Shown piece after piece: positions 1-64,000 of a DNA stretch of 64,000 bases (positions are counted from its first letter, which is position 1; each line of letters starts with the position of its first letter). The stretch covers positions 62,001 to 126,000 of the forward strand of contig NZ_MAOC01000020.1 in the NCBI RefSeq assembly GCF_001884135.1. The letters run 5' to 3'. Source of the stretch: Bacillus nitratireducens. GTDB lineage: Bacteria > Bacillota > Bacilli > Bacillales > Bacillaceae_G. A program made the position numbers and the translations under genes. A model generated the notes under the pieces. The model did no database searches. It saw only the letters and a list, made by a program, of their open reading frames with translations, and was not told the DNA's origin.

Positions 1-657
1 ACGAAGGTTACTCCGCAAGCGGCAAAAGTAGAGGATATGAGTCAGGCGGTACTATCTACGAAAATAGAAACGGCTGTTAATAAACCGGTTGAGCCTATTA
101 AGGTGGAGGAAACGAGTAAGCTTGAGGAGACGGAGAAAGCTGAAACGAAGAAAGTGGATGAAGTGCAAGTCGCACAAAAAGAGCTTGAGCGACGTTTCCC
201 AGAAACGAAAAATGAGTCTGCTGATACGTGGGGATTAACGAAAAAGTATAATATTCAAAAGATACGTTATTTAAATGAGGGTAAGTATGAGGATATTATT
301 AATCGCGCTAGTCGTACATATGGAATTCCGAAAACGTTAATTCAAAAAATGATTGAAGTAGAGTCTAATTTTAATCCGAAAACGGTGTCACATGCAGGAG
401 CGATGGGGCTGATGCAGCTTATGCCAGCAAATGTGAAAGAGATGGGTATAAAAAATCCATTTTCACCAGCTGAAAGTATTGAAGGCGGTGTGAAAGAGTT
501 AAGTGGTTATTTAAAGAAAAATAACGGTGATCTCGTACTAGCACTTGCTTCTTATAATGCCGGTCCTGGTAATGTGAGGAAGCACGGAGGTGTACCACCA
601 TTTAAAGAAACGCAAGGATATATAAAAAAAATATTGAATATAGACGTTTCGAAATAA
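1..657 (+). CDS. Lytic transglycosylase (SLT domain), 5' end outside window
   Basis: The reading frame is open from base 1, so the start lies upstream; 218 residues are visible. The first ~90 are a Lys/Glu/Val-rich linker, the last ~120 a soluble lytic transglycosylase domain with the hallmark catalytic Glu in the EVESNF motif, followed by GAMGLMQLMP and ASYNAGPGNV. Such enzymes cleave the MurNAc-GlcNAc bond of peptidoglycan. Its place just before the switch and export genes suggests local wall opening for the flagellar rod, which is inference. No signal peptide is visible in the part seen. An ATG at 37 is an internal Met candidate only. Confidence 0.85.
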   Translation, partial: TKVTPQAAKVEDMSQAVLSTKIETAVNKPVEPIKVEETSKLEETEKAETKKVDEVQVAQKELERRFPETKNESADTWGLTKKYNIQKIRYLNEGKYEDIINRASRTYGIPKTLIQKMIEVESNFNPKTVSHAGAMGLMQLMPANVKEMGIKNPFSPAESIEGGVKELSGYLKKNNGDLVLALASYNAGPGNVRKHGGVPPFKETQGYIKKILNIDVSK

Positions 658-671
658 GAAATTTTATTTAT

Positions 672-831
672 ATAAAGTGAAACTTTAATCAGTGGGGGTT
701 TTGTTCATCTCCCACTGATTATTAGCCTTCACCAATCGGGCTTTTACGGGCAGTGGATTCCCCCACCTAACTTCTTTGCTTTCGCTGAATTTTGGGGTAG
801 GGGTCTTACTGCCCGCAAATAGCGGGATAAA
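672..831 (-). repeat. bcr1-like dispersed repeat, full-length copy
   Basis: A 160-bp non-coding element bounded by ATAAA at 672-676 and 827-831 (TTTAT on the other strand). It closely matches, in opposite orientation, the element at 50586-50744: both hold the GCCCG...CGGGC inverted segments and the paired AATCAGTGGGGG / CCCCCACTGATT arms near one end. Size and termini fit the bcr1 family known from the B. cereus group; the family name is from memory. It fills most of the gap before the switch genes. Confidence 0.8.
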
Positions 832-878
832 TAGAGAATATGAAATGTTCGTGAACATGATATGGGAGTTGGCTAGAT

Positions 879-1103
879 TTGAAATTACAAGATGATATTC
901 CGTTAACGATTTATTTTGAAATCGGAAATACGAAAAAGAAAATTGAAGATCTGCTTCATATTACGAAAGGTACATTGTATCGTCTTGAAAATTCAACGAA
1001 AAATACGGTACGTCTTATGCTTGAGAATGAAGAGATTGGAACCGGAAAGATTTTGACGAAGAATGGAAAAATGTACGTTGAAATTGTTGAATTGAAAAGG
1101 TAG
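879..1103 (+). CDS. Small SPOA-domain (FliN-like) flagellar protein
   Basis: 74 residues that form little more than one SPOA domain, the C-ring module of FliM and FliN: a DIPLTIYFEIGNTKKKIEDLL start, a GTLYRLEN middle and an EIGTGKILTKNGKMYVEIVE end. The start is TTG at 879, with GGGAG ten bases upstream; no ATG is available. It lies 14 bases before fliM and is probably co-transcribed. It is the first of three successive SPOA proteins. It lacks the N-terminal helix of full FliN, so it may be a stand-alone partner like the short C-terminal product of type III secretion SpaO proteins. Confidence 0.75.
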   Translation: MKLQDDIPLTIYFEIGNTKKKIEDLLHITKGTLYRLENSTKNTVRLMLENEEIGTGKILTKNGKMYVEIVELKR

Positions 1104-1117
1104 GAAAGGGGATTTTC

Positions 1118-2104
1118 ATGAGTGGCGATAAATTAAGCCAAGAGCAAATTGATGCCCTGCTGAAGGCGGTAAATGAAGGCGAGGAAATGCCAGCTTTCGC
1201 ACAAGAAGCAGGGAAGCAAGATAAATTTCAAGAGTACGATTTTAATAGACCGGAGAAGTTCGGTGTTGAGCATTTACGTAGTTTGCAAGCGATTGCGTCG
1301 ACTTTTGGAAAACAGACGTCACAGACGTTTTCAGCTCGTATGCGTATTCCGATTGAACTAGAGCCTTCGGCCGTTGAGCAAGTTCCGTTTACGAGTGAGT
1401 ATGTGGAGAAAATGCCGAAAGATTACTATTTATATTGTGTTATTGATCTCGGCCTTCCAGAGCTTGGAGAAATCGTAATTGAAATTGATTTAGCGTTCGT
1501 TATTTATATTCATGAATGCTGGCTTGGCGGAGACAGTAAGCGTAATTTTACGATGCGTAGACCATTAACTGCGTTTGAGTTTTTAACGCTTGATAATATA
1601 TTTGCTCTTCTTTGTAAAAATTTACAACAATCATTTGAAAGCGTTGTTGCGATAAAGCCGAAATTTGTAACGACGGAGACAGATCCAAACGCGCTGAAGA
1701 TTACGACAGCGAGCGATATTATTTCATTACTGAACGTAAATATGAAAACAGATTTTTGGAATACGACAGTTCGTATCGGGATTCCATTCTTATCTGTTGA
1801 AGAAATTATGGATAAGTTAACGTCTGAAAATATTGTCGAACATTCTTCGGATAAGCGTAAAAAGTATACATCTGAAGTAGAAGTGAAAGTAAATCAAGTG
1901 TATAAGCCTGTACACGTTGCGATTGGTGAGCAGAAGATGACAATGGGCGAGATTGAGCAAATTGAAGAAGGTGACATAATTCCGCTTCATACGAAAGTAA
2001 CAGACCAACTACGTGGTTATGTAGATGGAAAACATAAATTTAATTGTTTTATCGGGAAAGATGGAACGCGTAAGGCGCTCCTATTTAAAAGTTTTATAGA
2101 GTAG
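1118..2104 (+). CDS. fliM: Flagellar motor switch protein FliM
   Basis: 328 residues, the normal FliM length. The N terminus carries the LSQEQIDALL motif, which in FliM binds phosphorylated CheY. The middle (about 45-235) is the CheC-like domain that contacts FliG, and the last ~70 residues are a SPOA domain that builds the C-ring with FliN. Start ATG has AGGAAAGGGG upstream. Ten bases separate it from fliN. Role: couples chemotaxis signals to rotation direction at the cytoplasmic face of the motor. Confidence 0.9.
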   Translation: MSGDKLSQEQIDALLKAVNEGEEMPAFAQEAGKQDKFQEYDFNRPEKFGVEHLRSLQAIASTFGKQTSQTFSARMRIPIELEPSAVEQVPFTSEYVEKMPKDYYLYCVIDLGLPELGEIVIEIDLAFVIYIHECWLGGDSKRNFTMRRPLTAFEFLTLDNIFALLCKNLQQSFESVVAIKPKFVTTETDPNALKITTASDIISLLNVNMKTDFWNTTVRIGIPFLSVEEIMDKLTSENIVEHSSDKRKKYTSEVEVKVNQVYKPVHVAIGEQKMTMGEIEQIEEGDIIPLHTKVTDQLRGYVDGKHKFNCFIGKDGTRKALLFKSFIE

Positions 2105-2114
2105 GAGGATCCAT

Positions 2115-2474
2115 ATGAAACATGAAGTATCTCCTGTGTCATTAATGGGATTGGAAGAATTTGCAGGGGGTCGAAATGAAGCGGAGAAGGCACATATTGA
2201 TACCGTTTCAGATATTTCGATTGAACTTGGAGTAAAGCTTGGGAAGTCATCTATTACGCTTGGTGATGTGAAGCAATTAAAAGTTGGCGATGTTCTTGAA
2301 GTAGAGAAAAATTTAGGACATAAAGTAGATGTATATTTAAGCGATATAAAAGTCGGTATTGGTGAAGCGACAGTAATGGATGAGAAGTTCGGCATTATTA
2401 TTTCTGAAATTGAAGCTGACAAGAAACATGCAGCGCTTATGAAGGCGCAAAATCAAATGCAGGATAAAGAGTAG
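2115..2474 (+). CDS. fliN: Flagellar motor switch protein FliN
   Basis: 119 residues with a C-terminal SPOA domain (ISIELGVKLG, LKVGDVLEVE, VGIGEATVMDEKFGIIISEI). The N terminus is short and variable, so this is a plain FliN and not the long FliY with a CheY-phosphatase domain found in B. subtilis. SD AGGAGG precedes the ATG. It forms the lower C-ring with FliM and, in other species, docks the FliH/FliI export ATPase. It is followed 12 bases later by fliO. Confidence 0.88.
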   Translation: MKHEVSPVSLMGLEEFAGGRNEAEKAHIDTVSDISIELGVKLGKSSITLGDVKQLKVGDVLEVEKNLGHKVDVYLSDIKVGIGEATVMDEKFGIIISEIEADKKHAALMKAQNQMQDKE

Positions 2475-2486
2475 AGGAGGAGTCAT

Positions 2487-2807
2487 ATGTCGTATATGAC
2501 GACCTTATTACAAGTCGTTTTACTGTTTGGTGCGCTCGGCTATGGTGCGTATTATATGACGAAAAAGACGCGCAAACAGCAGTTTTATAAGCAAGGTGAA
2601 AATGGCCATATTCAAGTGAAAGACGGCGTGTATTTAAATCATCAAACGAGCGCCTTTTTATTTGAAGTAGACGGGAAGCAAGTGTTCACTGTTATTAGTA
2701 ATAACGGTGTGCAATCTGTGCAATTAACAGGGACAGGAAATCAGTTTCAACAAGCACTAGAAGACGCGGTGAAGAGTGAAACGAAAAAAGTAGAGGATCC
2801 ATCATGA
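2487..2807 (+). CDS. fliO: FliO-like flagellar export assembly protein
   Basis: 106 residues, one hydrophobic segment near the N terminus (about 5-24), then a basic loop and a small soluble tail. The sequence alone is weakly diagnostic; the call rests on this single-TM topology and its place between fliN and fliP, where FliO is expected. FliO helps assemble the FliP ring of the export gate. The stop overlaps the fliP start by four bases (ATGA), a sign of coupled translation. Confidence 0.7.
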   Translation: MSYMTTLLQVVLLFGALGYGAYYMTKKTRKQQFYKQGENGHIQVKDGVYLNHQTSAFLFEVDGKQVFTVISNNGVQSVQLTGTGNQFQQALEDAVKSETKKVEDPS

Positions 2808-3562
2808 GAATAAAGAAACAGTTATCGTTATTTGCCGTTATTTTCGCATTTTCTATTATTTTTTCATTTGTTTTTGTAAATCCAGCGTATGCAGCCACGA
2901 ACGGTTTTATTAATTTCGAAAATGGAAAAGAGTTTACGAGTAATTCAAGTGTACAACTATTCGCGCTCGTTATCCTTCTATCATTATCTTCTTCTATCGT
3001 TCTTTTATTTACGCATTTCACTTATTTTATGATTGTTCTTGGGATTACTCGTCAAGGACTTGGGGTAATGAATTTACCACCGAACCAAGTGCTTGTTGGA
3101 CTTGCATTATTTTTATCGCTATTTACGATGCAGCCAGTGCTTGGTCAGTTAAAGAGTGATGTGTGGGACCCGATGACGAAAGAAAAAATAACAGTAAGTC
3201 AAGCTGCGGAGACGACAGCTCCGATTATGAAAGATTATATGTCGAAGCATACGTATAAGCATGATTTAAAAATGATGCTGAAAGTGCGCGGAGAAGAGTT
3301 GCCGAAAGCTTTAAAGGATCTTTCACTATTTACACTTGTACCATCCTTTACACTAACGCAAATTCAAAAAGGGTTATTGACGGGGATGTTCATTTATTTA
3401 GCGTTTGTCTTTATTGATTTAATTATTAGTACACTTTTAATGTACCTTGGGATGATGATGGTACCGCCGATGATTTTAAGTTTACCATTTAAAATACTCG
3501 TTTTCGTATATTTAGGTGGATATACAAAAATCGTCGATATTATGTTTAAAACGGTCACCTGA
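2804..3562 (+). CDS. fliP: Flagellar export gate protein FliP
   Basis: 252 residues. A cleavable-type signal segment (about 5-29, ending NPAYA) is followed by four membrane segments. The family signature regions ITRQGLGVMNLPPNQVLVGL and GMMMVPPMILSLPFK are present. FliP forms the core of the flagellar type III export gate with FliQ and FliR. It overlaps fliO by four bases and is followed 33 bases later by fliQ. Confidence 0.95.
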   Translation: MRIKKQLSLFAVIFAFSIIFSFVFVNPAYAATNGFINFENGKEFTSNSSVQLFALVILLSLSSSIVLLFTHFTYFMIVLGITRQGLGVMNLPPNQVLVGLALFLSLFTMQPVLGQLKSDVWDPMTKEKITVSQAAETTAPIMKDYMSKHTYKHDLKMMLKVRGEELPKALKDLSLFTLVPSFTLTQIQKGLLTGMFIYLAFVFIDLIISTLLMYLGMMMVPPMILSLPFKILVFVYLGGYTKIVDIMFKTVT

Positions 3563-3595
3563 AGCGTTTGATGCTATGTGATAGGAGTCATATAA

Positions 3596-3871
3596 ATGAA
3601 TACGTCACCAATTATAGATATTTTTCAAACCTTTTTTTATAAAGGGGTTATGATTTTAATGCCGGTTGCCGGCGTAAGTATGATTGTCGTTATTATTATC
3701 GCTGTCATTATGGCGATGATGCAAATTCAAGAGCAAACACTGACATTTTTACCGAAAATGGCGAGTATTGTACTCGTTATTATCATTTTAGGTCCGTGGA
3801 TGTTTCAAGAGTTAACGACGCTTATTTTAGATTTATTTGATAAAATTCCATCGCTATTGCGTTCGTACTAA
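3596..3871 (+). CDS. fliQ: Flagellar export gate protein FliQ
   Basis: 91 residues with two long hydrophobic helices (about 14-42 and 53-77), the standard size and topology of FliQ, lying between fliP and fliR. SD TAGGAG precedes the ATG. FliQ packs around the FliP/FliR core of the export gate in the inner membrane. Confidence 0.9.
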   Translation: MNTSPIIDIFQTFFYKGVMILMPVAGVSMIVVIIIAVIMAMMQIQEQTLTFLPKMASIVLVIIILGPWMFQELTTLILDLFDKIPSLLRSY

Positions 3872-3886
3872 GATAGGTGAATTGAA

Positions 3887-4648
3887 ATGAATATGGAATT
3901 ATGGGCGGCGACGTTTTTTGCGTTTTGCCGCATTACTTCATTTTTATATTTTTTACCGTTCTTTTCAGGACGATCGATTCCTGCAATGGCAAAGGTTACG
4001 TTTGGACTTGGTCTTTCGATTACAGTTGCTGACCAAGTTGATGTCTCTCACATAAAGACAGTTTGGGATGTAGCTGCTTATGCAGCTACGCAAATTGTAA
4101 TTGGATTATCACTTTCAAAAATTGTAGAAATGCTGTGGAATATCCCGAAAATGGCTGGACATATTTTAGATTTTGATATCGGTTTATCACAGGCAAGTTT
4201 ATTTGATGTCAATGCAGGATCACAGTCCACTTTGTTATCAACAATTTTTGATATATTTTTTCTAATTATTTTTATTTCACTCGGCGGTATAAATTATTTT
4301 GTTGTCACGATTTTAAAGTCATTTCAATATACAGAGGCGATTTCAAAACTGTTGACTACTAGTTTTTTAGATAGTCTACTCGCAACGTTATTATTCGCGA
4401 TTACATCAGCGGTCGAAATTGCATTGCCGCTTATGGGCAGTTTATTCATCATTAACTTCGTTCTTATTTTAATCGCAAAAAACGCACCGCAATTAAACGT
4501 TTTTATGAATGCGTACGTTATTAAAATTACGTGTGGTATTTTATTTATTGCGATGAGCGTACCGATGCTCGGCTATGTGTTTAAAAATATGACAGACGTA
4601 TTATTAGAAGAGTATACGAAACTATTTAACTTTTTCTTAACGAAGTAG
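3887..4648 (+). CDS. fliR: Flagellar export gate protein FliR
   Basis: 253 residues with about six membrane segments; the FCRITSFLYFLPFFSGRSIP start and the NAPQLNVFMNAYVIKI region near the end are typical of FliR. It completes the FliP5-FliQ4-FliR export core. A second in-frame ATG two codons on is possible as start. The gene ends ten bases before flhB. Confidence 0.92.
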   Translation: MNMELWAATFFAFCRITSFLYFLPFFSGRSIPAMAKVTFGLGLSITVADQVDVSHIKTVWDVAAYAATQIVIGLSLSKIVEMLWNIPKMAGHILDFDIGLSQASLFDVNAGSQSTLLSTIFDIFFLIIFISLGGINYFVVTILKSFQYTEAISKLLTTSFLDSLLATLLFAITSAVEIALPLMGSLFIINFVLILIAKNAPQLNVFMNAYVIKITCGILFIAMSVPMLGYVFKNMTDVLLEEYTKLFNFFLTK

Positions 4649-4658
4649 GGGGACGCGC

Positions 4659-5705
4659 ATGGCAAAGGATAATAAAACAGAAAAGGCCACCCCGCAGAAG
4701 CGTAAAAAATCACGTGAAGAAGGGAATATCGCCCGGAGTAAAGATTTAAATAATTTATTTTCCATTCTCGTATTAGCAGTTGTCGTTTACTTTTTCGGAG
4801 ATTGGCTCGGTTATGAGATTGCGAACTCCGTAGTGGCGCTGTTTGATCAAATTGGAAAAAATACGGATGTGGCGGAGTATTTGTATTTAATGGGCATTTT
4901 ACTTCTTAAAGTATCGGCTCCTATATTAATACTCGTATACGCTTTTCATTTATTCAATTATATGATTCAAGTTGGTTTCCTATTTTCTTCTAAAGTCATT
5001 AAGCCGAAAGCATCACGTATTAATCCGAAAAACTATTTTACGAGACTGTTTAGTCGTAAAAGTTTAGTAGATATTTTGAAATCACTGTTTTATATGGGAC
5101 TAATCGGTTATGTTGCTTACGTTCTCTTTAAAAAGAATTTAGAGAAAATCGTTAGTATGATTGGATTTAACTGGACTGCGTCACTTACTGAAATTATTAG
5201 ACAAATTAAATTTATCTTTTTAGCTATTTTAATTATATTAATCGTTCTTTCTATTATTGATTTTATTTATCAAAAATGGGAGTACGAACAAGATATTAAG
5301 ATGAAAAAAGAAGAAGTAAAACGAGAGCATAAAGATAATGAAGGGGATCCGCAAGTAAAGGGGAAACGAAAAAACTTTATGCATGCCCTATTGCAAGGAA
5401 CAATTGCGAAGAAGATGGATGGCGCAACATTTATTGTAAACAACCCGACTCATATTTCGGTCGTACTTCGATACAATAAACACGTCGATGCGGCGCCAAT
5501 TGTCGTTGCAAAAGGGGAAGATGAGCTCGCATTATATATACGAACGCTTGCCCGGGAACAAGAAATACCAATGGTGGAAAACCGTCCGCTTGCTCGTTCT
5601 TTATATTATCAAGTCGAGGAAGACATGGCGATTCCAGAAGATTTATACGTAGCTGTAATTGAAGTTATGCGCTATTTAATTCAGACGAATGAACTTGAAG
5701 TATAG
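4659..5705 (+). CDS. flhB: Flagellar export switch protein FlhB
   Basis: 348 residues: the N terminus has the typical DNKTEKATPQKRKKSREEGN stretch, then four membrane helices and a cytoplasmic domain with the self-cleaving NPTH motif at residues 262-265. Cleavage of the Asn-Pro bond switches export from rod/hook to filament substrates. SD GGGGGA precedes the ATG. All motif residues are intact, so the switch should work. Confidence 0.96.
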   Translation: MAKDNKTEKATPQKRKKSREEGNIARSKDLNNLFSILVLAVVVYFFGDWLGYEIANSVVALFDQIGKNTDVAEYLYLMGILLLKVSAPILILVYAFHLFNYMIQVGFLFSSKVIKPKASRINPKNYFTRLFSRKSLVDILKSLFYMGLIGYVAYVLFKKNLEKIVSMIGFNWTASLTEIIRQIKFIFLAILIILIVLSIIDFIYQKWEYEQDIKMKKEEVKREHKDNEGDPQVKGKRKNFMHALLQGTIAKKMDGATFIVNNPTHISVVLRYNKHVDAAPIVVAKGEDELALYIRTLAREQEIPMVENRPLARSLYYQVEEDMAIPEDLYVAVIEVMRYLIQTNELEV

Positions 5706-5728
5706 TAGCGCGTTTGGAGGAGATCTCT

Positions 5729-7795
5729 TTGTTTAAGATAGATTCTGCAAGAACCTATTTTTCTATCTTTTTAGCAGCGTCATTCGTAGTGGCGCTCTTA
5801 ATTCCACTTCCACCATTTATACTTGATATCGTTATCGTTTTTCTACTAAGTATGTCAGTGCTTATTTATATGCGAGCGACAAGTATTAACGAGTGGGATG
5901 AATTAAAGTCATTTCCAACGATGTTGTTATTAATCGGGATTTTCCGCGTATCGATTAACGTTTCGACGACGCGAGCGATTTTAACAGACGGAAATGCCGG
6001 TCATGTAATTGAAGAGTTCGGCCAGTTCGTAATTGGCGGGAACTTATTAATTGGTATCGTTATTTTTACAGTATTAATCATATTCCAGTTTATCGTTGCA
6101 AATGGTGCATCTCGTACAGCTGAAGTTGCAGCTCGTTTTACACTTGATTCTTTACCAGGGAAACAAATGTCTATCGATGCTGACTTAAACCAGCGCATTA
6201 TTACAGAAAAAGACGCACAGGCAAAACGAAAAAAATTAAATATGGAAACAGAGTTTTACGGAGCGATGGATGGTGCCGGAAAGTTCATTAAAGGGGACGT
6301 TATTTTCGGGATTGTCATTTTATTCGTAAACATTATTTTCGGTTTAATTGTTGGTATGATGCAGCAAGGAATGAGCTTTGGAGAAGCAGCCATTCATTAT
6401 ACACAGTTAACTGTCGGTGACGGAATCGTAAACCAGATCGGTTCGTTAATGCTCGCAATTTCAACAGGTATTATCGTAACGCGAGTATTTGACGGTTCAC
6501 CTGATACAGTAACAGAAGGAATCTTTAAAGAGTTATTAGCGCATGAAGTTGTTGTCTATGCGCTTGGTGGTTTATTTATCGCAATGGGTATTTTTACTCC
6601 GTTACCATTTCTACCATTCGCTCTCGTTGGAGGAACGATCATCTTTTTAGGTGTTCATAATAAAAAGCGAATAAAGAAAGAAAAAGAAGACGAGCTTCAA
6701 AAAGAATTAGAAATGATTCAAGGCGATGAAGAGCAATTGCAACAAGTGGAAGATTCATTCGGCGTGTTTACAGATAAGTATCCAATTATCGTAGAGCTCG
6801 GATTAGATTTAGCGGCGCTTGTAAAGCAAAAAATTAAAGGGGAAACAGCTCGAGATAAAGTTGTTCTGATGAGGAAATCGATTATTACTGACCTTGGTAT
6901 TAACGTTCCTGGGATTAACTTTAAAGATAATACGAGCTTTAGACCACGCGGACGTTACATTATTCGTATTAAAGGTGCGAAGGCCGCTGAAGGTGTTTTA
7001 AAATCAGGTTACTTATTGGCACTGAAAACACCGAACGTAATGGCGGATTTAGATGCAGAGTCAGCGAAAGATCCAATTTTCGGCGAAGATGGATATTGGA
7101 TTTTGGAGCATATGGTACAAGATGCACAAATGAAAGGCTATCAAGTGTTAGAGCCACTTAGCATATTAATTACGCATTTAGATGTTGTCGTTAGACGAAA
7201 TCTTCAAGAGTTAATTCAGCGTCAACATGTGAAAGATTTAATTCAATCGCTGGAAACGGATAATGGCGTTTTATTAGAAGAAATTAAGAAGAAAGAAATC
7301 GATTTATCACTCGTACAAAATGTTATTAAACAACTGCTGAAAGAAGGAGTTTCAATCCGTGATTTACCAACGATTATTGAAGGGGTTATTGACGGGAAAG
7401 AAATTTATCAAAACCATGTTGATGGTGTCACTGCATTTGTTCGTGAATGTATTTCAAAAGTTATTTGTGAGAGTGCGAAAAATCCTGATGGGAAAATCTA
7501 TGCGGCGCTCTTCTCTGATTCAATTGAATTGGATGCAGATGTTGTAAATAATTCATACCAAGGTTATTTATTAAACTGGGATTTAGATTTAGAAACGCGA
7601 GTAGTAGAGCAAGTACAGCGTGTTTTCAAACAAGCTCGTTTAATGGGAAGAGATCCAGTATTATTAACACGCAGAAAAGATTTCAGATTTGCGATTGTGA
7701 GACTTCTTGAACGTTATCAAATAGAAGCTAAAGTATTATGTATTAGTGAACTAGCACCAGAAATTGTTGTAGATCAAATTGCTTATATTGAATAG
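5729..7795 (+). CDS. flhA: Flagellar export protein FlhA
   Basis: 688 residues: about eight N-terminal membrane helices, the FHIPEP family core (PSFPTMLLLIGIFRVSINVS-like region and SRTAEVAARFTLDSLPGKQMSIDAD), a charged linker near 320-345 and a large cytoplasmic domain that docks export chaperones. A TTG at 5714 is also in frame, but it overlaps the SD GGAGGAG (5716-5722), so the TTG at 5729, six bases after it, is the better start. Confidence 0.93.
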   Translation: MFKIDSARTYFSIFLAASFVVALLIPLPPFILDIVIVFLLSMSVLIYMRATSINEWDELKSFPTMLLLIGIFRVSINVSTTRAILTDGNAGHVIEEFGQFVIGGNLLIGIVIFTVLIIFQFIVANGASRTAEVAARFTLDSLPGKQMSIDADLNQRIITEKDAQAKRKKLNMETEFYGAMDGAGKFIKGDVIFGIVILFVNIIFGLIVGMMQQGMSFGEAAIHYTQLTVGDGIVNQIGSLMLAISTGIIVTRVFDGSPDTVTEGIFKELLAHEVVVYALGGLFIAMGIFTPLPFLPFALVGGTIIFLGVHNKKRIKKEKEDELQKELEMIQGDEEQLQQVEDSFGVFTDKYPIIVELGLDLAALVKQKIKGETARDKVVLMRKSIITDLGINVPGINFKDNTSFRPRGRYIIRIKGAKAAEGVLKSGYLLALKTPNVMADLDAESAKDPIFGEDGYWILEHMVQDAQMKGYQVLEPLSILITHLDVVVRRNLQELIQRQHVKDLIQSLETDNGVLLEEIKKKEIDLSLVQNVIKQLLKEGVSIRDLPTIIEGVIDGKEIYQNHVDGVTAFVRECISKVICESAKNPDGKIYAALFSDSIELDADVVNNSYQGYLLNWDLDLETRVVEQVQRVFKQARLMGRDPVLLTRRKDFRFAIVRLLERYQIEAKVLCISELAPEIVVDQIAYIE

Positions 7796-7809
7796 TAGGG
7801 GGTGAAGTA

Positions 7810-9120
7810 ATGGAAAGTACAGAAAAAAAAGAAGCGTTAATGCGAATAAAAGCAGCTTCGAAAAATGAATTGTATCGAAAGTTATTTGACCAATATAGTA
7901 CAGATTATTACTATGTTGTCGATGAAAGTGTAAAACGAAACATCCCGTTTTTCTGGAAAAAGAATTATGAAATGTTAGTCGCTTTTCCCGAAGATAAACA
8001 GGATGAAAGTAAAGAAGGCGTAGCCGAGTTTCATGACCAATTAATGGATGTTGTAAATGAACCTTCAGAAGAAATTGTGAAGGGAAATGGAATTCAAGCG
8101 GTTTTGCACAATTTAGAAAATGTAACAACTTCTATGTCGTACGCAGCGATGCAAACAGGAAATAGTGAAGAGTGGGCAAGAAAAAAAGAGAAACTATTAC
8201 AACTGTTTGAAAAAGGGATTGTCGTGGTGAAACGTGCGGAGGCGACGAACGTTACGAAAAAACAGCCTGCTGTGAAACAAGCTATTCCTGTAAAGAAAGA
8301 AGAAGTAGTTGTTAAAAAAGAAAAGCAGGAATCTGTGCCATTTATTATTCAAAAAGTAATACGAATGCTAGAACAAAACGATGTGGAACATTATTTCATT
8401 CATGCATATGCTGAAAAATTAAAAATGAAGTTTGAGAATGCAACGATGATTACAGAAGAGGAAGTCATCGGATACATATTGGAAGATATGAAATCTCATT
8501 TTAATACTGAAAACGTATTTGAAAAAGAAGTACAAACGATTGCATTAATCGGTCCAACTGGTGTTGGAAAAACGACGACGCTTGCGAAAATGGCATGGCA
8601 GTTTCACGCTAAGAGAAAAACAGTTGGTTTTATTACGACAGACCATTCTCGCATTGGAACAGTGCAGCAATTACAAGATTACGTAAAAACAATTGGGTCA
8701 GAAGTAATTGCTGTGCGAGATGAAGCAGCTATGACAAGGGCACTCACTTATTTTAAAGAAGAATCACGCGTCGATTATATATTAATAGATACAGCCGGGA
8801 AAAATTATCGTACGTCAGAGACAATTGAAGAAATGATTGAGACGATGGGACAAGTAGAGCCAGATTATATTTGTTTAACGTTATCAGCTTCTATGAAAAG
8901 TAAAGATATGATTGAAATTATTACGAACTTTAAAGATATTCATATAGATGGTATCGTGTTTACGAAATTTGATGAAACAGCGAGCAGTGGTGAATTGTTG
9001 AAAATTCCAGCTGTATCATCAGCTCCAATTGTATTAATGACAGATGGACAAGACGTAAAGCAACATATACATATCGCTACAGCTGAACATTTAGCAAAAC
9101 AAATGTTACAAACATCGTAA
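7810..9120 (+). CDS. flhF: Flagellar GTPase FlhF
   Basis: 436 residues. The C-terminal half is an SRP-type GTPase: P loop GPTGVGKTTT near residue 248, the TTDHSRIGTVQQL switch region, LIDTAGKNYRT (G3) and FTKFDE (G4). The N-terminal ~150 residues are the variable B domain. FlhF marks where new flagella are placed and recruits the basal body. It follows flhA by 14 bases. No flhG/ylxH gene follows directly; flgG comes next, unlike in B. subtilis. Confidence 0.93.
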   Translation: MESTEKKEALMRIKAASKNELYRKLFDQYSTDYYYVVDESVKRNIPFFWKKNYEMLVAFPEDKQDESKEGVAEFHDQLMDVVNEPSEEIVKGNGIQAVLHNLENVTTSMSYAAMQTGNSEEWARKKEKLLQLFEKGIVVVKRAEATNVTKKQPAVKQAIPVKKEEVVVKKEKQESVPFIIQKVIRMLEQNDVEHYFIHAYAEKLKMKFENATMITEEEVIGYILEDMKSHFNTENVFEKEVQTIALIGPTGVGKTTTLAKMAWQFHAKRKTVGFITTDHSRIGTVQQLQDYVKTIGSEVIAVRDEAAMTRALTYFKEESRVDYILIDTAGKNYRTSETIEEMIETMGQVEPDYICLTLSASMKSKDMIEIITNFKDIHIDGIVFTKFDETASSGELLKIPAVSSAPIVLMTDGQDVKQHIHIATAEHLAKQMLQTS

Positions 9121-9124
9121 GAAG

Positions 9125-9166
9125 AGAGGTGAAGAATAAGGCATCTGCCTTATTCAAACGAGTATG
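9125..9166 (+). promoter_or_regulatory. flgG leader: hairpin between Shine-Dalgarno and start codon
   Basis: SD AGAGGTGA (9125-9132) lies 31 bases before the flgG ATG (9164), too far for normal initiation. Between them is a perfect inverted repeat, GAATAAGGCA (9134-9143) and TGCCTTATTC (9146-9155). Folding it leaves nine unpaired bases between SD and ATG, an optimal distance. There is no T-run, so it is not a standard terminator. In-frame upstream codons back to the TAA at 9137 offer no ATG, GTG or TTG. Confidence 0.7.
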
Positions 9167-9967
9167 AACGGTCTTTATATAGGTTCTATGGGTATGATGA
9201 ATTACATGCAGCGCATTAATGTTCATTCGAATAACGTTGCAAATGCTCAAACGACAGGATTTAAAGCAGAAAATATGACTTCTAAAGTATTTGATGTGCA
9301 AGACACATATCGCCGCGGAGATGGATCGACGACAAATATCGGTTCGGTCGATTATGCTGTAGTACCAGCCGCAACGCATGTGAACTTAGTACAAGGAAAT
9401 ATACAAATGACAAATAGTGCTACAGATTTCTTTTTAGATGACGGTACAGCCGGTACAACATCATTTTTCGTTACATCTAAAAACGATGAAACGTTTTTAA
9501 CGAGAGATGGTAGTTTTACAATAAATAGTGATCGTTATTTACAAACATCTTCAGGTGCTTATGTTATGGATGTAAATAATGAACGTATTCGTATTCCTGA
9601 AAATGTTGATTTCTTCGTATCTAATAATGGAGAAATCTATAGAGAAGTTAACGATGGAACTTTGCAAAAACCAGATATTAAGAGAATGGTAATTGCACAG
9701 TTGCAAACAAAAACAGTAGATGCAGAAGCGAATGCACGTCTAATGCAAAGAGAGAACAAAAGCTTTACACTAGCAGAAGGAAACATTGCTGATTTACCGA
9801 ACGGAACAGGGGCAGTAAAAAATCATATGCTAGAAAATTCAAATGTAGATATGACGAAAGAGATGGCAGATCTTATGACGAGTCAAAAGATGATTCAAGC
9901 ATCGCAGCGTGTCATGACTTCGTTTGATAAAATTTATGAAAAAGAAGCAAATGAAATATTGAAATAG
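9164..9967 (+). CDS. flgG: Flagellar basal-body rod protein FlgG
   Basis: 267 residues with the flagellar rod/hook N-terminal motif (NNVANAQTTGFKAENM, residues about 24-40), the FlgE/F/G-like central domain (FLTRDGSFTINSDRYLQTSSG) and the C-terminal rod helix (MTKEMADLMTSQKMIQASQR). It builds the distal rod. The N terminus MNGLYIGSMGMM fits the family start. FlhO/FlhP-like paralogues are an alternative name. It is the last gene of the cluster, followed by a terminator. Confidence 0.88.
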   Translation: MNGLYIGSMGMMNYMQRINVHSNNVANAQTTGFKAENMTSKVFDVQDTYRRGDGSTTNIGSVDYAVVPAATHVNLVQGNIQMTNSATDFFLDDGTAGTTSFFVTSKNDETFLTRDGSFTINSDRYLQTSSGAYVMDVNNERIRIPENVDFFVSNNGEIYREVNDGTLQKPDIKRMVIAQLQTKTVDAEANARLMQRENKSFTLAEGNIADLPNGTGAVKNHMLENSNVDMTKEMADLMTSQKMIQASQRVMTSFDKIYEKEANEILK

Positions 9968-9969
9968 GA

Positions 9970-9996
9970 GACTTCCGTTAGCGGAAGTCCTTTTTT
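9970..9996 (+). terminator. Terminator of the flagellar operon
   Basis: Stem GACTTCCG / CGGAAGTC with a TTAG loop, followed by CTTTTTT, three bases after the flgG stop. Confidence 0.9.
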
Positions 9997-10028
9997 ATTA
10001 TTGCTTTTATTACAGTTACACCATAAAA

Positions 10029-10048
10029 TGATAATGATTATCAATATC
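10029..10048 (+). promoter_or_regulatory. Fur box (perfect 7-1-7)
   Basis: TGATAATGATTATCA at 10029-10043 matches all 14 fixed positions of the Bacillus Fur box TGATAATNATTATCA, and the 19-bp form at 10030-10048 matches 17 of 19 positions of the classical consensus. It lies about 100 bases upstream of the monooxygenase gene at 10144 and after the flgG terminator, so it should act on that gene only. Promoter elements could not be placed with confidence. Confidence 0.88.
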
Positions 10049-10143
10049 AATATCATTTTATCTATTTTCATAAGATTGGAATTTCATAATGACAGCAACA
10101 TTTGTTTAACAAAGTGAATTAAAAACAAGGGGATGGTGTGTAT

Positions 10144-11442
10144 ATGTCTACAAAAAAACAACTTTGCATTGGATTATGTTTAATTTCTAGAAAGAAAGAG
10201 CAAGAGGGTGAGTTTAATTCGGGAATTGATGAACAAGTAGAGTTAGCGAAACAAGCAGAAAAATCGAAGTTAGATTTTGTTTTTAAAGCCGATTATTTAG
10301 TGGCGCATCCAGATTTAATTGCTCGTAATAAGGGGAATGTAATTTTAGATCCGACATTATTGTTTACTGCTATTGCTTATGCAACAGAAAAAATTGGAGT
10401 GGTTACGACAGCTTCAACATCATTTTATCCACCATACATACTAGCGAGGCAACTACAATCTTTAAATTGGATTAGCAATGGCCGAGTAGGATGGAACATT
10501 GTCACATCCATTGACGGTGCAGAAAATTTTGGTGAGGCAGGGATGCCACCATCTGAGGAACGATACGCGAAAGCTGCAGAATGTACAGAGTTAGTAAGAA
10601 AACTTTGGAGGAGTCATCCTTATGAGGTTTTGAAAGAAGGTAACACAGATGTAATTAGAGAGATGGTAAAGCCTATTGAACATCGTGGTGAGTATTTTGA
10701 GGTGAAAGGCCCACTTAATGTCCCGCAGCACATTTCTAGAGAAATGCCATTATTTCAAGCTGGTGCATCAGAGCCTGGTCGGAATTTCGCTGCTTCTGTT
10801 GCGGATGCGATTTTCGCCGCAATGCCAGATGTAGAGTCAGGAATTGAACTTCGCCGAGATTTAAGAAGAAGGGCAGTGCAACATGGCCGGCAGTCAGATG
10901 ATATACGTGTATTGCCTGGTTTATATTTCTTTATTGGCGATACATATGAAGAAGCTTTAGAAATGCACAGGCAAGCTCATCAACATCTCACAAAAGAGAA
11001 GAGATATGCTTTACTTGAAATGGTTCTCGGACTAGACGTTAGAGGGATTCCGTTAGAAAGTAAGGTAACAGAAGATATGCTACCAAGCAGGGAGCAAACT
11101 GTGCGTAGTAAAACACATGCCGAATTATTACGGAATTACATCATGAAAAATGAGCCAACTGTTGAACAAATACTGGAGCGACCAGAAGTTGTTGGCTCTG
11201 CTCATTGGGTAGCGGTTGGCACATCACAAGACGTTTGTAAGCAAATTATGGATAGGTTTGAAGCCGGAGCATTAGATGGATTTATTGCAATTCCAGGGGG
11301 ACCTCCAAAATCATTGGATTTATTCTTTAGTGAAGTCATTCCGTTATTCGTGAGAGCAGGTGTGTTTAGGAAAGAGTATACAGGTTCAACCTTACGTGAG
11401 CATCTGGAGGGGAACATATCAAATACTTTGCAGTTCAAATAA
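10144..11442 (+). CDS. NtaA/SnaA/DszA-family FMN-dependent monooxygenase
   Basis: 432 residues of the bacterial luciferase-like (LLM) flavin oxidoreductase family. Typical stretches are the GRVGWNIVTS segment, NFGEAGMP, the PLFQAGASEPGRNFAA region and SVADAIFA. NtaA-type members use FMNH2 from a partner reductase to oxidise chelators, sulfonates or thioethers. A GTG at 10138 is in frame, but SD AGGGGATG favours the ATG at 10144. The perfect Fur box upstream suggests iron-starvation control, so an iron chelate or sulfur compound is a likely substrate; this is inference. No reductase gene is adjacent. Confidence 0.85.
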   Translation: MSTKKQLCIGLCLISRKKEQEGEFNSGIDEQVELAKQAEKSKLDFVFKADYLVAHPDLIARNKGNVILDPTLLFTAIAYATEKIGVVTTASTSFYPPYILARQLQSLNWISNGRVGWNIVTSIDGAENFGEAGMPPSEERYAKAAECTELVRKLWRSHPYEVLKEGNTDVIREMVKPIEHRGEYFEVKGPLNVPQHISREMPLFQAGASEPGRNFAASVADAIFAAMPDVESGIELRRDLRRRAVQHGRQSDDIRVLPGLYFFIGDTYEEALEMHRQAHQHLTKEKRYALLEMVLGLDVRGIPLESKVTEDMLPSREQTVRSKTHAELLRNYIMKNEPTVEQILERPEVVGSAHWVAVGTSQDVCKQIMDRFEAGALDGFIAIPGGPPKSLDLFFSEVIPLFVRAGVFRKEYTGSTLREHLEGNISNTLQFK

Positions 11443-11458
11443 GTGGAATAGTATGTAC

Positions 11459-11490
11459 AAAAAGCCTTTTACAAGAAGGCTTTTTATTTT
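11459..11490 (+). terminator. Terminator after the monooxygenase
   Basis: Stem AAAAAGCCTT / AAGGCTTTTT with a seven-base loop and trailing T-rich tract. Confidence 0.85.
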
Positions 11491-11620
11491 GTTTCAAAAT
11501 TTCAGAATTATCAATTGACTTTATAGATCTTCTTTTTTATATTGGTAGGTATAATAATAACTACTAATATAAAATGTATCGTTTTGAAATGAGAGTTATT
11601 TAGATTGTGAGGGATTACCG

Positions 11621-12457
11621 ATGGATGAAATTATAAAAGAATTACAAAAGTTAGGTTTTTCTCAATATGAATGTAAAGCGTATATTGGTTTATTAAAACA
11701 TTCCCCAGTAACAGGTTATGAAGTTAGTAAACAAACAGGAGTACCCCGTTCGATGATTTATGAAGTACTTGGCAAGTTGATGGATAAAGGTGCAGTACAT
11801 TTAGTCCCTTCTGAACCAGTGAAATATGTACCAGTACCAGCTACTGAATTAATGGATCGAATGCGAAAATCCTTTGAAAAATCCTTTGAATTTTTAGATC
11901 GAAAATTAAATTGTTTAGAGCAGGAGCGACAAATTGATGTAATTTCGCATATTCGCTCGAATGATCGTGTTTTAAAAGAAATATGCAATATAATTAATAG
12001 AGCAAAGGAAGAGTTATGGATTTCTGTATGGGAAGATCAAGTGCATGAGATTGAACCGCTTATTCATACAAAGGAAGCGGAAGGAGTACATATATTTTCA
12101 ATCTTATTTGGTGCCCCAGAAACAAAAATAGGAGCGACATTTCATCATAATTATATGACGCCTCACGTTGTTGAAAAGAGAATGGGCGGTCATTTAACTG
12201 TTATCGCACGTGATGGGGAAGAAGTGTTAATTGCTAACTTCTCAAATGATAGCACTTCATGGGCCGTTACAACGTACGATCCAGCTTTAGTTCTCGTTGC
12301 TACGGAATATGTGCGGCACGACATTATGGTGGAAGAGATTACAAAGGAATTTGGAGCTGATAAGTTAGATACGTTATGGCGTGAGAATATAGATTTAGTT
12401 CATGTCGTAACAGGAAAACGGACTATGGAAGGAATGGAGGATGATACGAATGAGTAA
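11621..12457 (+). CDS. TrmB-family transcriptional regulator
   Basis: 278 residues. The first ~75 are a TrmB-type winged helix (YECKAYIGLLKHSPVTGYEV, then SKQTGVPRSMIYEVLGKL), a short coiled coil follows (about 78-105, with a tandem KSFEKSFE repeat), and the rest is a PLD-like sensor domain (about 110-265). SD GAGGGA precedes the ATG. Its stop overlaps the azlC start by eight bases, so it is co-expressed with the AzlCD exporter and is the likely regulator of it. Confidence 0.82.
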   Translation: MDEIIKELQKLGFSQYECKAYIGLLKHSPVTGYEVSKQTGVPRSMIYEVLGKLMDKGAVHLVPSEPVKYVPVPATELMDRMRKSFEKSFEFLDRKLNCLEQERQIDVISHIRSNDRVLKEICNIINRAKEELWISVWEDQVHEIEPLIHTKEAEGVHIFSILFGAPETKIGATFHHNYMTPHVVEKRMGGHLTVIARDGEEVLIANFSNDSTSWAVTTYDPALVLVATEYVRHDIMVEEITKEFGADKLDTLWRENIDLVHVVTGKRTMEGMEDDTNE

Positions 12458-13175
12458 AGCTCAGGCCCATGTAGCTTTGCAGAGCGATGATACATTTCAG
12501 CAAGGAGTAAAAGATTGTTTACCAACTGTATTTGGTTATTTAAGTATCGGTATAGCAGCTGGTGTAATTGCAAAAACAGCAGGTTTCTCCATCATTGAAA
12601 TTGCGTTTATGTCCACTTTAATTTATGCAGGTTCTGCCCAATTTATATTAGCTGGTATGTATGCAGCTGGCGCTCCTGCTTCAGCAATCATTTTCACCGT
12701 CTTTTTTGTTAATTTACGCCACCTTCTAATGAGTGCTGCCCTTGCACCATACTTTACGAAACTTCCTCTATTAAAAAATGTAATTATCGGTTCTCAAATT
12801 ACAGATGAAACTTTCGGTGTTGCAGTGCAGCATGCAGCGCAAAAAGGTTATTTAGGTGAAAGGTGGATGCTAGGACTAAATGTAACAGCATATTTAAATT
12901 GGATTATCGCTACAATTATCGGAGGGCTCTTTGGTGAATGGATACCAGATCCACATACGTACGGGATGGATTATGCATTACCAGCAATGTTTATCGGATT
13001 ATTTGTTCTTCAGCTCATAAGTAGTAAACCGAAATTAGCAATTCATCTTACTGTTGCAATTGTAGCGATTATTATCGCATATGTTTCACACTTATTTATG
13101 CCAGACAGTATAGCAGTTATTATCGCAACATTACTAGCTGCGACGATTGGAGTGGTGATTGAAAAATGGAAATGA
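12450..13175 (+). CDS. azlC: AzlC family branched-chain amino acid exporter subunit
   Basis: 241 residues with several hydrophobic helices; the DCLPTVFGYLSIGIAAGVIA start and NLRHLLMSAALAPY motif are AzlC signatures. With AzlD it exports branched-chain amino acids or analogues. An ATG at 12441 is in frame but adjoins the SD GGAGG (12436-12440); the ATG at 12450 has good spacing. It overlaps the regulator upstream and azlD downstream (10 bases). Confidence 0.88.
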   Translation: MSKAQAHVALQSDDTFQQGVKDCLPTVFGYLSIGIAAGVIAKTAGFSIIEIAFMSTLIYAGSAQFILAGMYAAGAPASAIIFTVFFVNLRHLLMSAALAPYFTKLPLLKNVIIGSQITDETFGVAVQHAAQKGYLGERWMLGLNVTAYLNWIIATIIGGLFGEWIPDPHTYGMDYALPAMFIGLFVLQLISSKPKLAIHLTVAIVAIIIAYVSHLFMPDSIAVIIATLLAATIGVVIEKWK

Positions 13176-13477
13176 GATTAGACATATTATTACTTTTACT
13201 AGCAGCAGGAGCTGTCACACTCGTGCCACGTATTTTACCTCTTCTCGTATTTAGTAAACTACAAATTCCAGACTGGGGTTTGAAGTGGTTGAATTACATA
13301 CCGATCGCGATATTAGCAGCACTTTTAGCTCAAGTACTATTTATGCACGAGACGGTGCAGTGGGATTACCTTATTGCGGCAATTCCAACATTTCTTGTTG
13401 CAATATATACTCGTAGTCTATTAGGAACAGTATTAACAGGCGTCATTGTGATTATTTTGTTACGTTTCTTTTTCTAA
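13166..13477 (+). CDS. azlD: AzlD family exporter subunit
   Basis: 103 residues with about four membrane helices and the AzlD pattern TLVPRILPLLVFSKLQIPDW. It is the small partner of AzlC. The start overlaps the end of azlC, a usual arrangement for this pair. Confidence 0.87.
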   Translation: MEMRLDILLLLLAAGAVTLVPRILPLLVFSKLQIPDWGLKWLNYIPIAILAALLAQVLFMHETVQWDYLIAAIPTFLVAIYTRSLLGTVLTGVIVIILLRFFF

Positions 13478-13539
13478 AAAGGATTCCATTCATATAATAG
13501 CGAACAGTGTAATAATATGAAACATATAGGGGTGGTGTT

Positions 13540-13710
13540 ATGATACTTTTAACGATAGGAGCAATTTTATTAACGTTATTTACTTTCTTTATTATCGGCT
13601 TTATTACGTTTATGATGTTTGTTGATAAGGCGACACCTCAAATTTATTATACACCTTGTGAAACTATGACAATAAAATCTAAAGGTAAAAATAGAAGGAA
13701 GAAAAGTTGA
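13540..13710 (+). CDS. Small membrane protein, unknown function
   Basis: 56 residues: one long hydrophobic helix (about 2-28), then a short polar segment ending in a basic KGKNRRKK tail. AGGGGTGG lies just before the ATG. No family recognised. The stop lies inside the loop side of a strong terminator hairpin. It may be a separate gene 62 bases after azlD or the last gene of that operon. Confidence 0.6.
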   Translation: MILLTIGAILLTLFTFFIIGFITFMMFVDKATPQIYYTPCETMTIKSKGKNRRKKS

Positions 13711-13736
13711 TATAGGCTTTTCTTCCTTCTGTTTTA
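13693..13736 (+). terminator. Terminator after the small membrane protein gene
   Basis: Perfect 14-bp stem (13693-13706 with 13717-13730), ten-base loop, then GTTTTA. It overlaps the 3' end of the small gene. Confidence 0.8.
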
Positions 13737-13749
13737 TCTGATTTTTCTG

Positions 13750-13781
13750 TATAATTTAAGTTAGTTATTCAACTAACTTAA
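13750..13781 (+). promoter_or_regulatory. TetR-type operator at the promoter of the TetR gene
   Basis: TATAAT at 13750-13755 is followed at once by a perfect inverted repeat, TTAAGTTAGTT (13756-13766) and AACTAACTTAA (13771-13781) with a four-base centre. TTAGTT-N4-AACTAA is a typical TetR-family operator. Its place right after the -10 and 15 bases before the regulator ATG predicts autorepression. Confidence 0.82.
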
Positions 13782-13796
13782 AAGGTGGTGATATAA

Positions 13797-14381
13797 ATGG
13801 CAAAGCCGAATGTTGTGAACAAGCAGAAGTTACTAGAAGCAGCAAAAGAAATTATTACAGAGCATGGGATGGAAAAATTAACGTTAAAAGCAGTCGCAGA
13901 AAATGCTAAAGTTACACAAGGTACCGTATATTATCATTTTAAAACGAAGGATCAATTATTGCTTGAAGTGACTGAATCGTTTTGTAAAGAGTCGTGGGAA
14001 CAGATAGGAAAGGATGTACAGCTAGAAAATGCTTTACAATCTGCTAAAAGTAGATGTGTGAAAGATTCAATGTATCATCATTTGTTTTTTCAATTAGTAG
14101 CTAGTGGGCTACAAAATGATGCGATGAAAGAAAAAATTGGCGAACTGTTACATTATGAAAATCAAGAGTTAAAAGGAGCTTTAGATACAAAAATAGGGGA
14201 TGCAATCACATCACAAATTTCAACTGAAACGTGGAGTATTTTATGTAATGCATTAATTGACGGGCTGGCATTACAAGTCTTATTCAATCCATCTTTTTCT
14301 ACAGATAAAGTATATGGTGATTTGCACATGCTCATGGAAAAGTTTATAGCGCTACAAGAGGGAGGTAGTGGGAGTGCATAA
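13797..14381 (+). CDS. TetR/AcrR family transcriptional regulator
   Basis: 194 residues. The N-terminal helix-turn-helix (about 10-55) reads MEKLTLKAVAENAKVTQGTVYYHFKTKDQLLLEV, the classical TetR pattern. The C-terminal ligand domain is unassigned. SD AAAGGTGGTG precedes the ATG. The gene is preceded by its own likely operator and overlaps the next gene, a membrane protein, by eight bases; that protein is the probable regulated target. Confidence 0.88.
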   Translation: MAKPNVVNKQKLLEAAKEIITEHGMEKLTLKAVAENAKVTQGTVYYHFKTKDQLLLEVTESFCKESWEQIGKDVQLENALQSAKSRCVKDSMYHHLFFQLVASGLQNDAMKEKIGELLHYENQELKGALDTKIGDAITSQISTETWSILCNALIDGLALQVLFNPSFSTDKVYGDLHMLMEKFIALQEGGSGSA

Positions 14382-14772
14382 TAAACTGTGGCTCACTATT
14401 TTATTTTCTATTGGGATATGGTTTTTTGCCTCAGCATTTTTTATTGTTTTCGGATCTTCAGTTTTATTAGAATACACTTCAAATGAATTTTTTCTACAAA
14501 TGACGTTTCTCGAATTAGGAACAGCTATAGCTTTATACTTTGTAATGTGGCTATATCAAAAACTGGACACTTCGAAATATGCAGTTATTAAGTTAGGTAT
14601 ATGTGGCACAGTAATTGGTTTAACCTTAGATTCTTACATCTTGTATAACTCTTCTAATATATTTTCACAATTATCCTCACAGCAAATCATATCATTTACC
14701 ATTTGGATGGTTATTGCTTATGCTTTCTATTTAATAATTCCTTTAGTTATGGAACGAAAAAAATTGTTGTAA
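14374..14772 (+). CDS. Four-helix membrane protein paired with TetR regulator
   Basis: 132 residues with four hydrophobic segments (about 5-27, 36-58, 68-90, 100-125) and a basic C terminus. Start GTG 14374 has GGGAGG eight bases upstream; a GTG at 14368 is also in frame but too close to it. It overlaps the TetR gene by eight bases. No family recognised. A small efflux or stress membrane protein is possible but not shown. Confidence 0.7.
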   Translation: MHNKLWLTILFSIGIWFFASAFFIVFGSSVLLEYTSNEFFLQMTFLELGTAIALYFVMWLYQKLDTSKYAVIKLGICGTVIGLTLDSYILYNSSNIFSQLSSQQIISFTIWMVIAYAFYLIIPLVMERKKLL

Positions 14773-14800
14773 AGAGGTGTTTTCTCCTCTTTACAACAAT
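14763..14800 (-). terminator. Terminator shared by converging genes
   Basis: Perfect 15-bp stem (14763-14777 with 14786-14800), eight-base loop. The minus strand has a T-run after it (AATTTTTTT), so it mainly ends the minus-strand operon. The plus strand lacks a T-run. Confidence 0.8.
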
Positions 14801-15159
14801 TACATTCCCGAAAGAACTAACAACAATAAACCAAATAGAAAACTAATAAAGGAAAGAAAACCAATACATATTGAGAATACACGATTGTTTCTCCATTCGC
14901 GCCAGAAAACGATAAATCCTAAAATACAAAGAAAAAACCAAATGGGCAGGAATATGAACTCGCTAACTTTCTCGGGAAGTAAACCATAAAAAGTTGTTAA
15001 ATATAAGATCCAATTTGTAAAAAATAACATGCAAACGATAATAGATTGTAAGTGGGGGCGTTTGAAAAACTCCCCTTTTTTTACGGTTGTAAAAATGATA
15101 GTTAGCGCTAATATAAATGCAATGAATATGAAAAAAAGTAAGAGTAATGTAAGCGTCAT
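14800..15159 (-). CDS. Four-helix membrane protein, unknown function
   Basis: 119 residues with four hydrophobic segments; the loop after helix 1 is basic (KKGEFFKRPH). No family recognised. It is the third gene of a minus-strand operon, 11 bases after the hydrolase gene. AGGAG precedes the ATG. Confidence 0.65.
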   Translation of the reverse strand: MTLTLLLLFFIFIAFILALTIIFTTVKKGEFFKRPHLQSIIVCMLFFTNWILYLTTFYGLLPEKVSEFIFLPIWFFLCILGFIVFWREWRNNRVFSICIGFLSFISFLFGLLLLVLSGM

Positions 15160-15170
15160 TTGAATCTCCT

Positions 15171-15764
15171 TTATAAGATTGTTTTTGCAAGAAATGAATC
15201 TATTACATTGTATGCTTGCTTTGTAGAGTTCTCGCTATATTTTTCAGTGTACGGATTTAAAAATCCATGTTCGCCATGTAGTTGTTTTATTTCTAATAGC
15301 GGATTCCTTTGTTGCTGCAATGCTTTCATTAAAGAGGGTACTGAAAAACTAGCTTCTTGTTCAGGGAAAATAAGTAATGTAGCACATGTAGGTTTAATGT
15401 GAACATAGTCACGTATACGGGAACCGTAACATCCAATCATAAAATCTATTTTTGGATTGTTACTACAGAGCCAAGCGATGGTAGCCCCAACACTAAAGCC
15501 GATAAGTCCTATATGCGTGTAATCATTTGAAAGGGTAGAAATTACCTCATTAATTTGTTCTTTCCCATAATCAAATCCAATATGATTCATAAAATATTGA
15601 TATGCTTTTTCTTCATCACTATAATGAAATGAATTTTGTAGTTGTAAAAGGTTAGGACAGAATACATCTATATAAGATGTATTGAAGTGGTCAATAACAT
15701 GATGCATATGATCGTTCACACCGTATATTTCATGAATAGCAACGAGAGCCAATTTTTTCTTCAT
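15171..15764 (-). CDS. Dienelactone hydrolase-like alpha/beta hydrolase
   Basis: 197 residues. The N terminus ALVAIHEIYGVNDHMHHVID is the dienelactone hydrolase pattern; the nucleophile elbow GFSVG holds Ser where classical DLH has Cys. The likely catalytic His is in HGEHGFLNPY near residue 170. Substrate unknown. It lies three bases after the ABM-domain gene and is surely co-transcribed. The SD AGAGGT is about 12 bases from the ATG, rather far. Confidence 0.78.
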   Translation of the reverse strand: MKKKLALVAIHEIYGVNDHMHHVIDHFNTSYIDVFCPNLLQLQNSFHYSDEEKAYQYFMNHIGFDYGKEQINEVISTLSNDYTHIGLIGFSVGATIAWLCSNNPKIDFMIGCYGSRIRDYVHIKPTCATLLIFPEQEASFSVPSLMKALQQQRNPLLEIKQLHGEHGFLNPYTEKYSENSTKQAYNVIDSFLAKTIL

Positions 15765-15767
15765 AAG

Positions 15768-16103
15768 TTACAAGGTACCTCTATGAAACTTATATTCTTT
15801 CTCAACAAGGCAGATACGCAGGTGGAAGTTTTCATACCATTGTTCACGGCCCCTTTTTTTTGCTTCTTTATGTAAGGCGTTCTTTTTCCAATTTTCAATT
15901 GCTTCAAGTGAATCCCAATAAGAAATAGTAATTCCGAGTCCGGAATGATCACGTGCGCTTTCGACACCTAAAAATCCAGTTTGCTGTTTCGCAAGATGCT
16001 CCATCTTTTCGGCAACGGCATTATAGTCTGCTGTATCACTTGATAAATTAGAAGTGAATATAACTGCATAATAGGGCTTGTTTTTTTCTAAATCAGATTT
16101 CAT
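15768..16103 (-). CDS. ABM-domain (antibiotic biosynthesis monooxygenase-like) protein
   Basis: 111 residues, one ferredoxin-like ABM domain: YYAVIFTSNLS strand, QTGFLGVESARD, ISYWDSLEAIENWK and HKEAKKRGREQWY are typical. Members are small cofactor-independent oxygenases or heme-degrading proteins. The heme-binding His-Asn pattern of IsdG cannot be assigned with confidence. SD AAGGGGGA precedes the ATG. First gene of a three-gene minus-strand operon. Confidence 0.82.
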   Translation of the reverse strand: MKSDLEKNKPYYAVIFTSNLSSDTADYNAVAEKMEHLAKQQTGFLGVESARDHSGLGITISYWDSLEAIENWKKNALHKEAKKRGREQWYENFHLRICLVEKEYKFHRGTL

Positions 16104-16250
16104 TATCTTTCCCCCTTAATGTATAGTGCGAATAATTAATTCATAGTTTGTATTTTAGCAGGTTAAAAAAAGAAAAGAAGTAGAAGATTCTTATTTTTTT
16201 AGGTGTTGTAAAACAGAGGGTAGAAGGAATTTATATTAAGTAATCTAAAG

Positions 16251-16288
16251 TAAGAAAAATGCCACTTCAAAAAATTGAAGTGGCATTT
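16251..16288 (-). terminator. Terminator of sspH
   Basis: Perfect 14-bp stem (16257-16270 with 16275-16288), AAAA loop, followed on the minus strand by ATTTTTC. It starts just after the sspH stop. Confidence 0.88.
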
Positions 16289-16289
16289 C

Positions 16290-16469
16290 TTATATTTCCT
16301 CTAAGCTATTAACTGGAACCGTTAATTCGCGTCCTGGGTTTTGTACTTCATATATGCGGGCGGTTTCGTTACTTTCGTCGACGTGTTGAATCATAACAGG
16401 CATGCCTTGAAAACTTACATTAGCTTGCTCCGCTGAAACAGAAAGCTCTATTGCACGTTGAATATTCAT
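16290..16469 (-). CDS. sspH: Small acid-soluble spore protein H
   Basis: 59 residues read directly from the minus strand. N terminus MNIQRAIELS, then QANVSFQGMPVMIQHVDE and a TVPVNSLEE end match the SspH family, minor SASPs made in the forespore. SD GGGAGG lies before the ATG. The gene is monocistronic with its own terminator. Forespore sigma control is expected from the family; a clear sigma-G promoter could not be fixed by eye. Confidence 0.88.
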   Translation of the reverse strand: MNIQRAIELSVSAEQANVSFQGMPVMIQHVDESNETARIYEVQNPGRELTVPVNSLEEI

Positions 16470-16538
16470 TTATATTCCTCCCATCATTATTATTATCTTT
16501 GCTAAAAAGGAGGAATAATATACCATTTCGAGACATTC

Positions 16539-17753
16539 TTAAAGTTTTTGTATTATTTGTAATGTTTTTTTAATAAATACAGAGAAAACAGAATCCGGAT
16601 ACGATTGTATCATTTCATTTGCTTTTGTTGCTTCTTCAAGAGCTCTTTTTTTATCATCCAGTTTGACGTAACAAAGGGCACGATATGCACCTGCTGTTGT
16701 AAGCCACGATTGATCAAGCGGATGGTTCATATAATCTGGTATAATACCACGTTGCAGTGCTTGTAAAGCTTCTTCGTAACGTTTTAATCCGTATAAAGAT
16801 TTTCCTTTTTCAAGATAATACAATCCGTCGTCTTGAAAAATGGGCTGATCTTTTAGTTTTTCTCGATATTGTTCTAGATGTTTTAATGCGATTGTATATT
16901 CATTAGTAATCGTGTTGTAGTAGTAAGCTTTTAAAATATTAGTCATCGCAATGGATAGAGTATCTTCTGTAAAAATGGCAAATTGCTCAGATTTTTTTAT
17001 GTAATATAAATAACGCTCTTTATCAACTGTAATGACTTTTTGGTAAGATAAAATCCGGTAAAATACATCTGTTTTATAATACACTTGATGTTTTTTTGAA
17101 AATGCGAGTGTCTCTAATATCGTTTCTTCACATTTTTCATAATCGCCACATGCTAGTAATATGATGGCTTCATATAAACATAAATCAATATGTATAATAA
17201 GATCCATTTCTAAATGTTTCTCTTCATAATCATTTCTAATATTAGATATAAGTTGTAAACATTCTGCATACTTTTTACGTGTGAATATCGCAAAAGATAA
17301 TTTTAATTTTGTTTCCGTACTGTCTCGGTATAACTTATATTTTTCGAAAATAGAAACAGCTTTTTCTACGTAAGATTCAATGTTGTAATCTTTCATAATT
17401 ACCGCAGCAGTTACGAATTGTTTGTATATACGAGCCGTATTTAAAGTAGAAGGGAGCTCTTTTTGAACGATAGGTAGTAAAGCCTTGTACACTTCATCAC
17501 ATTTGTTTTCCTTTATGAGTTGCTCCATTTTTGTAATGAGTTCTACAATTTCTCCATCATCATCTTCTAATAAAAAACTCGCTTCACATTCAAGTTTTTC
17601 AGCGATATATTGTAATGTTTTCATGGAAGGTGTAGCTTTTCCATTTTCAATTTGACTAAGCATACTTTTTGTAAGTTTCGAACCTGCCAGTTCTGTTTGT
17701 GTAAGTTTTTTTTCTTTACGTAACGCTTTAATTTTTTCACCGAGAGTTGCCAT
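16539..17753 (-). CDS. XRE/TPR regulator, RNPP-like
   Basis: 404 residues. Residues 1-60 are an XRE helix-turn-helix (KIKALRKEKKLTQTELAGSK...MLSQIENGKATPS). The rest is a run of helical TPR-like repeats (for example GDYEKCEETILETLAFSKKH and YEEALQALQRG), the layout of PlcR/NprR-type quorum sensors that bind exported peptides. No short signal-peptide gene is evident directly downstream: the next gene is sspH. It is transcribed away from the MFS pump and is its likely regulator. Confidence 0.8.
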   Translation of the reverse strand: MATLGEKIKALRKEKKLTQTELAGSKLTKSMLSQIENGKATPSMKTLQYIAEKLECEASFLLEDDDGEIVELITKMEQLIKENKCDEVYKALLPIVQKELPSTLNTARIYKQFVTAAVIMKDYNIESYVEKAVSIFEKYKLYRDSTETKLKLSFAIFTRKKYAECLQLISNIRNDYEEKHLEMDLIIHIDLCLYEAIILLACGDYEKCEETILETLAFSKKHQVYYKTDVFYRILSYQKVITVDKERYLYYIKKSEQFAIFTEDTLSIAMTNILKAYYYNTITNEYTIALKHLEQYREKLKDQPIFQDDGLYYLEKGKSLYGLKRYEEALQALQRGIIPDYMNHPLDQSWLTTAGAYRALCYVKLDDKKRALEEATKANEMIQSYPDSVFSVFIKKTLQIIQKL

Positions 17754-17775
17754 ATTATTGCTCCTTTATAATTGG

Positions 17776-17798
17776 AAAGTTAAATTGTATTTAACTTT
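17776..17798. promoter_or_regulatory. Candidate operator between TPR regulator and MFS gene
   Basis: Perfect inverted repeat AAAGTTAAAT-TGT-ATTTAACTTT. The left arm is preceded by ATTGG, and ATTGGAAAGT recurs at 17810-17819; a related TTTAACTTTT follows near 17845. This cluster in the divergent gap is a likely binding region for the XRE regulator. Confidence 0.55.
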
Positions 17799-17871
17799 TT
17801 GTTGTAAAAATTGGAAAGTCGATTATATAATAAGTTTAACACAATTTAACTTTTAAGGGGAGAGAGTCATT

Positions 17872-19140
17872 ATGGGAGATGTAAGTATAGGACAACATGA
17901 TACAAGAATGAAGATTGCAACGAGAAATATTATTTTAATGATGATTGGAAAGATGACGTCTTTATTAGGGGCAGGAATTTATACATTTGCCATGGGGTTA
18001 TACGTTTTAAAGACAACTGGTTCAGGAATGGGTTTTGCAACTACGCTCGTTTGCGGATCACTTCCAAGGATGATTTGTGGTCCGATTGCGGGTGCTGTAG
18101 CTGACCGTGTGAATCGAAAGTGGCTTGTCATTGGCACTGATTTATTAAGTAGCTTAACGATGCTTATTATGTTTATTCTTGCTACTATATTTGGACCATC
18201 ACTTCTTTTTATTTATGTTTCAGCAGCATTATTATCAATTTGTGCAAGTTTTTATTCTGTTGCATTAACTTCGTCTATTCCTAATTTAGTAGATGAGGGG
18301 CGTATTCAAAAAGCGAGTGCTTTAAATCAAACGGCGGCTTCTTTATCAAATATATTAGGGCCGATTATTGGCGGAGTTGTATTTGGTTTCATTTCCATTA
18401 AGTCGTTCTTTTTGTTAAATAGTATTACATTCTTTTTAGCAGTGATTGTGCAATTATTTATCGTATTTGATTTATACAAAAAAGAAGTGGCTGAGAGTAA
18501 AGAGCGTTTCTTGACGAGTATAAAAGAAGGATTTTCATATGTAAAACGACAGCATGAAATATATGGTCTAATGAAAATAGCGCTGTGGGTAAACTTTTTT
18601 GCGTGTGGGCTAACCGTAGCACTTCCATATATTATCGTCCATACATTGCATCTATCTTCAAAGCAACTCGGTACTGTAGAGGGAATGTTAGCAGTCGGGA
18701 TGCTAATGGGTGCGATTGCTTTATCAGTGCGTAAAGAAGTGAAGAATCCGTTTCGTTCTATTTATACTGGACTGTTTTTATTTGCGGGTTTAAGTTTATG
18801 TACAGTCTTCCCATTGTTAGTTACCATTCCCAAAGTGGCAAGTTTTATTTACTATATTGCTTTTATGATGTTAACGGGTATATCAATTATGATTGTAAAT
18901 ATTCCGATGCAAGTACATATGCAAAAAACGACAGATCCGAGCTATTTAGGGCGTGTGTTTGGCCTACTTGAAACAATTGCTACTGCAATCGCACCACTCG
19001 GTATGATTGTATATGGGTTATTATTAGATATGTTGCCAACTAGCATTGTTATGATGACATTAGGCGGAGGTTTATTGTTAGTTGTATTAGTTGGAGTAAA
19101 GCAACATATGGCGAAAAAACAAGTGGATGTGTCGGCTTAA
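17872..19140 (+). CDS. MFS transporter (drug/macrolide-type efflux)
   Basis: 422 residues with about twelve membrane helices. The loop 2-3 motif GAVADRVNRKWLV is a form of MFS motif A; the sequence resembles the MefA/EntS group. It should export a small molecule, not identified. SD GGGGAGAGAG precedes the ATG. It is divergent from the TPR regulator with a palindrome between them. Confidence 0.85.
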   Translation: MGDVSIGQHDTRMKIATRNIILMMIGKMTSLLGAGIYTFAMGLYVLKTTGSGMGFATTLVCGSLPRMICGPIAGAVADRVNRKWLVIGTDLLSSLTMLIMFILATIFGPSLLFIYVSAALLSICASFYSVALTSSIPNLVDEGRIQKASALNQTAASLSNILGPIIGGVVFGFISIKSFFLLNSITFFLAVIVQLFIVFDLYKKEVAESKERFLTSIKEGFSYVKRQHEIYGLMKIALWVNFFACGLTVALPYIIVHTLHLSSKQLGTVEGMLAVGMLMGAIALSVRKEVKNPFRSIYTGLFLFAGLSLCTVFPLLVTIPKVASFIYYIAFMMLTGISIMIVNIPMQVHMQKTTDPSYLGRVFGLLETIATAIAPLGMIVYGLLLDMLPTSIVMMTLGGGLLLVVLVGVKQHMAKKQVDVSA

Positions 19141-19266
19141 AAATAAGAAAATAATAAAAATTTAACTTATCATTATAAAAATGACCGAATTAGTATTTTA
19201 GTTTTTGAAACTCTTTTTCATGTGTGTTACAGTAAGGTGAGCAGGCAAAGAAAAGGAGAAAACATC

Positions 19267-19791
19267 ATGAAAAAATTAAGTTTTGTTATGCTTTTTCTAT
19301 TAGTCATAATGGCTGGATGCAGTAATTATGACACGTATATTGAAACAGGTATGCAATCATTGAAAAATGAAAAATATAGTGATGCGATTATGTGGTTTGA
19401 AAAAGCGGAAAAAGAGAAAACAGGAAATGAAGCGAAGGCATATAAAGAAGTCGCTCAGTTATTGGATCGCGGTGCGACAGCATTAAAAGATGGTAAGTAT
19501 TTAGAAACGAAAGATATTGCAAATGAAGTGCTACAAAAGAAAAAAGACGATGCACTTGAAAAAGCTGTAACATCAAATGCAGAGGATATGCTTCAAAAAG
19601 CAAAAGATGTGGAAAAGAAAGTAAATGAAAGAGTGGCAAAGCATAGAAAGGTAGAAGAAGAAGGAATCGATAAACTTATTGAAGCTGTCGATAGTATAGA
19701 TGAAGTGAAAGAAAAAGAGAAAAAAGTGTCAGAAGCAATAGATAAGGCTGAAGAGGCACAAGCAAAAATTGAGGAAAAGAAAAATAAATAG
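19267..19791 (+). CDS. Lipoprotein with TPR-like and coiled-coil regions
   Basis: 174 residues. Signal peptide and lipobox IMAGC (Cys18), then a TPR-like pair (YIETGMQSLKNEKYSDAIMW, YKEVAQLLDRGATALKDGKYLE) and a highly charged Lys/Glu coiled coil to the end. An upstream in-frame start at 19222 is unlikely because AAAAGGAG sits just before the ATG at 19267. Exposed on the outer face of the membrane. Function unknown. Confidence 0.8.
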   Translation: MKKLSFVMLFLLVIMAGCSNYDTYIETGMQSLKNEKYSDAIMWFEKAEKEKTGNEAKAYKEVAQLLDRGATALKDGKYLETKDIANEVLQKKKDDALEKAVTSNAEDMLQKAKDVEKKVNERVAKHRKVEEEGIDKLIEAVDSIDEVKEKEKKVSEAIDKAEEAQAKIEEKKNK

Positions 19792-19802
19792 AGTTATAGT
19801 TT

Positions 19803-19842
19803 AAAAGGCTGTCGTGTATAACGACAGCCTTTTAATTTTTTT
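19803..19842 (+). terminator. Terminator after the lipoprotein gene
   Basis: Stem AAAAGGCTGTCG / CGACAGCCTTTT with a seven-base loop and a T-rich tail. It overlaps the 3' end of the converging LysR gene. Confidence 0.88.
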
Positions 19843-20725
19843 CTGCAAAAGAAGTAATGCTATGTAGTAAAAAAGAAATTATTTTAGAATTCCATCTGTC
19901 CTCATGATGAATGGTATAAATATTACGCTGAAATTCAAAATCAGGGATCGGTATATAGCATAGCTCATTTCGCTGTACTTCTTGTTCAATAGCAAGTTTG
20001 GAAATAAAGGCGACACCATTACCATATTTTAAAATTTGTTTCATCGTTTCTAATGAATCTAATTCAATTTCAGATTGAAATGTAATGTTATGTGCTAACG
20101 TCCATTGTGTAAGTAAATCTCTCGTTGTAGATGGGTTACGATGCAATAGTATACGCTCCTTCTCGATATCTTGTAATGATATATTTTCTTTTTTAGAAAA
20201 ATGATGTTCTTTGGAGAAAGCAAGAACAAGTGTATCAGGTATTATATTCGTTTGTTTTAAAGGTGGTTCATCAAATGGTGCAGCAGAAATTATCCCGAGA
20301 TCAATTTCATGATTTTGTAGCATCGTTCGAATTTCAGGAGCTGTTTTTACCATGAGTGTAATTTTTACATTGGGAAATTCGCATTGAAATTGGTGAACAA
20401 CTTCTGGTAAAAGATAAGTCGCTGGAACATAACTAGCACCAATTGTTATAGCGCCTTTATTAAAATCTTTAAACTCTTGTGTGACCCGCCTAGCTTCTTT
20501 CATAAGTGCATCTATTTTGCAAGCATAATGATGCAATGCCTCACCAGCCTCTGTTAAAAAATATCTTCCAGAACGTAATTCAAATAAAGACACACCGAGT
20601 TCTTCTTCTAAGCTTTTTATATGAAAGGTAATAGTAGGTTGTTTAACGCCAAGTTTTTCTGCAACAAGCGTAAGTTTTTTGTATTTCTTAATAAGCACTA
20701 CAACTTCTAATTTTAAGAGATTCAT
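19832..20725 (-). CDS. LysR family transcriptional regulator
   Basis: 297 residues. N-terminal helix-turn-helix (KLTLVAEKLGVKQPTITFHI, KSLEEELGVSLFELRSGRYFLTEAG) and a periplasmic-binding-like effector domain. It is divergent from the ABC operon at 20887, so it is the expected regulator of that importer. The 160-bp gap holds two CTATAG copies near 20752-20770. Confidence 0.88.
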   Translation of the reverse strand: MNLLKLEVVVLIKKYKKLTLVAEKLGVKQPTITFHIKSLEEELGVSLFELRSGRYFLTEAGEALHHYACKIDALMKEARRVTQEFKDFNKGAITIGASYVPATYLLPEVVHQFQCEFPNVKITLMVKTAPEIRTMLQNHEIDLGIISAAPFDEPPLKQTNIIPDTLVLAFSKEHHFSKKENISLQDIEKERILLHRNPSTTRDLLTQWTLAHNITFQSEIELDSLETMKQILKYGNGVAFISKLAIEQEVQRNELCYIPIPDFEFQRNIYTIHHEDRWNSKIISFLLHSITSFAEKN

Positions 20726-20886
20726 AATAAGTGGGCCCCTTTTTCTTTTAACTATAGAAAAAATCTATAGAAATAAATAGTTTATTAGAGATTTTTTAAT
20801 TTAATCTTTACAGTACATTAACATTCAGTATAAATCTTCCAGATAGAATGAAAGCAGGTTAAGGATGAGGGGAGAGGGGTGAAACG

Positions 20887-21879
20887 ATGGATATTAAAAT
20901 TCATGGATTAGAAAAGGCATTTGGAAAAACGCAGGCGTTAAAGCCTTTACAGATTGTAATGAAAAAAGGAGAATTCACTACACTTTTAGGACCTTCAGGA
21001 TGCGGGAAAACGACTTTACTTAGAATGATTGCAGGGCTTGAAGAACCAGATAAAGGTGAAATATATTTTGGAGATAAGTGCATGTATTCTTCGACAAAAA
21101 AAATAAAAACATCTCCTCATGAACGGAATATCGGTATGGTATTTCAAGATTTTGCTTTATGGCCGCATATGACTGTATTTGAAAATGTTGCATTTGGTTT
21201 AAGGGCTACAAAGCAAACGAATCAATTAAGAGAAAAGGTAGAAGATGCGATAAAGCGAGTTCGTTTGCAAGGTATGGAGAAAAGATATCCGCATGAACTC
21301 TCAGGTGGACAGCAGCAACGTGTTGCATTTGCTAGAGCAATTGTAACAAAGCCTCATTTTATTTTGTTCGATGAACCGTTAAGTGCACTTGATGCAATTT
21401 TGCGAGAAGAAATGCGATTAGAACTTATGGACATCGTTCATTCAATTGGTTTAACGGCATTGTATGTAACACATGATCAAACAGAAGCCATGTCAATGTC
21501 AGACCAAATTATTGTCATGAAACGGGGTGAAGTATTACAAAAAGGAACACCAGAAGACATTTATTTGAAACCGTCTCATGAATTTGTTGCAAAGTTTGTT
21601 GGCAAAGCAAATTGGCTTGTAGAGAATAAACAAATGATTCGTCCAGAGCACGTGAGCTGGACAAAAAATGACGTGTGCGATACGTATACAGGTGAAATTC
21701 AGTACGTTACATATGTAGGAGAACGTTATGAAGTGAAAGTAAATATGGGGACACTCGGTGTATGGACAGCTTATCACAATAGTAAGCTAAGCGTCGGTAA
21801 ACCGGTATCGTTATATGTACCAAAAAAATGTATTCATCATATAGGGGGAGAATCGTATGAAGAAATTCAGTTCGCTTAA
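20887..21879 (+). CDS. ABC transporter ATP-binding protein, Fe3+/phosphonate type
   Basis: 330 residues: Walker A GPSGCGKTT (about 38), Q loop, signature LSGGQQQRVAFARA, Walker B ILFDEPLSALDA and H loop VTHDQTEAM, followed by a TOBE-like C-terminal domain (from ~235). It belongs to the FbpC/PotA/PhnT group that powers import of iron, polyamine or 2-aminoethylphosphonate. It overlaps the binding-protein gene by 23 bases. Confidence 0.88.
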   Translation: MDIKIHGLEKAFGKTQALKPLQIVMKKGEFTTLLGPSGCGKTTLLRMIAGLEEPDKGEIYFGDKCMYSSTKKIKTSPHERNIGMVFQDFALWPHMTVFENVAFGLRATKQTNQLREKVEDAIKRVRLQGMEKRYPHELSGGQQQRVAFARAIVTKPHFILFDEPLSALDAILREEMRLELMDIVHSIGLTALYVTHDQTEAMSMSDQIIVMKRGEVLQKGTPEDIYLKPSHEFVAKFVGKANWLVENKQMIRPEHVSWTKNDVCDTYTGEIQYVTYVGERYEVKVNMGTLGVWTAYHNSKLSVGKPVSLYVPKKCIHHIGGESYEEIQFA

Positions 21880-22882
21880 GTCTTTATTTGTATGTACTTT
21901 ACTATTTTCTGCAGTAGTAACAGGTTGTAGTTCAAAGACAGGTAGTGCAGATGCAAAAAGTAAAAATACTAATGAAAAGAAAATTGTTGTATATAGTGCA
22001 GGGCCAAAAGGATTAGCAGAAAAAATTCAAAAAGACTTTGAAAAGAAAAGCGGTATAAAAGTGGAAATGTTTCAAGGAACAACTGGTAAGATTTTAGCGA
22101 GAATGGAAGCTGAAAAGAAAAATCCAGTCGTTGATGTTGTCGTACTCGCTTCTTTACCAGCGATGGAAGGATTAAAGAAAGATGGTCAAACGTTAGCTTA
22201 TAAAGAAGCGAAACAAGCTGATAAGCTTCGTCCAGAATGGTCGGATGATAAAGGACATTATTTCGGGTATAGTGCTTCAGCATTAGGAATTGTGTACAAC
22301 ACAAAAAATGTGAAGACAGCGCCTGAAGATTGGAGCGATATAACGAAAGGGGAATGGAAAGGGAAAGTGAATATTCCAGATCCAGCACTTTCAGGGTCGG
22401 CTTTAGACTTTGTAACAGGATACGTGAAAAAGAATGGAAAAGATGGATGGAATTTATTTGAACAGCTTAAGAAAAATGAAGTTACAGTAGCAGGGGCAAA
22501 CCAAGAAGCGTTAGATCCAGTAGTAACAGGTGCGAAAGATATGGTAATTGCGGGTGTTGATTATATGACGTATAGTGCAAAAGTAAAGGGTGAACCGGTT
22601 GATATCGTATATCCAAAAAGCGGAACAGCCATTAGTCCACGTGCGGCAGGCATTATGAAGGATAGTAAAAATGTAGAAGGTGCAAAAGAGTTTATTGATT
22701 ATTTATTATCAGATGATGTGCAAAAACAAGTTTCTAAAGCGTATTTATTGCCAGGTAGAACAGATATAAAAGCTGAAAATAGACCAAATGTAGAAGAGAT
22801 TCCAGTATTAAATATTGATTGGAAAACAGTTGAGAAAGAACAAGATGAAATAGGAAAACAATTTAAGAAAGTATTTCAATAA
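21857..22882 (+). CDS. ABC transporter substrate-binding lipoprotein
   Basis: 341 residues. Signal peptide with lipobox VVTGC, then a two-lobe binding protein of the FbpA/PhnS family (KKIVVYSAGPKGLAEKIQ, LGIVYNTKNVKTAPEDWSD, AISPRAAGIMKDSKN). Iron members use Tyr pairs and phosphonate members differ; the ligand cannot be settled by eye. No Fur box was found in the operon's promoter gap, which favours phosphonate over iron. Confidence 0.86.
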   Translation: MKKFSSLKSLFVCTLLFSAVVTGCSSKTGSADAKSKNTNEKKIVVYSAGPKGLAEKIQKDFEKKSGIKVEMFQGTTGKILARMEAEKKNPVVDVVVLASLPAMEGLKKDGQTLAYKEAKQADKLRPEWSDDKGHYFGYSASALGIVYNTKNVKTAPEDWSDITKGEWKGKVNIPDPALSGSALDFVTGYVKKNGKDGWNLFEQLKKNEVTVAGANQEALDPVVTGAKDMVIAGVDYMTYSAKVKGEPVDIVYPKSGTAISPRAAGIMKDSKNVEGAKEFIDYLLSDDVQKQVSKAYLLPGRTDIKAENRPNVEEIPVLNIDWKTVEKEQDEIGKQFKKVFQ

Positions 22883-22894
22883 GATGGTGATTAC

Positions 22895-24565
22895 ATGGTA
22901 AATCGATTCGTATCAGTAAGACAAGTTGGAATGACGGCAGCGTTGTTACTTGTGGCGATGTTAATCGTCATTCCGCTTTGTCTCATTTTATTTTCTAGTG
23001 TATATGAAAATAGTGGATGGAATTTTTTAAAGCCTTTTGAAGTCATGCAGAGTGGTGGATTAGCTGGGATTTTTCTAAATTCGATTCTGCTAGGTGTACT
23101 CGTTGTAATAGGAGCTACCGTATTTGCATTTCCATTGGCATTCATTATGAGTAAAACAGATGTTGGAAAGTATAGTAAGTTAGATATTATTTTTATGATT
23201 CCATTTATGACCCCGCCCTATATCGGATCGATGGGCTGGATTTTGTTCATGCAACCTAACGGCTATTTTGAACAATTTTTTCCAGGCTTAAAGTCGATTT
23301 CATCATCGTTTTTTAGTTTAGGCGGTATGGTTTTAATTATGAGTCTGCATTTATTTCCATTTCTTTATTTCATGTTAAAAAACACGTTACTTCAAATTGG
23401 AAGTAGTAAAGAAGAAGCTGCAGCAGTTCATGGCGGAAGCTTCCTCTACCGTTTAAGAAAAATAATATTGCCGTTATTGGTATCAAGTTATGTAATGGGA
23501 GCTTTACTCATTTTCGTAAAGACGATTGCTGAATTTGGAACACCAGCTACATTCGGACGTAGAATAGGATTTCATGTGCTAACATCAGAAATCCATAAAT
23601 TTATTTCGAGTTGGCCAATTGATTTTAGTAGTGCAACAGCATTATCTTCTTTATTACTAAGTGCGTGTATGCTTATTTGGTATATGCAAAATGTATTGAA
23701 TCGAAAGTATTCATATGCCATGGTTAGTGGAAAAGGTGTGAAATCTAAAAGGTATACTTTGTCTATATTTGCGCGCGTTATAGCATGGTTTTATGTAATT
23801 GGTTTACTAATAGTAGCAATTGGCATTCCATACTTTTCTATACTGATCGCTTCATTGTCGAAATTAAGAGGTGGTGGCTTACATGTAAATAACTTTACAA
23901 CGAGCCATTATGAAGCATTGTTTACAATGGGTTCTCCAGGATTAGAAGCTTTATGGAACAGTTTTCTTTTTTCACTCGTAACAGCGATTGTTGCTGTAGT
24001 TATTGGAGTCTTTTTAGCACTTATGATTCGAAAGGGGAAAAATCCCTCTGAAAAATGGCTTGATATGTGCGGTATGTTACCGAATATGGTACCAGGAATA
24101 GTGATGGTTGTAGGGCTTATTTTATTTTGGAATTCACCATATATGCCTATGTCAATTTACAATACACCTGTCATGGTTATCGTAACGTATGTGGTTCTTT
24201 TTCTACCTTATACGGTGCAGTATGTAAAAGCTTCGCTCGGACAAATTGATGATTCTCTTATACAGGCGGGAAGCGTTTTTTCTGGGAACTATATTTATAT
24301 TTTTAGAAAAATAATATTGCCTCTTATTATTCCAGGAATTCTTGCTGGATGGGCGATGACATTTACGATTTCGATAAGAGAGTTAGTAGCGTCGCTTCTC
24401 GTATTACCTCCATCAGTAGAAACGTCAGCAACGTTTATTTTTGCTCAATTTGAACAGGGTGAAGTATCTATAGGAATGGCGATGGCCGTTGTTTCTGTTG
24501 GACTTACAACAATGTGCTTATTACTTCTGCAACATATGGAGCAAAAACGAAAAGGGGTAGCATGA
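22895..24565 (+). CDS. ABC transporter permease, fused two-domain
   Basis: 556 residues with about twelve membrane helices and two EAA loops: EEAAAVHGGSFLYRLRKIILP (about 178) and DSLIQAGSVFSGNYIYIFRKI (about 455). One chain thus supplies both permease halves, as in FbpB/PhnU-V fusions. It overlaps the next gene by four bases (ATGA). Confidence 0.9.
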   Translation: MVNRFVSVRQVGMTAALLLVAMLIVIPLCLILFSSVYENSGWNFLKPFEVMQSGGLAGIFLNSILLGVLVVIGATVFAFPLAFIMSKTDVGKYSKLDIIFMIPFMTPPYIGSMGWILFMQPNGYFEQFFPGLKSISSSFFSLGGMVLIMSLHLFPFLYFMLKNTLLQIGSSKEEAAAVHGGSFLYRLRKIILPLLVSSYVMGALLIFVKTIAEFGTPATFGRRIGFHVLTSEIHKFISSWPIDFSSATALSSLLLSACMLIWYMQNVLNRKYSYAMVSGKGVKSKRYTLSIFARVIAWFYVIGLLIVAIGIPYFSILIASLSKLRGGGLHVNNFTTSHYEALFTMGSPGLEALWNSFLFSLVTAIVAVVIGVFLALMIRKGKNPSEKWLDMCGMLPNMVPGIVMVVGLILFWNSPYMPMSIYNTPVMVIVTYVVLFLPYTVQYVKASLGQIDDSLIQAGSVFSGNYIYIFRKIILPLIIPGILAGWAMTFTISIRELVASLLVLPPSVETSATFIFAQFEQGEVSIGMAMAVVSVGLTTMCLLLLQHMEQKRKGVA

Positions 24566-25824
24566 TGAGGGTAGAAGTATGGGGAGGAGCAGGAGAATAC
24601 GGTCGTTCCTGCTATTTTGTAAAAAATAAAGAGACGAAAATCGTATTCGATTGTGGTATTAATCGATCGTATGAGGATAGTTATCCAAAAATAGAGAGAG
24701 AAGTTGTTCCATTTTTAGATGCGGTATTTTTATCACATATTCATGAAGATCATACGATGGGTTTACCTTTATTGACGAAGTATGGATATAAGAAAAAAAT
24801 TTGGACAACTCGTTATACGAAGGAGCGACTGCCAGCTTATTTTGAAAAATGGAGAAACTACAATCTGAAGCAAGGGTGGAATTTACCTTATAACGACCAA
24901 AATATTAAAGATTTAAATTATGTGTGTATTGATGAGATTGGTAATCCAAATGAATGGATACAAATTACTCCTGCATTGCGGTTTCAATGGGGGTATAGTG
25001 GACATGTATTAGGAGCTGTTTGGTTTTTAGTGGATATGTGTAATACATACGTATTTTATTCTGGGGACTATTCAGCAGAGTCTAATATACTACGAGCTAA
25101 TTTACCTGAGAAGTTACGAAGCGATATAAAAATCGCAATTGTGGATGCTGCTTACCACACTGATGATGTTTCGCAAATTGAACGATTAGACGAACTATGT
25201 GCAGAAATTGAACGAGTTGCGCAAAATAAAGGAATAGCATTACTACCACTGCCTCCACTTGGTAGGGCGCAAGATATAGTATTTTATTTATATGAACGAT
25301 ATAAAGAATTTCCGCTTATAGTAGATAAAGAAATTTTGGTCGGTTTTGAAGAGATGTTCATATATAAAGATTGGCTGAAAAATAATGAAAAACTTGAGCG
25401 GATTCTGGAGAGTTTAAAAAGAAGCATAATAGTTATGGATAATGATATATGTATGCAAAATAGTTACGGAATAGTTGTAATGAGTGATGCGAATATGCAA
25501 ACGAAACGAGCACAGTTGTATTATGAACAACTTCGGCATGAAGAACGAAATTCCATTATCTTTACTGGACATATTGCGAAAGGTAGTTTTGCAGAAAAGA
25601 TGATGAAAGAACGTGTAAGTAAAGGATGTAGAGTGGAACGAGTTCCGTATAAGGTTCACCAAAGTATAAGTGATGTTAAAGAAATGTTAAATACATTATT
25701 ACCAGAACATACGGTGTTAGTACACGCTTTGAAAGAGGATACGGATCAATTACAGAAAAAGCTTAGCATAGCAGGATATAAAAATGTATATTCACTTGCA
25801 ATGGAATGCGTAGAATTGACTTAA
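24562..25824 (+). CDS. Metallo-beta-lactamase fold protein with beta-CASP-like tail
   Basis: 420 residues. Metal motif HIHEDH (His59, His61, Asp63, His64), a later GHVLGAVW region and YSGDY Asp. The C-terminal part holds TGHIAKGSFAEKMM, VHQSISDVKEML and VLVHALKED, which resemble the late motifs of beta-CASP nucleases (RNase J/CPSF73 type). It starts inside the permease stop (ATGA overlap), so it belongs to the ABC operon. A second ATG directly follows. Role in this context unknown. Confidence 0.72.
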   Translation: MMRVEVWGGAGEYGRSCYFVKNKETKIVFDCGINRSYEDSYPKIEREVVPFLDAVFLSHIHEDHTMGLPLLTKYGYKKKIWTTRYTKERLPAYFEKWRNYNLKQGWNLPYNDQNIKDLNYVCIDEIGNPNEWIQITPALRFQWGYSGHVLGAVWFLVDMCNTYVFYSGDYSAESNILRANLPEKLRSDIKIAIVDAAYHTDDVSQIERLDELCAEIERVAQNKGIALLPLPPLGRAQDIVFYLYERYKEFPLIVDKEILVGFEEMFIYKDWLKNNEKLERILESLKRSIIVMDNDICMQNSYGIVVMSDANMQTKRAQLYYEQLRHEERNSIIFTGHIAKGSFAEKMMKERVSKGCRVERVPYKVHQSISDVKEMLNTLLPEHTVLVHALKEDTDQLQKKLSIAGYKNVYSLAMECVELT

Positions 25825-25833
25825 CATGTATAG

Positions 25834-25872
25834 GAAAAAAGGAATCCGTAGCCAGATGGATTCCTTTTTCTA
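25834..25872. terminator. Bidirectional terminator
   Basis: 12-bp stem AAAAAGGAATCC / GGATTCCTTTTT between converging genes, with T-runs on both strands. Confidence 0.88.
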
Positions 25873-25883
25873 ATATATGAGTA

Positions 25884-26306
25884 TTAAGCTAAATCAGCTG
25901 ATACGAACATATCATTATTTTGAAGGTTTTTAGAGCGTAAACTATAAGCAACTACCTTCTTTTTATATTGCTTTACAACGTCGACATGTTCTTCATGACT
26001 ATAAATATAAAAGGTAAAATCTTTTTTGCCACGTTTTGCATTGATAATTAAAGGAGTTCCCTCATTGTGTGGTGGTGCATAATAGCGATCTAAAAATAAA
26101 CCTTCGTTAAAATCATGAATAATTTTGGATTTCTTTTCGCCTTCTAAGTTATTTCCATTGATTGTAACAGTCACATTCTCTTCTTCAAGTTGTGGATGTG
26201 TTTCGTACCTGCTAATAATGGATTCAATAACAGAGTTAGGAAGGCTAGAAACGATAATTTTAAATGCCCCAAATACAACTAACATTACAATAAACCAAGT
26301 TGTCAT
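25884..26306 (-). CDS. YfmQ-like membrane-anchored protein
   Basis: 140 residues: an N-terminal membrane helix (about 3-22), then a soluble domain with FLDRYYAPPHNEGTPLII and FTFYIYSHEEHVDVVKQYKK. The overall pattern resembles B. subtilis YfmQ, of unknown role; the match is from memory. A short bcr1-like repeat lies directly upstream, within its probable promoter region. Confidence 0.68.
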   Translation of the reverse strand: MTTWFIVMLVVFGAFKIIVSSLPNSVIESIISRYETHPQLEEENVTVTINGNNLEGEKKSKIIHDFNEGLFLDRYYAPPHNEGTPLIINAKRGKKDFTFYIYSHEEHVDVVKQYKKKVVAYSLRSKNLQNNDMFVSADLA

Positions 26307-26320
26307 AGTATTTCATCCCC

Positions 26321-26415
26321 TTTATCCCACAGTAACGGTCCGTAAAAGCCTGGTTGGTGCGGGCTAATAATCAGTGTGGGATAGATACCCCTTACTGACT
26401 AAAATTTCACTTTAT
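26321..26415 (+). repeat. bcr1-like repeat, internally deleted copy
   Basis: 95 bp bounded by TTTAT at 26321-26325 and 26411-26415. Both ends match the full copies (TTTATCCC start, GGGCTAATAATCAGTG and AATTTCACTTTAT end), but about 65 bp of the centre is missing. Same orientation as the copy at 50586. Confidence 0.75.
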
Positions 26416-26619
26416 CCTATTTAACAATATAACTCATATGGTAATAGTACATATGGTGAAGTTTTGTATAATTTGTGAAAAATATGCCATTTTTATGAAC
26501 GAAATGTTAGAAAAATCAATTTTGTTACAAAAAGTTGAAATTGAAGTATTTTAAAAGAAAAAGGTTTATAATAAAAATATAACTAATAACAACATTACTA
26601 ATTATAAGGAAGTGTAACT
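26416..26619. other. Intergenic stretch before the 53-aa membrane protein
   Basis: AT-rich, no ORF. Two CATATG copies separated by nine bases (around 26434-26455) form a loose palindrome of unknown use. TATAAT at 26567-26572 is a possible -10 for the next gene, but no good -35 is correctly spaced. Confidence 0.4.
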
Positions 26620-26781
26620 ATGAGTACTGTAACAATCGTATATGGTATTATTCTTTCTACAATTATTGTTTTATTTATTGTCGGGGTTTCACGTTATATT
26701 CATAAATGGAAAGAAGGCGTTGCGAAATTAAATCACATTGAAGAAGAACTTAGTGATTTAATGTTACATCATGGTAAGTAA
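26620..26781 (+). CDS. Small single-helix membrane protein (DUF4083-like)
   Basis: 53 residues: a hydrophobic helix (about 5-25), then a basic then acidic cytoplasmic tail (YIHKWKEG, HIEEELSDLM). AAGGAAGTG precedes the ATG. It resembles the small DUF4083 proteins of bacilli, but the family call is tentative. Monocistronic, with its own terminator. Confidence 0.65.
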   Translation: MSTVTIVYGIILSTIIVLFIVGVSRYIHKWKEGVAKLNHIEEELSDLMLHHGK

Positions 26782-26820
26782 AAAGTTTATTTTTTAACTG
26801 AAAAATGTGAAGAATATCAC

Positions 26821-26856
26821 AAAACATGCTGTCGTAATGAAAGCATGTTTTTTTGT
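26821..26856 (+). terminator. Terminator after the small membrane protein gene
   Basis: Stem AAACATGCT / AGCATGTTT with an 11-base loop and TTTTTTT tail. Confidence 0.85.
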
Positions 26857-26942
26857 TATGTTGTTAATAGGCACATTCCTAAAAAAATCCCATACGATAC
26901 AGTGTGAAATCAGAAATGTTCGGAGCGGGAAAGAGGGATAAA

Positions 26943-27578
26943 ATGAGTAATTCAGGTTATGTTACAGATAATAAAAATTTAAAGAAAAGCTCAGGAACGC
27001 CAAATCTTTTCTTTGATTCAAGAAAGAATGTCTTTTTTAAAAGAGATGAGAAAAATGTTGCGTATGAAGTAACGTCAACACAATTACCGGCGATGATTGG
27101 AGGAGCCTTTGTTGATTTGTTTATGACGAAGGGGCATATGCGAGAACCACATTGGCATCCGAATGCTTGGGAATTAGATGTTGTTGTCTCAGGGGAAGCC
27201 GTTACTTCTATATTAAATCCTGAAACGAATCAATTGCAAAATTATCATTTGAAAGCGGGGCAAACGGTCTTTATTCCAATGGGATGGTGGCACTGGATCA
27301 CGGCCGTAACAGAGGAAGTACAGTTACATTTATTCTTCAATAACGATCAGTTTGAAACAGCAGAAGGATCAGACATACTTAGATTAACACCGCCAGAAGT
27401 ATTTCAAGCTGCATACGGTGTAAGTGCAGAAAAATTGGGAAAGGATCTTTCGCCAATTAAGGAGTCAGTTGTAATTGGTCCTCCTAACTCAAATCGACTA
27501 AATAGCGTTAAAGAAAGTGACGACTCAAATATAGTTGTTACGTTAAATGGACACATAACATCATGTGAAATAGAGTAA
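26943..27578 (+). CDS. Cupin-domain protein, oxalate decarboxylase-like
   Basis: 211 residues with a single germin-type cupin: HWHPNAWELDVVVSGEA (metal ligands His, His, Glu) and, later, FIPMGWWHWI with the fourth His. Classical oxalate decarboxylases have two cupins, so this single-domain form is a different enzyme or a binding protein. A GTG at 26904 is in frame, but AGAGGG just before the ATG at 26943 fixes the start. Confidence 0.78.
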   Translation: MSNSGYVTDNKNLKKSSGTPNLFFDSRKNVFFKRDEKNVAYEVTSTQLPAMIGGAFVDLFMTKGHMREPHWHPNAWELDVVVSGEAVTSILNPETNQLQNYHLKAGQTVFIPMGWWHWITAVTEEVQLHLFFNNDQFETAEGSDILRLTPPEVFQAAYGVSAEKLGKDLSPIKESVVIGPPNSNRLNSVKESDDSNIVVTLNGHITSCEIE

Positions 27579-27612
27579 CTCTTTCTTTTTTTAGGAAGAG
27601 TTACTCTATTTT
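27568..27612 (+). terminator. Terminator after the cupin gene
   Basis: Perfect 16-bp stem (27568-27583 with 27596-27611); T-runs in the loop and after. It begins inside the last codons of the gene. Confidence 0.85.
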
Positions 27613-27678
27613 GTATAATTTTGTATTTTTATTCGTTATAATTATTATATAGAAGGGAATTTCTAGAGGGGGCATATT

Positions 27679-28770
27679 GTGAACATATTAAAGATTATAG
27701 GAATTGTTGCAGGAGTGATTATAGTAGCCGTTATAGCTTTCTTTGTCATTATGAGATATTATTTGTCGAAAGAAGATCCTAATTACGTATTAAATTACAT
27801 AAAAGAACATAAAGGTGATGAATCACTTTCATTACTAATTAGAAGAAATGGCGAAGTAGTAACATCTGTAAATGAAAATAAAAAATTGCCATTAGCGAGT
27901 ACGGCAAAAATCGTAATAGCAGTTGAATTTGCTAAACAAGTGTCAGAAGGAAAAGTAAGTCGTGATGAACAAATTTCATTGCAGGAACTAGAAAAATATT
28001 ACGTTAAAAACACGGATGGTGGAGCGCATCCTGCGTGGTTAGAAGATGCCAAAGCTAGAGAGTTAGTGAAAAATGAACACATCGCTTTAGAAGAAGTCGC
28101 TAAAGGGATGATTCATTATAGTTCTAATGCAAATACAACATATTTGTTAGATAAGCTTGGAATAGAAAGAGTAAATGAAAGTATAAAAGAGTTAGAGCTT
28201 ACTAGTCATGACAAGTTCACGTCGTATACTGCTTCACTATATATGAGAGGGTATGTAGAAAAAGAGCTTCATCAGCCAGAAAATCAATCGTTAGAAATGA
28301 TACGTAACATGTCAAAGGATGAGTATAATAAACATGTGTTACAAATTCATGAATGGATGAAAGATGAAGAAGAATGGAAAAAAAGGGATATCCCATTAAA
28401 AGTAGATATGGAATTTCAGCGAATTTGGTCAGATCGATTAGTGGGTGCAAACGCTAAAGACTATATGAGTATAATGAAAAAGATAAATAGTAGAAATTAT
28501 TTTCCAAAATCAATGCAAGAAGAAATCGAGAATATTTTCAAAGGAACAGTTAATAATAGTAAGTTAGAATACGCTGGTCAAAAAGGTGGCTCTACCGCAT
28601 TCGTATTGACAAAAAGTTTGTATACTACAGATAAGAAGGGGAATAAGGTAGAAGTTGTAATTATGTTTAACGATATAGAAGATCAAGTTGCATACCAAAA
28701 GCTGAGAAATAATATAGATTATTTTATTCAAGATACTATAACAGATGAAGAGTTTAGAAGGAGATTATAA
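27679..28770 (+). CDS. Membrane-anchored class A beta-lactamase-like serine hydrolase
   Basis: 363 residues. N-terminal membrane anchor (about 5-27), then the penicillin-recognising fold: STAK (catalytic Ser74, Lys77), SSN near 148 in place of SDN, and KGG near 302. These are the three active-site motifs of the superfamily. A role in antibiotic resistance is not implied; wall-related esterase or peptidase work is as likely. SD AGAGGGGG before the GTG/ATG-like start. Isolated gene with its own terminator. Confidence 0.8.
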   Translation: MNILKIIGIVAGVIIVAVIAFFVIMRYYLSKEDPNYVLNYIKEHKGDESLSLLIRRNGEVVTSVNENKKLPLASTAKIVIAVEFAKQVSEGKVSRDEQISLQELEKYYVKNTDGGAHPAWLEDAKARELVKNEHIALEEVAKGMIHYSSNANTTYLLDKLGIERVNESIKELELTSHDKFTSYTASLYMRGYVEKELHQPENQSLEMIRNMSKDEYNKHVLQIHEWMKDEEEWKKRDIPLKVDMEFQRIWSDRLVGANAKDYMSIMKKINSRNYFPKSMQEEIENIFKGTVNNSKLEYAGQKGGSTAFVLTKSLYTTDKKGNKVEVVIMFNDIEDQVAYQKLRNNIDYFIQDTITDEEFRRRL

Positions 28771-28793
28771 CGAAATAATTTTATTATGTAAAC

Positions 28794-28826
28794 AAGGGCG
28801 CTTTTTAGAAAGCGTCCTTTTTCTTT
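28794..28826 (+). terminator. Terminator
   Basis: 11-bp stem with one G-U pair (28794-28804 with 28809-28819), TTAG loop and T-rich tail. Confidence 0.8.
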
Positions 28827-28892
28827 TCATAATACAGGATTTCTTATTTACTTCATTGAATATAGATTGAAAATAAGAAGGGAAGTTGAAAA

Positions 28893-29468
28893 ATGACCAC
28901 AATATATTTCGTTCGCCATGCCCACTCTACATATACAAAAGAAGAACGTGAAAGGCCTTTATCTGAAAAAGGTTTGTTAGATACGCAGCATGTAACACGC
29001 TTATTAAAAGATAAACATATTGATGTTGTGATTTCTAGTCCGTACAAAAGGGCAATGCAAACTGTGCAAGGGATTGCGAATACATATAATTTATCAATAC
29101 AACTGGAAGAGGATTTAAGAGAGAGGTTATTAAGTAAAGAGCCAGTAACAGATTTTAACGATGCTATTCAGAAAGTGTGGGAAGACTGGATTTTTGCATA
29201 CGAAGGTGGGGAATCAAGTAATATAGCGCAAAGGCGTGCTGTAATATGTATGCAAAGTATATTAAGAAAATATAAAGATAAGAATATTGTAATAGGTACT
29301 CATGGGAATATTATGGTATTACTAATGAATTATTTTGATTCGAAATATGATTTTCAGTTTTGGAAAACACTTCATATGCCTGATGTGTATAAATTAACTT
29401 TTGATAATAATCGTTTCATTTCTGCTGAAAGAGTAGAGAAAACAGGTCATCGGATAAACATTTTGTAA
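28893..29468 (+). CDS. Histidine phosphatase family protein
   Basis: 191 residues. The phosphohistidine motif is FVRHAHS (His9), the partner His is in GTHGN (about 137), and the family's ERPLSEKG stretch follows the first motif. It is a phosphoglycerate-mutase-like phosphatase of unknown substrate. AAGGGAAG precedes the ATG. Isolated. Confidence 0.85.
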   Translation: MTTIYFVRHAHSTYTKEERERPLSEKGLLDTQHVTRLLKDKHIDVVISSPYKRAMQTVQGIANTYNLSIQLEEDLRERLLSKEPVTDFNDAIQKVWEDWIFAYEGGESSNIAQRRAVICMQSILRKYKDKNIVIGTHGNIMVLLMNYFDSKYDFQFWKTLHMPDVYKLTFDNNRFISAERVEKTGHRINIL

Positions 29469-29557
29469 AAGTTTATCAAAAAAAGAGGAAAGAGAGAAGG
29501 TATTGTAGAAGTATGACTTTGTAACATAAAAAATATTGGTTAAAGGAGGCTGTTTAC

Positions 29558-29932
29558 ATGTTTGAGAAAGAGAAAGAAGGGCTTATTGAAGTTCACAACG
29601 TATATGAAATCGCACCAGCAGATGGAGCAATTATAGGTATGGCAACGGAAGAAGAAATGGAGATTGCTGCTGAACTAGAGTTACAGTACTATGCCCATTC
29701 TCGTTTATTAGAAGCAAATATTCAGTTAGACGGTTCCTCCTATAAAGAGTTACTTCAGGAGTTCCAGGAGTACGAAAGAAAATCAATGAACTTTTGGAGA
29801 GCAATACATAAACGTTTAGCTGTGCCATGGGCATGGGTATTACGTATTGATGTTGCGAATGGTCCTATATATGTAAGCAATGGGAGTTCGTATTATGAAG
29901 AAGTTGATGATGACGAAGAAGACTATGAATAG
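29558..29932 (+). CDS. Conserved hypothetical acidic protein
   Basis: 124 residues, no signal or membrane helix, with a strongly acidic C terminus (YYEEVDDDEEDYE). AAAGGAGG precedes the ATG at eight bases, so expression looks strong. No family recognised. Isolated gene. Confidence 0.7.
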   Translation: MFEKEKEGLIEVHNVYEIAPADGAIIGMATEEEMEIAAELELQYYAHSRLLEANIQLDGSSYKELLQEFQEYERKSMNFWRAIHKRLAVPWAWVLRIDVANGPIYVSNGSSYYEEVDDDEEDYE

Positions 29933-29938
29933 ATAAGT

Positions 29939-29969
29939 AAGGAAGCAACTTCAGTTGCTTCCTTTTTTT
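29939..29969. terminator. Terminator overlapping the 3' end of the converging gene
   Basis: Stem GGAAGCAACT / AGTTGCTTCC with a two-base loop and a 7-T run on the plus strand. The stop codon of the minus-strand hydrolase gene (29951-29953) lies inside the hairpin, so the two genes share it. Confidence 0.85.
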
Positions 29970-30832
29970 ATTGACAATGAGTGAATGGCTTCAATGATAG
30001 TATCTGGGCGATCATTTTCTATCCCATGACTAGCATGTTCAGCCAAAATATATTGGCTATTTATTGAGAGATTTAGTTGTTCACGAATAAGTTCTTGCCA
30101 CATATCTTCAAGTTGTGTAGCTTCTTCTTTTGGCATACCGCCCTCAATCAATTGAGCAACAGAATATTGGGGATCTCTACCGATAACGATTAATGGTATT
30201 TCTAATGCTTTATGTTGTTTTTTTATTGAGCGAGCGCAATATTTCCACTCGGACAGTTCAGCAGCTGTCGCTTTATATAAGGAAGGAGATGTGGAAAATT
30301 TGATATGCTGTGTTGTTGCATTGACGAGCATAGATTTTAGTTCATTATAAAGTGCGTCTGCATCCATGTTGGAGTAAGTATGATATTTTTGTAGCCACAT
30401 ATCATCAGAATCAGTTTGATCAGAAACTGGTAAATGCAGTTCATCTAATCGGTGTAAGTTCATGGAAGTAGAATCAACTAAAAGAAGTGCTTGCAGCCTA
30501 TCTTCATGTAACATTGCAAAATGTTGTGCGCATAAACCTCCATAGGAATGACCGATTAAAATGATTGGCTCATAAATATCTAGTTCATGTAGTAACATAT
30601 GTAGTTCTTTTACGACTTGCATTGTTGTACGTGGATTAGTTCCTAGCTCGCTTTTTCCATAACCTGGGCGATGATATGAAATGACTGTAAATTTTTGTGA
30701 AAGCTTTTCTATAATAGGAAGCCAATCATAAAATGAGCATCCCATTCCTGTTTGAATGACTACAGTTTGTTTACTGCTACCTCTCATATATACTTCTACA
30801 GTTTTTCCAAATATCTCTACTGATCTATTAAT
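29951..30832 (-). CDS. Alpha/beta hydrolase, probable AUU start
   Basis: About 293 residues. Oxyanion GMGCSFYDW, nucleophile elbow GHSYGG, and a late His in ILAEHASHGIEND give a standard alpha/beta hydrolase. No ATG, GTG or TTG lies near an SD: a GTG at 30883 is in frame but sits inside the upstream gene with no SD. AGGGGG at 30845-30840, right at the stop of the upstream gene, stands seven bases before an ATT at 30832-30830, the best start by spacing. Third gene of the MarR operon. Confidence 0.72.
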   Translation of the reverse strand: MNRSVEIFGKTVEVYMRGSSKQTVVIQTGMGCSFYDWLPIIEKLSQKFTVISYHRPGYGKSELGTNPRTTMQVVKELHMLLHELDIYEPIILIGHSYGGLCAQHFAMLHEDRLQALLLVDSTSMNLHRLDELHLPVSDQTDSDDMWLQKYHTYSNMDADALYNELKSMLVNATTQHIKFSTSPSLYKATAAELSEWKYCARSIKKQHKALEIPLIVIGRDPQYSVAQLIEGGMPKEEATQLEDMWQELIREQLNLSINSQYILAEHASHGIENDRPDTIIEAIHSLSIKKGSN

Positions 30833-30843
30833 AGTAATTCCCC

Positions 30844-31173
30844 CTAAGCTTGAAATACTTTTTGGCAAGTAAAGGCGATACACCAGGCGACTATGCCAAA
30901 GAGTATAGATGTACTAAGTGAAAAGGAGTTCTTTAAACCGATATAAACAATAAATAATAGTAGTGCAGATGCAGGAAATCCATATAATACGCCTAAAGCG
31001 AATTGACTTAATTCTTGTTTACTCCCACCTTCGAAAGAAATCCAAAATAAACTAAGTAAACTAATAAGAGGAAGGGCTGCGATAAAGCCACCAAGCGTAC
31101 TAAAATATTTGGCAAATTCGGTTACACCCCCAATAATGAGGGCGGAGACGATGACCTTAACGAGGAAATGCAT
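30844..31173 (-). CDS. DUF3147-like small membrane protein
   Basis: 109 residues with four hydrophobic segments; KVIVSALIIGGVTEFAKYF and GGFIAALPLISLLSLFWI follow the DUF3147 pattern. Unknown role. It overlaps the MarR gene by 17 bases and is followed by the hydrolase. Confidence 0.72.
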   Translation of the reverse strand: MHFLVKVIVSALIIGGVTEFAKYFSTLGGFIAALPLISLLSLFWISFEGGSKQELSQFALGVLYGFPASALLLFIVYIGLKNSFSLSTSILFGIVAWCIAFTCQKVFQA

Positions 31174-31567
31174 ATTTTGCCTCCTTAGCTAATAACGAAA
31201 AGGCTTTTTCTATTAGTTGTTGCTCTTCTTTTGATAACTGTGATTCTAATATTTGTATCTTTTCTTTGTCTAGCAAAGTATGCTTTTCTAATGCTTCAAT
31301 TCCTTCTGTCGATAGTGTAAGATTCACAACTCGTTCATCTTGTTTATTTCTTTCTTTAATAATAAATCCTTTTTGAATAAGGCGTTTTACATGTTCGGAC
31401 GCTGTGTTATGAGATAAACCAAGTTCAGAAGCAATTTTTCCAATTGTTATATCTTTCTCTCGGGAAGTGATTTGTAAAATACGAATTGCTTGATGAGTAA
31501 GATTGTCTTCATATTCATAGCGTAAGTGGTAGTAGATTGTCTCCCAATGTGGATTAATGTCTTTCAT
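31157..31567 (-). CDS. MarR family transcriptional regulator
   Basis: 136 residues with a winged helix: ITIGKIASELGLSHNTASEH, VKRLIQKGFIIKERNKQDERVVNLTLSTEG is the typical recognition helix and wing. First gene of a three-gene operon with a membrane protein and a hydrolase. A TATAAT-like -10 lies upstream (about 31600 on the minus strand). Autoregulation is likely from the family. Confidence 0.87.
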   Translation of the reverse strand: MKDINPHWETIYYHLRYEYEDNLTHQAIRILQITSREKDITIGKIASELGLSHNTASEHVKRLIQKGFIIKERNKQDERVVNLTLSTEGIEALEKHTLLDKEKIQILESQLSKEEQQLIEKAFSLLAKEAKYAFPR

Positions 31568-31733
31568 ATTATAATTCCCCTCGATTTTTATGTCGTATTA
31601 TAAGATATATTCGCTTTGTAAGAATTAAAATCCTGTTATTTTCATAATAAATGTTGAAAAAGTTTATTTTTATTGAAATATAAGGTAATCTATGTGTAAA
31701 GGTATACATTTAGCAAGAGAGAGGATGATAGCT

Positions 31734-32519
31734 GTGAATACATTTAAATGGATTAGTCATGAAAAGATGTATGTAGATCAAATACATGTTGAAAAATGTG
31801 GTCCTCTTTCAGTCGGCGTATATGGAGGAAATCAAGAGAGTGATGCATATGAAAGAGGAGATGCAGTGCTAGCTTGGTGGGATCCGAATTTAGAATTTGA
31901 ATTTGTTATGATTTTTGATACACACCACAAAACGAAAAATATCCATTATATAATAGAAGCAATTTCAGAAAGAAAAGAGAAACTAAAAGAATTATTTTCA
32001 TACCCAATCCATTTAGCTTTTCATCATACACATATGTATTTATTAGCGTTATTTACAGATGAGCTCTTTATCGAGAAATGTGACCAAGATGATGAGGAAC
32101 TTGCATGTTTAATTTGTTTACGAAAAGGCGAGTTCTTATATTGGCTATCAGTTGGTGATTGCTTCGCGTATTTATTCCATTCAGAGCAAACGAAAAATGG
32201 AAAAGGTAGGCTAAATAAGCGTAAGAACTATGAATATATAGGAAGAAAAAATGTTTTTGCAGCGAATACACCTTGTTTTACATCAGGGGTAAGGGGATTA
32301 GAAAAAGGTCAGAATCACATTGTAATGGCAACGGATGGTATTTTAGAGTGTGATAAACTAAAGTTTGATGATGATCAATCTTTAGTAGAAATATTACACG
32401 ACGGAACTTGTTTACAGATTGAGCCTGTATTAACAAATGTACTTCAGTGGAAAGGTAGAGATTGTGCCACTATTATTGGCTGGTCCATCGATACTGAAAA
32501 TAGACAATGTGCCAATTAA
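31734..32519 (+). CDS. PP2C-family protein phosphatase
   Basis: 261 residues. PP2C motifs are degenerate but in order: LSVGDCFAYLF, VMATDGILEC and RDCATIIGW, where Asp residues bind metal. The N-terminal first motif is less clear, so activity is uncertain. Start: AGAGAGG at 31718-31724 fits GTG 31734; ATG 31725 is too close and ATG 31692 has no SD. Isolated gene. Confidence 0.72.
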   Translation: MNTFKWISHEKMYVDQIHVEKCGPLSVGVYGGNQESDAYERGDAVLAWWDPNLEFEFVMIFDTHHKTKNIHYIIEAISERKEKLKELFSYPIHLAFHHTHMYLLALFTDELFIEKCDQDDEELACLICLRKGEFLYWLSVGDCFAYLFHSEQTKNGKGRLNKRKNYEYIGRKNVFAANTPCFTSGVRGLEKGQNHIVMATDGILECDKLKFDDDQSLVEILHDGTCLQIEPVLTNVLQWKGRDCATIIGWSIDTENRQCAN

Positions 32520-32529
32520 TAAATGAAAG

Positions 32530-32565
32530 AGAGTTCAAGTTTTTTTGTCCTTGAACTCTTTTTTG
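32530..32565 (+). terminator. Terminator between converging genes
   Basis: Stem AGAGTTCAAG / CTTGAACTCT with a 10-base loop and T-run. Confidence 0.85.
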
Positions 32566-34389
32566 TTAAGCAATATGAATATGATACGTTTTTAACCATT
32601 CATTTACTTGTAGCATATACTCCATAGCACTTCTTGCTTCAAAATTGGTAATCTCTTTGTTACTTTGATCGGCAATAGCAAGTAATGTGGAATGATTAAT
32701 AAGTGAGAAAATAGGATTGTTTTTATTACTGCACATGTCGAGTGATAAATGACGGATTGTTTGTAAATAATGTGGATCTTGTGAAGTTGGATAAGCACTT
32801 TTTCTTCTATTTCGTACGTCATCAGGTAAAGCTGGTTTCAGTGCTCTACGTAAAATGCCTTTTTCAATATTATCAATGCTTTTTATGTTGAAAGGAACAT
32901 TCCACAAATATTCAACTAATCTATAATCGCAAAATGGTACACGAACTTCAAATCCTACAGCCATACTCATACGGTCTTTACGGTCGAGTAAGAACGGAAG
33001 GAATCTCGTTAAAAATAAATAAAACATTTGACGTTGTTTCGCGGATTTTTTACTTTCCCCTTCAAGAGTAGGTACTTCAAGAGCAGCCTCATGGAATCGT
33101 TTATTAACATAATGCTCAGGATTACATTGATTTGTTACTTCGCTTAATAATAGAGAAGATGTGTTTTTCCAGTTTGTTAACCACGGAAACTTATCTACAT
33201 ATAATAGTTCTTCTTGATGAAACCAAGGATATCCCCCGAATACTTCATCAGCAGATTCTCCAGATAAAGCTACGGTTGCATCTTTTTTCATTTCGCAAAA
33301 TAGTAAATATAGTGAAGTTTCCATTTCGCCAGCACTCGGTAAATCTTTTGCACGGAGGGGAACGAATAAGTGATTTGCTAACTCTTCAGCATTCACAATA
33401 ATATCATGGTGCGATGTCCCTACATGTTCAGAAACGCGTTTTACCCAAGGAGCATCTAAACCAGTACGTGCAAATGTCAGCTCGAAATCTTTTGCGCTAT
33501 TTACAAAATCAACGGAATACGTATGAAGTGTTTTATTTTCCGCTGCAAATTCTTTACCCGCTAGTGCAGTAATACCGCTAGAGTCTAATCCGCCTGATAA
33601 CATACAGACGAGAGGAACATCGGCAATTAATTGTCTTTTTACTGTATCTTGTAAAATAGATAAAATATGTGATGATGTATCTTCAGTAGAATCTGTATGA
33701 ATTTTACTTTCTAAATTCCAATACTTTTGAACTACTTTGTTATCACGTGTGAATGTTATAGAGTGTCCAGCACGAACTTCTTGAATATGTTTAAAGACGC
33801 CACATCCTGGAGTTCGAAATAAGCCTAATCCAAATATTTCATTTATGCCGTCCGCATCAATTTCAGCAGGAATAGATGGATGAGCTAGTAGTGCCTTTAT
33901 TTCAGATCCGAAAATAATACTGTCATTTCTTTCTGTATAAAAGAGTGGCTTTACGCCTAAATGATCGCGTGCTAAAAACAGTTGTTGCTTTTGATCATCC
34001 CATAAGGCGAAAGCGAAAATTCCGTTTAAATGTTGTACGCAATCTTCTTTCCATTCTAAATAAGCATGTAGTAATACTTCTGTATCTGAATGCGTTTCAA
34101 ATGCATGACCACATTTTCGAAGTTGTTCTCTCAGCTCACGGAAATTATAAATTTCTCCATTATAAGTAAGAGCATACGTATAATCACCAGCACGAAATAT
34201 CTTCGGCTGTGTCCCACCTTCTGGATCAATAACAATTAAACGTCGGTGTGCAAAGGCCGCACGAGGTGAAAACCAAAATCCTTCAGCATCAGGTCCACGA
34301 TGCCCAATACTATTTGCCATCTTTTCTAAAATAACATGTTGATTTGAAAGGTCCTTTTTCCAATCTACCCAACCTGTAATTCCACACAT
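32566..34389 (-). CDS. asnB: Glutamine-hydrolysing asparagine synthetase
   Basis: 607 residues. MCGITGW puts the catalytic Cys at position 2 after Met removal; RGPDAEGFW, NGEIYN and SDTEV form the glutaminase domain (about 1-190). The synthetase domain has the PP loop LSGGLDSSG (about 265). It makes asparagine from aspartate, ATP and glutamine. The length is near B. subtilis AsnO/YisO, so the symbol is approximate. Monocistronic. Confidence 0.92.
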   Translation of the reverse strand: MCGITGWVDWKKDLSNQHVILEKMANSIGHRGPDAEGFWFSPRAAFAHRRLIVIDPEGGTQPKIFRAGDYTYALTYNGEIYNFRELREQLRKCGHAFETHSDTEVLLHAYLEWKEDCVQHLNGIFAFALWDDQKQQLFLARDHLGVKPLFYTERNDSIIFGSEIKALLAHPSIPAEIDADGINEIFGLGLFRTPGCGVFKHIQEVRAGHSITFTRDNKVVQKYWNLESKIHTDSTEDTSSHILSILQDTVKRQLIADVPLVCMLSGGLDSSGITALAGKEFAAENKTLHTYSVDFVNSAKDFELTFARTGLDAPWVKRVSEHVGTSHHDIIVNAEELANHLFVPLRAKDLPSAGEMETSLYLLFCEMKKDATVALSGESADEVFGGYPWFHQEELLYVDKFPWLTNWKNTSSLLLSEVTNQCNPEHYVNKRFHEAALEVPTLEGESKKSAKQRQMFYLFLTRFLPFLLDRKDRMSMAVGFEVRVPFCDYRLVEYLWNVPFNIKSIDNIEKGILRRALKPALPDDVRNRRKSAYPTSQDPHYLQTIRHLSLDMCSNKNNPIFSLINHSTLLAIADQSNKEITNFEARSAMEYMLQVNEWLKTYHIHIA

Positions 34390-34620
34390 ACATATCTCAT
34401 CTCCTAATTTAAAATTATAAAAGTAGATTAATTAAATGAAATGTACACCAGGTTAAAGAGTGTTTGCATAAATAGTGTACTACACTAATTGAATTACAGA
34501 CTTGAGAAAATTTTCTTCAAGCTTATATTTATATGAGACAATGGATAAGGAAAAGTATCCCATTACATACAAAAAATAAAAAAAGATGAGAGAAAAAAAT
34601 TTCCAAAACGTTATATAGGG

Positions 34621-34636
34621 TGTAAAAGCTTTTACA
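34621..34636. promoter_or_regulatory. 16-bp perfect palindrome before the ECF sigma gene
   Basis: TGTAAAAGCTTTTACA lies 22 bases before the sigma ATG. It could be an operator or a leader hairpin; it is not followed by a T-run on either strand. The 269-bp gap around it otherwise shows only AT-rich sequence. Confidence 0.5.
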
Positions 34637-34658
34637 AAAAAATAAGGGGACTCGCTAC

Positions 34659-35225
34659 ATGAAATCAAATGAGAAAAATTTTATAAAAAGATTACAGCGG
34701 CAAAAAGAAGATGCGCTAGAATTTGTTGTCGATACATACTTACCGCTCATAAAGGGGATAACGCACAAAGTTCTTCTTTCAGTTCAAAATGATGGACTCA
34801 TTGAGGAATGTGTAAATGATATATTTCTTTCCATTTGGAATAACGCAAATAAGTTTCATGGAGAGCCGAGTGATTTTAAAAAATGGATTGCAGCGATTGC
34901 AAAGTTTAAGGCAATTGATTATTACCGGAAAGCGACTAAAAAAGTAGAAATCATTTCAGATGAGTTTCATATAAGTACGGAAAAATCGGCAGAAGACGAA
35001 TTAATTCTTATGGAAGATAGGGAAGAGTTATTGAAGCTTATTAATCAATTGGAACCGTTAGATCAAAAAGTATTCATTATGAAATATCTTCTCGGTATGA
35101 AGACAGAGGAAATAGGAGACAAGTTAGGATTAACCAGGGCGGCGATCGATAATCGAGTGTACCGTGGAAAAAAGAAACTACAACAAAATGCTACGAATAT
35201 TAGTTTTGGAGGTAGTGCAATATGA
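34659..35225 (+). CDS. ECF-type RNA polymerase sigma factor
   Basis: 188 residues: region 2 (VNDIFLSIWNNANKFHGEPSDFKKWIAAIAKFKAIDYYRK) and region 4 (LEPLDQKVFIMKYLLGMKTEEIGDKLGLTRAAIDNRVYRGKKKL). SD AAGGGG. Overlaps the next gene, its likely membrane anti-sigma factor, by four bases. Target genes are not visible; autoregulation is typical. Confidence 0.88.
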   Translation: MKSNEKNFIKRLQRQKEDALEFVVDTYLPLIKGITHKVLLSVQNDGLIEECVNDIFLSIWNNANKFHGEPSDFKKWIAAIAKFKAIDYYRKATKKVEIISDEFHISTEKSAEDELILMEDREELLKLINQLEPLDQKVFIMKYLLGMKTEEIGDKLGLTRAAIDNRVYRGKKKLQQNATNISFGGSAI

Positions 35226-36322
35226 AAGACATTTATGAACTATTAAATGATATTGATATAGATGAAAAAGAGCTTGAGGAAATTGAGGCTTCTGAAATTG
35301 AAAAAGAAAAAGTGAAGCGTAATGTAAAACAATCGATACGTACGAAGAAAAAGATGAAAAGTTGGAAAAAAGGTGTCGCTGCTGCATCTATTTTAGTAGG
35401 ACTCTCAGTTGCAACACTCGGTATCGGATTTCCTACATATGCCGGGGGATTGCCAATTGTAGGTGACATATTCCGCTTTTTAGATAACGGTAGAACAGGA
35501 TTATATGAAAATTATAAAGAGTTTTCGACTGAATTGAATATGACGAGAGAGAGTAATGGGGTTAAGGTTACAATTAATGATGTAATTTCTGATGGCAGAA
35601 CATTATCTATAACGTATTCACTGGAAAGTGAGCAAGACTTAGGGGATGATCCTATTATATTAGGCGGATTGGATATAATGGACGCTCATGGTAGTTCAGG
35701 AAGTGGGAAAATGACTAAAGTTACTGAAAAAAAGTATGTAGGTATGGTAACAACGACGCACCATGATAGTAATAAAAAGGACAAAGTAAATTTTAGATGG
35801 AATATAGAGGGAATAGAGATGCCAGATAGGAAAAAATCAATACAAGGTAATTGGAATTTCGCGTTAACTGTAAAATCAATGGATAGTAAAGAGAGAACAA
35901 TTGGTGGAAGTTCGGAAAAAGAAGGTATAAAGGCAAATATGGAAAAGGTCGCAATGTCGCCGGTTTCATTTATTCTTTATTACAATCAAGAAGTTTCTAA
36001 GGGTGCGAGGAAAGAATGGGATAGTGTAGATGTTGAATTGACAGTTAAGGATGATTTAGGGAATGATTATTCGGGTGAAGGAAATGGAGGAAGTGGCCAC
36101 GATCCTTACAATATTCGATGGAGTGCCACATTCCAAAAACTGAACGAAAATGCAACAAAGCTTATCGTTACACCACGCGTACACTTACGAGTGCATACAC
36201 CTGAAAATCATGGTGGAGTGGAATATGTGAATGGAAAAGAGAAGAAAATTGAAGTGCCGAAAAAAGAAGCGAAGAGTAAAGATATTGTTCTAGATGATAT
36301 CGTAATTGATTTAAAGAAATAA
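35222..36322 (+). CDS. DUF4179-type membrane anti-sigma factor
   Basis: 366 residues: cytoplasmic acidic N terminus (about 1-45), one membrane helix (about 48-72, VAAASILVGLSVATLGIGF) and an extracellular domain with strand-rich sequence. This is the DUF4179 layout of anti-sigma factors that pair with ECF sigma genes; the ATGA overlap with the sigma gene supports it. The signal sensed outside is unknown. Confidence 0.82.
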   Translation: MKDIYELLNDIDIDEKELEEIEASEIEKEKVKRNVKQSIRTKKKMKSWKKGVAAASILVGLSVATLGIGFPTYAGGLPIVGDIFRFLDNGRTGLYENYKEFSTELNMTRESNGVKVTINDVISDGRTLSITYSLESEQDLGDDPIILGGLDIMDAHGSSGSGKMTKVTEKKYVGMVTTTHHDSNKKDKVNFRWNIEGIEMPDRKKSIQGNWNFALTVKSMDSKERTIGGSSEKEGIKANMEKVAMSPVSFILYYNQEVSKGARKEWDSVDVELTVKDDLGNDYSGEGNGGSGHDPYNIRWSATFQKLNENATKLIVTPRVHLRVHTPENHGGVEYVNGKEKKIEVPKKEAKSKDIVLDDIVIDLKK

Positions 36323-36327
36323 AAGAG

Positions 36328-36359
36328 AGACTGCCTAAAACAAGTAGGCAGTCTTTTTT
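36328..36359 (+). terminator. Terminator of the ECF sigma/anti-sigma operon
   Basis: Stem AGACTGCCTA / TAGGCAGTCT with a seven-base loop and TTTTTT tail. Confidence 0.88.
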
Positions 36360-36361
36360 CG

Positions 36362-37435
36362 TTAAGAATTAGTTACGAGCAATGCATGTGGATGCTGCGT
36401 TTTATACTCATCTTTCCACGGAATGTTTAGTTGTTCCCACGATTCGCCGCTATCATTGGATTGAAAGACGCCATTGTTATTTAAAGTGTAAAACGTATGT
36501 GGTTCTGCTGGATTTGTAGCAAACATCGAAATGACTGTACCAATTGCAGATGGTAGACCTTGTTGTACTTGCTCGAACGGAGTATCTTTCGTTTTTCGAT
36601 AAATATAAGATTCATAAGGAATACGGTGATGAGCGAGATCGGCACTTGGTGCGGCAGAAACGAGAATTGTATCGCAATCAGCCGGATCGATAGCCATGCT
36701 GTATAAATAATGATGCTCAAGTCCGTCACTACATGAAATCCAGCTGTTTCCACTGTTATAACTTTCAAGGTATGCGCGATCAGGTCCACCCATAAATCCA
36801 TCACCACATGATGCATAAAGGCGATTTGGAGCTTCAGGGTGCATGAGTAATTGATGCGCATCGATAGGAGCACCGAACTTTTTATCAATCCATGTATGCC
36901 CTCTATCGTTACTTTGAATAACAGCACCAGCTTCAATTGAAACATGGACTGTATTTGGGTTGTTTGGATCAACTGTAATCCAGCGTACGTGATGGGTAAA
37001 AGGTCTAGGCGGGAAAGCCCACGTATAAGAAGATAATAATGATTTCATATTTTTAAGTTCAGTCCACGTTTCACCACCATTTTCTGAACGGAATAAAGCA
37101 CTAGGTTCTGTTCCTACATAAACGACGCCATATCCGTTAACTTGTTCATTAGGGCTTATCGTAATGGAAGTGATCGAAGAGTGTAAAATCCCATCTTCTT
37201 TCGGGAAATCAAAGTAACGATATGAATCTCCAATTGGTTTCCACGAATCTCCGCCATCGTCACTTAGCCATAAACCTCGTCCAAATGTGCCGCAATATAC
37301 ACGATTCTTTAGGAATGGATCAACTGCGATACAAGTAGGTTGCATATTTTGTAAGTGATATGAGGTTTCATAGTTACCATATCGTTCTTTTACAACAATA
37401 AGTTCACGTTCCATACAGAGAAATAGTCGTTTCAA
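36362..37435 (-). CDS. BNR/Asp-box beta-propeller protein
   Basis: About 357 residues. At least five Asp-box repeats (SDDGGDSWK, SENGGETWT, SNDRGHTWI, YNSGNSWI, SNDSGESWE) mark a beta-propeller of the sialidase/VPS10 type. No signal peptide, so cytoplasmic. Catalytic residues of sialidases are not evident. The start is TTG at 37435, eight bases after AAGGGGG; an upstream ATG at 37474 lies before this SD. Function unknown. Confidence 0.75.
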   Translation of the reverse strand: MKRLFLCMERELIVVKERYGNYETSYHLQNMQPTCIAVDPFLKNRVYCGTFGRGLWLSDDGGDSWKPIGDSYRYFDFPKEDGILHSSITSITISPNEQVNGYGVVYVGTEPSALFRSENGGETWTELKNMKSLLSSYTWAFPPRPFTHHVRWITVDPNNPNTVHVSIEAGAVIQSNDRGHTWIDKKFGAPIDAHQLLMHPEAPNRLYASCGDGFMGGPDRAYLESYNSGNSWISCSDGLEHHYLYSMAIDPADCDTILVSAAPSADLAHHRIPYESYIYRKTKDTPFEQVQQGLPSAIGTVISMFATNPAEPHTFYTLNNNGVFQSNDSGESWEQLNIPWKDEYKTQHPHALLVTNS

Positions 37436-37563
37436 TTCAATAACCCCCTTCAAATTTCTTTCATTAGTAAACAATATGAAGCTGAAAAAGAAGTAGTCTT
37501 ATTTTTTGTTGAGAAAAAGGACTTGTTTGAAAAAAAGCGAAGTGTGTATACAGAGGAAGCGGG

Positions 37564-37647
37564 ATAAAGTGAAACTTTAATCAGTAGGGTATTGTTCATC
37601 TTCTACGGATTAGTAGCGTTCACTACCGGGCATTAATGGTGGATAAA
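37564..37647 (-). repeat. bcr1-like repeat, internally deleted copy
   Basis: 84 bp bounded by ATAAA at 37564-37568 and 37643-37647. Left end AGTGAAACTTTAATCAGT and the following TTGTTCATC...ATTAGTAGC...CACTACCGGGC match the full copies; the centre is deleted as in the 26321 copy. It lies in the gap before the CDF transporter gene. Confidence 0.75.
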
Positions 37648-37703
37648 GATAGGGAATGTGTTTCATACTAACATACAGATATTGCACTTAAAGGAGCATT
37701 TGT

Positions 37704-38603
37704 ATGGGACACTCACATGATCACGGTCATTCAAAAAATAAAAAAGCGTTATTAATTGCCTTCTTATTAACAACAAGCTTTATGATTGCTGAAGTTATTG
37801 GGGGATTTGTAACAAATAGCTTAGCACTATTATCTGACGCGGGGCATATGTTAAGTGATGCAGTATCCTTAGCGCTAAGTTTACTTGCGTTCAAGCTTGG
37901 AGAAAAAACAGCAACAACTGCGAAAACATACGGGTATAAACGAGTCGAAATGTTAGCGGCATTATGTAACGGTGTCGTTCTTATTGTCATTTCAGTATAC
38001 ATTTTTATTGAAGCAATTCGCCGTTTTAAAGAACCAGTTGAGATTGCTAGTAATGGGATGCTCATTATTGCTGTACTTGGTCTGCTTATTAATATTTTAT
38101 CAGCTTGGATATTAATGAGAGGCGGAGATGTGAAGGGGAATTTGAATTTAAGAAGTGCTTTCTTACACGTATTAGGCGATCTATTAGGATCAGTCGGAGC
38201 GATTATTGCTGCGCTATGTATTAAATTTTTCGGATGGACTGTTGCAGATGCGATTGCTAGTATTCTTGTGTCTATTTTAGTCATTATTAGTGGATGGCGT
38301 GTAACACGTGATACGGTCCATATATTAATGGAAGGTGCACCACAACATATAAATGTTGAAGAGATAAAAAGTACTTTATTAAATATTACGATTGTAAAAG
38401 AAGTACATGATTTGCACATATGGTCTGTCACATCTGATTTTCAAGTATTAACTTGCCATTTGATTATTAAAGGTAATGAAACACAAAGTGTATTAAAAGA
38501 GGCTACGGATGTATTAAAGGAGAAGTTTCATGTAGAACATGTCACCATTCAAGTAGAAATAGATGGTGAATTTAATCATAGTGAGACAACTTGCAAAGTA
38601 TGA
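37704..38603 (+). CDS. czcD: Cation diffusion facilitator (zinc efflux), CzcD/ZitB-like
   Basis: 299 residues. His-rich N terminus (HSHDHGHS), six membrane helices, LLSDAGHMLSDAVSL with the metal-site HxxxD in helix 2, and a matching HVLGDLLGS in helix 5. The C-terminal domain is cytoplasmic. It exchanges cytosolic Zn2+ (or Co2+/Cd2+) for protons. SD AAAGGAG. No metal-regulator gene is adjacent. Confidence 0.9.
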   Translation: MGHSHDHGHSKNKKALLIAFLLTTSFMIAEVIGGFVTNSLALLSDAGHMLSDAVSLALSLLAFKLGEKTATTAKTYGYKRVEMLAALCNGVVLIVISVYIFIEAIRRFKEPVEIASNGMLIIAVLGLLINILSAWILMRGGDVKGNLNLRSAFLHVLGDLLGSVGAIIAALCIKFFGWTVADAIASILVSILVIISGWRVTRDTVHILMEGAPQHINVEEIKSTLLNITIVKEVHDLHIWSVTSDFQVLTCHLIIKGNETQSVLKEATDVLKEKFHVEHVTIQVEIDGEFNHSETTCKV

Positions 38604-38747
38604 AAGAAAAAGGATAAGAAAAAGTGTCATAACATTTTTCGCGCAGCATACATATATATAATGTGGCCACAAATACTTTGTAAGGTAAATATTTCATAAG
38701 ATTACTTTACTTATTAAGAATCATCTTTTATAATCAAAAGTGGTAAT

Positions 38748-38767
38748 TGATAAAGATTATCATTTTC
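38748..38767 (+). promoter_or_regulatory. Fur box upstream of the FbpA-like gene
   Basis: TGATAAAGATTATCA (38748-38762) matches 13 of 14 positions of the 7-1-7 Fur box and extends to 38767 with TTTTC. It lies 30 bases before the start codon of the next gene. Confidence 0.85.
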
Positions 38768-38796
38768 AATTATCGTAGAAAGGAGTTTTTTAAAAG

Positions 38797-38967
38797 ATGA
38801 GTAGTCAACTCCGTTTTGCTGTTGAAAATCGTAAGAGGCATTTAATTGATGAGTTAATTGGAGCAGGTGTGTTTAAGATTCGCGACCGACAATTATACGA
38901 GCTGTCTTTAGAGGAATTGGAAAAAGAGTACGAAGACATGGAAGATTATGCGGATATTCAGGCATAG
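38797..38967 (+). CDS. FbpA-like Fur-regulated small protein
   Basis: 56 residues. AVENRKRHLIDELIGAGVFK and LYELSLEELEKEYED match the pattern of the Fur-regulated FbpA family, which in B. subtilis helps the sRNA FsrA to spare iron. Despite the family name (basic protein) this one is acidic in its C-terminal half. AAAGGAG and a Fur box precede it. Monocistronic. Too short for many gene callers. Confidence 0.8.
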   Translation: MSSQLRFAVENRKRHLIDELIGAGVFKIRDRQLYELSLEELEKEYEDMEDYADIQA

Positions 38968-38988
38968 CTATATAGATTAATAAAAGAT

Positions 38989-39025
38989 GAGCTGGTTACG
39001 TTTTTGTGTAACCAGCTCTATTATT
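38989..39025. terminator. Terminator between converging genes
   Basis: 11-bp stem GAGCTGGTTAC / GTAACCAGCTC with an eight-base loop; T-rich after it. It serves the FbpA-like gene and abuts the GntR stop. Confidence 0.85.
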
Positions 39026-39695
39026 ATTTCATAGAAATCATTTTTTGTATCTCTTTCATAGGACGGAGCCAGTTTTGAGACATCATTTGTTCCATTTGTT
39101 GTTCATTTTGCTTTTGCAATGCTTGAATGATAGAGTGATGTTCTTTAATAGATTGACTCGCAGGAACAAAGTTTTGGAAAAATAAATATTCAAGACGTAA
39201 AACGTGAAGCTGCATATTTTCTAGAAAAGGTTCAATATATCGATTTTTAGCAATAGACGTAATTGTATTGTGAAATTGTATATCTAGTTCTAAAGCTCGT
39301 TTTGAGTTTTTTTCCTCTATAGATTGTTGGAAATCATCATTTATCTCGGAGAGTAGTTTAATATCAGAGTCTGTAATATTTTGAAGTGCTTGCTTTCCAA
39401 TAATTGAGTGAAGACCAGCCATTGTCTCATAAATGATAGATATATCTTCAAATTTAATAGGAGTAATTTTCGTTTTTTGGCCGGGAATCATTTCGACTAA
39501 CCCAGAAAGCTCTAAAATTTGTAAAGCTTCTCTAACTGGTGTTCTGCTTACTCCTAGTGCTTCCGCCAATTCCCCGTCATTAATCTTTTCATCAGGTTGT
39601 AAAACACCTTCTATAATCCAATCTTGTAGTTGATTTAAAACGAGTGACTTTGCGGAAATTCTTCCGGTTTTTTTATAGTTTTGAGGGACAGGCAT
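39024..39695 (-). CDS. GntR family regulator, FCD (FadR) type
   Basis: 223 residues. Winged helix (EKINDGELAEALGVSRTPVREALQIL) and an all-helical FCD ligand domain with spaced His residues (LDIQFHNTI, EHHSII). ATG 39695 has AAAGGA upstream; a longer start at 39737 would overlap the transporter gene before it. It is co-transcribed with that transporter and likely controls it through the palindrome at 40707. Confidence 0.85.
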   Translation of the reverse strand: MPVPQNYKKTGRISAKSLVLNQLQDWIIEGVLQPDEKINDGELAEALGVSRTPVREALQILELSGLVEMIPGQKTKITPIKFEDISIIYETMAGLHSIIGKQALQNITDSDIKLLSEINDDFQQSIEEKNSKRALELDIQFHNTITSIAKNRYIEPFLENMQLHVLRLEYLFFQNFVPASQSIKEHHSIIQALQKQNEQQMEQMMSQNWLRPMKEIQKMISMK

Positions 39696-39711
39696 AATGA
39701 ATTCAATCCTT

Positions 39712-40677
39712 TCATTGTATATTGTGTCTTTTTTCATTAACGAGTTTTAGCTTCGATTGTCCTTCATCTGGTTTTTGGCTTAATATGAGCACCATTATAA
39801 TGACACAAAAAGCACCTAATATTTGAAAAGATTGAAATGGTACGTGCAATATTACGACAGAAGATATAATAGCTGCAAGCGGTTCTGTGCAACCAAATAA
39901 TGTTGTTTCTTTTGGAGTAAGGTATCTTATGCTGTCTAAATATAAATAAAATGCGATAAGTGTTCCGAAAATAACTACAAAGGCAATGAGCGGAAGGGTA
40001 CTTAGTTTTACATATTTCATAGTTGATAATAAAATGAATTCGTTTGTGGAAATAAAGTGTAAAATCGTTACGCCTACTCCCCCAATAATCATGCCCCATC
40101 CAACGATAACGGATGAAGACCATCTTTCTAACAATTCCTTTGAATATAAGCTATAAAATGCGAGAGATAATCCAGATAAAATGCCCCAAACGATAGCTGG
40201 TGTAGAAACAGCCAAGTTATGAACAGACCCGTTTGTTAGTAATAGAAAAGTCCCTACTAATGAAAGGGTAATTGAAATAAAATCAATTTTTGATGGACGA
40301 ACGTTCCATTTGAAAAGTAAATATACAGTAATAAATATAGGAGCTAAATATTGTAATAATGTTGCAACGGCAGCGTTTCCCTCTTTAATGGAAGCGAAAT
40401 ACGTATACTGTACAGCAAGCATACCGAATAGGCCAAACAAAATCATTTTATAAGCATCAGATTTTTGTTTCCAGATGCCGAATATCTCTTTTCTGCTCGT
40501 TCCGAATGATGAAATAATGAGCAAGATGACGCCGGATATAAGCAGACGAATGGTAACTAACCATTCAGTAGAAACTTTTTCGGATTGAAAAAGTTGTTGC
40601 GCTGCTGTTCCTGACAACCCCCATAAACAAGCGCCGATTATGACCATTAGAATTCCTTTTAATCGATTTGGATCCAT
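39712..40677 (-). CDS. EamA/DMT family transporter
   Basis: 321 residues with ten membrane helices in two EamA repeats (GACLWGLSGTAAQQ and GILSGLSLAFYSLY). A metabolite exporter of unknown substrate. The start ATG 40677 has AAGGAGG, 12 bases away; no closer start is in frame. First gene of the operon with the GntR regulator. Confidence 0.85.
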   Translation of the reverse strand: MDPNRLKGILMVIIGACLWGLSGTAAQQLFQSEKVSTEWLVTIRLLISGVILLIISSFGTSRKEIFGIWKQKSDAYKMILFGLFGMLAVQYTYFASIKEGNAAVATLLQYLAPIFITVYLLFKWNVRPSKIDFISITLSLVGTFLLLTNGSVHNLAVSTPAIVWGILSGLSLAFYSLYSKELLERWSSSVIVGWGMIIGGVGVTILHFISTNEFILLSTMKYVKLSTLPLIAFVVIFGTLIAFYLYLDSIRYLTPKETTLFGCTEPLAAIISSVVILHVPFQSFQILGAFCVIIMVLILSQKPDEGQSKLKLVNEKRHNIQ

Positions 40678-40706
40678 AAGGTATGTAGTCCTCCTTCCTA
40701 AAAAAT

Positions 40707-40722
40707 ATATTGTATACAATAT
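40707..40722. promoter_or_regulatory. GntR-type operator before the EamA gene
   Basis: ATATTGTATACAATAT is a perfect 16-bp palindrome containing TTGTATACAA, the usual site of FCD-type GntR regulators. It lies 30 bases before the transporter ATG. A half-like TTGTATATTGTG occurs near 39713-39725. Confidence 0.8.
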
Positions 40723-40932
40723 GCAATATATCACGAAATGAGGGATTTATAAATTTAAATTTCTGATTTCCTTAAGTGGAAATTGTATAAGGTGTAGTTA
40801 GGTCTACAATACAAGGAAGTAGGTTAAATAAAGCAAGTTAAAATTATAAGATTGAATCATAATCAAGAGGATAAAAAAATAAAGATAAGAGTAATTTGAT
40901 TTGCTAAAAATATATGTAGAAGGAGATATGTG

Positions 40933-41592
40933 ATGAGCTGGGTTACTCATAAACCAACATTTGAATTTGATAATTATAGTCATTTTATTAGGGCGAATAC
41001 GGCGTGGGTTGGGCATTTAGATTTCGCATATGATTTAGTAAGGTTTGAAAAGCCAGAAGTATTAGTTGAGTTAGGTACACATTTAGGGGCTTCCTTTTTC
41101 AGTTTTTGTCAAGGGGCAAAAGATGGAGGATTAAATACAAAATGTTTTGCTGTAGATACTTGGACGGGAGATGAGCATACAGGTCCATATGGGGAAGGTG
41201 TTTTTCAAATAGTAAATAAAGTAGTAAATATGAGTTATCCTAATATAGGTAATTTAATTCGTTCTACTTTTGACGAGGCAGTGGATCAGTTTCAAGATGG
41301 AACGATAAATGTGTTGCATATTGATGGTTATCATACGTACGAAGCAGTTTCTCATGATTATAAAACATGGTTACCGAAACTTGCGGATAACGGTATCGTT
41401 TTATTTCATGATATTGAAGTTAAAACTGGAGACTTCGGCGTGTATAAGTTTTGGGATGAAGTTAAAGCGAAGCATCCTCATTTTCAGTTTGAGCATTCAT
41501 ATGGGCTTGGTGTATTATTTCCGAAAGGTTGTAGCGATAAGTTTGTGGAAATACTTAAAAATAAAGAAGAAATACAAAATATGTATAAATAA
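40933..41592 (+). CDS. Class I SAM-dependent methyltransferase (type 24)
   Basis: 219 residues with the SAM motif VELGTHLGASF (about 45), AVDTW for motif II and LHIDGYHTYEAV, the form used by type-24 methyltransferases that often act in glycan or cell-wall sugar synthesis. AAGGAG precedes the ATG at 40933; a GTG at 40930 is also in frame. Isolated gene, substrate unknown. Confidence 0.82.
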   Translation: MSWVTHKPTFEFDNYSHFIRANTAWVGHLDFAYDLVRFEKPEVLVELGTHLGASFFSFCQGAKDGGLNTKCFAVDTWTGDEHTGPYGEGVFQIVNKVVNMSYPNIGNLIRSTFDEAVDQFQDGTINVLHIDGYHTYEAVSHDYKTWLPKLADNGIVLFHDIEVKTGDFGVYKFWDEVKAKHPHFQFEHSYGLGVLFPKGCSDKFVEILKNKEEIQNMYK

Positions 41593-41925
41593 AAGTGGAG
41601 CATGCATCATTTTAATGATGTGTGCTTTTTTATATGGGGAAAAATGGTACTCCTTAAAAGGTGAGGATAATAGTAAAAAGTTTTGTTGTGGCAAATATTA
41701 AAAAAGTTATTCTTGAATTGTTCTATCTAAATAAAAATGTAACATTTTTTATATTTTCCATTGCGAAAAGTAACATCTACTTTTACAATAGAAAAGGTGT
41801 CCATATATTATACTGGAAAAATAAATCGAAATAATATGAAAATTTTGTTTTGTCTTCGCTAATTGTATATTACATACATGTAAGACGACATACGTCATGT
41901 TATCGACCTGTAAGGAGAGAAAAAA
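41593..41925 (+). other. 333-bp gap before nhaC: terminator and leader
   Basis: A hairpin at 41599-41631 (12-bp stem, T-run) ends the methyltransferase gene. Past it the sequence is AT-rich with two small inverted repeats: AAAAGTA-ACATC-TACTTTT near 41766-41784, and a bulged stem with GACG-ACATA-CGTC at its tip (41876-41900), which lies just before the nhaC SD. The second could affect nhaC translation; there is no match to a known riboswitch by eye. Confidence 0.5.
41599..41631 (+). terminator. Terminator after the methyltransferase gene
   Basis: 12-bp stem with one G-U pair (41599-41610 with 41615-41626) and TTTTTT tail. Confidence 0.82.
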
Positions 41926-43329
41926 ATGAAAAGTGTAAGATTACCATCGATGCTAGAAATCATAGTTCTTTTATTACTATTTCTTGCTGTTGTCTTTTCC
42001 TTCCAAACGATTTTTGATCTCCCAATTCAATTAGCGCTATTTATTTCATGGTTTTTAGTAATTGCGCTTGGATTAAGATTAGGATTTCGTTATCAAGAAT
42101 TGCAAGATGCAATTACGAAAGGGATTTCTAACGGATTGGAAGCAATACTGATTTTAGTTGCAGTAGGTGCTTTAATTGGAACTTGGATTGCTGGTGGCGT
42201 TGTACCAACATTAATCTATTATGGATTAGAGTTTATTCACCCTAGCATATTCCTATTAGCAACATTAATTATTTGTTCGATAACTTCTATCGCGACAGGA
42301 ACATCATGGGGAACAGTTGGAACAGCAGGTATTGCTATGATGGCGATTGGTGAAGGACTTGGCTTACCACTTCCGCTTGTTGCTGGTGCAGTTCTTTCAG
42401 GAGCTTATTTCGGCGACAAATTATCACCACTTTCTGATAGCACAGTTCTTGCAGCGTCTATGGCAAAAGTAGATGTTATTGCTCACGTTCGAGCTATGCT
42501 CGTATTAGATGTTCCGGCTTATATTATTACTAGCATTATGTTTACTGTAGCTGGTTGGATGTATGGCGGCGATAATGTAGATTTGAATCGAGTAGAGTTT
42601 TTAAAAGAAGCTTTATTAAAGGAATTTGATATTAAAATATGGATGCTTGTTCCGGCGGTCATTGTTATCGTTCTATTAGCGATGAAGAAACCCTCTATGC
42701 CAACAATTGCAATGGGAGCTTTAATTGGTGCAATTTGGGCAACTCTTTTCCAAGGAATGCACTTTGGAGAGGCAATTGGAACAGCATATAATGGATTCTC
42801 AATTCAATCTGGTGTCGAGTTTGTTGATAAGTTATTAAACCGTGGTGGAATTAACGGTATGCTCGGTTCAGTAGCCGTTATTATTTTCGGGTTAGGTTTT
42901 GGTGGACTACTTGAAAAGCTAGGTGTTTTAAAAGTAATCGTATCAAAATTTGAGAAGAAATTAAATTCTGCAGGTAATGTAACATTGTCTACATTAATCG
43001 TGGCATTCTTAGCTAATATATTTGGTTGTGCGATGTACGTATCACTTATTTTAACACCGAAAATTATGGAAGATAGCTATGATAAATTAAAAATAGACCG
43101 CCGTGTATTAGCGCGTAACTCAGAAGTAGGTGGAACGTTAACTTCTGGTATGGTTCCGTGGTCGGATAATGGTATTTTTATGGCTGGTATTTTAGGTGTA
43201 GCAACGTTCTCATACGTTCCGTTTATGTGGTTAAGCTTTGTATCGTTAATTTTAGCCGTTATTTACGGATATACAGGCAAGTTCATTTGGTATGTAGATG
43301 ATGCAGATAAAGGAAAGCAAGCATCATAA
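41926..43329 (+). CDS. nhaC: Na+/H+ antiporter NhaC
   Basis: 467 residues with 11-12 membrane helices. NhaC family marks are SIATGTSWGTVGTAGIAM, GAYFGDKLSPLSDSTVLAA and MVPWSDNGIFMAGIL. It exchanges sodium for protons across the membrane, aiding pH and salt tolerance. SD AAGGAGAG. Monocistronic with a long leader. Confidence 0.93.
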   Translation: MKSVRLPSMLEIIVLLLLFLAVVFSFQTIFDLPIQLALFISWFLVIALGLRLGFRYQELQDAITKGISNGLEAILILVAVGALIGTWIAGGVVPTLIYYGLEFIHPSIFLLATLIICSITSIATGTSWGTVGTAGIAMMAIGEGLGLPLPLVAGAVLSGAYFGDKLSPLSDSTVLAASMAKVDVIAHVRAMLVLDVPAYIITSIMFTVAGWMYGGDNVDLNRVEFLKEALLKEFDIKIWMLVPAVIVIVLLAMKKPSMPTIAMGALIGAIWATLFQGMHFGEAIGTAYNGFSIQSGVEFVDKLLNRGGINGMLGSVAVIIFGLGFGGLLEKLGVLKVIVSKFEKKLNSAGNVTLSTLIVAFLANIFGCAMYVSLILTPKIMEDSYDKLKIDRRVLARNSEVGGTLTSGMVPWSDNGIFMAGILGVATFSYVPFMWLSFVSLILAVIYGYTGKFIWYVDDADKGKQAS

Positions 43330-43332
43330 AAT

Positions 43333-43371
43333 AAAAAATCACCTTCTACAATATGTAGAAGGTGATTTTTT
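43333..43371. terminator. Bidirectional terminator
   Basis: 18-bp perfect stem (43333-43350 with 43354-43371), three-base loop, with T/A runs on both sides, between converging genes. Confidence 0.92.
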
Positions 43372-43750
43372 ATTTTGTAATAGGAGTTGAAGAAGTTATT
43401 TCGTCCTCATATTTAGCAATTTTTTGTTGTATCTTTTTTAAGTTTTTTTCAGTGTCTTGAATGAGCTGTAAGACGTTGGTCTCCTGTTGTTTCATTAATT
43501 CCAACCGTTGAAGGATGGTGGATTCTCCCACCATAGACCAGTCGATAAATTGTTTTATTTTTTGAATTGGCATACCGGTGTGTTTTAAACATAAAATCAT
43601 CTCTAAATATTTCAGTGCTTCTTCATCAAAAACTCGATCTCCTTTTTCATTTCTTTTAAGAAAAGGAAACAGTCCTTGTTTATCGTAATAACGTATTTGA
43701 GAAATAGTTAAGTAGTGCATTTTGGCGACTTGCCCAATTGTATAATACAT
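43370..43750 (-). CDS. MerR family transcriptional regulator
   Basis: 126 residues. MerR helix-turn-helix (YTIGQVAKMHYLTISQIRYYDKQG), wing LFPFLKRNEKGDRVF, then a dimer coiled coil (about 75-118). No metal-binding Cys. ATG 43750 is eight bases from AAAGGGG; ATG 43759 is too close. Second gene of an operon with an SDR enzyme, eight bases from it, and likely acts on the palindromic promoter upstream. Confidence 0.87.
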   Translation of the reverse strand: MYYTIGQVAKMHYLTISQIRYYDKQGLFPFLKRNEKGDRVFDEEALKYLEMILCLKHTGMPIQKIKQFIDWSMVGESTILQRLELMKQQETNVLQLIQDTEKNLKKIQQKIAKYEDEITSSTPITK

Positions 43751-43766
43751 ATCATTCACCCCTTTA

Positions 43767-44477
43767 TTACCAAGGTATAATGCCGTCTTTATTTAGTATT
43801 TTACCATTATAGTTTGTTTCACTTAATGCATATTTAATAATAATTTTAGCACTTTCATTGGTCGTATGGCCACCTGGGGAATTTCCATTTAGGTCAGTAG
43901 TTGTAAAACCAGGAGTTACTCCGAAAATTGCTGGACCGTTAGTACCAAATTCTTTGCTAAATGCTAATGTTAAAGCATTAATAGCTGTTTTTGAAGAATT
44001 ATATCCTAATATGTTAATTGGGTGTGTTTCACCGCTAGCAAACATTGTTAGTGAGGCCATGTCAGTTGTTACATTTATAATTTTACTGTTGTTTGATTTC
44101 TTTAATAATGGTAAAAAGGCTTGCACCATTTGGAATGTTCCAAAAAAGTTTACTTCAAATCCTTGGCGTAAAGTTTCAATATTTAATTCACTAGGTAGCG
44201 TATGGAAGTCGAGTGCTATGCCTGCATTATTGATTAATAAATCTAAGTGGTCAGTCTTTTCATGGATTTTTTTGATTGCTTCTTGAATGGATTGAGCACT
44301 AGAAATGTCTACTTGAATATAGGAAACGTTTGAAACATTTAAAGATTCTACGGCTTGTTGTCCAAGTTGTTTATTACGAGCACCTAAAAATACGTGATAG
44401 TCTTTTTCTGCTAATTGACGAACCAATTCATATCCGATCCCTTTATTCGCACCTGTTATGAAAGCATATTTTTTCAT
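43767..44477 (-). CDS. Short-chain dehydrogenase/reductase (carbonyl reductase-like)
   Basis: 236 residues. TGANKGIG cofactor motif, NNAG (about 87), and catalytic Tyr-Lys in LGYNSSKTAIN with the Ser upstream. It fits the NADPH carbonyl reductase subgroup. SD GGAGGAATT. It shares the MerR-type promoter with the regulator gene, so it may detoxify a reactive aldehyde or ketone sensed by MerR; that is inference. Confidence 0.87.
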   Translation of the reverse strand: MKKYAFITGANKGIGYELVRQLAEKDYHVFLGARNKQLGQQAVESLNVSNVSYIQVDISSAQSIQEAIKKIHEKTDHLDLLINNAGIALDFHTLPSELNIETLRQGFEVNFFGTFQMVQAFLPLLKKSNNSKIINVTTDMASLTMFASGETHPINILGYNSSKTAINALTLAFSKEFGTNGPAIFGVTPGFTTTDLNGNSPGGHTTNESAKIIIKYALSETNYNGKILNKDGIIPW

Positions 44478-44518
44478 TTTGAATTCCTCCAGTAGTGTTA
44501 TAGTAGGTTACAATGGAA

Positions 44519-44549
44519 AGGATACAGCCTAAACTTAAGTTTAGGTCAA
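44519..44549 (-). promoter_or_regulatory. MerR-type promoter with operator in a 19-bp spacer
   Basis: On the minus strand: TTGACC (-35, 44549-44544), 19-base spacer, TATCCT (-10, 44524-44519). The spacer area holds the perfect 18-bp palindrome CCTAAACTTAAGTTTAGG (44528-44545). The lengthened spacer with central dyad is the hallmark of promoters activated by MerR proteins through DNA distortion. Confidence 0.87.
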
Positions 44550-44591
44550 GAGGAATTTTCAAAAAAAATATTGAATATTTGTATATATGAG

Positions 44592-44606
44592 TGAGAATCC
44601 TTATCA
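44592..44606 (+). promoter_or_regulatory. Candidate Fur box upstream of fumC
   Basis: TGAGAATCCTTATCA matches 12 of 14 positions of the 7-1-7 Fur box, 62 bases before the fumarase ATG. A match of this grade can arise by chance in AT-rich DNA. Confidence 0.45.
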
Positions 44607-44667
44607 TTTGATTGAAAGTCTGTTAATATAAGAGATGTAGGTATTTTATTTTCAAGGGGATGAAAAA

Positions 44668-46056
44668 ATGGAGTACAGAATTGAAAGAGATACATTAGGA
44701 GAAATAAAAGTTCCAGCTGATAAATTATGGGCAGCGCAAACGCAGCGTAGTAAAGAAAACTTCCCGATTGGAACAGAGCAAATGCCGCTTGAAATTGTAA
44801 AAGCATTTGCCATTTTAAAGAAAAGTGCAGCGCTTAGCAATCAAAAATTAGGAAAGCTATCAGAAGAAAAAGCAGAAGCAATTGTAGCAGCAGCTGACGA
44901 AGTGATTGCAGGGAAATGGAATGAACATTTTCCGCTTGTCGTATGGCAAACGGGTAGCGGTACACAGTCAAACATGAATGTGAATGAAGTAATTGCAAAT
45001 CGAGGGAATCAAATTTTGAAAGATAAGGGATCTGACGTACATATTCATCCGAATGATGATGTGAACATGTCTCAAAGTTCAAATGATACATTTCCAACAG
45101 CGCTTCATGTAGCATGTGTAATTGCAGTAGAAAATCACGTATTACCGGCAATTACGAAATTAAAAGAAACTTTAGCAGAAAAAGTGACTGCATTTGAACA
45201 TATTATTAAAATCGGTCGTACGCATTTACAAGATGCAACACCATTAACGTTAGGACAAGAAATTAGCGGATGGCACCGTATGCTTGAAAAAACAGAGCGT
45301 ATGATTGCAGATAGTAATACATATATGAAAGAATTAGCAATTGGTGGTACTGCGGTTGGAACTGGTATTAATGCTCATCCTAAATTTGGTGATATGGTAG
45401 CAGAGGAAATTAGTCAATTTACAGGTAAGCAATTTATTTCTGCGCCAAATAAGTTCCATGCGTTAACGAGTCATGATGAAGTTGTATTTGCACATGGAGC
45501 ATTAAAAGCATTAGCTGCTGATTTGATGAAGATTGCTAACGATGTACGCTGGCTTGCAAGTGGTCCACGTAGCGGTCTTGGGGAAATTATTATTCCTGCA
45601 AATGAGCCAGGAAGCTCTATTATGCCAGGTAAAGTAAATCCAACGCAAAGTGAAGCATTAACAATGGTTGTAGCGCAAGTTATGGGAAATGACGCAACAA
45701 TCGGATTCGCTGCGAGCCAAGGTAACTTTGAGCTAAACGTATTTAAACCAGTTATTGCATATAACTTCTTACAATCCGCTCACTTATTAGCAGATGCAGT
45801 TGTTTCATTTAATGATAATTGTGCAGTTGGTATTGAAGCAGATGAAGAAGTAATTAAAGAGAATGTGAATCGTTCATTAATGCTTGTTACAGCATTAAAC
45901 CCGCATATCGGATATGAAAATGCAGCGAAAATTGCTAAGCATGCTCATAAAGATGGGTTAACTTTAAAAGAGGCAGCACTGCAATCTGGATTATTAACAG
46001 AAGAGCAATTTGATGAAATTGTAGATCCGAAAAAAATGATTGCTCCGAAAGAGTAA
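44668..46056 (+). CDS. fumC: Class II fumarase
   Basis: 462 residues with the fumarase/aspartase signature [11 protein letters not shown] (about 315), [18 protein letters not shown] and [11 protein letters not shown]. It interconverts fumarate and malate in the TCA cycle and needs no iron-sulfur cluster. It is equivalent to B. subtilis citG. SD AAGGGG. Monocistronic. Confidence 0.96.
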
Positions 46057-46062
46057 TAGAAG

Positions 46063-46099
46063 AAGCCAAGATTCTTAGTTTAGAATCTTGGCTTTTTTG
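46063..46099 (+). terminator. Terminator of fumC
   Basis: 13-bp stem (46063-46075 with 46082-46094), six-base loop, TTTTTT tail. Confidence 0.9.
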
Positions 46100-46151
46100 A
46101 TATTCATTTTTATGTTTCCGCCACTTGTACTACTGCAAGCTCCAAAAGATA

Positions 46152-46583
46152 TTATTTGTTAGCAGACGTATTCATTACTTTCATATGTGGGCAGTTCTCT
46201 TTTAAGAGTGAAATGAATCTTTCTTCTTCTTGTGGTACGAAAGTTGTCACTGAGTCAAATAAATTATAATCAATTTCTAATTGCTGCCTAGTCCATTTTT
46301 CTGAACGGAGTGTTTTGCCAGAGTATTTAATGTGACGAATATCTTCAAATGGAATTTCAGTACGTAATATGAAACCGTGTTTTACAATAAGAGAAGATTC
46401 CGTTATGTTGTAGTGGGAGAAATAGAATGAAGAGAGATTCACGATATTTAACAGCATCATAAGAGTGAAAAAAATAGAATTTTCGTTTTGGAAGAATAGC
46501 GAAATGAAAAAAATAATTATAAATAATGTAATAAAAATGACGTGAAATGGATTTTTTTTCGCTTTAAACTTCAAGTTAGTCAC
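46152..46583 (-). CDS. PH-domain membrane protein
   Basis: 143 residues: two N-terminal membrane helices (about 13-30 and 36-53), then a bacterial PH-type domain with LIVKHGFILRTEIPFEDIRHIKYS, typical of YdbS/DUF-like PH proteins. Function unknown. It is divergent from the PlcR-box lipoprotein gene. Confidence 0.72.
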   Translation of the reverse strand: MTNLKFKAKKNPFHVIFITLFIIIFFISLFFQNENSIFFTLMMLLNIVNLSSFYFSHYNITESSLIVKHGFILRTEIPFEDIRHIKYSGKTLRSEKWTRQQLEIDYNLFDSVTTFVPQEEERFISLLKENCPHMKVMNTSANK

Positions 46584-46641
46584 CTCGTTATACGTGTTCT
46601 TTAACTAAATTAAATCACAGCATCGTAATGAAACGTGAGAA

Positions 46642-46657
46642 TATGCAGAATTGCATA
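46642..46657 (+). promoter_or_regulatory. PlcR box
   Basis: TATGCAGAATTGCATA matches the PlcR consensus TATGNAN4TNCATA at every fixed position. A TAAAAT at 46680-46685 may be the -10 of the small lipoprotein gene downstream. The box lies 80 bases before its GTG and 58 bases before the PH-protein gene on the other strand. Confidence 0.78.
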
Positions 46658-46736
46658 TTCTTTCGGTTTATTATTCGTGTAAAATTTTTTGATAGGATAA
46701 ATTTAAATGAAGTTTTTAGTAGTGGAGTGGCAAAAA

Positions 46737-46898
46737 GTGACTAACAAGAATAGAAGCGTAGTGCTAGTCATAATTAGTTGTATGATGATTATGAATGGCT
46801 GCTCAAATAGATTCGTTGAAGATGGAAAGCGAAAACATGTATTTGTACAAGCGAGTAAAGTTTTAGTGGAAGTTGTTTATAAAATATATAAAGGATAA
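46737..46898 (+). CDS. Small lipoprotein behind a PlcR box
   Basis: 53 residues from GTG 46737 (SD GTGGAG at 46721-46727): basic start (TNKNRS), hydrophobic helix, lipobox IMNGC, then a short basic tail with SKVLVEVVYKIYKG. The mature part is only about 32 residues. An ATG at 46707 is in frame but has no SD. Not recognised. The PlcR box and an own terminator suggest a real, virulence-regulon-type gene. Confidence 0.65.
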   Translation: MTNKNRSVVLVIISCMMIMNGCSNRFVEDGKRKHVFVQASKVLVEVVYKIYKG

Positions 46899-46933
46899 AA
46901 AGGGTGTTTCTATATGTGGAAACACCTTTTTTG
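46897..46933 (+). terminator. Terminator after the small lipoprotein gene
   Basis: Stem GGTGTTTC / GAAACACC extended by A/T pairs, eight-base loop, TTTTTT tail. Confidence 0.82.
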
Positions 46934-46936
46934 TAG

Positions 46937-47248
46937 TTAAAATTGAATACTGAAGTTTTGGAATGAGTGAATGCCGGTTCCATGTTGAACGAGGTTGTTA
47001 TCACTTAAATATTGAATAGCGTATTTTACTTCATTCAATATAGTAAGTGAAAGACCAAGAGTATGATGTGAACCGTAAATTTGTTCAATGGGCAAGAAAG
47101 TTGTGATTTTGTCTAGAGATTGAACTAAATCTGTAGGATTTGTTTTATCGTAAACCAAGGACCTTTTAAAGTAACCATATTTTATTTCACATCCTAATAA
47201 TAAGTGGTTTCTAAAAACACATTCGCTGTTTGTTGTGACAAGTCCTTT
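46937..47248 (-). pseudogene. Probable gene remnant without a start
   Basis: A minus-strand frame open from a TAA at 47251 to a stop at 46937, about 103 codons. The translation looks coding throughout (CVFRNHLLLGCEIKYGYFKR, then SLVYDKTNPTDLVQSLDKIT, then LTILNEVKYAIQYLSD). The only ATG/GTG/TTG is a TTG at 47158 with a poorly placed SD (AAGG three bases away), while coding-like sequence continues upstream of it. I take it as a 5'-decayed gene, or a 73-aa gene starting at 47158. No family recognised. Confidence 0.4.
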
Positions 47249-47299
47249 TTATAACGTATAAATAGATGTTTTAATTAAAGTTTATAAAATAGGTAAACG

Positions 47300-47334
47300 A
47301 AACATTGAAATGTTTACTTTTGATATGGTAAGAT
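47300..47334 (+). promoter_or_regulatory. Inverted repeat and promoter of the DUF2087 gene
   Basis: AAACATT-GA-AATGTTT (47300-47315) overlaps a TTGAAA (47305-47310); TAAGAT (47329-47334) lies 18 bases on. The repeat would cover the -35, so a repressor site, perhaps for the gene's own product, is plausible. Confidence 0.45.
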
Positions 47335-47403
47335 GATGTAGTGATAATAAACGTTATTGTAATTTGTTTGTTTTTAAGTAAACCTTTTAAAGGAGTGTTT
47401 AGT

Positions 47404-48168
47404 ATGAGTGATATTTCAGAGAAGTTTTGGGATGCATCGGTAGAGGAATTAAAGAAAGGGTATGTGTTTGACGAGGTAGCAGAAGAATATATTTGTTTAG
47501 CTTGCGGAGAAACGTTTATAAAAGGGGTTATTTATCAAGAAAATCAAGTTTTGTATGAAGCAGAGAAGTTTATACAGTTGCATATTCAAAATGAGCATAC
47601 ATCTATGTTTGAATATTTATTAAATCTTGATAAGAAGTTTACGGGTTTAACTGAGTTGCAAAAGAAGATGGTGCAGTTTTTCCATATGGGACTTAATGAT
47701 AAAGAGATTGTAAAAGAAATGGATGGTGGGAGTACGTCGACAATTCGTAATCATCGATTTACATTGCGCGAGAAAATGAAGCAAGCAAAAGTATTTTTAG
47801 CGTTAATGGAATTGTCAGAAGAAAAATCAAAAGTTCAAACTAAATTTGTACCGATTCATAGAACAGCTACGATGGTGGATGATCGATACAATATTACAGA
47901 GGAAGAAAATGCTGAAGTTTTAACAGCACATTTTACAGAAGGTTTGGATGGACCGCTTTCTAAATTTCCGAAAAAGCAAAAGCGTAAATTAATTATATTA
48001 CGTCATTTAGTGAAGAAATTCGATAGTAACAAAAAGTATACTGAAAAAGAAGTAAATACAGTTTTAGAAAATATATATCCGGATTTTGTAACTTTGAGAA
48101 GATATTTAATCGAATATGGTTTTTTAGATAGAACAGCTGATGGAAGCCAATATTGGGTGAAGTTATAA
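47404..48168 (+). CDS. DUF2087 regulator with zinc-finger-like and LuxR-like parts
   Basis: 254 residues. N terminus has CLACGETF with two His further on (LHIQNEH), a possible zinc site; the middle is a LuxR-like helix-turn-helix (GLNDKEIVKEMDGGSTSTIRNH); the C-terminal ~75 residues are DUF2087 (LSKFPKKQKRKLIILRHLVKKF...RRYLIEYGFLDRTADGSQYW). AAAGGAG fixes the ATG at 47404; the in-frame start at 47341 has no SD. Predicted DNA-binding regulator; target unknown. Confidence 0.8.
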   Translation: MSDISEKFWDASVEELKKGYVFDEVAEEYICLACGETFIKGVIYQENQVLYEAEKFIQLHIQNEHTSMFEYLLNLDKKFTGLTELQKKMVQFFHMGLNDKEIVKEMDGGSTSTIRNHRFTLREKMKQAKVFLALMELSEEKSKVQTKFVPIHRTATMVDDRYNITEEENAEVLTAHFTEGLDGPLSKFPKKQKRKLIILRHLVKKFDSNKKYTEKEVNTVLENIYPDFVTLRRYLIEYGFLDRTADGSQYWVKL

Positions 48169-48267
48169 TAATACGGAAAAGAAGATGAATAGAAGCACAT
48201 CGTTATAACAACTATACAAAGATATAGAAGTTGAAAAACAGATTTTTAATAAAAGGAGAAATGAAAT

Positions 48268-49677
48268 TTGAAACCACCTACAGATAACAATAAAGAAGGT
48301 GCGGAGTCACATAAGTTAGAAAGTGAGAGTAAACCGATTTGGAAATCGATGTCCATGTTTTTAGTGCCGTTACTTTTAAGTAATGTATTACAGTCAGTTG
48401 GACAGTTATTTGGAATGGTAGTAGTAGGAAGGTGGCTTGGCGTAAATGATCTAGCAGCTATATCGGCATTCTTCCCATTATTTTTCCTGCTCGTTTCATT
48501 TGTAATTGGAATTGGTTCTGGTAGTTCAATTTTAATTGGTCAAGCATTTGGTGCTAAAAATGAAGAGCGCTTAAAAGCTATCGTTGGTACGACGCTTACG
48601 TTTACTTTTATTATCGGAGTCGTGTTGGCGATAATAGGAAGTATTTTTGCGATGGATATTATGCGTCTTATGGGAACACCAGAAAATATTATTGAAATAA
48701 GTGTGCATTACGCAAGAATTTTATTTATATCTATGCCAGTATTATTTTTATATTTTGCATACACAACATTTATGAGAGGTACAGGAGATTCTAAAACACC
48801 ATTTTACTTTTTAATCGTAAGTACAGCGCTAAATATGATCTTATTACCAATTCTTATTTTTGGTTGGTTAGGAGCTCCGAAATTAGATGTTTACGGGGCA
48901 GCCTATGCTTCAGTTATATCTACAGTTATTACGTTTATTGTCATGCTAGTGTATTTAAAGAAGAAAAATCATCCACTACAATTAGACGGGACAGTAAGAA
49001 AATATCTTCGTATGGACTGGGAGTTATTAAAGTTATTGTTACGACTTGGTATTCCAGCGAGTATTAATATGATATTAGTTTCATTATCAGAAATTGCAGT
49101 AATTGCATTTGTGAATCGCTATGGATCAGATGCAACAGCGGCGTATGGTGTTGTGAACCAAGTTGCAAGTTATGTACAAATGCCAGCGGTTAGCCTCGGT
49201 ATTACCGTATCAATTTTTGCAGCGCAATCAATCGGTGCGAACCAATTTGATCGATTGCAGAAAGTTGTTAAGGCCGGAATTATTATGAATTATATCATTG
49301 GTGGTGTATTAATATCTCTTATTTACTTGTTCTCAAGAGATATTTTAGCACTATTTTTAACAAGTCAAAATACAATTGACATTGCTCATAGTCTAATCAT
49401 GATTACATTATGGAGCTACTTAATTTTCGGTCATGCACAAATTATTAGTGCGACAATGCGAGCAAGTGGTACTGTACTATGGCCAACTGTAATCAGTGTT
49501 GTATCAATTTGGCTTGTTGAAGTACCTGTGGCGTATTATCTTTCTTACCATACGAGCCTTGGAATAGAAGGGATATGGATTGGGTATCCAGCTGCATTCA
49601 TCGTCAGCTTAATATTACAGTATGCATATTATAAGCTTTCATGGCAGAAGAAACGAATTACACGATTAGTGAGTTAA
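48268..49677 (+). CDS. MATE family efflux transporter
   Basis: 469 residues with twelve membrane helices in two halves. PLLLSNVLQSVGQLFGMVVVG, GIGSGSSILIGQAFGAKNEE and TFMRGTGDSKTPFY are MATE marks. It expels cationic drugs or metabolites with Na+ or H+. AAAGGAG before a TTG start at 48268. It follows the DUF2087 gene by 99 bases, a possible regulatory link. Confidence 0.9.
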   Translation: MKPPTDNNKEGAESHKLESESKPIWKSMSMFLVPLLLSNVLQSVGQLFGMVVVGRWLGVNDLAAISAFFPLFFLLVSFVIGIGSGSSILIGQAFGAKNEERLKAIVGTTLTFTFIIGVVLAIIGSIFAMDIMRLMGTPENIIEISVHYARILFISMPVLFLYFAYTTFMRGTGDSKTPFYFLIVSTALNMILLPILIFGWLGAPKLDVYGAAYASVISTVITFIVMLVYLKKKNHPLQLDGTVRKYLRMDWELLKLLLRLGIPASINMILVSLSEIAVIAFVNRYGSDATAAYGVVNQVASYVQMPAVSLGITVSIFAAQSIGANQFDRLQKVVKAGIIMNYIIGGVLISLIYLFSRDILALFLTSQNTIDIAHSLIMITLWSYLIFGHAQIISATMRASGTVLWPTVISVVSIWLVEVPVAYYLSYHTSLGIEGIWIGYPAAFIVSLILQYAYYKLSWQKKRITRLVS

Positions 49678-49683
49678 AAGATG

Positions 49684-49721
49684 AAAATGTCCCTAAGTCA
49701 TTATACTTAGGGACATTTTTT
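49684..49721. terminator. Terminator between converging genes
   Basis: 15-bp stem AAAATGTCCCTAAGT / ACTTAGGGACATTTT, six-base loop, T-run. Confidence 0.9.
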
Positions 49722-49730
49722 GATGAATGC

Positions 49731-50429
49731 TTATAAATAACTTTTTAAAGTTATGTCAAAATGTTGTCTAATGAGTTTTCCATTATTCATATAAAACTCC
49801 CAAGCTGTATCTGGCGCACCTATAATTTCAAATGAACCTTCTGTAATATATAAAGCGCAATTATCTTCTAATGCGATGCCCTCTATATTACCTTGGTGAG
49901 TTTGTAAAAACGTATGGAAGGCATTCATTCTATTTAATTGATTGTAATGAGGGCAAAATCTTTTGTTAACAATACTCCAGCCACTACTTTCTACATAACC
50001 AGAACCTTCATAATCTGAACGTATGCTAGATGTAAACCAGCACATAGCGCCGGCACTATATCCTGCAATAAGTGTTCCACGTTTTAAAGCAAATAGTAAC
50101 TTTTCATCTAGTTTATGTTCTTTCCATTGTTCAAGCATGTGAACGTAATTTCCACCGCCAAGATAAATGAAATCGGCAGAATAAATCATCTCATCTATTT
50201 CATATTTAGTAGGTGTTTCGGTTGAAATGCGTAAAATTTGAACCTCACAATGTAATTGCTTTTCAAATGTTTCTAAAAATAACTTTATATATCCTTCATC
50301 ATCATGACTAGCTGTTGGAATGAATAATACTTTTGGGTATTGTTTATTTGTTAATTCTATAAGTCGTTCATTAATATGCAAGTGATTTGGATCTTGTAAA
50401 TCACCGCCACCAATGACAGCTAATTTCAT
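49731..50429 (-). CDS. Peptidase E-like S51 family serine peptidase
   Basis: 232 residues. The nucleophile motif GYSAGAMCWF holds the catalytic Ser; an earlier FIPTASHDDEGYI and IYLGGGNYVHML fit the S51 family, whose best known member is an aspartyl dipeptidase. AGGTGGTG sits before the ATG at 50429; the longer frame to 50525 has no support. Monocistronic. Confidence 0.85.
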   Translation of the reverse strand: MKLAVIGGGDLQDPNHLHINERLIELTNKQYPKVLFIPTASHDDEGYIKLFLETFEKQLHCEVQILRISTETPTKYEIDEMIYSADFIYLGGGNYVHMLEQWKEHKLDEKLLFALKRGTLIAGYSAGAMCWFTSSIRSDYEGSGYVESSGWSIVNKRFCPHYNQLNRMNAFHTFLQTHQGNIEGIALEDNCALYITEGSFEIIGAPDTAWEFYMNNGKLIRQHFDITLKSYL

Positions 50430-50972
50430 AGTAAAGCACCACCTAATAATATTTGTTATGTAAAAATTCGATAGTGGGGAGTTACATTCCTTCTGTGATT
50501 TAATGAATAAGGGGAAATAAAGCAAACAATATATTGAAATAGCATGAGGTATTGATAGCTGTAGATAGAAAGGAATTAGATGCAGTTTATCCCGCTATTT
50601 GCGGGCAGTAAGACTCCCGCCTCAAAATTCGACTGGAGCAAAGCAGTTAGGTGGGAGTCGGGCTGCCCGTAAACGCCCGATTGGTGAAGACTAATAATCA
50701 GTGGGGGATGAACAAAACCCCCACTGATTAAAGTTTCACTTTATTGATATATAATACTGGATAATATTGTTTCAAAGTATGGAAACAATATGTTTAAATG
50801 AATATAATGACGTACTAATGAATATTGAAAGAGTATTTATATTAAAAAGTACGGGGAATAACAGTAGTTTTACAAAAATGTTTTTTCCTTTTTATAGGAA
50901 TTTATTTCATAATATGGTAAAATTATATTAATATATTTATTAGCGTAAACTGAAAAGAGGGAGCGTGAAAGA
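50430..50972. other. 543-bp intergenic region holding the repeat
   Basis: Apart from the bcr1-like element (50586-50744) it has a 10-bp hairpin, ATATTGTTTC / GAAACAATAT (50764-50791), without T-run, and a long AT-rich stretch to the next gene. No ORF with an SD is seen. Confidence 0.6.
50586..50744 (+). repeat. bcr1-like dispersed repeat, full-length copy
   Basis: 159 bp with TTTAT at both ends (50586-50590 and 50740-50744). It begins CCCGCTATTTGCGGGCAG, a small hairpin, and ends CCCCCACTGATTAAAGTTTC. It is closely similar to the inverted copy at 672-831. Long internal complementarity predicts a strong RNA or cruciform fold. Confidence 0.82.
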
Positions 50973-51371
50973 GTGGATTTTCGATTTGAGTTCGCAGCGA
51001 AGGTGAAAGAATATTTAGATGATGAAAAAGATGAAAAAATAATAAAAGATGGACACAGAGATATAATTTATAAATATTTATATCCGTTAGAGAGTGAAAT
51101 TGGAATTTTTAAAAATCCTAACTTTACTTTTTTTGCATCAGGAAGACGTTCACATATAGTATTAGAAAATATTGAATTTAAAACAGAAGTAAACGTAGAA
51201 AGTAATATAATTGAAATTGCAAAAATAGTGGATAATGTGGTGATTCCATTAGATACTATCGTAGCTAAGGATCGGGAATTATTTGCACTCGGGCGTAATG
51301 AGAAATTTAGCGTGCAAATATTAGAATATTATCTTTATGATACATTTGGTGAGAAGTTAGGTTTACAATGA
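50973..51371 (+). CDS. DUF3942-like hypothetical protein
   Basis: 132 residues, soluble, no motif of known activity. The start (FEFAAKVKEYLDDEKDEKII) and the repeated polar strands resemble the DUF3942 proteins common in this group, a tentative match from memory. Start is GTG with GAGGGAGC upstream. Isolated gene. Confidence 0.65.
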   Translation: MDFRFEFAAKVKEYLDDEKDEKIIKDGHRDIIYKYLYPLESEIGIFKNPNFTFFASGRRSHIVLENIEFKTEVNVESNIIEIAKIVDNVVIPLDTIVAKDRELFALGRNEKFSVQILEYYLYDTFGEKLGLQ

Positions 51372-51443
51372 ATCGAACGCGGTACAGCTAACTAATTAGT
51401 AGGGATTAGGATTCATTTAAGTATCAGTTAATATCATTTATGT

Positions 51444-51479
51444 TTGACCTTCTATATATTTTATACTACAATCTGTAGT
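51444..51479 (+). promoter_or_regulatory. blaI-type promoter with overlapping operator
   Basis: TTGACC (51444-51449), 17-base spacer, TACAAT (51467-51472). The perfect 15-bp dyad ACTAC-AATCT-GTAGT (51465-51479) covers the -10, with the TACA...TGTA core of BlaI/MecI operators. Binding there would block RNA polymerase, so the operon should be self-repressed. Confidence 0.87.
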
Positions 51480-51496
51480 GTGAAAGGGGCCATACG

Positions 51497-51913
51497 ATGT
51501 TTACTCAAAACTACAAATTAAATGAGCAAGGGTTAAATCACTTTTTCGGACCGCTTGAAGCGAAAATAATGGAAATTGTTTGGGCTACTCAAGGTATTAC
51601 CATTAAAGATGTGCAACAGAAATTAAGTGAAGAAACCCCGGTGAATTTTAATACTGTAATGACAGTTATGAACAGATTAGTAGAGAAAGCACATTTAGAA
51701 AAGCATATTGTGAAAAGAAGTGGTATGTATCGTACTACACAAACGAAGGAAGAATTTTTATCTAATCAAACGAAGAAAATGACACAGGAATTAATGGGTG
51801 AATTTGGGGATCTTGTTGTGAACCATATGATAGATGAGTTAGAACAAGCTGATCCATCTTTAATAAAAAAATTAGAAGAGAAATTAAGTCAGCTAAAAAA
51901 AGAGGACCGATAA
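51497..51913 (+). CDS. BlaI/MecI/CopY family repressor
   Basis: 138 residues. Winged helix (LEAKIMEIVWATQGITIKDV, NFNTVMTVMNRLVEKAHLEK) of the BlaI family, with a C-terminal dimer region. BlaI proteins are inactivated by proteolysis after signalling through the neighbouring M56 membrane protease. AAAGGGG precedes the ATG. Its stop is one base before the M56 gene. Confidence 0.9.
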   Translation: MFTQNYKLNEQGLNHFFGPLEAKIMEIVWATQGITIKDVQQKLSEETPVNFNTVMTVMNRLVEKAHLEKHIVKRSGMYRTTQTKEEFLSNQTKKMTQELMGEFGDLVVNHMIDELEQADPSLIKKLEEKLSQLKKEDR

Positions 51914-51914
51914 A

Positions 51915-52727
51915 ATGAAGTGGCAAATGCGTAAAATCGTTTTGTTAGCAGTGACTATTAGTGTGCTTTTTTTAAGCATGTTAGTATACTACGTTACATA
52001 CCCATTTCTTTTTCAAAATAAAGCATTTTTCCTTTCGCAATTTTGTTTATTTGAATTACAAAAACATATGAGGGAACTATCAATACTTCGTATAATGATA
52101 GCCGGATTACTGTTATTTACTGTAATCATTATGAGTAAAAGAATTTGGAAGCAATTTTTTTATAGTAAAAAATTGAAAAGAAATCTCGTGTCTATTACTA
52201 GAAAAGGAAAGCAAGTATACGTATTATCAACGTTACAGATTACGGCATTTACAATTGGATTATTTCGACCGAAAATTGTCATTTCAGAAGGAATGTTTCA
52301 GGCATTTTCTGAGGAAGAAATTGATGCGATTGTATTACATGAGGAATATCATCAAAAAAATCGAGATCCATTAAAGTTATTTTTCTTTACCTTGTTAGCT
52401 GAAGGAATGATGTATATTCCTATATTAAAAGGGATGCTGCAGCGTTATCATGTATATCAAGAGCTATCAGCAGATAAATATGCGATGCAAAAAATGAAAT
52501 CTTCCTTTGAGCTAGGTAGTGCATTATTAAAATTAATTAAAATAAAGACGATGGAAAATCAATGTATTACAGCGTCGTTTGCGAAAACCGCAATTAATTT
52601 AAGAATTGAGCAAGTGTTGAATGAGAAAGTTGTTAAGCTGAATATGCCATTACATACAAATTCAGTATATGTAACGTTAGGGCTATTTTGTATGTCGATT
52701 GTACTTATTGTCGGAGAGTGCATATAG
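51915..52727 (+). CDS. BlaR1-like M56 membrane peptidase lacking a sensor domain
   Basis: 270 residues: two N-terminal membrane helices (about 7-27 and 49-70), a zinc peptidase core with HEEYH (about 143-147) and ELSADKYA, the second metal motif, and a C-terminal helix (about 250-268). BlaR1/MecR1 are about 600 residues with an extracellular penicillin-binding domain; that part is absent here, so the signal is not expected to be a beta-lactam. Probable anti-repressor protease for the adjacent BlaI protein. Confidence 0.82.
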   Translation: MKWQMRKIVLLAVTISVLFLSMLVYYVTYPFLFQNKAFFLSQFCLFELQKHMRELSILRIMIAGLLLFTVIIMSKRIWKQFFYSKKLKRNLVSITRKGKQVYVLSTLQITAFTIGLFRPKIVISEGMFQAFSEEEIDAIVLHEEYHQKNRDPLKLFFFTLLAEGMMYIPILKGMLQRYHVYQELSADKYAMQKMKSSFELGSALLKLIKIKTMENQCITASFAKTAINLRIEQVLNEKVVKLNMPLHTNSVYVTLGLFCMSIVLIVGECI

Positions 52728-52748
52728 CCTCTTTTTTTAATAATTAAC

Positions 52749-52763
52749 ACTACGCATTGTAGT
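52749..52763 (+). promoter_or_regulatory. Second BlaI-type operator, before ccdA
   Basis: ACTAC-GCATT-GTAGT has the same arms and spacing as the site at 51465-51479 and lies 18 bases before the ccdA ATG. It suggests that the same BlaI protein controls the redox genes separately. A good promoter at this site could not be defined. Confidence 0.82.
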
Positions 52764-52781
52764 GTGTTTAGGAGGGATAAA

Positions 52782-53495
52782 ATGAATGCGGCGGATTTAA
52801 CAATTTGGCTAGTAGTAGGGGCTGGGGTACTTTCATTTATATCACCATGTTCTTTACCGCTATATCCATCTTATTTATCGTATATTACAGGTGTTTCTAT
52901 TCAAGATTTAAAAGAAAATCGTGGAATTATGCAAAAGTCAGCGATTATACATACAGTATTTTTTATGATTGGTTTCTCGGTTATTTTTTATGCGTTAGGT
53001 TTATCGGTAAGCTGGATTGGGGTTACTTTTTCATCTAATCAAAGGCTGATTCAGCAAATTGGTGGGATATTTATTATTTTAATGGGGCTATTTATGACTG
53101 GATTGATTCAGCCTAAGTGGCTTATGGCAGAGAAAAAAGTACAATATAGAAGTAAATCGACAGGGTATATTCGCTCAATTTTGGTCGGCATGACATATGC
53201 AGCAGGATGGACACCGTGTGTTGGACCGATATTTTCTGCAGTGCTTATGCTCGGTGCGACCAATCCTGAAAGTGCGCTTCTGTATATTACAGCGTACACC
53301 CTTGGATTTGCAGTTCCGTTTTTCGTGATGGCATTTTTTATTGGAAAGGTAAAGTGGATTGTTACATATGCCAATGTCATGATGAAAATTGGTGGTGGAA
53401 TGATGATACTAACAGGGGTTTTATTATATACAAATCAAATGACGAAAATTACAGCATTCTTTATTCGTATATTTGGTGGATTTACAGGATTTTAG
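52782..53495 (+). CDS. ccdA: CcdA-type thiol-disulfide membrane transporter
   Basis: 237 residues with six membrane helices. The redox Cys pair is in FISPCSLPLYP (helix 1) and GWTPCVGPIF (helix 4). CcdA carries electrons from cytoplasmic thioredoxin to outer thioredoxin-like proteins, for cytochrome c and spore maturation. GGAGGG fixes the ATG at 52782. It is followed by a matching TlpA/ResA-like thioredoxin. This is probably a paralogue beside the main ccdA. Confidence 0.88.
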   Translation: MNAADLTIWLVVGAGVLSFISPCSLPLYPSYLSYITGVSIQDLKENRGIMQKSAIIHTVFFMIGFSVIFYALGLSVSWIGVTFSSNQRLIQQIGGIFIILMGLFMTGLIQPKWLMAEKKVQYRSKSTGYIRSILVGMTYAAGWTPCVGPIFSAVLMLGATNPESALLYITAYTLGFAVPFFVMAFFIGKVKWIVTYANVMMKIGGGMMILTGVLLYTNQMTKITAFFIRIFGGFTGF

Positions 53496-53513
53496 AAATG
53501 AGGAGGAAGAAAA

Positions 53514-54068
53514 GTGAAGAAACTAATTGCTATTATACTGGCCGGGGCACTAATTTGGACAGGAGTTAACTTTTATAATACAAAGAAAGAAGAAAAAGAA
53601 AGAAAAGCGAAACAAGCGGAGTTACAAGAGAAAGAAGTATTACCACAAGTAGGATTTAAAGCACCAAACATAACATTAAAAGGATTAGATGGGAAGTTGT
53701 ATTCATTAAATGATGCAAAGGGAAAACCATATGTTATTAATTTTTGGGCATCGTGGTGTGGCCCATGTGAAATGGAGGCTCCTGATTTAGTTCGTTTGTA
53801 TGATAAATATAAAAAGGATGTTGAAATTTTTGCGGTAAATGCAACAATCGGTGATCCAGTACAAGAAGCGAGTGCATTTGCAGATCGCCACGGATTTACA
53901 TTTCCAGTTCTATTAGATATGGACGGAGTAGCTGGATTAGATTATAAAGTATTCTCTTTACCAACGACATTTTTTGTTAATAAAGATGGAATTATAGTAG
54001 ATCAAGCACGAGGTGTATTACCTCCAGATCAATTAGAAAAGAAGTTTAAGAAATTAATTGAGAATTAA
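53514..54068 (+). CDS. Membrane-anchored TlpA/ResA-like thioredoxin
   Basis: 184 residues: N-terminal anchor helix (about 4-20), a basic linker, and a thioredoxin-like domain with the active site WASWCGPCEMEAP (Cys82, Cys85) and the cis-Pro SLPTTFFV. It reduces disulfides outside the membrane. GTG start with GAGGAGG upstream. Its partner CcdA is encoded 18 bases before. Confidence 0.9.
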   Translation: MKKLIAIILAGALIWTGVNFYNTKKEEKERKAKQAELQEKEVLPQVGFKAPNITLKGLDGKLYSLNDAKGKPYVINFWASWCGPCEMEAPDLVRLYDKYKKDVEIFAVNATIGDPVQEASAFADRHGFTFPVLLDMDGVAGLDYKVFSLPTTFFVNKDGIIVDQARGVLPPDQLEKKFKKLIEN

Positions 54069-54082
54069 GAGGGGATTTCATA

Positions 54083-54766
54083 GTGATGGAGTGGATGGTG
54101 AGGTTACAACCAGTTTCTCTTATAATAGGAAGTTTATTTGGATTTACTCTGATGAAACTAAGGATGAAAAAGCAAAATATTCAATATGAAAAAATGATGG
54201 ATGCAGTAACGAATGGTTTTCTCATCATTGTATTAGTATGGAAATTTGCACCGGCAATATTAAATCCAGTATGGGCTTTTGGATCGCCGGTGCAAGCATT
54301 ATTAGCTGTAGGGAGCATGCAACATATTATAGTAGGATGCATAATTGCCAGTATATATATTGTTTGGAAAAGTAAAAAAGAGCAATTTTCTCTTCGGATT
54401 TTACTTGATACATTGCCTTTTGGATTGTGCGTGAGTATTATCTTTTATTTTCTATTCCATCAAGAAGTAGGTGCACAAACGACACTGCCGTGGGGGATGA
54501 AAATATATGAATCAAGATTTTTGTATCATCCTATTTTCATGTATGAGATTATACTCGCACTCTGTATAATTGGCTCGTTATGGATTGAAAATGAAAGATT
54601 AGGAAAGGGAAAGAATATAAGCTTTTTTCTAATTTGCGAGGGAATTGCTCATATCATTATTTCACTTATTAGTGAACAAAATTCAGTTCTATTTGGTCTT
54701 TCAATACAGCAAATACTCAGTTTTTTTGTTATTAGTTTAGGGATCTTGTTCGTACCAAAAAAATAA
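54083..54766 (+). CDS. Lgt-like polytopic membrane protein
   Basis: 227 residues with about seven membrane helices. LYHPIFMYEIILAL resembles the HPxxLYE motif of prolipoprotein diacylglyceryl transferase (Lgt), but the Lgt signature with GRxGNFxNxE is not present, so it may not have that activity. GTG start with GAGGGG eight bases upstream; the ATG just after is also possible. Last gene of the CcdA operon, 14 bases after the thioredoxin gene. Confidence 0.65.
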   Translation: MMEWMVRLQPVSLIIGSLFGFTLMKLRMKKQNIQYEKMMDAVTNGFLIIVLVWKFAPAILNPVWAFGSPVQALLAVGSMQHIIVGCIIASIYIVWKSKKEQFSLRILLDTLPFGLCVSIIFYFLFHQEVGAQTTLPWGMKIYESRFLYHPIFMYEIILALCIIGSLWIENERLGKGKNISFFLICEGIAHIIISLISEQNSVLFGLSIQQILSFFVISLGILFVPKK

Positions 54767-54769
54767 AAG

Positions 54770-54808
54770 TAGCCATGCACAGAGAGCATCTATGCATGGC
54801 TATTTCTG
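54770..54808 (-). terminator. Terminator between converging genes
   Basis: 10-bp stem TAGCCATGCA / TGCATGGCTA with a 13-base loop. The T-run is on the minus strand, so it best serves the XRE-cupin gene. Confidence 0.78.
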
Positions 54809-54822
54809 TATCATTATATGAA

Positions 54823-55368
54823 TTAAAAAATCGGCGGAGTAACAGAAAATAAAACAATCGCATTTTTCTCGAATTGATTTACCCATTTATGTTTTAAATA
54901 AGCTGGTATTTTTACGCTATCACCAGTTTCTAATGTGTATTCTTCTTCATTTAAGTGCAATGTGATTTTTCCATCTAATACAAATGCTAATTCTTCTCCT
55001 TTATGTTCTAGAACATTTTCTGATGAAGCAGTATTCGGTGGGATAGTCATAATTGCTGTTGCTAAATTTCCTGTGAAATCAGGTGATAACAATTCATATG
55101 ATAAATTATCGATAATCATTTTTTTTCTTTTATGAGAGCGCACGATTAAATCATCTGTATTTGTTTCTTCGAGTAAAAAACTAAATGTTGGAACATCAAG
55201 AGCTTTTGCGAGTACCTTTAACGTTTGAATGGAAGGGTTAGCAGAACCACGTTCAATTTGACTAAGCATGGATGGTGTGATTTCGGCCATCTTTGCCAAT
55301 TCTTTACTAGTTAATCCTTTCTCTTTTCTTTGTTTTTCAATTTTTTTACCGATATCTATATTCTCCAT
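54823..55368 (-). CDS. XRE family regulator with cupin domain
   Basis: 181 residues: XRE helix-turn-helix (EKGLTSKELAKMAEITPSML, SQIERGSANPS) and a C-terminal cupin (ENVLEHKGEELAFVLDGKIT, LETGDSVKIPAYLKHKWVN). Such regulators bind small metabolites in the cupin. It is divergent from dsdA, so D-serine or a product is a likely effector. Confidence 0.85.
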   Translation of the reverse strand: MENIDIGKKIEKQRKEKGLTSKELAKMAEITPSMLSQIERGSANPSIQTLKVLAKALDVPTFSFLLEETNTDDLIVRSHKRKKMIIDNLSYELLSPDFTGNLATAIMTIPPNTASSENVLEHKGEELAFVLDGKITLHLNEEEYTLETGDSVKIPAYLKHKWVNQFEKNAIVLFSVTPPIF

Positions 55369-55517
55369 AATAAATGCTCCTTAATAATTATTAAATTATA
55401 TTTAAATAAATTAAATTAAAATTAACTAAAATGAATTATTTATGTTAAACTATATTAAAATTAATTTAATTATAATTTATTATATGGCTAGCTACAAGGA
55501 TATGAGGAGGAAGAGGA
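55369..55517. promoter_or_regulatory. Divergent control region of XRE-cupin and dsdA
   Basis: Very AT-rich. TTAAAATTAA occurs twice as a direct repeat (55416-55425 and 55455-55464), 39 bases apart, and may be part of the regulator's sites. Nothing else stands out. Confidence 0.4.
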
Positions 55518-56855
55518 ATGAAGGAGATAGAGGCATTAAAAGAGCAATATCCACTAGTAAATAACTTAATCGCAACAGAAGAAGTATTTTGGATAAACCC
55601 GAATATGGAAAAGTATGAAACAGCAATAAAAAATTCGCCACTTAATCAAGAACATGTAAAAGATGCGGAAGAGAGATTAAAGCGTTTTGCACCATATATT
55701 GCGAAAGTATTTCCTGAAACGAAAGAAACGGGCGGTATTATAGAATCACCTTTAGTGAAAATCTCTTCTATGAAACAATCTTTAGAGAAAAGTTATGGGC
55801 AACCTATTTTAGGGGAATTATTATTAAAATGTGATAGCGGGCTTCCGATATCAGGATCAATTAAAGCTAGAGGCGGCATTTATGAAGTGTTGAAACATGC
55901 AGAGCAATTAGCACTTCAGCATGGAATGTTAACAGAGGAAGACGATTATTCAATTTTAGATAGTGATAGATTTAGAGGTTTTTTTGCGAAGTATTCAATT
56001 GCAGTAGGTTCTACTGGAAATTTAGGGCTTAGCATTGGGATTATGAGTGCGAAATTAGGTTTTAATGTGACGGTCCATATGTCAGCAGACGCAAAACAAT
56101 GGAAAAAAGATTTATTAAGAAGTAAAGGTGTAAACGTTATTGAATATGAAGCTGATTATAGTAAAGCGGTAGAAGAAGGAAGACTGCAAGCAGATGCAGA
56201 TCCTAGCTGTTATTTTGTTGATGATGAAAACTCACATGATTTATTTTTAGGATACGCAGTAGCAGCGTCACGTTTACAAAAACAATTAGAAGAGTTAGAG
56301 ATTGTAGTAGATGAAGAGCACCCTTTATTCGTTTATCTTCCGTGCGGAGTAGGGGGAGGACCTGGCGGAGTAGCATTTGGTTTAAAGTTATTGTATAAAG
56401 ACAACGTACACTGTTTCTTTGCGGAGCCTACGCACTCTCCATGTATGTTACTCGGTTTAATGACAGGGCTTCACGATAAAATTGCCGTTCAAGATATCGG
56501 GATTGACAATGTAACTGATGCGGATGGGCTTGCAGTAGGAAGACCATCTGGATTTGTCGGTAAAACGATGGAACCATTTTTGAGTGGAAATTACACAGTA
56601 AGTGATGAAGCGTTATATAGATTATTAAAAGAACTGGCTGATACTGAAAATATTTATTTAGAGCCATCTGCATTAGCGGGTATGATAGGGCCGTTGAATG
56701 TATGCAAAACTGAAAATGAATATTTACAAAAACAACAGTTAACAGAGAAGGTGAAGGAAGGTACACATATTGTGTGGGGAACTGGTGGAAGTATGGTTCC
56801 AAAAGACGTGATGAATGGGTATTATAAAACAGGTGTGGAATTAACGTATAAATAA
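55518..56855 (+). CDS. dsdA: D-serine ammonia-lyase
   Basis: 445 residues, PLP enzyme. SGSIKARGG holds the PLP Lys116; [11 protein letters not shown] and [13 protein letters not shown], a glycine-rich phosphate loop, follow. It turns D-serine into pyruvate and ammonia, removing a toxic D-amino acid or using it as a carbon source. GAGGAGG before the ATG. Monocistronic, opposite its regulator. Confidence 0.93.
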
Positions 56856-56856
56856 A

Positions 56857-56886
56857 AATGAGGCTATTTACAGCCTCATTTTTTTC
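56857..56886 (+). terminator. Terminator of dsdA
   Basis: Stem AAATGAGGCT / AGCCTCATTT with a six-base loop and T-run. Confidence 0.88.
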
Positions 56887-57008
56887 ATGTACATAAAATT
56901 CTTTGTTATTTTCGCACTAGTTCTTTATAGTATAGATATAAAGGATTGCTAATATCGAATGAAAATAACAAAAAGCTTTATTTTACATAATAAGAGGATG
57001 TGTATACG

Positions 57009-58256
57009 ATGTCATTACAGACTAAATATATAGCGGGTATTTCGCTTGGGGTTATGGGCGTAGGTTTTGCGGCTACCATCCCTTTTCAAGGAACGGTAGC
57101 TGGGGAGATTATTCAAGGGGGATTTGAAGCTGGGTTAGTTGGTGGACTTGCGGATTGGTTTGCGGTTACGGCTTTATTCCGTCATCCGTTGGGAATTCCA
57201 ATTCCACATACAGCATTATTACCTAAAAATCGGAAACGGGTAACAAAGGGTCTCGTTTCTACGTTAGAAAACGAATGGCTAACGAAAGAAAGTATTACAA
57301 GTAAAGTAAAAGAAATGCAGCTAGCGCAAATGGTACTGCAAATTGCTGAGAAAGAGTTACAGTCTGATGCTGTGAAAAAAGGGATTGTAACAATTGCTGA
57401 GAAAGCGATTCTTCAAATAGATACGGAAAAATTGGCAGTTATTATTGAAAAAGAATTAAAAACGTATTTGCATACAATTAACACAAGTAACATATTACAA
57501 GTTCTCGTGGATCAATTAGTAGTGCAAGAATATGATGAAAAAACACTTGATTACATATTGGTAAAAGTGAAAGATTGGACAGCTCAAGATGAAGCGCGTT
57601 ATCAGCTCGGAAGCTTAGGAATGAAGGCGATGGAAAACATAAAAGTAGATGGATTCCTACAGTTTACTTTGAAATCGTTTATGAACATTGTTGATGAAGA
57701 TAAAATTGGTGGCATTTTGCAGAAGTTTATTATTAGCAATATTAACAGCTTGCAAGATGCTGATAATAGCACAAGACAACTTATATTAGCGAAGATTCGT
57801 CAAGAAATTATAAATGTAAAAGAAAATGAATCTTTATTAGAGGAATTAGAGAAGTGGAAAGAAAAATGGATTGCAAATTGGGATGCTACTGAAAAAATAA
57901 AAGAGATGCTAGAGCAAGTACAACAAAGGGCAGTTACCTTTGTGAAGAATGAAGAATTTGCTGATAAATATGTTGTTCCATTCTTACAAACACAAATGAA
58001 TAAAATAAAAGAAGACGAACTGACTGTTCAAAAAATAGAAGATTGGTTACAAAAACAAGTTGTTACTATAGTTGAAAAGAATCATTCGAAAATTGGAAAG
58101 CTTGTGCAAGAAAACCTTGATAAGTTAGATGATAAAACATTAATCGAAATGATTGAAAATAATGTCGGTAAAGATTTGCAGTGGATTCGTGTAAACGGGG
58201 CTGTTTGTGGTTTTATGATTGGATTAGTTTTAGAAGGAATAAAAGCGATTATATAA
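57009..58256 (+). CDS. DUF445 family membrane protein
   Basis: 415 residues. An N-terminal membrane part (about 8-45), the family motif GLVGGLADWFAVTALFRHPLGIPIPHTALLP (split by helices), a long helical middle with charged coiled-coil runs and a C-terminal membrane helix (about 395-414). It resembles B. subtilis YheB. Role unknown. AGAGGATG suits the ATG at 57009; the GTG at 57000 is too close. Confidence 0.85.
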   Translation: MSLQTKYIAGISLGVMGVGFAATIPFQGTVAGEIIQGGFEAGLVGGLADWFAVTALFRHPLGIPIPHTALLPKNRKRVTKGLVSTLENEWLTKESITSKVKEMQLAQMVLQIAEKELQSDAVKKGIVTIAEKAILQIDTEKLAVIIEKELKTYLHTINTSNILQVLVDQLVVQEYDEKTLDYILVKVKDWTAQDEARYQLGSLGMKAMENIKVDGFLQFTLKSFMNIVDEDKIGGILQKFIISNINSLQDADNSTRQLILAKIRQEIINVKENESLLEELEKWKEKWIANWDATEKIKEMLEQVQQRAVTFVKNEEFADKYVVPFLQTQMNKIKEDELTVQKIEDWLQKQVVTIVEKNHSKIGKLVQENLDKLDDKTLIEMIENNVGKDLQWIRVNGAVCGFMIGLVLEGIKAII

Positions 58257-58295
58257 GAAAAACCTTCCACAATTGTGGAAGGTTTCTTATTTTTC
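58257..58295. terminator. Bidirectional terminator
   Basis: 26-bp perfect palindrome at 58260-58285 (arm AAACCTTCCACAA), A-run before and T-run after it; between converging genes. Confidence 0.88.
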
Positions 58296-59243
58296 GATAA
58301 CACTCATATTTATATTATAAGCTTTCTCAATATTTAATTTGTACGTCCCATTTCCTGTTTTTATCGAGTTTTTATACCAATGTTCTTGCTCGTTTAATTC
58401 TGGATTTTCTTCTGAAGAATTATTTTCTTTTTTCGTTAAATCTTCTACTTGTTCCCAAGGTGTGTTTCCATGAGTTTCTTTTTTGTTTGTTACGGCGATT
58501 AAAGATACATCACTTTCTTTTGCTAAATGAACAGATACATTCGAACTTTCTTGTACAAACCAATTATTTTGTAATTGGCCTGGATAAAGGGATAGTTCGT
58601 TATTTGAAGCACGAACTTCTACATTTTTATTTTGCGGAAGAACGAGTGTTGGTTTTACCTGTGGTGCTGAATTCCATAACGTATGTTGAACTGGTAATGA
58701 TTTTAAAGTGATATACATCGTTTCCCCAGCTGTTTGAACTGAAAGGAAATCTTCTTGTTTTAAATTAAGTTTTTCATTAGCTTTCGTTGTCATTTCATAT
58801 GTTCCAAGAAGGTGAATTTGATTTGTATCATTACCCTCTATTGTTAGAGGATAATGCCCTGCATCCACTACAATTTTTTTGATAGATTCAGGTATATCAA
58901 GTTGTCCACTTGGAATATTACTCGTTTGCTGAGTGGTATGAATAGAATGACGAACTTCATCTAGTAATCCAGTTGATAATAAACAGTAAAAAGCAATTCC
59001 GACGCTTCCTAAAACGCCGATAAAGAAAATACTAAAAATATCATATTTAATAAAGGATTGTTCCTTCTTAGAAAATAGAAGGTATAGTAAAATTTCCACG
59101 CCAAGTATGATAAGTAAAACAGGCCACCAAGCTGTTAAGGAATCTAATACCTCAGTACCTTTTATAACTGAAAATAGTAAGAAGCAACCTAATGCAATAA
59201 TAGAAAGCCCCATTGAAAATGTTCCAACGCGCCATGTTCTCAT
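58287..59243 (-). CDS. Membrane protein with LiaF-like N terminus and strand-rich tail
   Basis: 318 residues. Three or four membrane helices at the start (about 10-30, 36-56, 68-92) with a LTAWWPVLLIILGVEILL segment like LiaF/DUF5668 proteins, then a large outer domain rich in strands (about 105-270), where a DUF4097-like fold is possible, and an acidic tail. Last gene of the ECF operon; it overlaps the preceding gene by four bases. Confidence 0.68.
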   Translation of the reverse strand: MRTWRVGTFSMGLSIIALGCFLLFSVIKGTEVLDSLTAWWPVLLIILGVEILLYLLFSKKEQSFIKYDIFSIFFIGVLGSVGIAFYCLLSTGLLDEVRHSIHTTQQTSNIPSGQLDIPESIKKIVVDAGHYPLTIEGNDTNQIHLLGTYEMTTKANEKLNLKQEDFLSVQTAGETMYITLKSLPVQHTLWNSAPQVKPTLVLPQNKNVEVRASNNELSLYPGQLQNNWFVQESSNVSVHLAKESDVSLIAVTNKKETHGNTPWEQVEDLTKKENNSSEENPELNEQEHWYKNSIKTGNGTYKLNIEKAYNINMSVIEK

Positions 59244-60310
59244 TCTTTTGTACCACCTTTGTTTTCTTTATTTCCAATTAACAATTTAAAGCCGCCACCA
59301 ATTAAGAGGAGTGCAACGATAGATGTTTGGAAATAGCGATAATATAGTTCGCTAAGATGAATGTTAAATATAGTTGCAAAGTAATCGTTCAAAATAGGAA
59401 GGACTGTTTGATCTAATAAATAATAACCACCGAGTGTAATTAACCCAATGCCGATCCATCTTTGATGATTGATAAAATAATCAATGATAGGTTCGTCATT
59501 TACACGTTCTTTTCCATACTTTGCGGTTTGCTGTAAAGCGTCAAAAAAGCTATAGAACCAAATGATTGGAACTAAAAATAAAAACGCTGAAAGTCTTAAT
59601 AAGTCGAGTAAATATATGGAAAGTAAAAAGGCTGCCATAAGCTGAAGGCCGCGGCGTTGTAAGCCTAAATACATATGTCCTGCTCCGGGGAACATCGCTA
59701 AAATAGAAGCGAATGTTTTATTCTTCTTTCCTTGTTCACGGTGTTCTTCAAACTCTTCAAAAATAGTACGATCATCTAGTTGCTCGCCACGTTCTTTTTT
59801 CTGGAGTTGCTGAACAACATCGAAGAAATTGTAAATCCATAAAACAGGTAATGTAATAAGGAAGATAAGGAAACTTTCTTGCGATGTTAAAAGTGCAACG
59901 AAAATAATCATACTTCCGATTCCTGTGCAAGCTACTAAAAATGTAAGTCCACGTTGCATAAGTCCTAATTGAAAATGTCCAAGTCCAGGGATGATTGATA
60001 GGAGAATGATATAAAATCGTTCGCTCTCTTTAGAGGACTCTGTAAATTCTCCGGCAGCTTGTTTTTTTGATTGATTAATAATAGTGATAACTAAATCTAA
60101 TAAATTGATCGCCCATAAGACGACTAGTAAAAATAGAGAAAGAAAAGCAATATCACGCGCACCTAATGCTATTGTACAAAATGCTGCAAAGATAAATAGA
60201 AATACAGCCCCTCCGCTATATAAAATAAACCGTCCAAATTTCTTTAAATATAAATGTCCAAGCCCGGGAATTAGCCCTAATACAAGTGCTAAAAAGGGAT
60301 TTTTATTCAT
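59240..60310 (-). CDS. Polytopic membrane protein with triple PGLGH repeat
   Basis: 356 residues, about nine membrane helices. One unit occurs three times: LIPGLGHLYLKKFGRF (about 13), IIPGLGHFQLGLMQRG (about 107) and MFPGAGHMYLGLQRRG (about 208), each followed by two helices and a WxxxxFDxxQ-like end (NLLDLV, NFFDVVQQ, SFFDALQQ). This shows internal triplication of a two-helix TM2-like module. Overlaps the anti-sigma gene by eight bases. Function unknown. Confidence 0.75.
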   Translation of the reverse strand: MNKNPFLALVLGLIPGLGHLYLKKFGRFILYSGGAVFLFIFAAFCTIALGARDIAFLSLFLLVVLWAINLLDLVITIINQSKKQAAGEFTESSKESERFYIILLSIIPGLGHFQLGLMQRGLTFLVACTGIGSMIIFVALLTSQESFLIFLITLPVLWIYNFFDVVQQLQKKERGEQLDDRTIFEEFEEHREQGKKNKTFASILAMFPGAGHMYLGLQRRGLQLMAAFLLSIYLLDLLRLSAFLFLVPIIWFYSFFDALQQTAKYGKERVNDEPIIDYFINHQRWIGIGLITLGGYYLLDQTVLPILNDYFATIFNIHLSELYYRYFQTSIVALLLIGGGFKLLIGNKENKGGTKE

Positions 60311-60746
60311 GCTTTGAACCTCCGTCCTTTTTTGATGTGTCTACCGATTTGTTTACAATTTGTTGTGAGATAGAAGACTCGTTATGTTTTGAAGATTTCT
60401 CGAAATTTGATGTTGCTGTGAAAATATACTGGAATAAACCACTTACCATAAAAATAATTGTAGCCGCAGTTGCAATTATGTAGTGAATAATCGTGCGCTT
60501 TAGTGAGTTTGTTTTTATATTTTCATTAGATTGTAGTGTTTCAAAATTAATTTGCGTCATAACTTCGTTCGTAAATGAATCATCATTTATCATTGGAAGG
60601 TTTTCATGTTGTTCATCAATACTTTCCATATAAAGTGCTAAACAATGATCACATTCATAAAGATGTTCTTCCATAGATTCACGTTCATTGCTTGCTATAA
60701 AATCTAAAGTATAATTGCGCCAATCTTCTTTTGAATAATGCATCAT
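60303..60746 (-). CDS. Zinc-finger membrane anti-sigma factor
   Basis: 147 residues. The N-terminal part has EEHLYECDHCLALY, the HxxxCxxC zinc motif of ZAS anti-sigma factors; one membrane helix (about 85-107) and a short outer tail follow. ATG 60746 overlaps the sigma stop by four bases and has GGAGGAAG before it. It should hold the ECF factor at the membrane until a signal appears. Confidence 0.85.
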   Translation of the reverse strand: MMHYSKEDWRNYTLDFIASNERESMEEHLYECDHCLALYMESIDEQHENLPMINDDSFTNEVMTQINFETLQSNENIKTNSLKRTIIHYIIATAATIIFMVSGLFQYIFTATSNFEKSSKHNESSISQQIVNKSVDTSKKDGGSKHE

Positions 60747-61288
60747 AGAAACTCTTCCTCCTTCCAATGTTTTTTAATCCATTTTCTTGCCCGATACAGT
60801 TTCATTTCGACTGTTTTCACTTCGATATTTTCCTGAAAAGCAATTTCTTGATAACTTTTTTCCTCTAAATAATGCGCGAGAACGACATCACGGTAATTTT
60901 CCGGAAGTTCTCTCAGTTTTTGAGCAATCAATAATTTTTGTTCTTTCGTCAATAGTAAAGCTTCAATGTTATGAGAGGATTTTATATTTTCCTCAGTTTC
61001 TTTACATAAGGAGAGTTCTTCGTGTTCTCTAGCTTTCTTCCTTTTATAATCAATAGCGTGATTGGTGGCAATACGTGCCATCCACGTTTTTAATCCGCGA
61101 AATTGATAATTAGGGAGAGAGCTGTGAATTTTTACGAATACTTCTTGTGTAACATCTTTAGCATCTTCTTCATGTCTTAAAATAGAAAAGATAACTTGAA
61201 AAATATAATGACGATATGTTTGTACAAGGATACGAAAAGCATGTTCGCTTCCTTGCTGTGCTTTTTCAATTAATTGTTTTTCCTCAAT
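60743..61288 (-). CDS. ECF-type sigma factor with AUU start codon
   Basis: 181 residues from ATT at 61288-61286. Region 2 (YRHYIFQVIFSILRHEEDAK, DVTQEVFVKIHSSLPNYQFR, GLKTWMARIATNHAIDYKR) and region 4 (LPENYRDVVLAHYLEEKSYQ) are complete. Between the in-frame stop TAG at 61318 and region 2 there is no ATG, GTG, TTG or CTG. AAGGAGG at 61304-61298 stands nine bases before the ATT. An ATG at 61081 would remove most of region 2. First gene of a four-gene overlapping operon. Confidence 0.85.
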   Translation of the reverse strand: MEEKQLIEKAQQGSEHAFRILVQTYRHYIFQVIFSILRHEEDAKDVTQEVFVKIHSSLPNYQFRGLKTWMARIATNHAIDYKRKKAREHEELSLCKETEENIKSSHNIEALLLTKEQKLLIAQKLRELPENYRDVVLAHYLEEKSYQEIAFQENIEVKTVEMKLYRARKWIKKHWKEEEFL

Positions 61289-61297
61289 GGGTCTCTC

Positions 61298-61354
61298 CCT
61301 CCTTTTTGACGCATTCTATTATATAGACGTAAGAAATGATCGGTCACCCTACAC
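61298..61354 (-). promoter_or_regulatory. Leader of the ECF sigma operon
   Basis: Strong SD AAGGAGG (61304-61298). On the minus strand CGTCTA (61329-61324) could be an ECF-type -10, with TGTAGG (61353-61348) 18 bases upstream as a weak -35; this would fit autoregulation, but the match is poor. The rest of the gap to 61508 is AT-rich with no ORF. Confidence 0.4.
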
Positions 61355-61478
61355 ATGTTGTAAAAAAAGAATAATATATTTTTAGGAAGGAAGCTATATG
61401 AAAAAAGGTGTGAAAAAATGGTAAAGAGAAGTATATAATGAGCAAGTAGGAAATGTTACGGGAAGAAAGGATGTGAAT

Positions 61479-61511
61479 GTTAGTAGGGGAAGGTCCATAC
61501 TAACAAACATG
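61479..61511 (+). promoter_or_regulatory. Hairpin with SD in its loop before the response regulator
   Basis: GTTAGTA (61479-61485) pairs with TACTAAC (61498-61504); the 12-base loop contains GGGGAAGG. The ATG follows four bases after the stem. The SD to ATG distance is about 15 bases unfolded. An upstream in-frame GTG at 61473 is an alternative start. Confidence 0.5.
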
Positions 61512-62147
61512 AAAATTAAAATATTAATAGCGGATGATAATTCTTTTATTAGAGAAGGCATGAAAATTATTTTAAATACATATGAAGAGTTCGAAGTTGT
61601 AGATACAGTAAATGATGGGAAAGAAGCAGTGGACTATTGCAAAAAGAACGACGTCGATATTGCCCTTTTAGATGTTCGTATGCCAAACATGAACGGGGTA
61701 GAGGCAACAAAGTTCATTTGTGAAGAGACGAAAACGAAACCGCTAATTTTAACGACGTTTGATGATGATGAATATATTTTGGACGCAGTAAAAAACGGAG
61801 CGAAAGGTTATTTGTTAAAAAATAACGATCCAGAGCGTATCCGTGATGCAATAAAAGGAGTATATAACGGTCAAACTGTTATGCAAGATGTAGTACTTGA
61901 TAAAATTAAGTCTAATTTAATGGAAAGTAAAGAAGAAGAATCTAAAATTGATAAGAGCCTTTTCACAGAAAGAGAGCTTAGTATTATCGCATTAATTGCG
62001 AAAGGTTTCTCAAATAAAGAAATTTCGAAGAAACTTTTCATATCTGAAGGAACGATTGCAAATTATATTACATCAGTTTTAGGGAAAACTGGACTTGAAC
62101 ATCGTACACAAATTGCAATTTATTATTTAACAGGGAAAGTAGATTAA
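61509..62147 (+). CDS. NarL/LuxR-type response regulator
   Basis: 212 residues. Receiver domain KIKILIADDNSFIREG with phospho-acceptor Asp55 in LLDVRMP, and a C-terminal LuxR helix-turn-helix (FTERELSIIALIAKGFSNKE, ISKKLFISEGTIANYITSVL). ATG 61509 gives a normal receiver start; GTG 61473 would add 12 residues. It is followed four bases later by its kinase and then by an ABC transporter, the probable target. Confidence 0.9.
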   Translation: MKIKILIADDNSFIREGMKIILNTYEEFEVVDTVNDGKEAVDYCKKNDVDIALLDVRMPNMNGVEATKFICEETKTKPLILTTFDDDEYILDAVKNGAKGYLLKNNDPERIRDAIKGVYNGQTVMQDVVLDKIKSNLMESKEEESKIDKSLFTERELSIIALIAKGFSNKEISKKLFISEGTIANYITSVLGKTGLEHRTQIAIYYLTGKVD

Positions 62148-62151
62148 AGAT

Positions 62152-63252
62152 ATGGAATTTTGGTTAATTGTAAGTAAATTAATTGTCTTTATATATATTG
62201 TGTTTAGTTACATTTATTTAAATGTCGCGAACTTACCATGGATTATACTTACTTTGCTTTTATATCTTTCTGTAAACGTTCTGATTTCTATATTTAAAAA
62301 AGATACGTACAAAAATATATTAACTAGTGTTTCAATTGGTATAGTTATGTTATTTACATGGAAGGTTCATCCGTTTTTTATTTTGTTTTTACCATTGAAC
62401 TTATATGAAATTATATTTCATTATATAGAGAAGAAATGGCAGCTTTTTATCATTATGATGATTCCTATTATCTTTACAGAAGAAAGTATTCGAATGACAT
62501 ATGGATTAATTGTTGCATTTTCTTTCATCGTATTAACTATGGCAGAACGGTATATATCGCGTGTATTAAAGCTTGAATCACAAAATGATAAGATGCGAAA
62601 AGATATGCAGCGACTGACGAAAAGCCTAAATGAAAATAAAGAGTACATAAGGCAATCGGAGTACACATTTAAGTTAGAAGAGAGAAATCGGTTATCACAA
62701 GAAATTCATGATAAAATCGGTCACTCGATGACAGGTGCGCTAATTCAAATGGAAGCAGCAAAGAGATTAATGGGGATAGATAAAGAAAAATCTGCCGAGT
62801 TATTACAAAATGCAATTCATATTTCGAAAGATGGAATTGAAAGTATTCGGGTTACATTAAAAAATATGAAGCCACCAACAGAGCAAATTGGCATTCATCG
62901 TATGAAATTATTCATAGAGGAATTTGCTGGTAAGCATGATATAAATATTCCTTTCGTATATAAAGGGAATTTGGATATGATTTCACCAATTCAGTGGAAG
63001 ATTATCGGTGAAAATGTTACGGAGGCACTAACGAACGCGATGAAATATGCTGATGCGACAGTCATTTCAATCGATATTCATGTACTTAACAAGATGGTGA
63101 AAGTACAAGTGAAGGATAATGGTAAAGGTGCAGATCTCGTTAAGAAAGGCCTCGGTATTATGGGGATGGAGGAGCGAACAGCGTCTGTAAACGGTAAAAT
63201 CATTGTAGATGGAACAAGTGGTTTTTCAGTAACGATGTTGTTGCCGATATGA
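62152..63252 (+). CDS. Sensor histidine kinase, HisKA_3 type
   Basis: 366 residues: about five or six N-terminal membrane helices with little outside (intramembrane-type sensor), a coiled coil (about 140-170), phospho-acceptor His186 in SQEIHDKIGH, and an ATPase domain with EALTNAMKYADAT and VKDNGKGAD. It pairs with the regulator before it. The layout resembles DesK/LnrJ-type systems that sense membrane-active compounds. Confidence 0.9.
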   Translation: MEFWLIVSKLIVFIYIVFSYIYLNVANLPWIILTLLLYLSVNVLISIFKKDTYKNILTSVSIGIVMLFTWKVHPFFILFLPLNLYEIIFHYIEKKWQLFIIMMIPIIFTEESIRMTYGLIVAFSFIVLTMAERYISRVLKLESQNDKMRKDMQRLTKSLNENKEYIRQSEYTFKLEERNRLSQEIHDKIGHSMTGALIQMEAAKRLMGIDKEKSAELLQNAIHISKDGIESIRVTLKNMKPPTEQIGIHRMKLFIEEFAGKHDINIPFVYKGNLDMISPIQWKIIGENVTEALTNAMKYADATVISIDIHVLNKMVKVQVKDNGKGADLVKKGLGIMGMEERTASVNGKIIVDGTSGFSVTMLLPI

Positions 63253-63264
63253 GGGATGAATCAT

Positions 63265-63310
63265 CTCATATGAAAAAAGTGAATATTCTCATGTGAAAAG
63301 AGTGAACTTC
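63265..63310 (+). repeat. Two 23-bp direct repeats before the ABC transporter gene
   Basis: 63265-63287 and 63288-63310 are tandem and agree at 18 of 23 positions (CTCATRTGAAAA core, then AGTGAA). A period near two helical turns suits a response-regulator site. The second copy runs into the terminator hairpin. Confidence 0.5.
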
Positions 63311-63335
63311 TGCACTGAGCAGGTTCACTTTTTTT
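63297..63335 (+). terminator. Terminator after the histidine kinase gene
   Basis: Stem AGTGAAC / GTTCACT with an inner CTGC / GCAG pairing and a TTTTTTT tail. Confidence 0.78.
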
Positions 63336-63377
63336 GTTTATAATAAACAGCAGAGAAACCGAAATAGGGGTGAAATG

Positions 63378-64000
63378 ATGAATACATTAGAAATTAAAAA
63401 TTTAACGAAAAAATTTGGTGATTTCATCGCGGTAGATAATATGTCGTTATCTATTAAAGAAGGAGAGATATTTGGCTTTTTAGGATCAAATGGTGCTGGT
63501 AAGAGTACAACGATAAATATGATTGCTGGGTTGTTAAGAAGTAATGAAGGTGAAATTAGCATACTAGGAAAAAATATAAAGAAACATAATCGATTTGCCA
63601 AAATGAACATCGGTATCGTTCCGCAAGATATTGCGATTTATGAAGAGTTAACTGCCTATGAAAATGTGAAATTCTTTGCTGGATTGTATGGGTTAAGAGG
63701 AGTGGAGTTAAAAGCGAGAGTAGAGGAAGCACTTCAATTTGTGGGGCTTAGCGATAAACATAAAAGTTACCCAAAAAACTTTTCTGGTGGAATGAAACGA
63801 AGACTGAATATCGCTTGTGCAATCGCTCATAGACCGAAATTAATTATTATGGATGAGCCGACAGTTGGAATTGATCCACAATCAAGAAACTATATCCTCC
63901 AGTCTGTTCGAAAATTAAATGAAATGGGAAGCACCATTATTTATACGAGTCACTACATGGAAGAAGTAGAAGAGATTTGTTCGAAAATAGCAATTGTCGA
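63378..64000 (+). CDS. ABC transporter ATP-binding protein, cut by window end
   Basis: The first 207 residues are seen; the frame is open at base 64000. Walker A GSNGAGKST (about 39), signature FSGGMKRRLNIACA, Walker B LIIMDEPTVGIDP and H loop YTSHYMEE form a complete CcmA/DrrA-like export ATPase core. AGGGGTGA lies before two adjacent ATG codons; the second (63378) has the better spacing. With the two-component system upstream it recalls drug-responsive ABC exporters such as LnrLMN. The permease genes would lie beyond the window. Confidence 0.9.
   Translation, partial: MNTLEIKNLTKKFGDFIAVDNMSLSIKEGEIFGFLGSNGAGKSTTINMIAGLLRSNEGEISILGKNIKKHNRFAKMNIGIVPQDIAIYEELTAYENVKFFAGLYGLRGVELKARVEEALQFVGLSDKHKSYPKNFSGGMKRRLNIACAIAHRPKLIIMDEPTVGIDPQSRNYILQSVRKLNEMGSTIIYTSHYMEEVEEICSKIAIV

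What the first reader, a model, noticed from the sequence alone, without database searches (positions are those of the whole stretch)
60743..61304. ECF sigma factor gene that appears to start with AUU
The conserved region 2 of this sigma factor extends 69 codons upstream of the first ATG in frame (61081). Between the in-frame TAG (61318-61316) and region 2 the codons are AAT GCG TCA AAA AGG AGG, then GAG AGA CCC ATT GAG GAA: no ATG, GTG, TTG or CTG. A full SD AAGGAGG stands nine bases before ATT. AUU starts are rare (infC is the classical case) and make translation depend on IF3 discrimination. In a self-amplifying sigma operon this would set a low basal level of the activator. The next gene overlaps by ATGA, so the anti-sigma would be coupled to it.
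Basis: partly seen in the sequence, partly recalled or inferred. Interest (0 to 1): 0.8.

Follow-up and report, generated by a model that had tools for sequence, protein, structure and literature searches.

The report
Sigma factor family starting with AUU
A stress-type sigma factor gene here begins with the very rare start codon AUU, and many relatives in two large groups of spore-forming bacteria keep the same odd start, so it is probably a deliberate brake on how much sigma factor is made rather than an error.

Summary
The ECF sigma gene (60743-61288, minus) has no ATG/GTG/TTG/CTG between its in-frame stop and codon 70; AAGGAGG lies 9 nt before ATT. Instead I used 191 distant loci (38-57% identity). 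In 148 of 192 loci the codon at Shine-Dalgarno distance in the sigma frame is ATT, ATC or ATA (one, L005, really reads ATG; five have an adjacent canonical alternative). All 91 loci examined in the Gorillibacterium order and 5 of 5 in the Brevibacillus order are of this type; 51 of 95 elsewhere. Codon-periodic substitution begins at this codon. SigW in 25 of these genomes uses ATG. A conserved ECF-type promoter predicts a leader of 17-47 nt, free of canonical in-frame codons in 110 of 118 loci. Best reading: a weak start on a strong SD keeps sigma below its anti-sigma (ATG in 87 of 99), as in Streptomyces SigR, whose GTC start IF3 represses. IF3 control and stoichiometry are inferred.

The parts
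60743..61288 (-). ECF sigma factor gene, 181 codons from ATT
   Evidence: Pfam Sigma70_r2 and Sigma70_r4_2; NCBIfam NF007224 at 354 bits, but only over residues 22-181
61286..61288 (-). AUU start codon
61298..61304 (-). Shine-Dalgarno AAGGAGG, 9 nt before ATT
61316..61318 (-). in-frame TAG that closes the frame upstream
61326..61329 (-). -10 element CGTC (followed by TATA) of a putative autoregulated ECF promoter
   Evidence: listing of upstream regions; strict motif in 152 of 191 loci; the CGTC -10 rule was established for Tt-RpoE1 (PMC3397946, passages)
61347..61353 (-). -35 element TGTAGGG; 19 nt lie between TGTAG and CGTC
61289..61316 (-). predicted 28-nt leader; predicted transcription start at 61316, by analogy
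   Evidence: using CGTC = -13 to -10 as mapped for Tt-RpoE1
60303..60746 (-). putative anti-sigma gene, ATG start, ATGA overlap with the sigma stop; own SD AAGGAGG at 60763-60757
   Evidence: weak NCBIfam anti-sigma hit, E 0.0062, 16.6 bits against a cut-off of 100; a canonical start at or near the sigma stop in 99 of 99 loci, when only canonical codons are allowed
59240..60310 (-). multi-pass membrane protein (by eye) with DUF6677 match, same operon
   Evidence: DNA similarity of this stretch beside the sigma gene in many relatives
58287..59243 (-). LiaF-TM domain protein, same operon

Best explanation
The gene encodes an ECF sigma factor whose translation starts at AUU. The sigma factor drives its own operon from a TGTAGGG-N17-CGTC promoter. 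The transcript begins about 28 nt before the start with little more than a strong SD, and ribosomes start inefficiently at AUU. The anti-sigma gene, which follows with an overlapping ATG and an equally strong SD, is translated well, so anti-sigma stays in excess over sigma even when the operon feeds back on itself. A signal that releases the anti-sigma then gives a response whose size is capped by the weak start. IF3, which rejects AUU, would set the cap. Shown here: the codon, its conservation, the frame and periodicity evidence, the promoter motif, the anti-sigma start. Inferred: autoregulation, low translation, sigma/anti-sigma ratio, IF3 input.
For: No canonical start between stop and codon 70 in the window. 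148 of 192 loci have ATT 117, ATA 17 or ATC 14 at SD spacing in the sigma frame (L005 among them reads ATG on inspection): 91 of 91 in the group of Gorillibacterium and Cohnella, 5 of 5 in the order of B. massiliensis, 51 of 95 elsewhere, and the window. Frame control: 191, 64 and 8 of 192. Disjoint pairs, differences at codon positions 1/2/3: upstream 67/65/66 and 113/135/87; codons 2-9 39/29/71 and 76/52/143. 110 of 118 non-canonical loci with the strict promoter have no canonical in-frame codon in the predicted leader. SigW in 25 genomes whose own locus has ATT: ATG at the aligned start in 24, ATG one codon earlier in the last. Anti-sigma starts ATG 87 of 99 with similar SD energy. Parsimony on a quick tree: root non-canonical, 21 inferred changes among ATT/ATC/ATA against 1 from these to ATG. 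Precedents: SigR GTC repressed by IF3 (PMC5472188, abstract and passages); S. aureus cvfC1 AUU and ccpN AUA with extended SDs, about 10% of AUG in poor medium (PMC13009471, passages).
Against: No protein N-terminus, ribosome footprint or reporter was examined. No close strain of the window was available. In much of the first set the gene uses TTG, GTG or ATG (43 of 95 in the Bacillales/other group counting one scored CTG), so the brake is not needed everywhere; TTG and GTG are also weaker than ATG, but the point stands. Of the 148, 80 have some canonical codon upstream in the open frame; in the 118 with a strict promoter match 8 have one inside the predicted leader. The SD rule is not infallible: applied to SigW it chose ATA or ATT in 3 of 25 although ATG stood one or two codons away. 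Twenty-five of 191 loci lack the promoter motif, and 14 have only a loose one. The conservation could be tolerated rather than selected.
Confidence: 0.7

Rival explanations
1. AUU is the true start but the codon has no regulatory meaning: a drifted weak start, tolerated because the SD is strong and little sigma is needed.
For: Mixed ATT/ATC/ATA/TTG/GTG use and about 10 changes between canonical and non-canonical on the tree show the codon can be exchanged.
Against: All 96 loci examined in the other two groups are non-canonical (one, L188, has an adjacent ATG), and ATG is rare (4 of 192 by the SD rule; 6 of 99 by alignment) although one substitution from ATT, ATC or ATA makes it. SigW in 25 of the same genomes keeps ATG.
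Confidence: 0.22
2. Translation starts at another in-frame codon: a canonical codon farther upstream (some loci) or an internal one such as codon 10, 22 or 70, as the shorter NCBI family model might suggest.
For: NF007224 aligns only to residues 22-181; some loci have GTG at codon 10 or an NTG near codon -10; in 7 of 54 loci the first internal canonical codon has some SD-like stretch.
Against: Codons 2-9 evolve as coding sequence and the upstream triplets do not. Residues 2-173 align with ECF structures from their residue 6 or 7 on. In 47 of 54 loci the first internal canonical codon has no SD. Only 8 of 118 loci have a canonical codon inside the predicted leader. The window has no canonical codon before codon 70.
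Confidence: 0.04
3. Local sequence error or strain-specific change in the window; the real start is canonical in close strains.
For: No close strain could be checked.
Against: The same codon stands at the same place in the nearest relatives found (L081, L082, L105, L121, L122 all ATT). NF007224, which the window protein matches at 354 bits, lacks the first 21 residues, as expected if its member genes were annotated from an internal codon for want of a canonical start (my inference).
Confidence: 0.03
4. Initiation out of frame (ATG 61314 or the TTG overlapping the ATT) followed by frameshifting, or a decoy start that further lowers sigma output.
For: TTG 61287-61285 lies behind the same SD and opens a 5-codon ORF; 38 of 192 loci have a TTG in that frame at SD spacing.
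Against: Not conserved: 128 of 192 loci have no start-like codon in that frame at SD spacing.
Confidence: 0.02

Closest known systems
Streptomyces SigR-RsrA (GTC start, IF3-repressed; PMC5472188, abstract and passages seen)
   Same: ECF sigma factor (family label recalled) with a start codon outside ATG/GTG/TTG, cotranscribed with its anti-sigma; the start is misannotated in genomes
   Different: GTC there, ATT/ATA/ATC here; a different sigma factor in a different phylum; IF3 repression shown there, not here; conservation described there across Streptomyces (section heading seen), here across more than one order of Bacilli
infC (IF3): ATT in E. coli, ATC in Streptomyces, AUA in S. aureus (PMC5472188 and PMC13009471, passages)
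   Same: Non-canonical ATN start; extended SD in S. aureus
   Different: infC encodes the discriminating factor itself; here a transcription regulator
ccpN (AUA, S. aureus and B. subtilis) and cvfC1 (AUU, S. aureus) (PMC13009471, passages)
   Same: Genes of Bacilli with conserved AUA/AUU start on an extended SD, starting at a fraction of AUG
   Different: Not sigma factors, no anti-sigma partner; those starts were mapped by Ribo-Ret and tested by reporters
NCBIfam NF007224 / PRK09642 'RNA polymerase sigma factor'
   Same: The window protein scores far above its cut-off (353.9 vs 212 bits)
   Different: The 160-position model matches from residue 22 on, probably because of the missed AUU start; orthologs in G314 and G001 fall below the cut-off

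Membership tests
ECF sigma factor (group 4 sigma-70) | regions 2 and 4 only, joined by a short linker | tested here: met
   Pfam r2 at 21-87, r4_2 at 120-170 of 181 residues
ECF sigma factor (group 4 sigma-70) | co-encoded anti-sigma | tested here: inconclusive
   Overlapping downstream gene, no Pfam hit, weak NCBIfam anti-sigma hit below cut-off; an ORF of at least 60 codons in that place in 99 of 99 loci
ECF sigma factor (group 4 sigma-70) | own promoter with ECF-type -10 (CGTC) and -35 | tested here: met
   Motif in window and strict match in 152 of 191 loci; activity not tested
sigma factor with non-canonical, IF3-repressed start (SigR type) | start codon outside ATG/GTG/TTG | tested here: met
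   Sequence and comparative evidence only:
sigma factor with non-canonical, IF3-repressed start (SigR type) | repression by IF3 | not testable with these tools
   needs IF3 depletion or fidelity mutants
sigma factor with non-canonical, IF3-repressed start (SigR type) | anti-sigma made in excess of sigma | not testable with these tools
   only indirect: ATG versus ATT at similar predicted SD energy
NCBIfam NF007224 (PRK09642) | score above curated cut-off | tested here: met
   353.9 bits against 212

The most novel reading that the evidence does not exclude
An ancient translational governor: one ECF sigma family of Bacillales, Paenibacillales and Brevibacillus relatives has kept an AUH start codon on an ultra-short leader, so that IF3 and ribosome state act as a second input, besides the anti-sigma, on an envelope-type stress response in very many species; canonical starts in part of Bacillales are later replacements.
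Probability: 0.5. Interest if true: 0.8.

Novelty: new variant of a known kind. Interest (0 to 1): 0.7.

Why it matters
Very few non-canonical start codons have been characterised experimentally (stated in PMC5472188, passage). This would be a large, widely conserved set in a regulator, with same-genome controls and natural replacements by TTG and GTG that make the role of the start codon testable by comparison. It also suggests that gene finders limited to ATG/GTG/TTG would truncate or lose a whole sigma family, and that a public family model carries that truncation.

Tried and rejected
RNA folding of the window leader showed no structure beyond shuffles (z 0.22). A start near codon -10 in some loci was considered and set aside because by the promoter rule it falls at or before the predicted transcription start. 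My first SigW control script failed for 23 of 25 loci and was redone by tblastn. Literature: ten searches turned up SigR but no report of an ATT-started ECF family in what was listed; only open-licence PMC papers are searched, and the lists (20 of 235; 10 of 21) were cut.

Dropped before counting: L073 (paralog, 26%), L158, L192 and L212 (duplicates), L009-L072 and L074-L080 (distant hits), L111-L120 (DNA hits), L277-L303 (controls). Of the 102 genomes matched I used 89 (88 after removing a duplicate) and left out the 13 with E >= 2.4e-33, untested. Of the 207 matched I used 90 (the best 30, with Gorillibacterium itself counted as L003, and 60 of the other listed rows); the list was cut, so the weakest matches were not seen. 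L006 gave no candidate; L006 and L008, which are not Bacillales by their titles, sit in the Bacillales/other group and were left out of the tree. L103 is counted CTG by the SD rule but reads TTG by alignment (used as TTG in the tree); L005 is counted ATA by the rule but reads ATG, and was left as non-canonical in the tree. In one search the start was searched within 3 codons of the aligned column, so its TTG/GTG/ATG counts are partly by construction. In some searches only loci with ATT, ATC or ATA were paired, so the lack of differences at bases 1 and 2 of codon 1 is by construction. In one search only canonical codons were allowed for the anti-sigma.

Full report
What was checked. On the minus strand the frame of the sigma gene is closed by TAG at 61318-61316 and then reads AAT GCG TCA AAA AGG AGG GAG AGA CCC ATT GAG GAA. 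The open stretch runs to 60743. No ATG, GTG, TTG or CTG occurs in frame before ATG 61081, codon 70 counted from ATT. AAGGAGG (61304-61298) ends 9 nt before ATT. The protein is an ECF sigma factor: Pfam Sigma70_r2 at residues 21-87 and Sigma70_r4_2 at 120-170. Residues 2-173 align with the best-matching solved ECF factors from their residue 6 or 7 on, so the N-terminus predicted from ATT is of the usual length; a start at codon 22 would lose the aligned residues before it, and one at codon 70 most of region 2.

Relatives. No close strain was found: genome contigs, viral contigs, plasmids and somewhat under 800 distinct genomes gave at most about 57% identity (one search asked only for E <= 1e-60 and found none). 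I therefore used distant relatives (38-57%). First set, 98 loci: 8, 30, 2 and 59 fetched, less one duplicate. Second set, 93 loci: (match at E <= 1e-32 in 207 of 296 genomes drawn from the order of Gorillibacterium; 5 of 39 genomes in the order of Brevibacillus massiliensis) and 60 fetched regions. Named examples: Bacillus sp. B1-b2 has ATT; Brevibacillus massiliensis, Gorillibacterium timonense and Cohnella faecalis have ATC.

The start column. In the window and the first 98 loci the codon aligned to the window's ATT is ATT 41 (window included), TTG 13, GTG 12, ATA 7, ATC 4, ATG 2 and other codons 20; of these 20, 18 have a TTG, GTG or ATG within two codons and two (L141, L102) have ATT or ATA next to it. 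An alignment-free rule, the start-like codon (ATG, GTG, TTG, CTG, ATT, ATC, ATA) nearest to 8 nt behind an SD core in the sigma frame, gave ATT 117, TTG 24, ATA 17, GTG 14, ATC 14, ATG 4, CTG 1, none 1 of 192. The same rule in the other two frames found a candidate in only 64 and 8 of 192. By group, ATT/ATC/ATA make up 91 of 91 in the group of Gorillibacterium and Cohnella, 5 of 5 in the order of B. massiliensis, 51 of 95 elsewhere, and the window. Of the 148, five have a canonical codon also at SD distance (L126, L133, L136, L178, L188), and L005 in fact reads ATG on inspection. Sixty-eight of 148 have no canonical codon at all upstream in the open frame, 133 none in codons 2-9, and 61 neither.

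Is translation really starting there? In 25 disjoint pairs of relatives, differences at codon positions 1/2/3 were 67/65/66 in the nine triplets upstream of ATT, 39/29/71 in codons 2-9 and 38/30/92 in codons 10-17. In 44 disjoint pairs of the other two groups they were 113/135/87, 76/52/143 and 58/41/143. The third-position excess of coding sequence is thus present right after this codon and absent before it. The codon itself differed at its third base in 4 of 25 and 8 of 44 pairs; that bases 1 and 2 never differ follows from how the loci were chosen. Together with the SD this leaves ATT/ATC/ATA as the start.

Promoter and leader. Upstream of most loci stands TGTAGGG (often TGCAGGG in the second set), 18 or 19 nt counted from TGYAG, then CGTCTA: strict match 152 of 191, looser 14, none 25, and no strict match in 20 base shuffles of each region. 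CGTC is the experimentally defined -10 (-13 to -10) of Tt-RpoE1, an ECF factor that activates its own gene in vitro (PMC3397946, passages). With that rule the window transcript would begin at 61316, inside the in-frame TAG, with a 28-nt leader. In 118 non-canonical loci with the strict motif the predicted leader is 17-47 nt, and in 110 of them it holds no canonical in-frame codon; the 8 exceptions are L093, L133, L136, L149, L005, L188, L191 and L207. The window leader has no notable structure.

Controls. SigW in 25 genomes chosen because their own locus has ATT starts with ATG at the aligned position in 24 and one codon upstream in the last. The SD rule alone, applied to these SigW genes, picked ATG in 22, ATA in 2 and ATT in 1, so it can err when a canonical codon stands close by; in the sigma family only five of the 148 have such a neighbour at SD distance. 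The putative anti-sigma gene, which follows at or over the sigma stop, has a canonical start in 99 of 99 loci, ATG in 87; only canonical codons were allowed in that search. Median predicted SD energies are close (-16.2 for sigma in non-canonical loci, -17.2 for anti-sigma). So the difference lies mainly in the codon, not in the SD.

Evolution. On a quick protein tree of 190 rows with about the first five codons left out, canonical versus non-canonical needs 10 changes. Rooted at the branch that best separates the two main groups (six rows of the Gorillibacterium group fall on the other side), parsimony puts a non-canonical start at the root, with 6 changes to canonical and 4 back, 21 changes among ATT, ATC and ATA, seven from these to TTG or GTG and one to ATG. 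Support is weak in many branches (53 of 185 inner branches starred), and L005 was mislabelled, so I take from it only that the trait is old and ATG rare.

Mechanism. The nearest parallel is Streptomyces sigR: GTC start, repressed by IF3, with RsrA normally in excess of SigR, and canonical starts causing unregulated regulon expression (PMC5472188, abstract and passages). In S. aureus, AUU (cvfC1) and AUA (ccpN, infC) starts sit on extended SDs; reporters gave about 10% of AUG in poor medium, up to 30% for ccpN in rich medium (PMC13009471, passages). I therefore read the AUU as a cap on sigma synthesis below that of the anti-sigma in an operon that activates itself. That step, and the role of IF3, are inference.

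Annotation. NF007224 (PRK09642) matches residues 22-181 only, its position 1 falling on residue 22. I infer that its member proteins were annotated from an internal codon because no canonical start exists upstream. Borrelia PncA (PMC13398362, passages) is a worked case of an AUU start lost in annotation. In 14 control genomes NF007224 passes its cut-off in none, B. subtilis included.

Novelty. Open-licence full-text searches listed SigR but no description of AUU starts in this family. AUU starts and a sigma factor with a non-canonical start are both known, so this is a new variant of a known kind; what is new is the breadth and the combination.

Noticed in passing
window 61270-61287 (minus strand): A TTG overlaps the ATT in the +1 frame behind the same SD and opens a 5-codon ORF; 38 of 192 loci have a TTG in that frame at SD spacing. 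Possible decoy start.
   Followed up: partly
NCBIfam NF007224 versus window 60743-61288: The family model matches only from residue 22 on, apparently an annotation artefact caused by the AUU start.
   Followed up: partly
window 58287-60310 (minus strand): The operon continues with a DUF6677-type protein and a LiaF-TM protein; the DUF6677-type stretch is similar at DNA level beside the sigma gene in many relatives, which hints at an envelope function.
   Followed up: no
window 61473-63998 (plus strand): Divergent from the sigma operon lie what look like a response regulator, a histidine kinase and an ABC transporter ATPase (read from the translations, labels recalled, not searched).
   Followed up: no
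L087, L095, L097, L099, L170, L172, L175, L179, L180: In some relatives the same gene has GTG behind AAGGAGG or a variant, so natural replacements of the weak start exist.
   Followed up: partly
L182, L183, L186, L193, L194: These loci carry two extra codons between the ATT and the conserved N-terminus (ATT TTA ACG ...), with the SD spacing kept.
   Followed up: no
G953 (L195): One relative has a single in-frame TAG inside the sigma gene match; described only.
   Followed up: no
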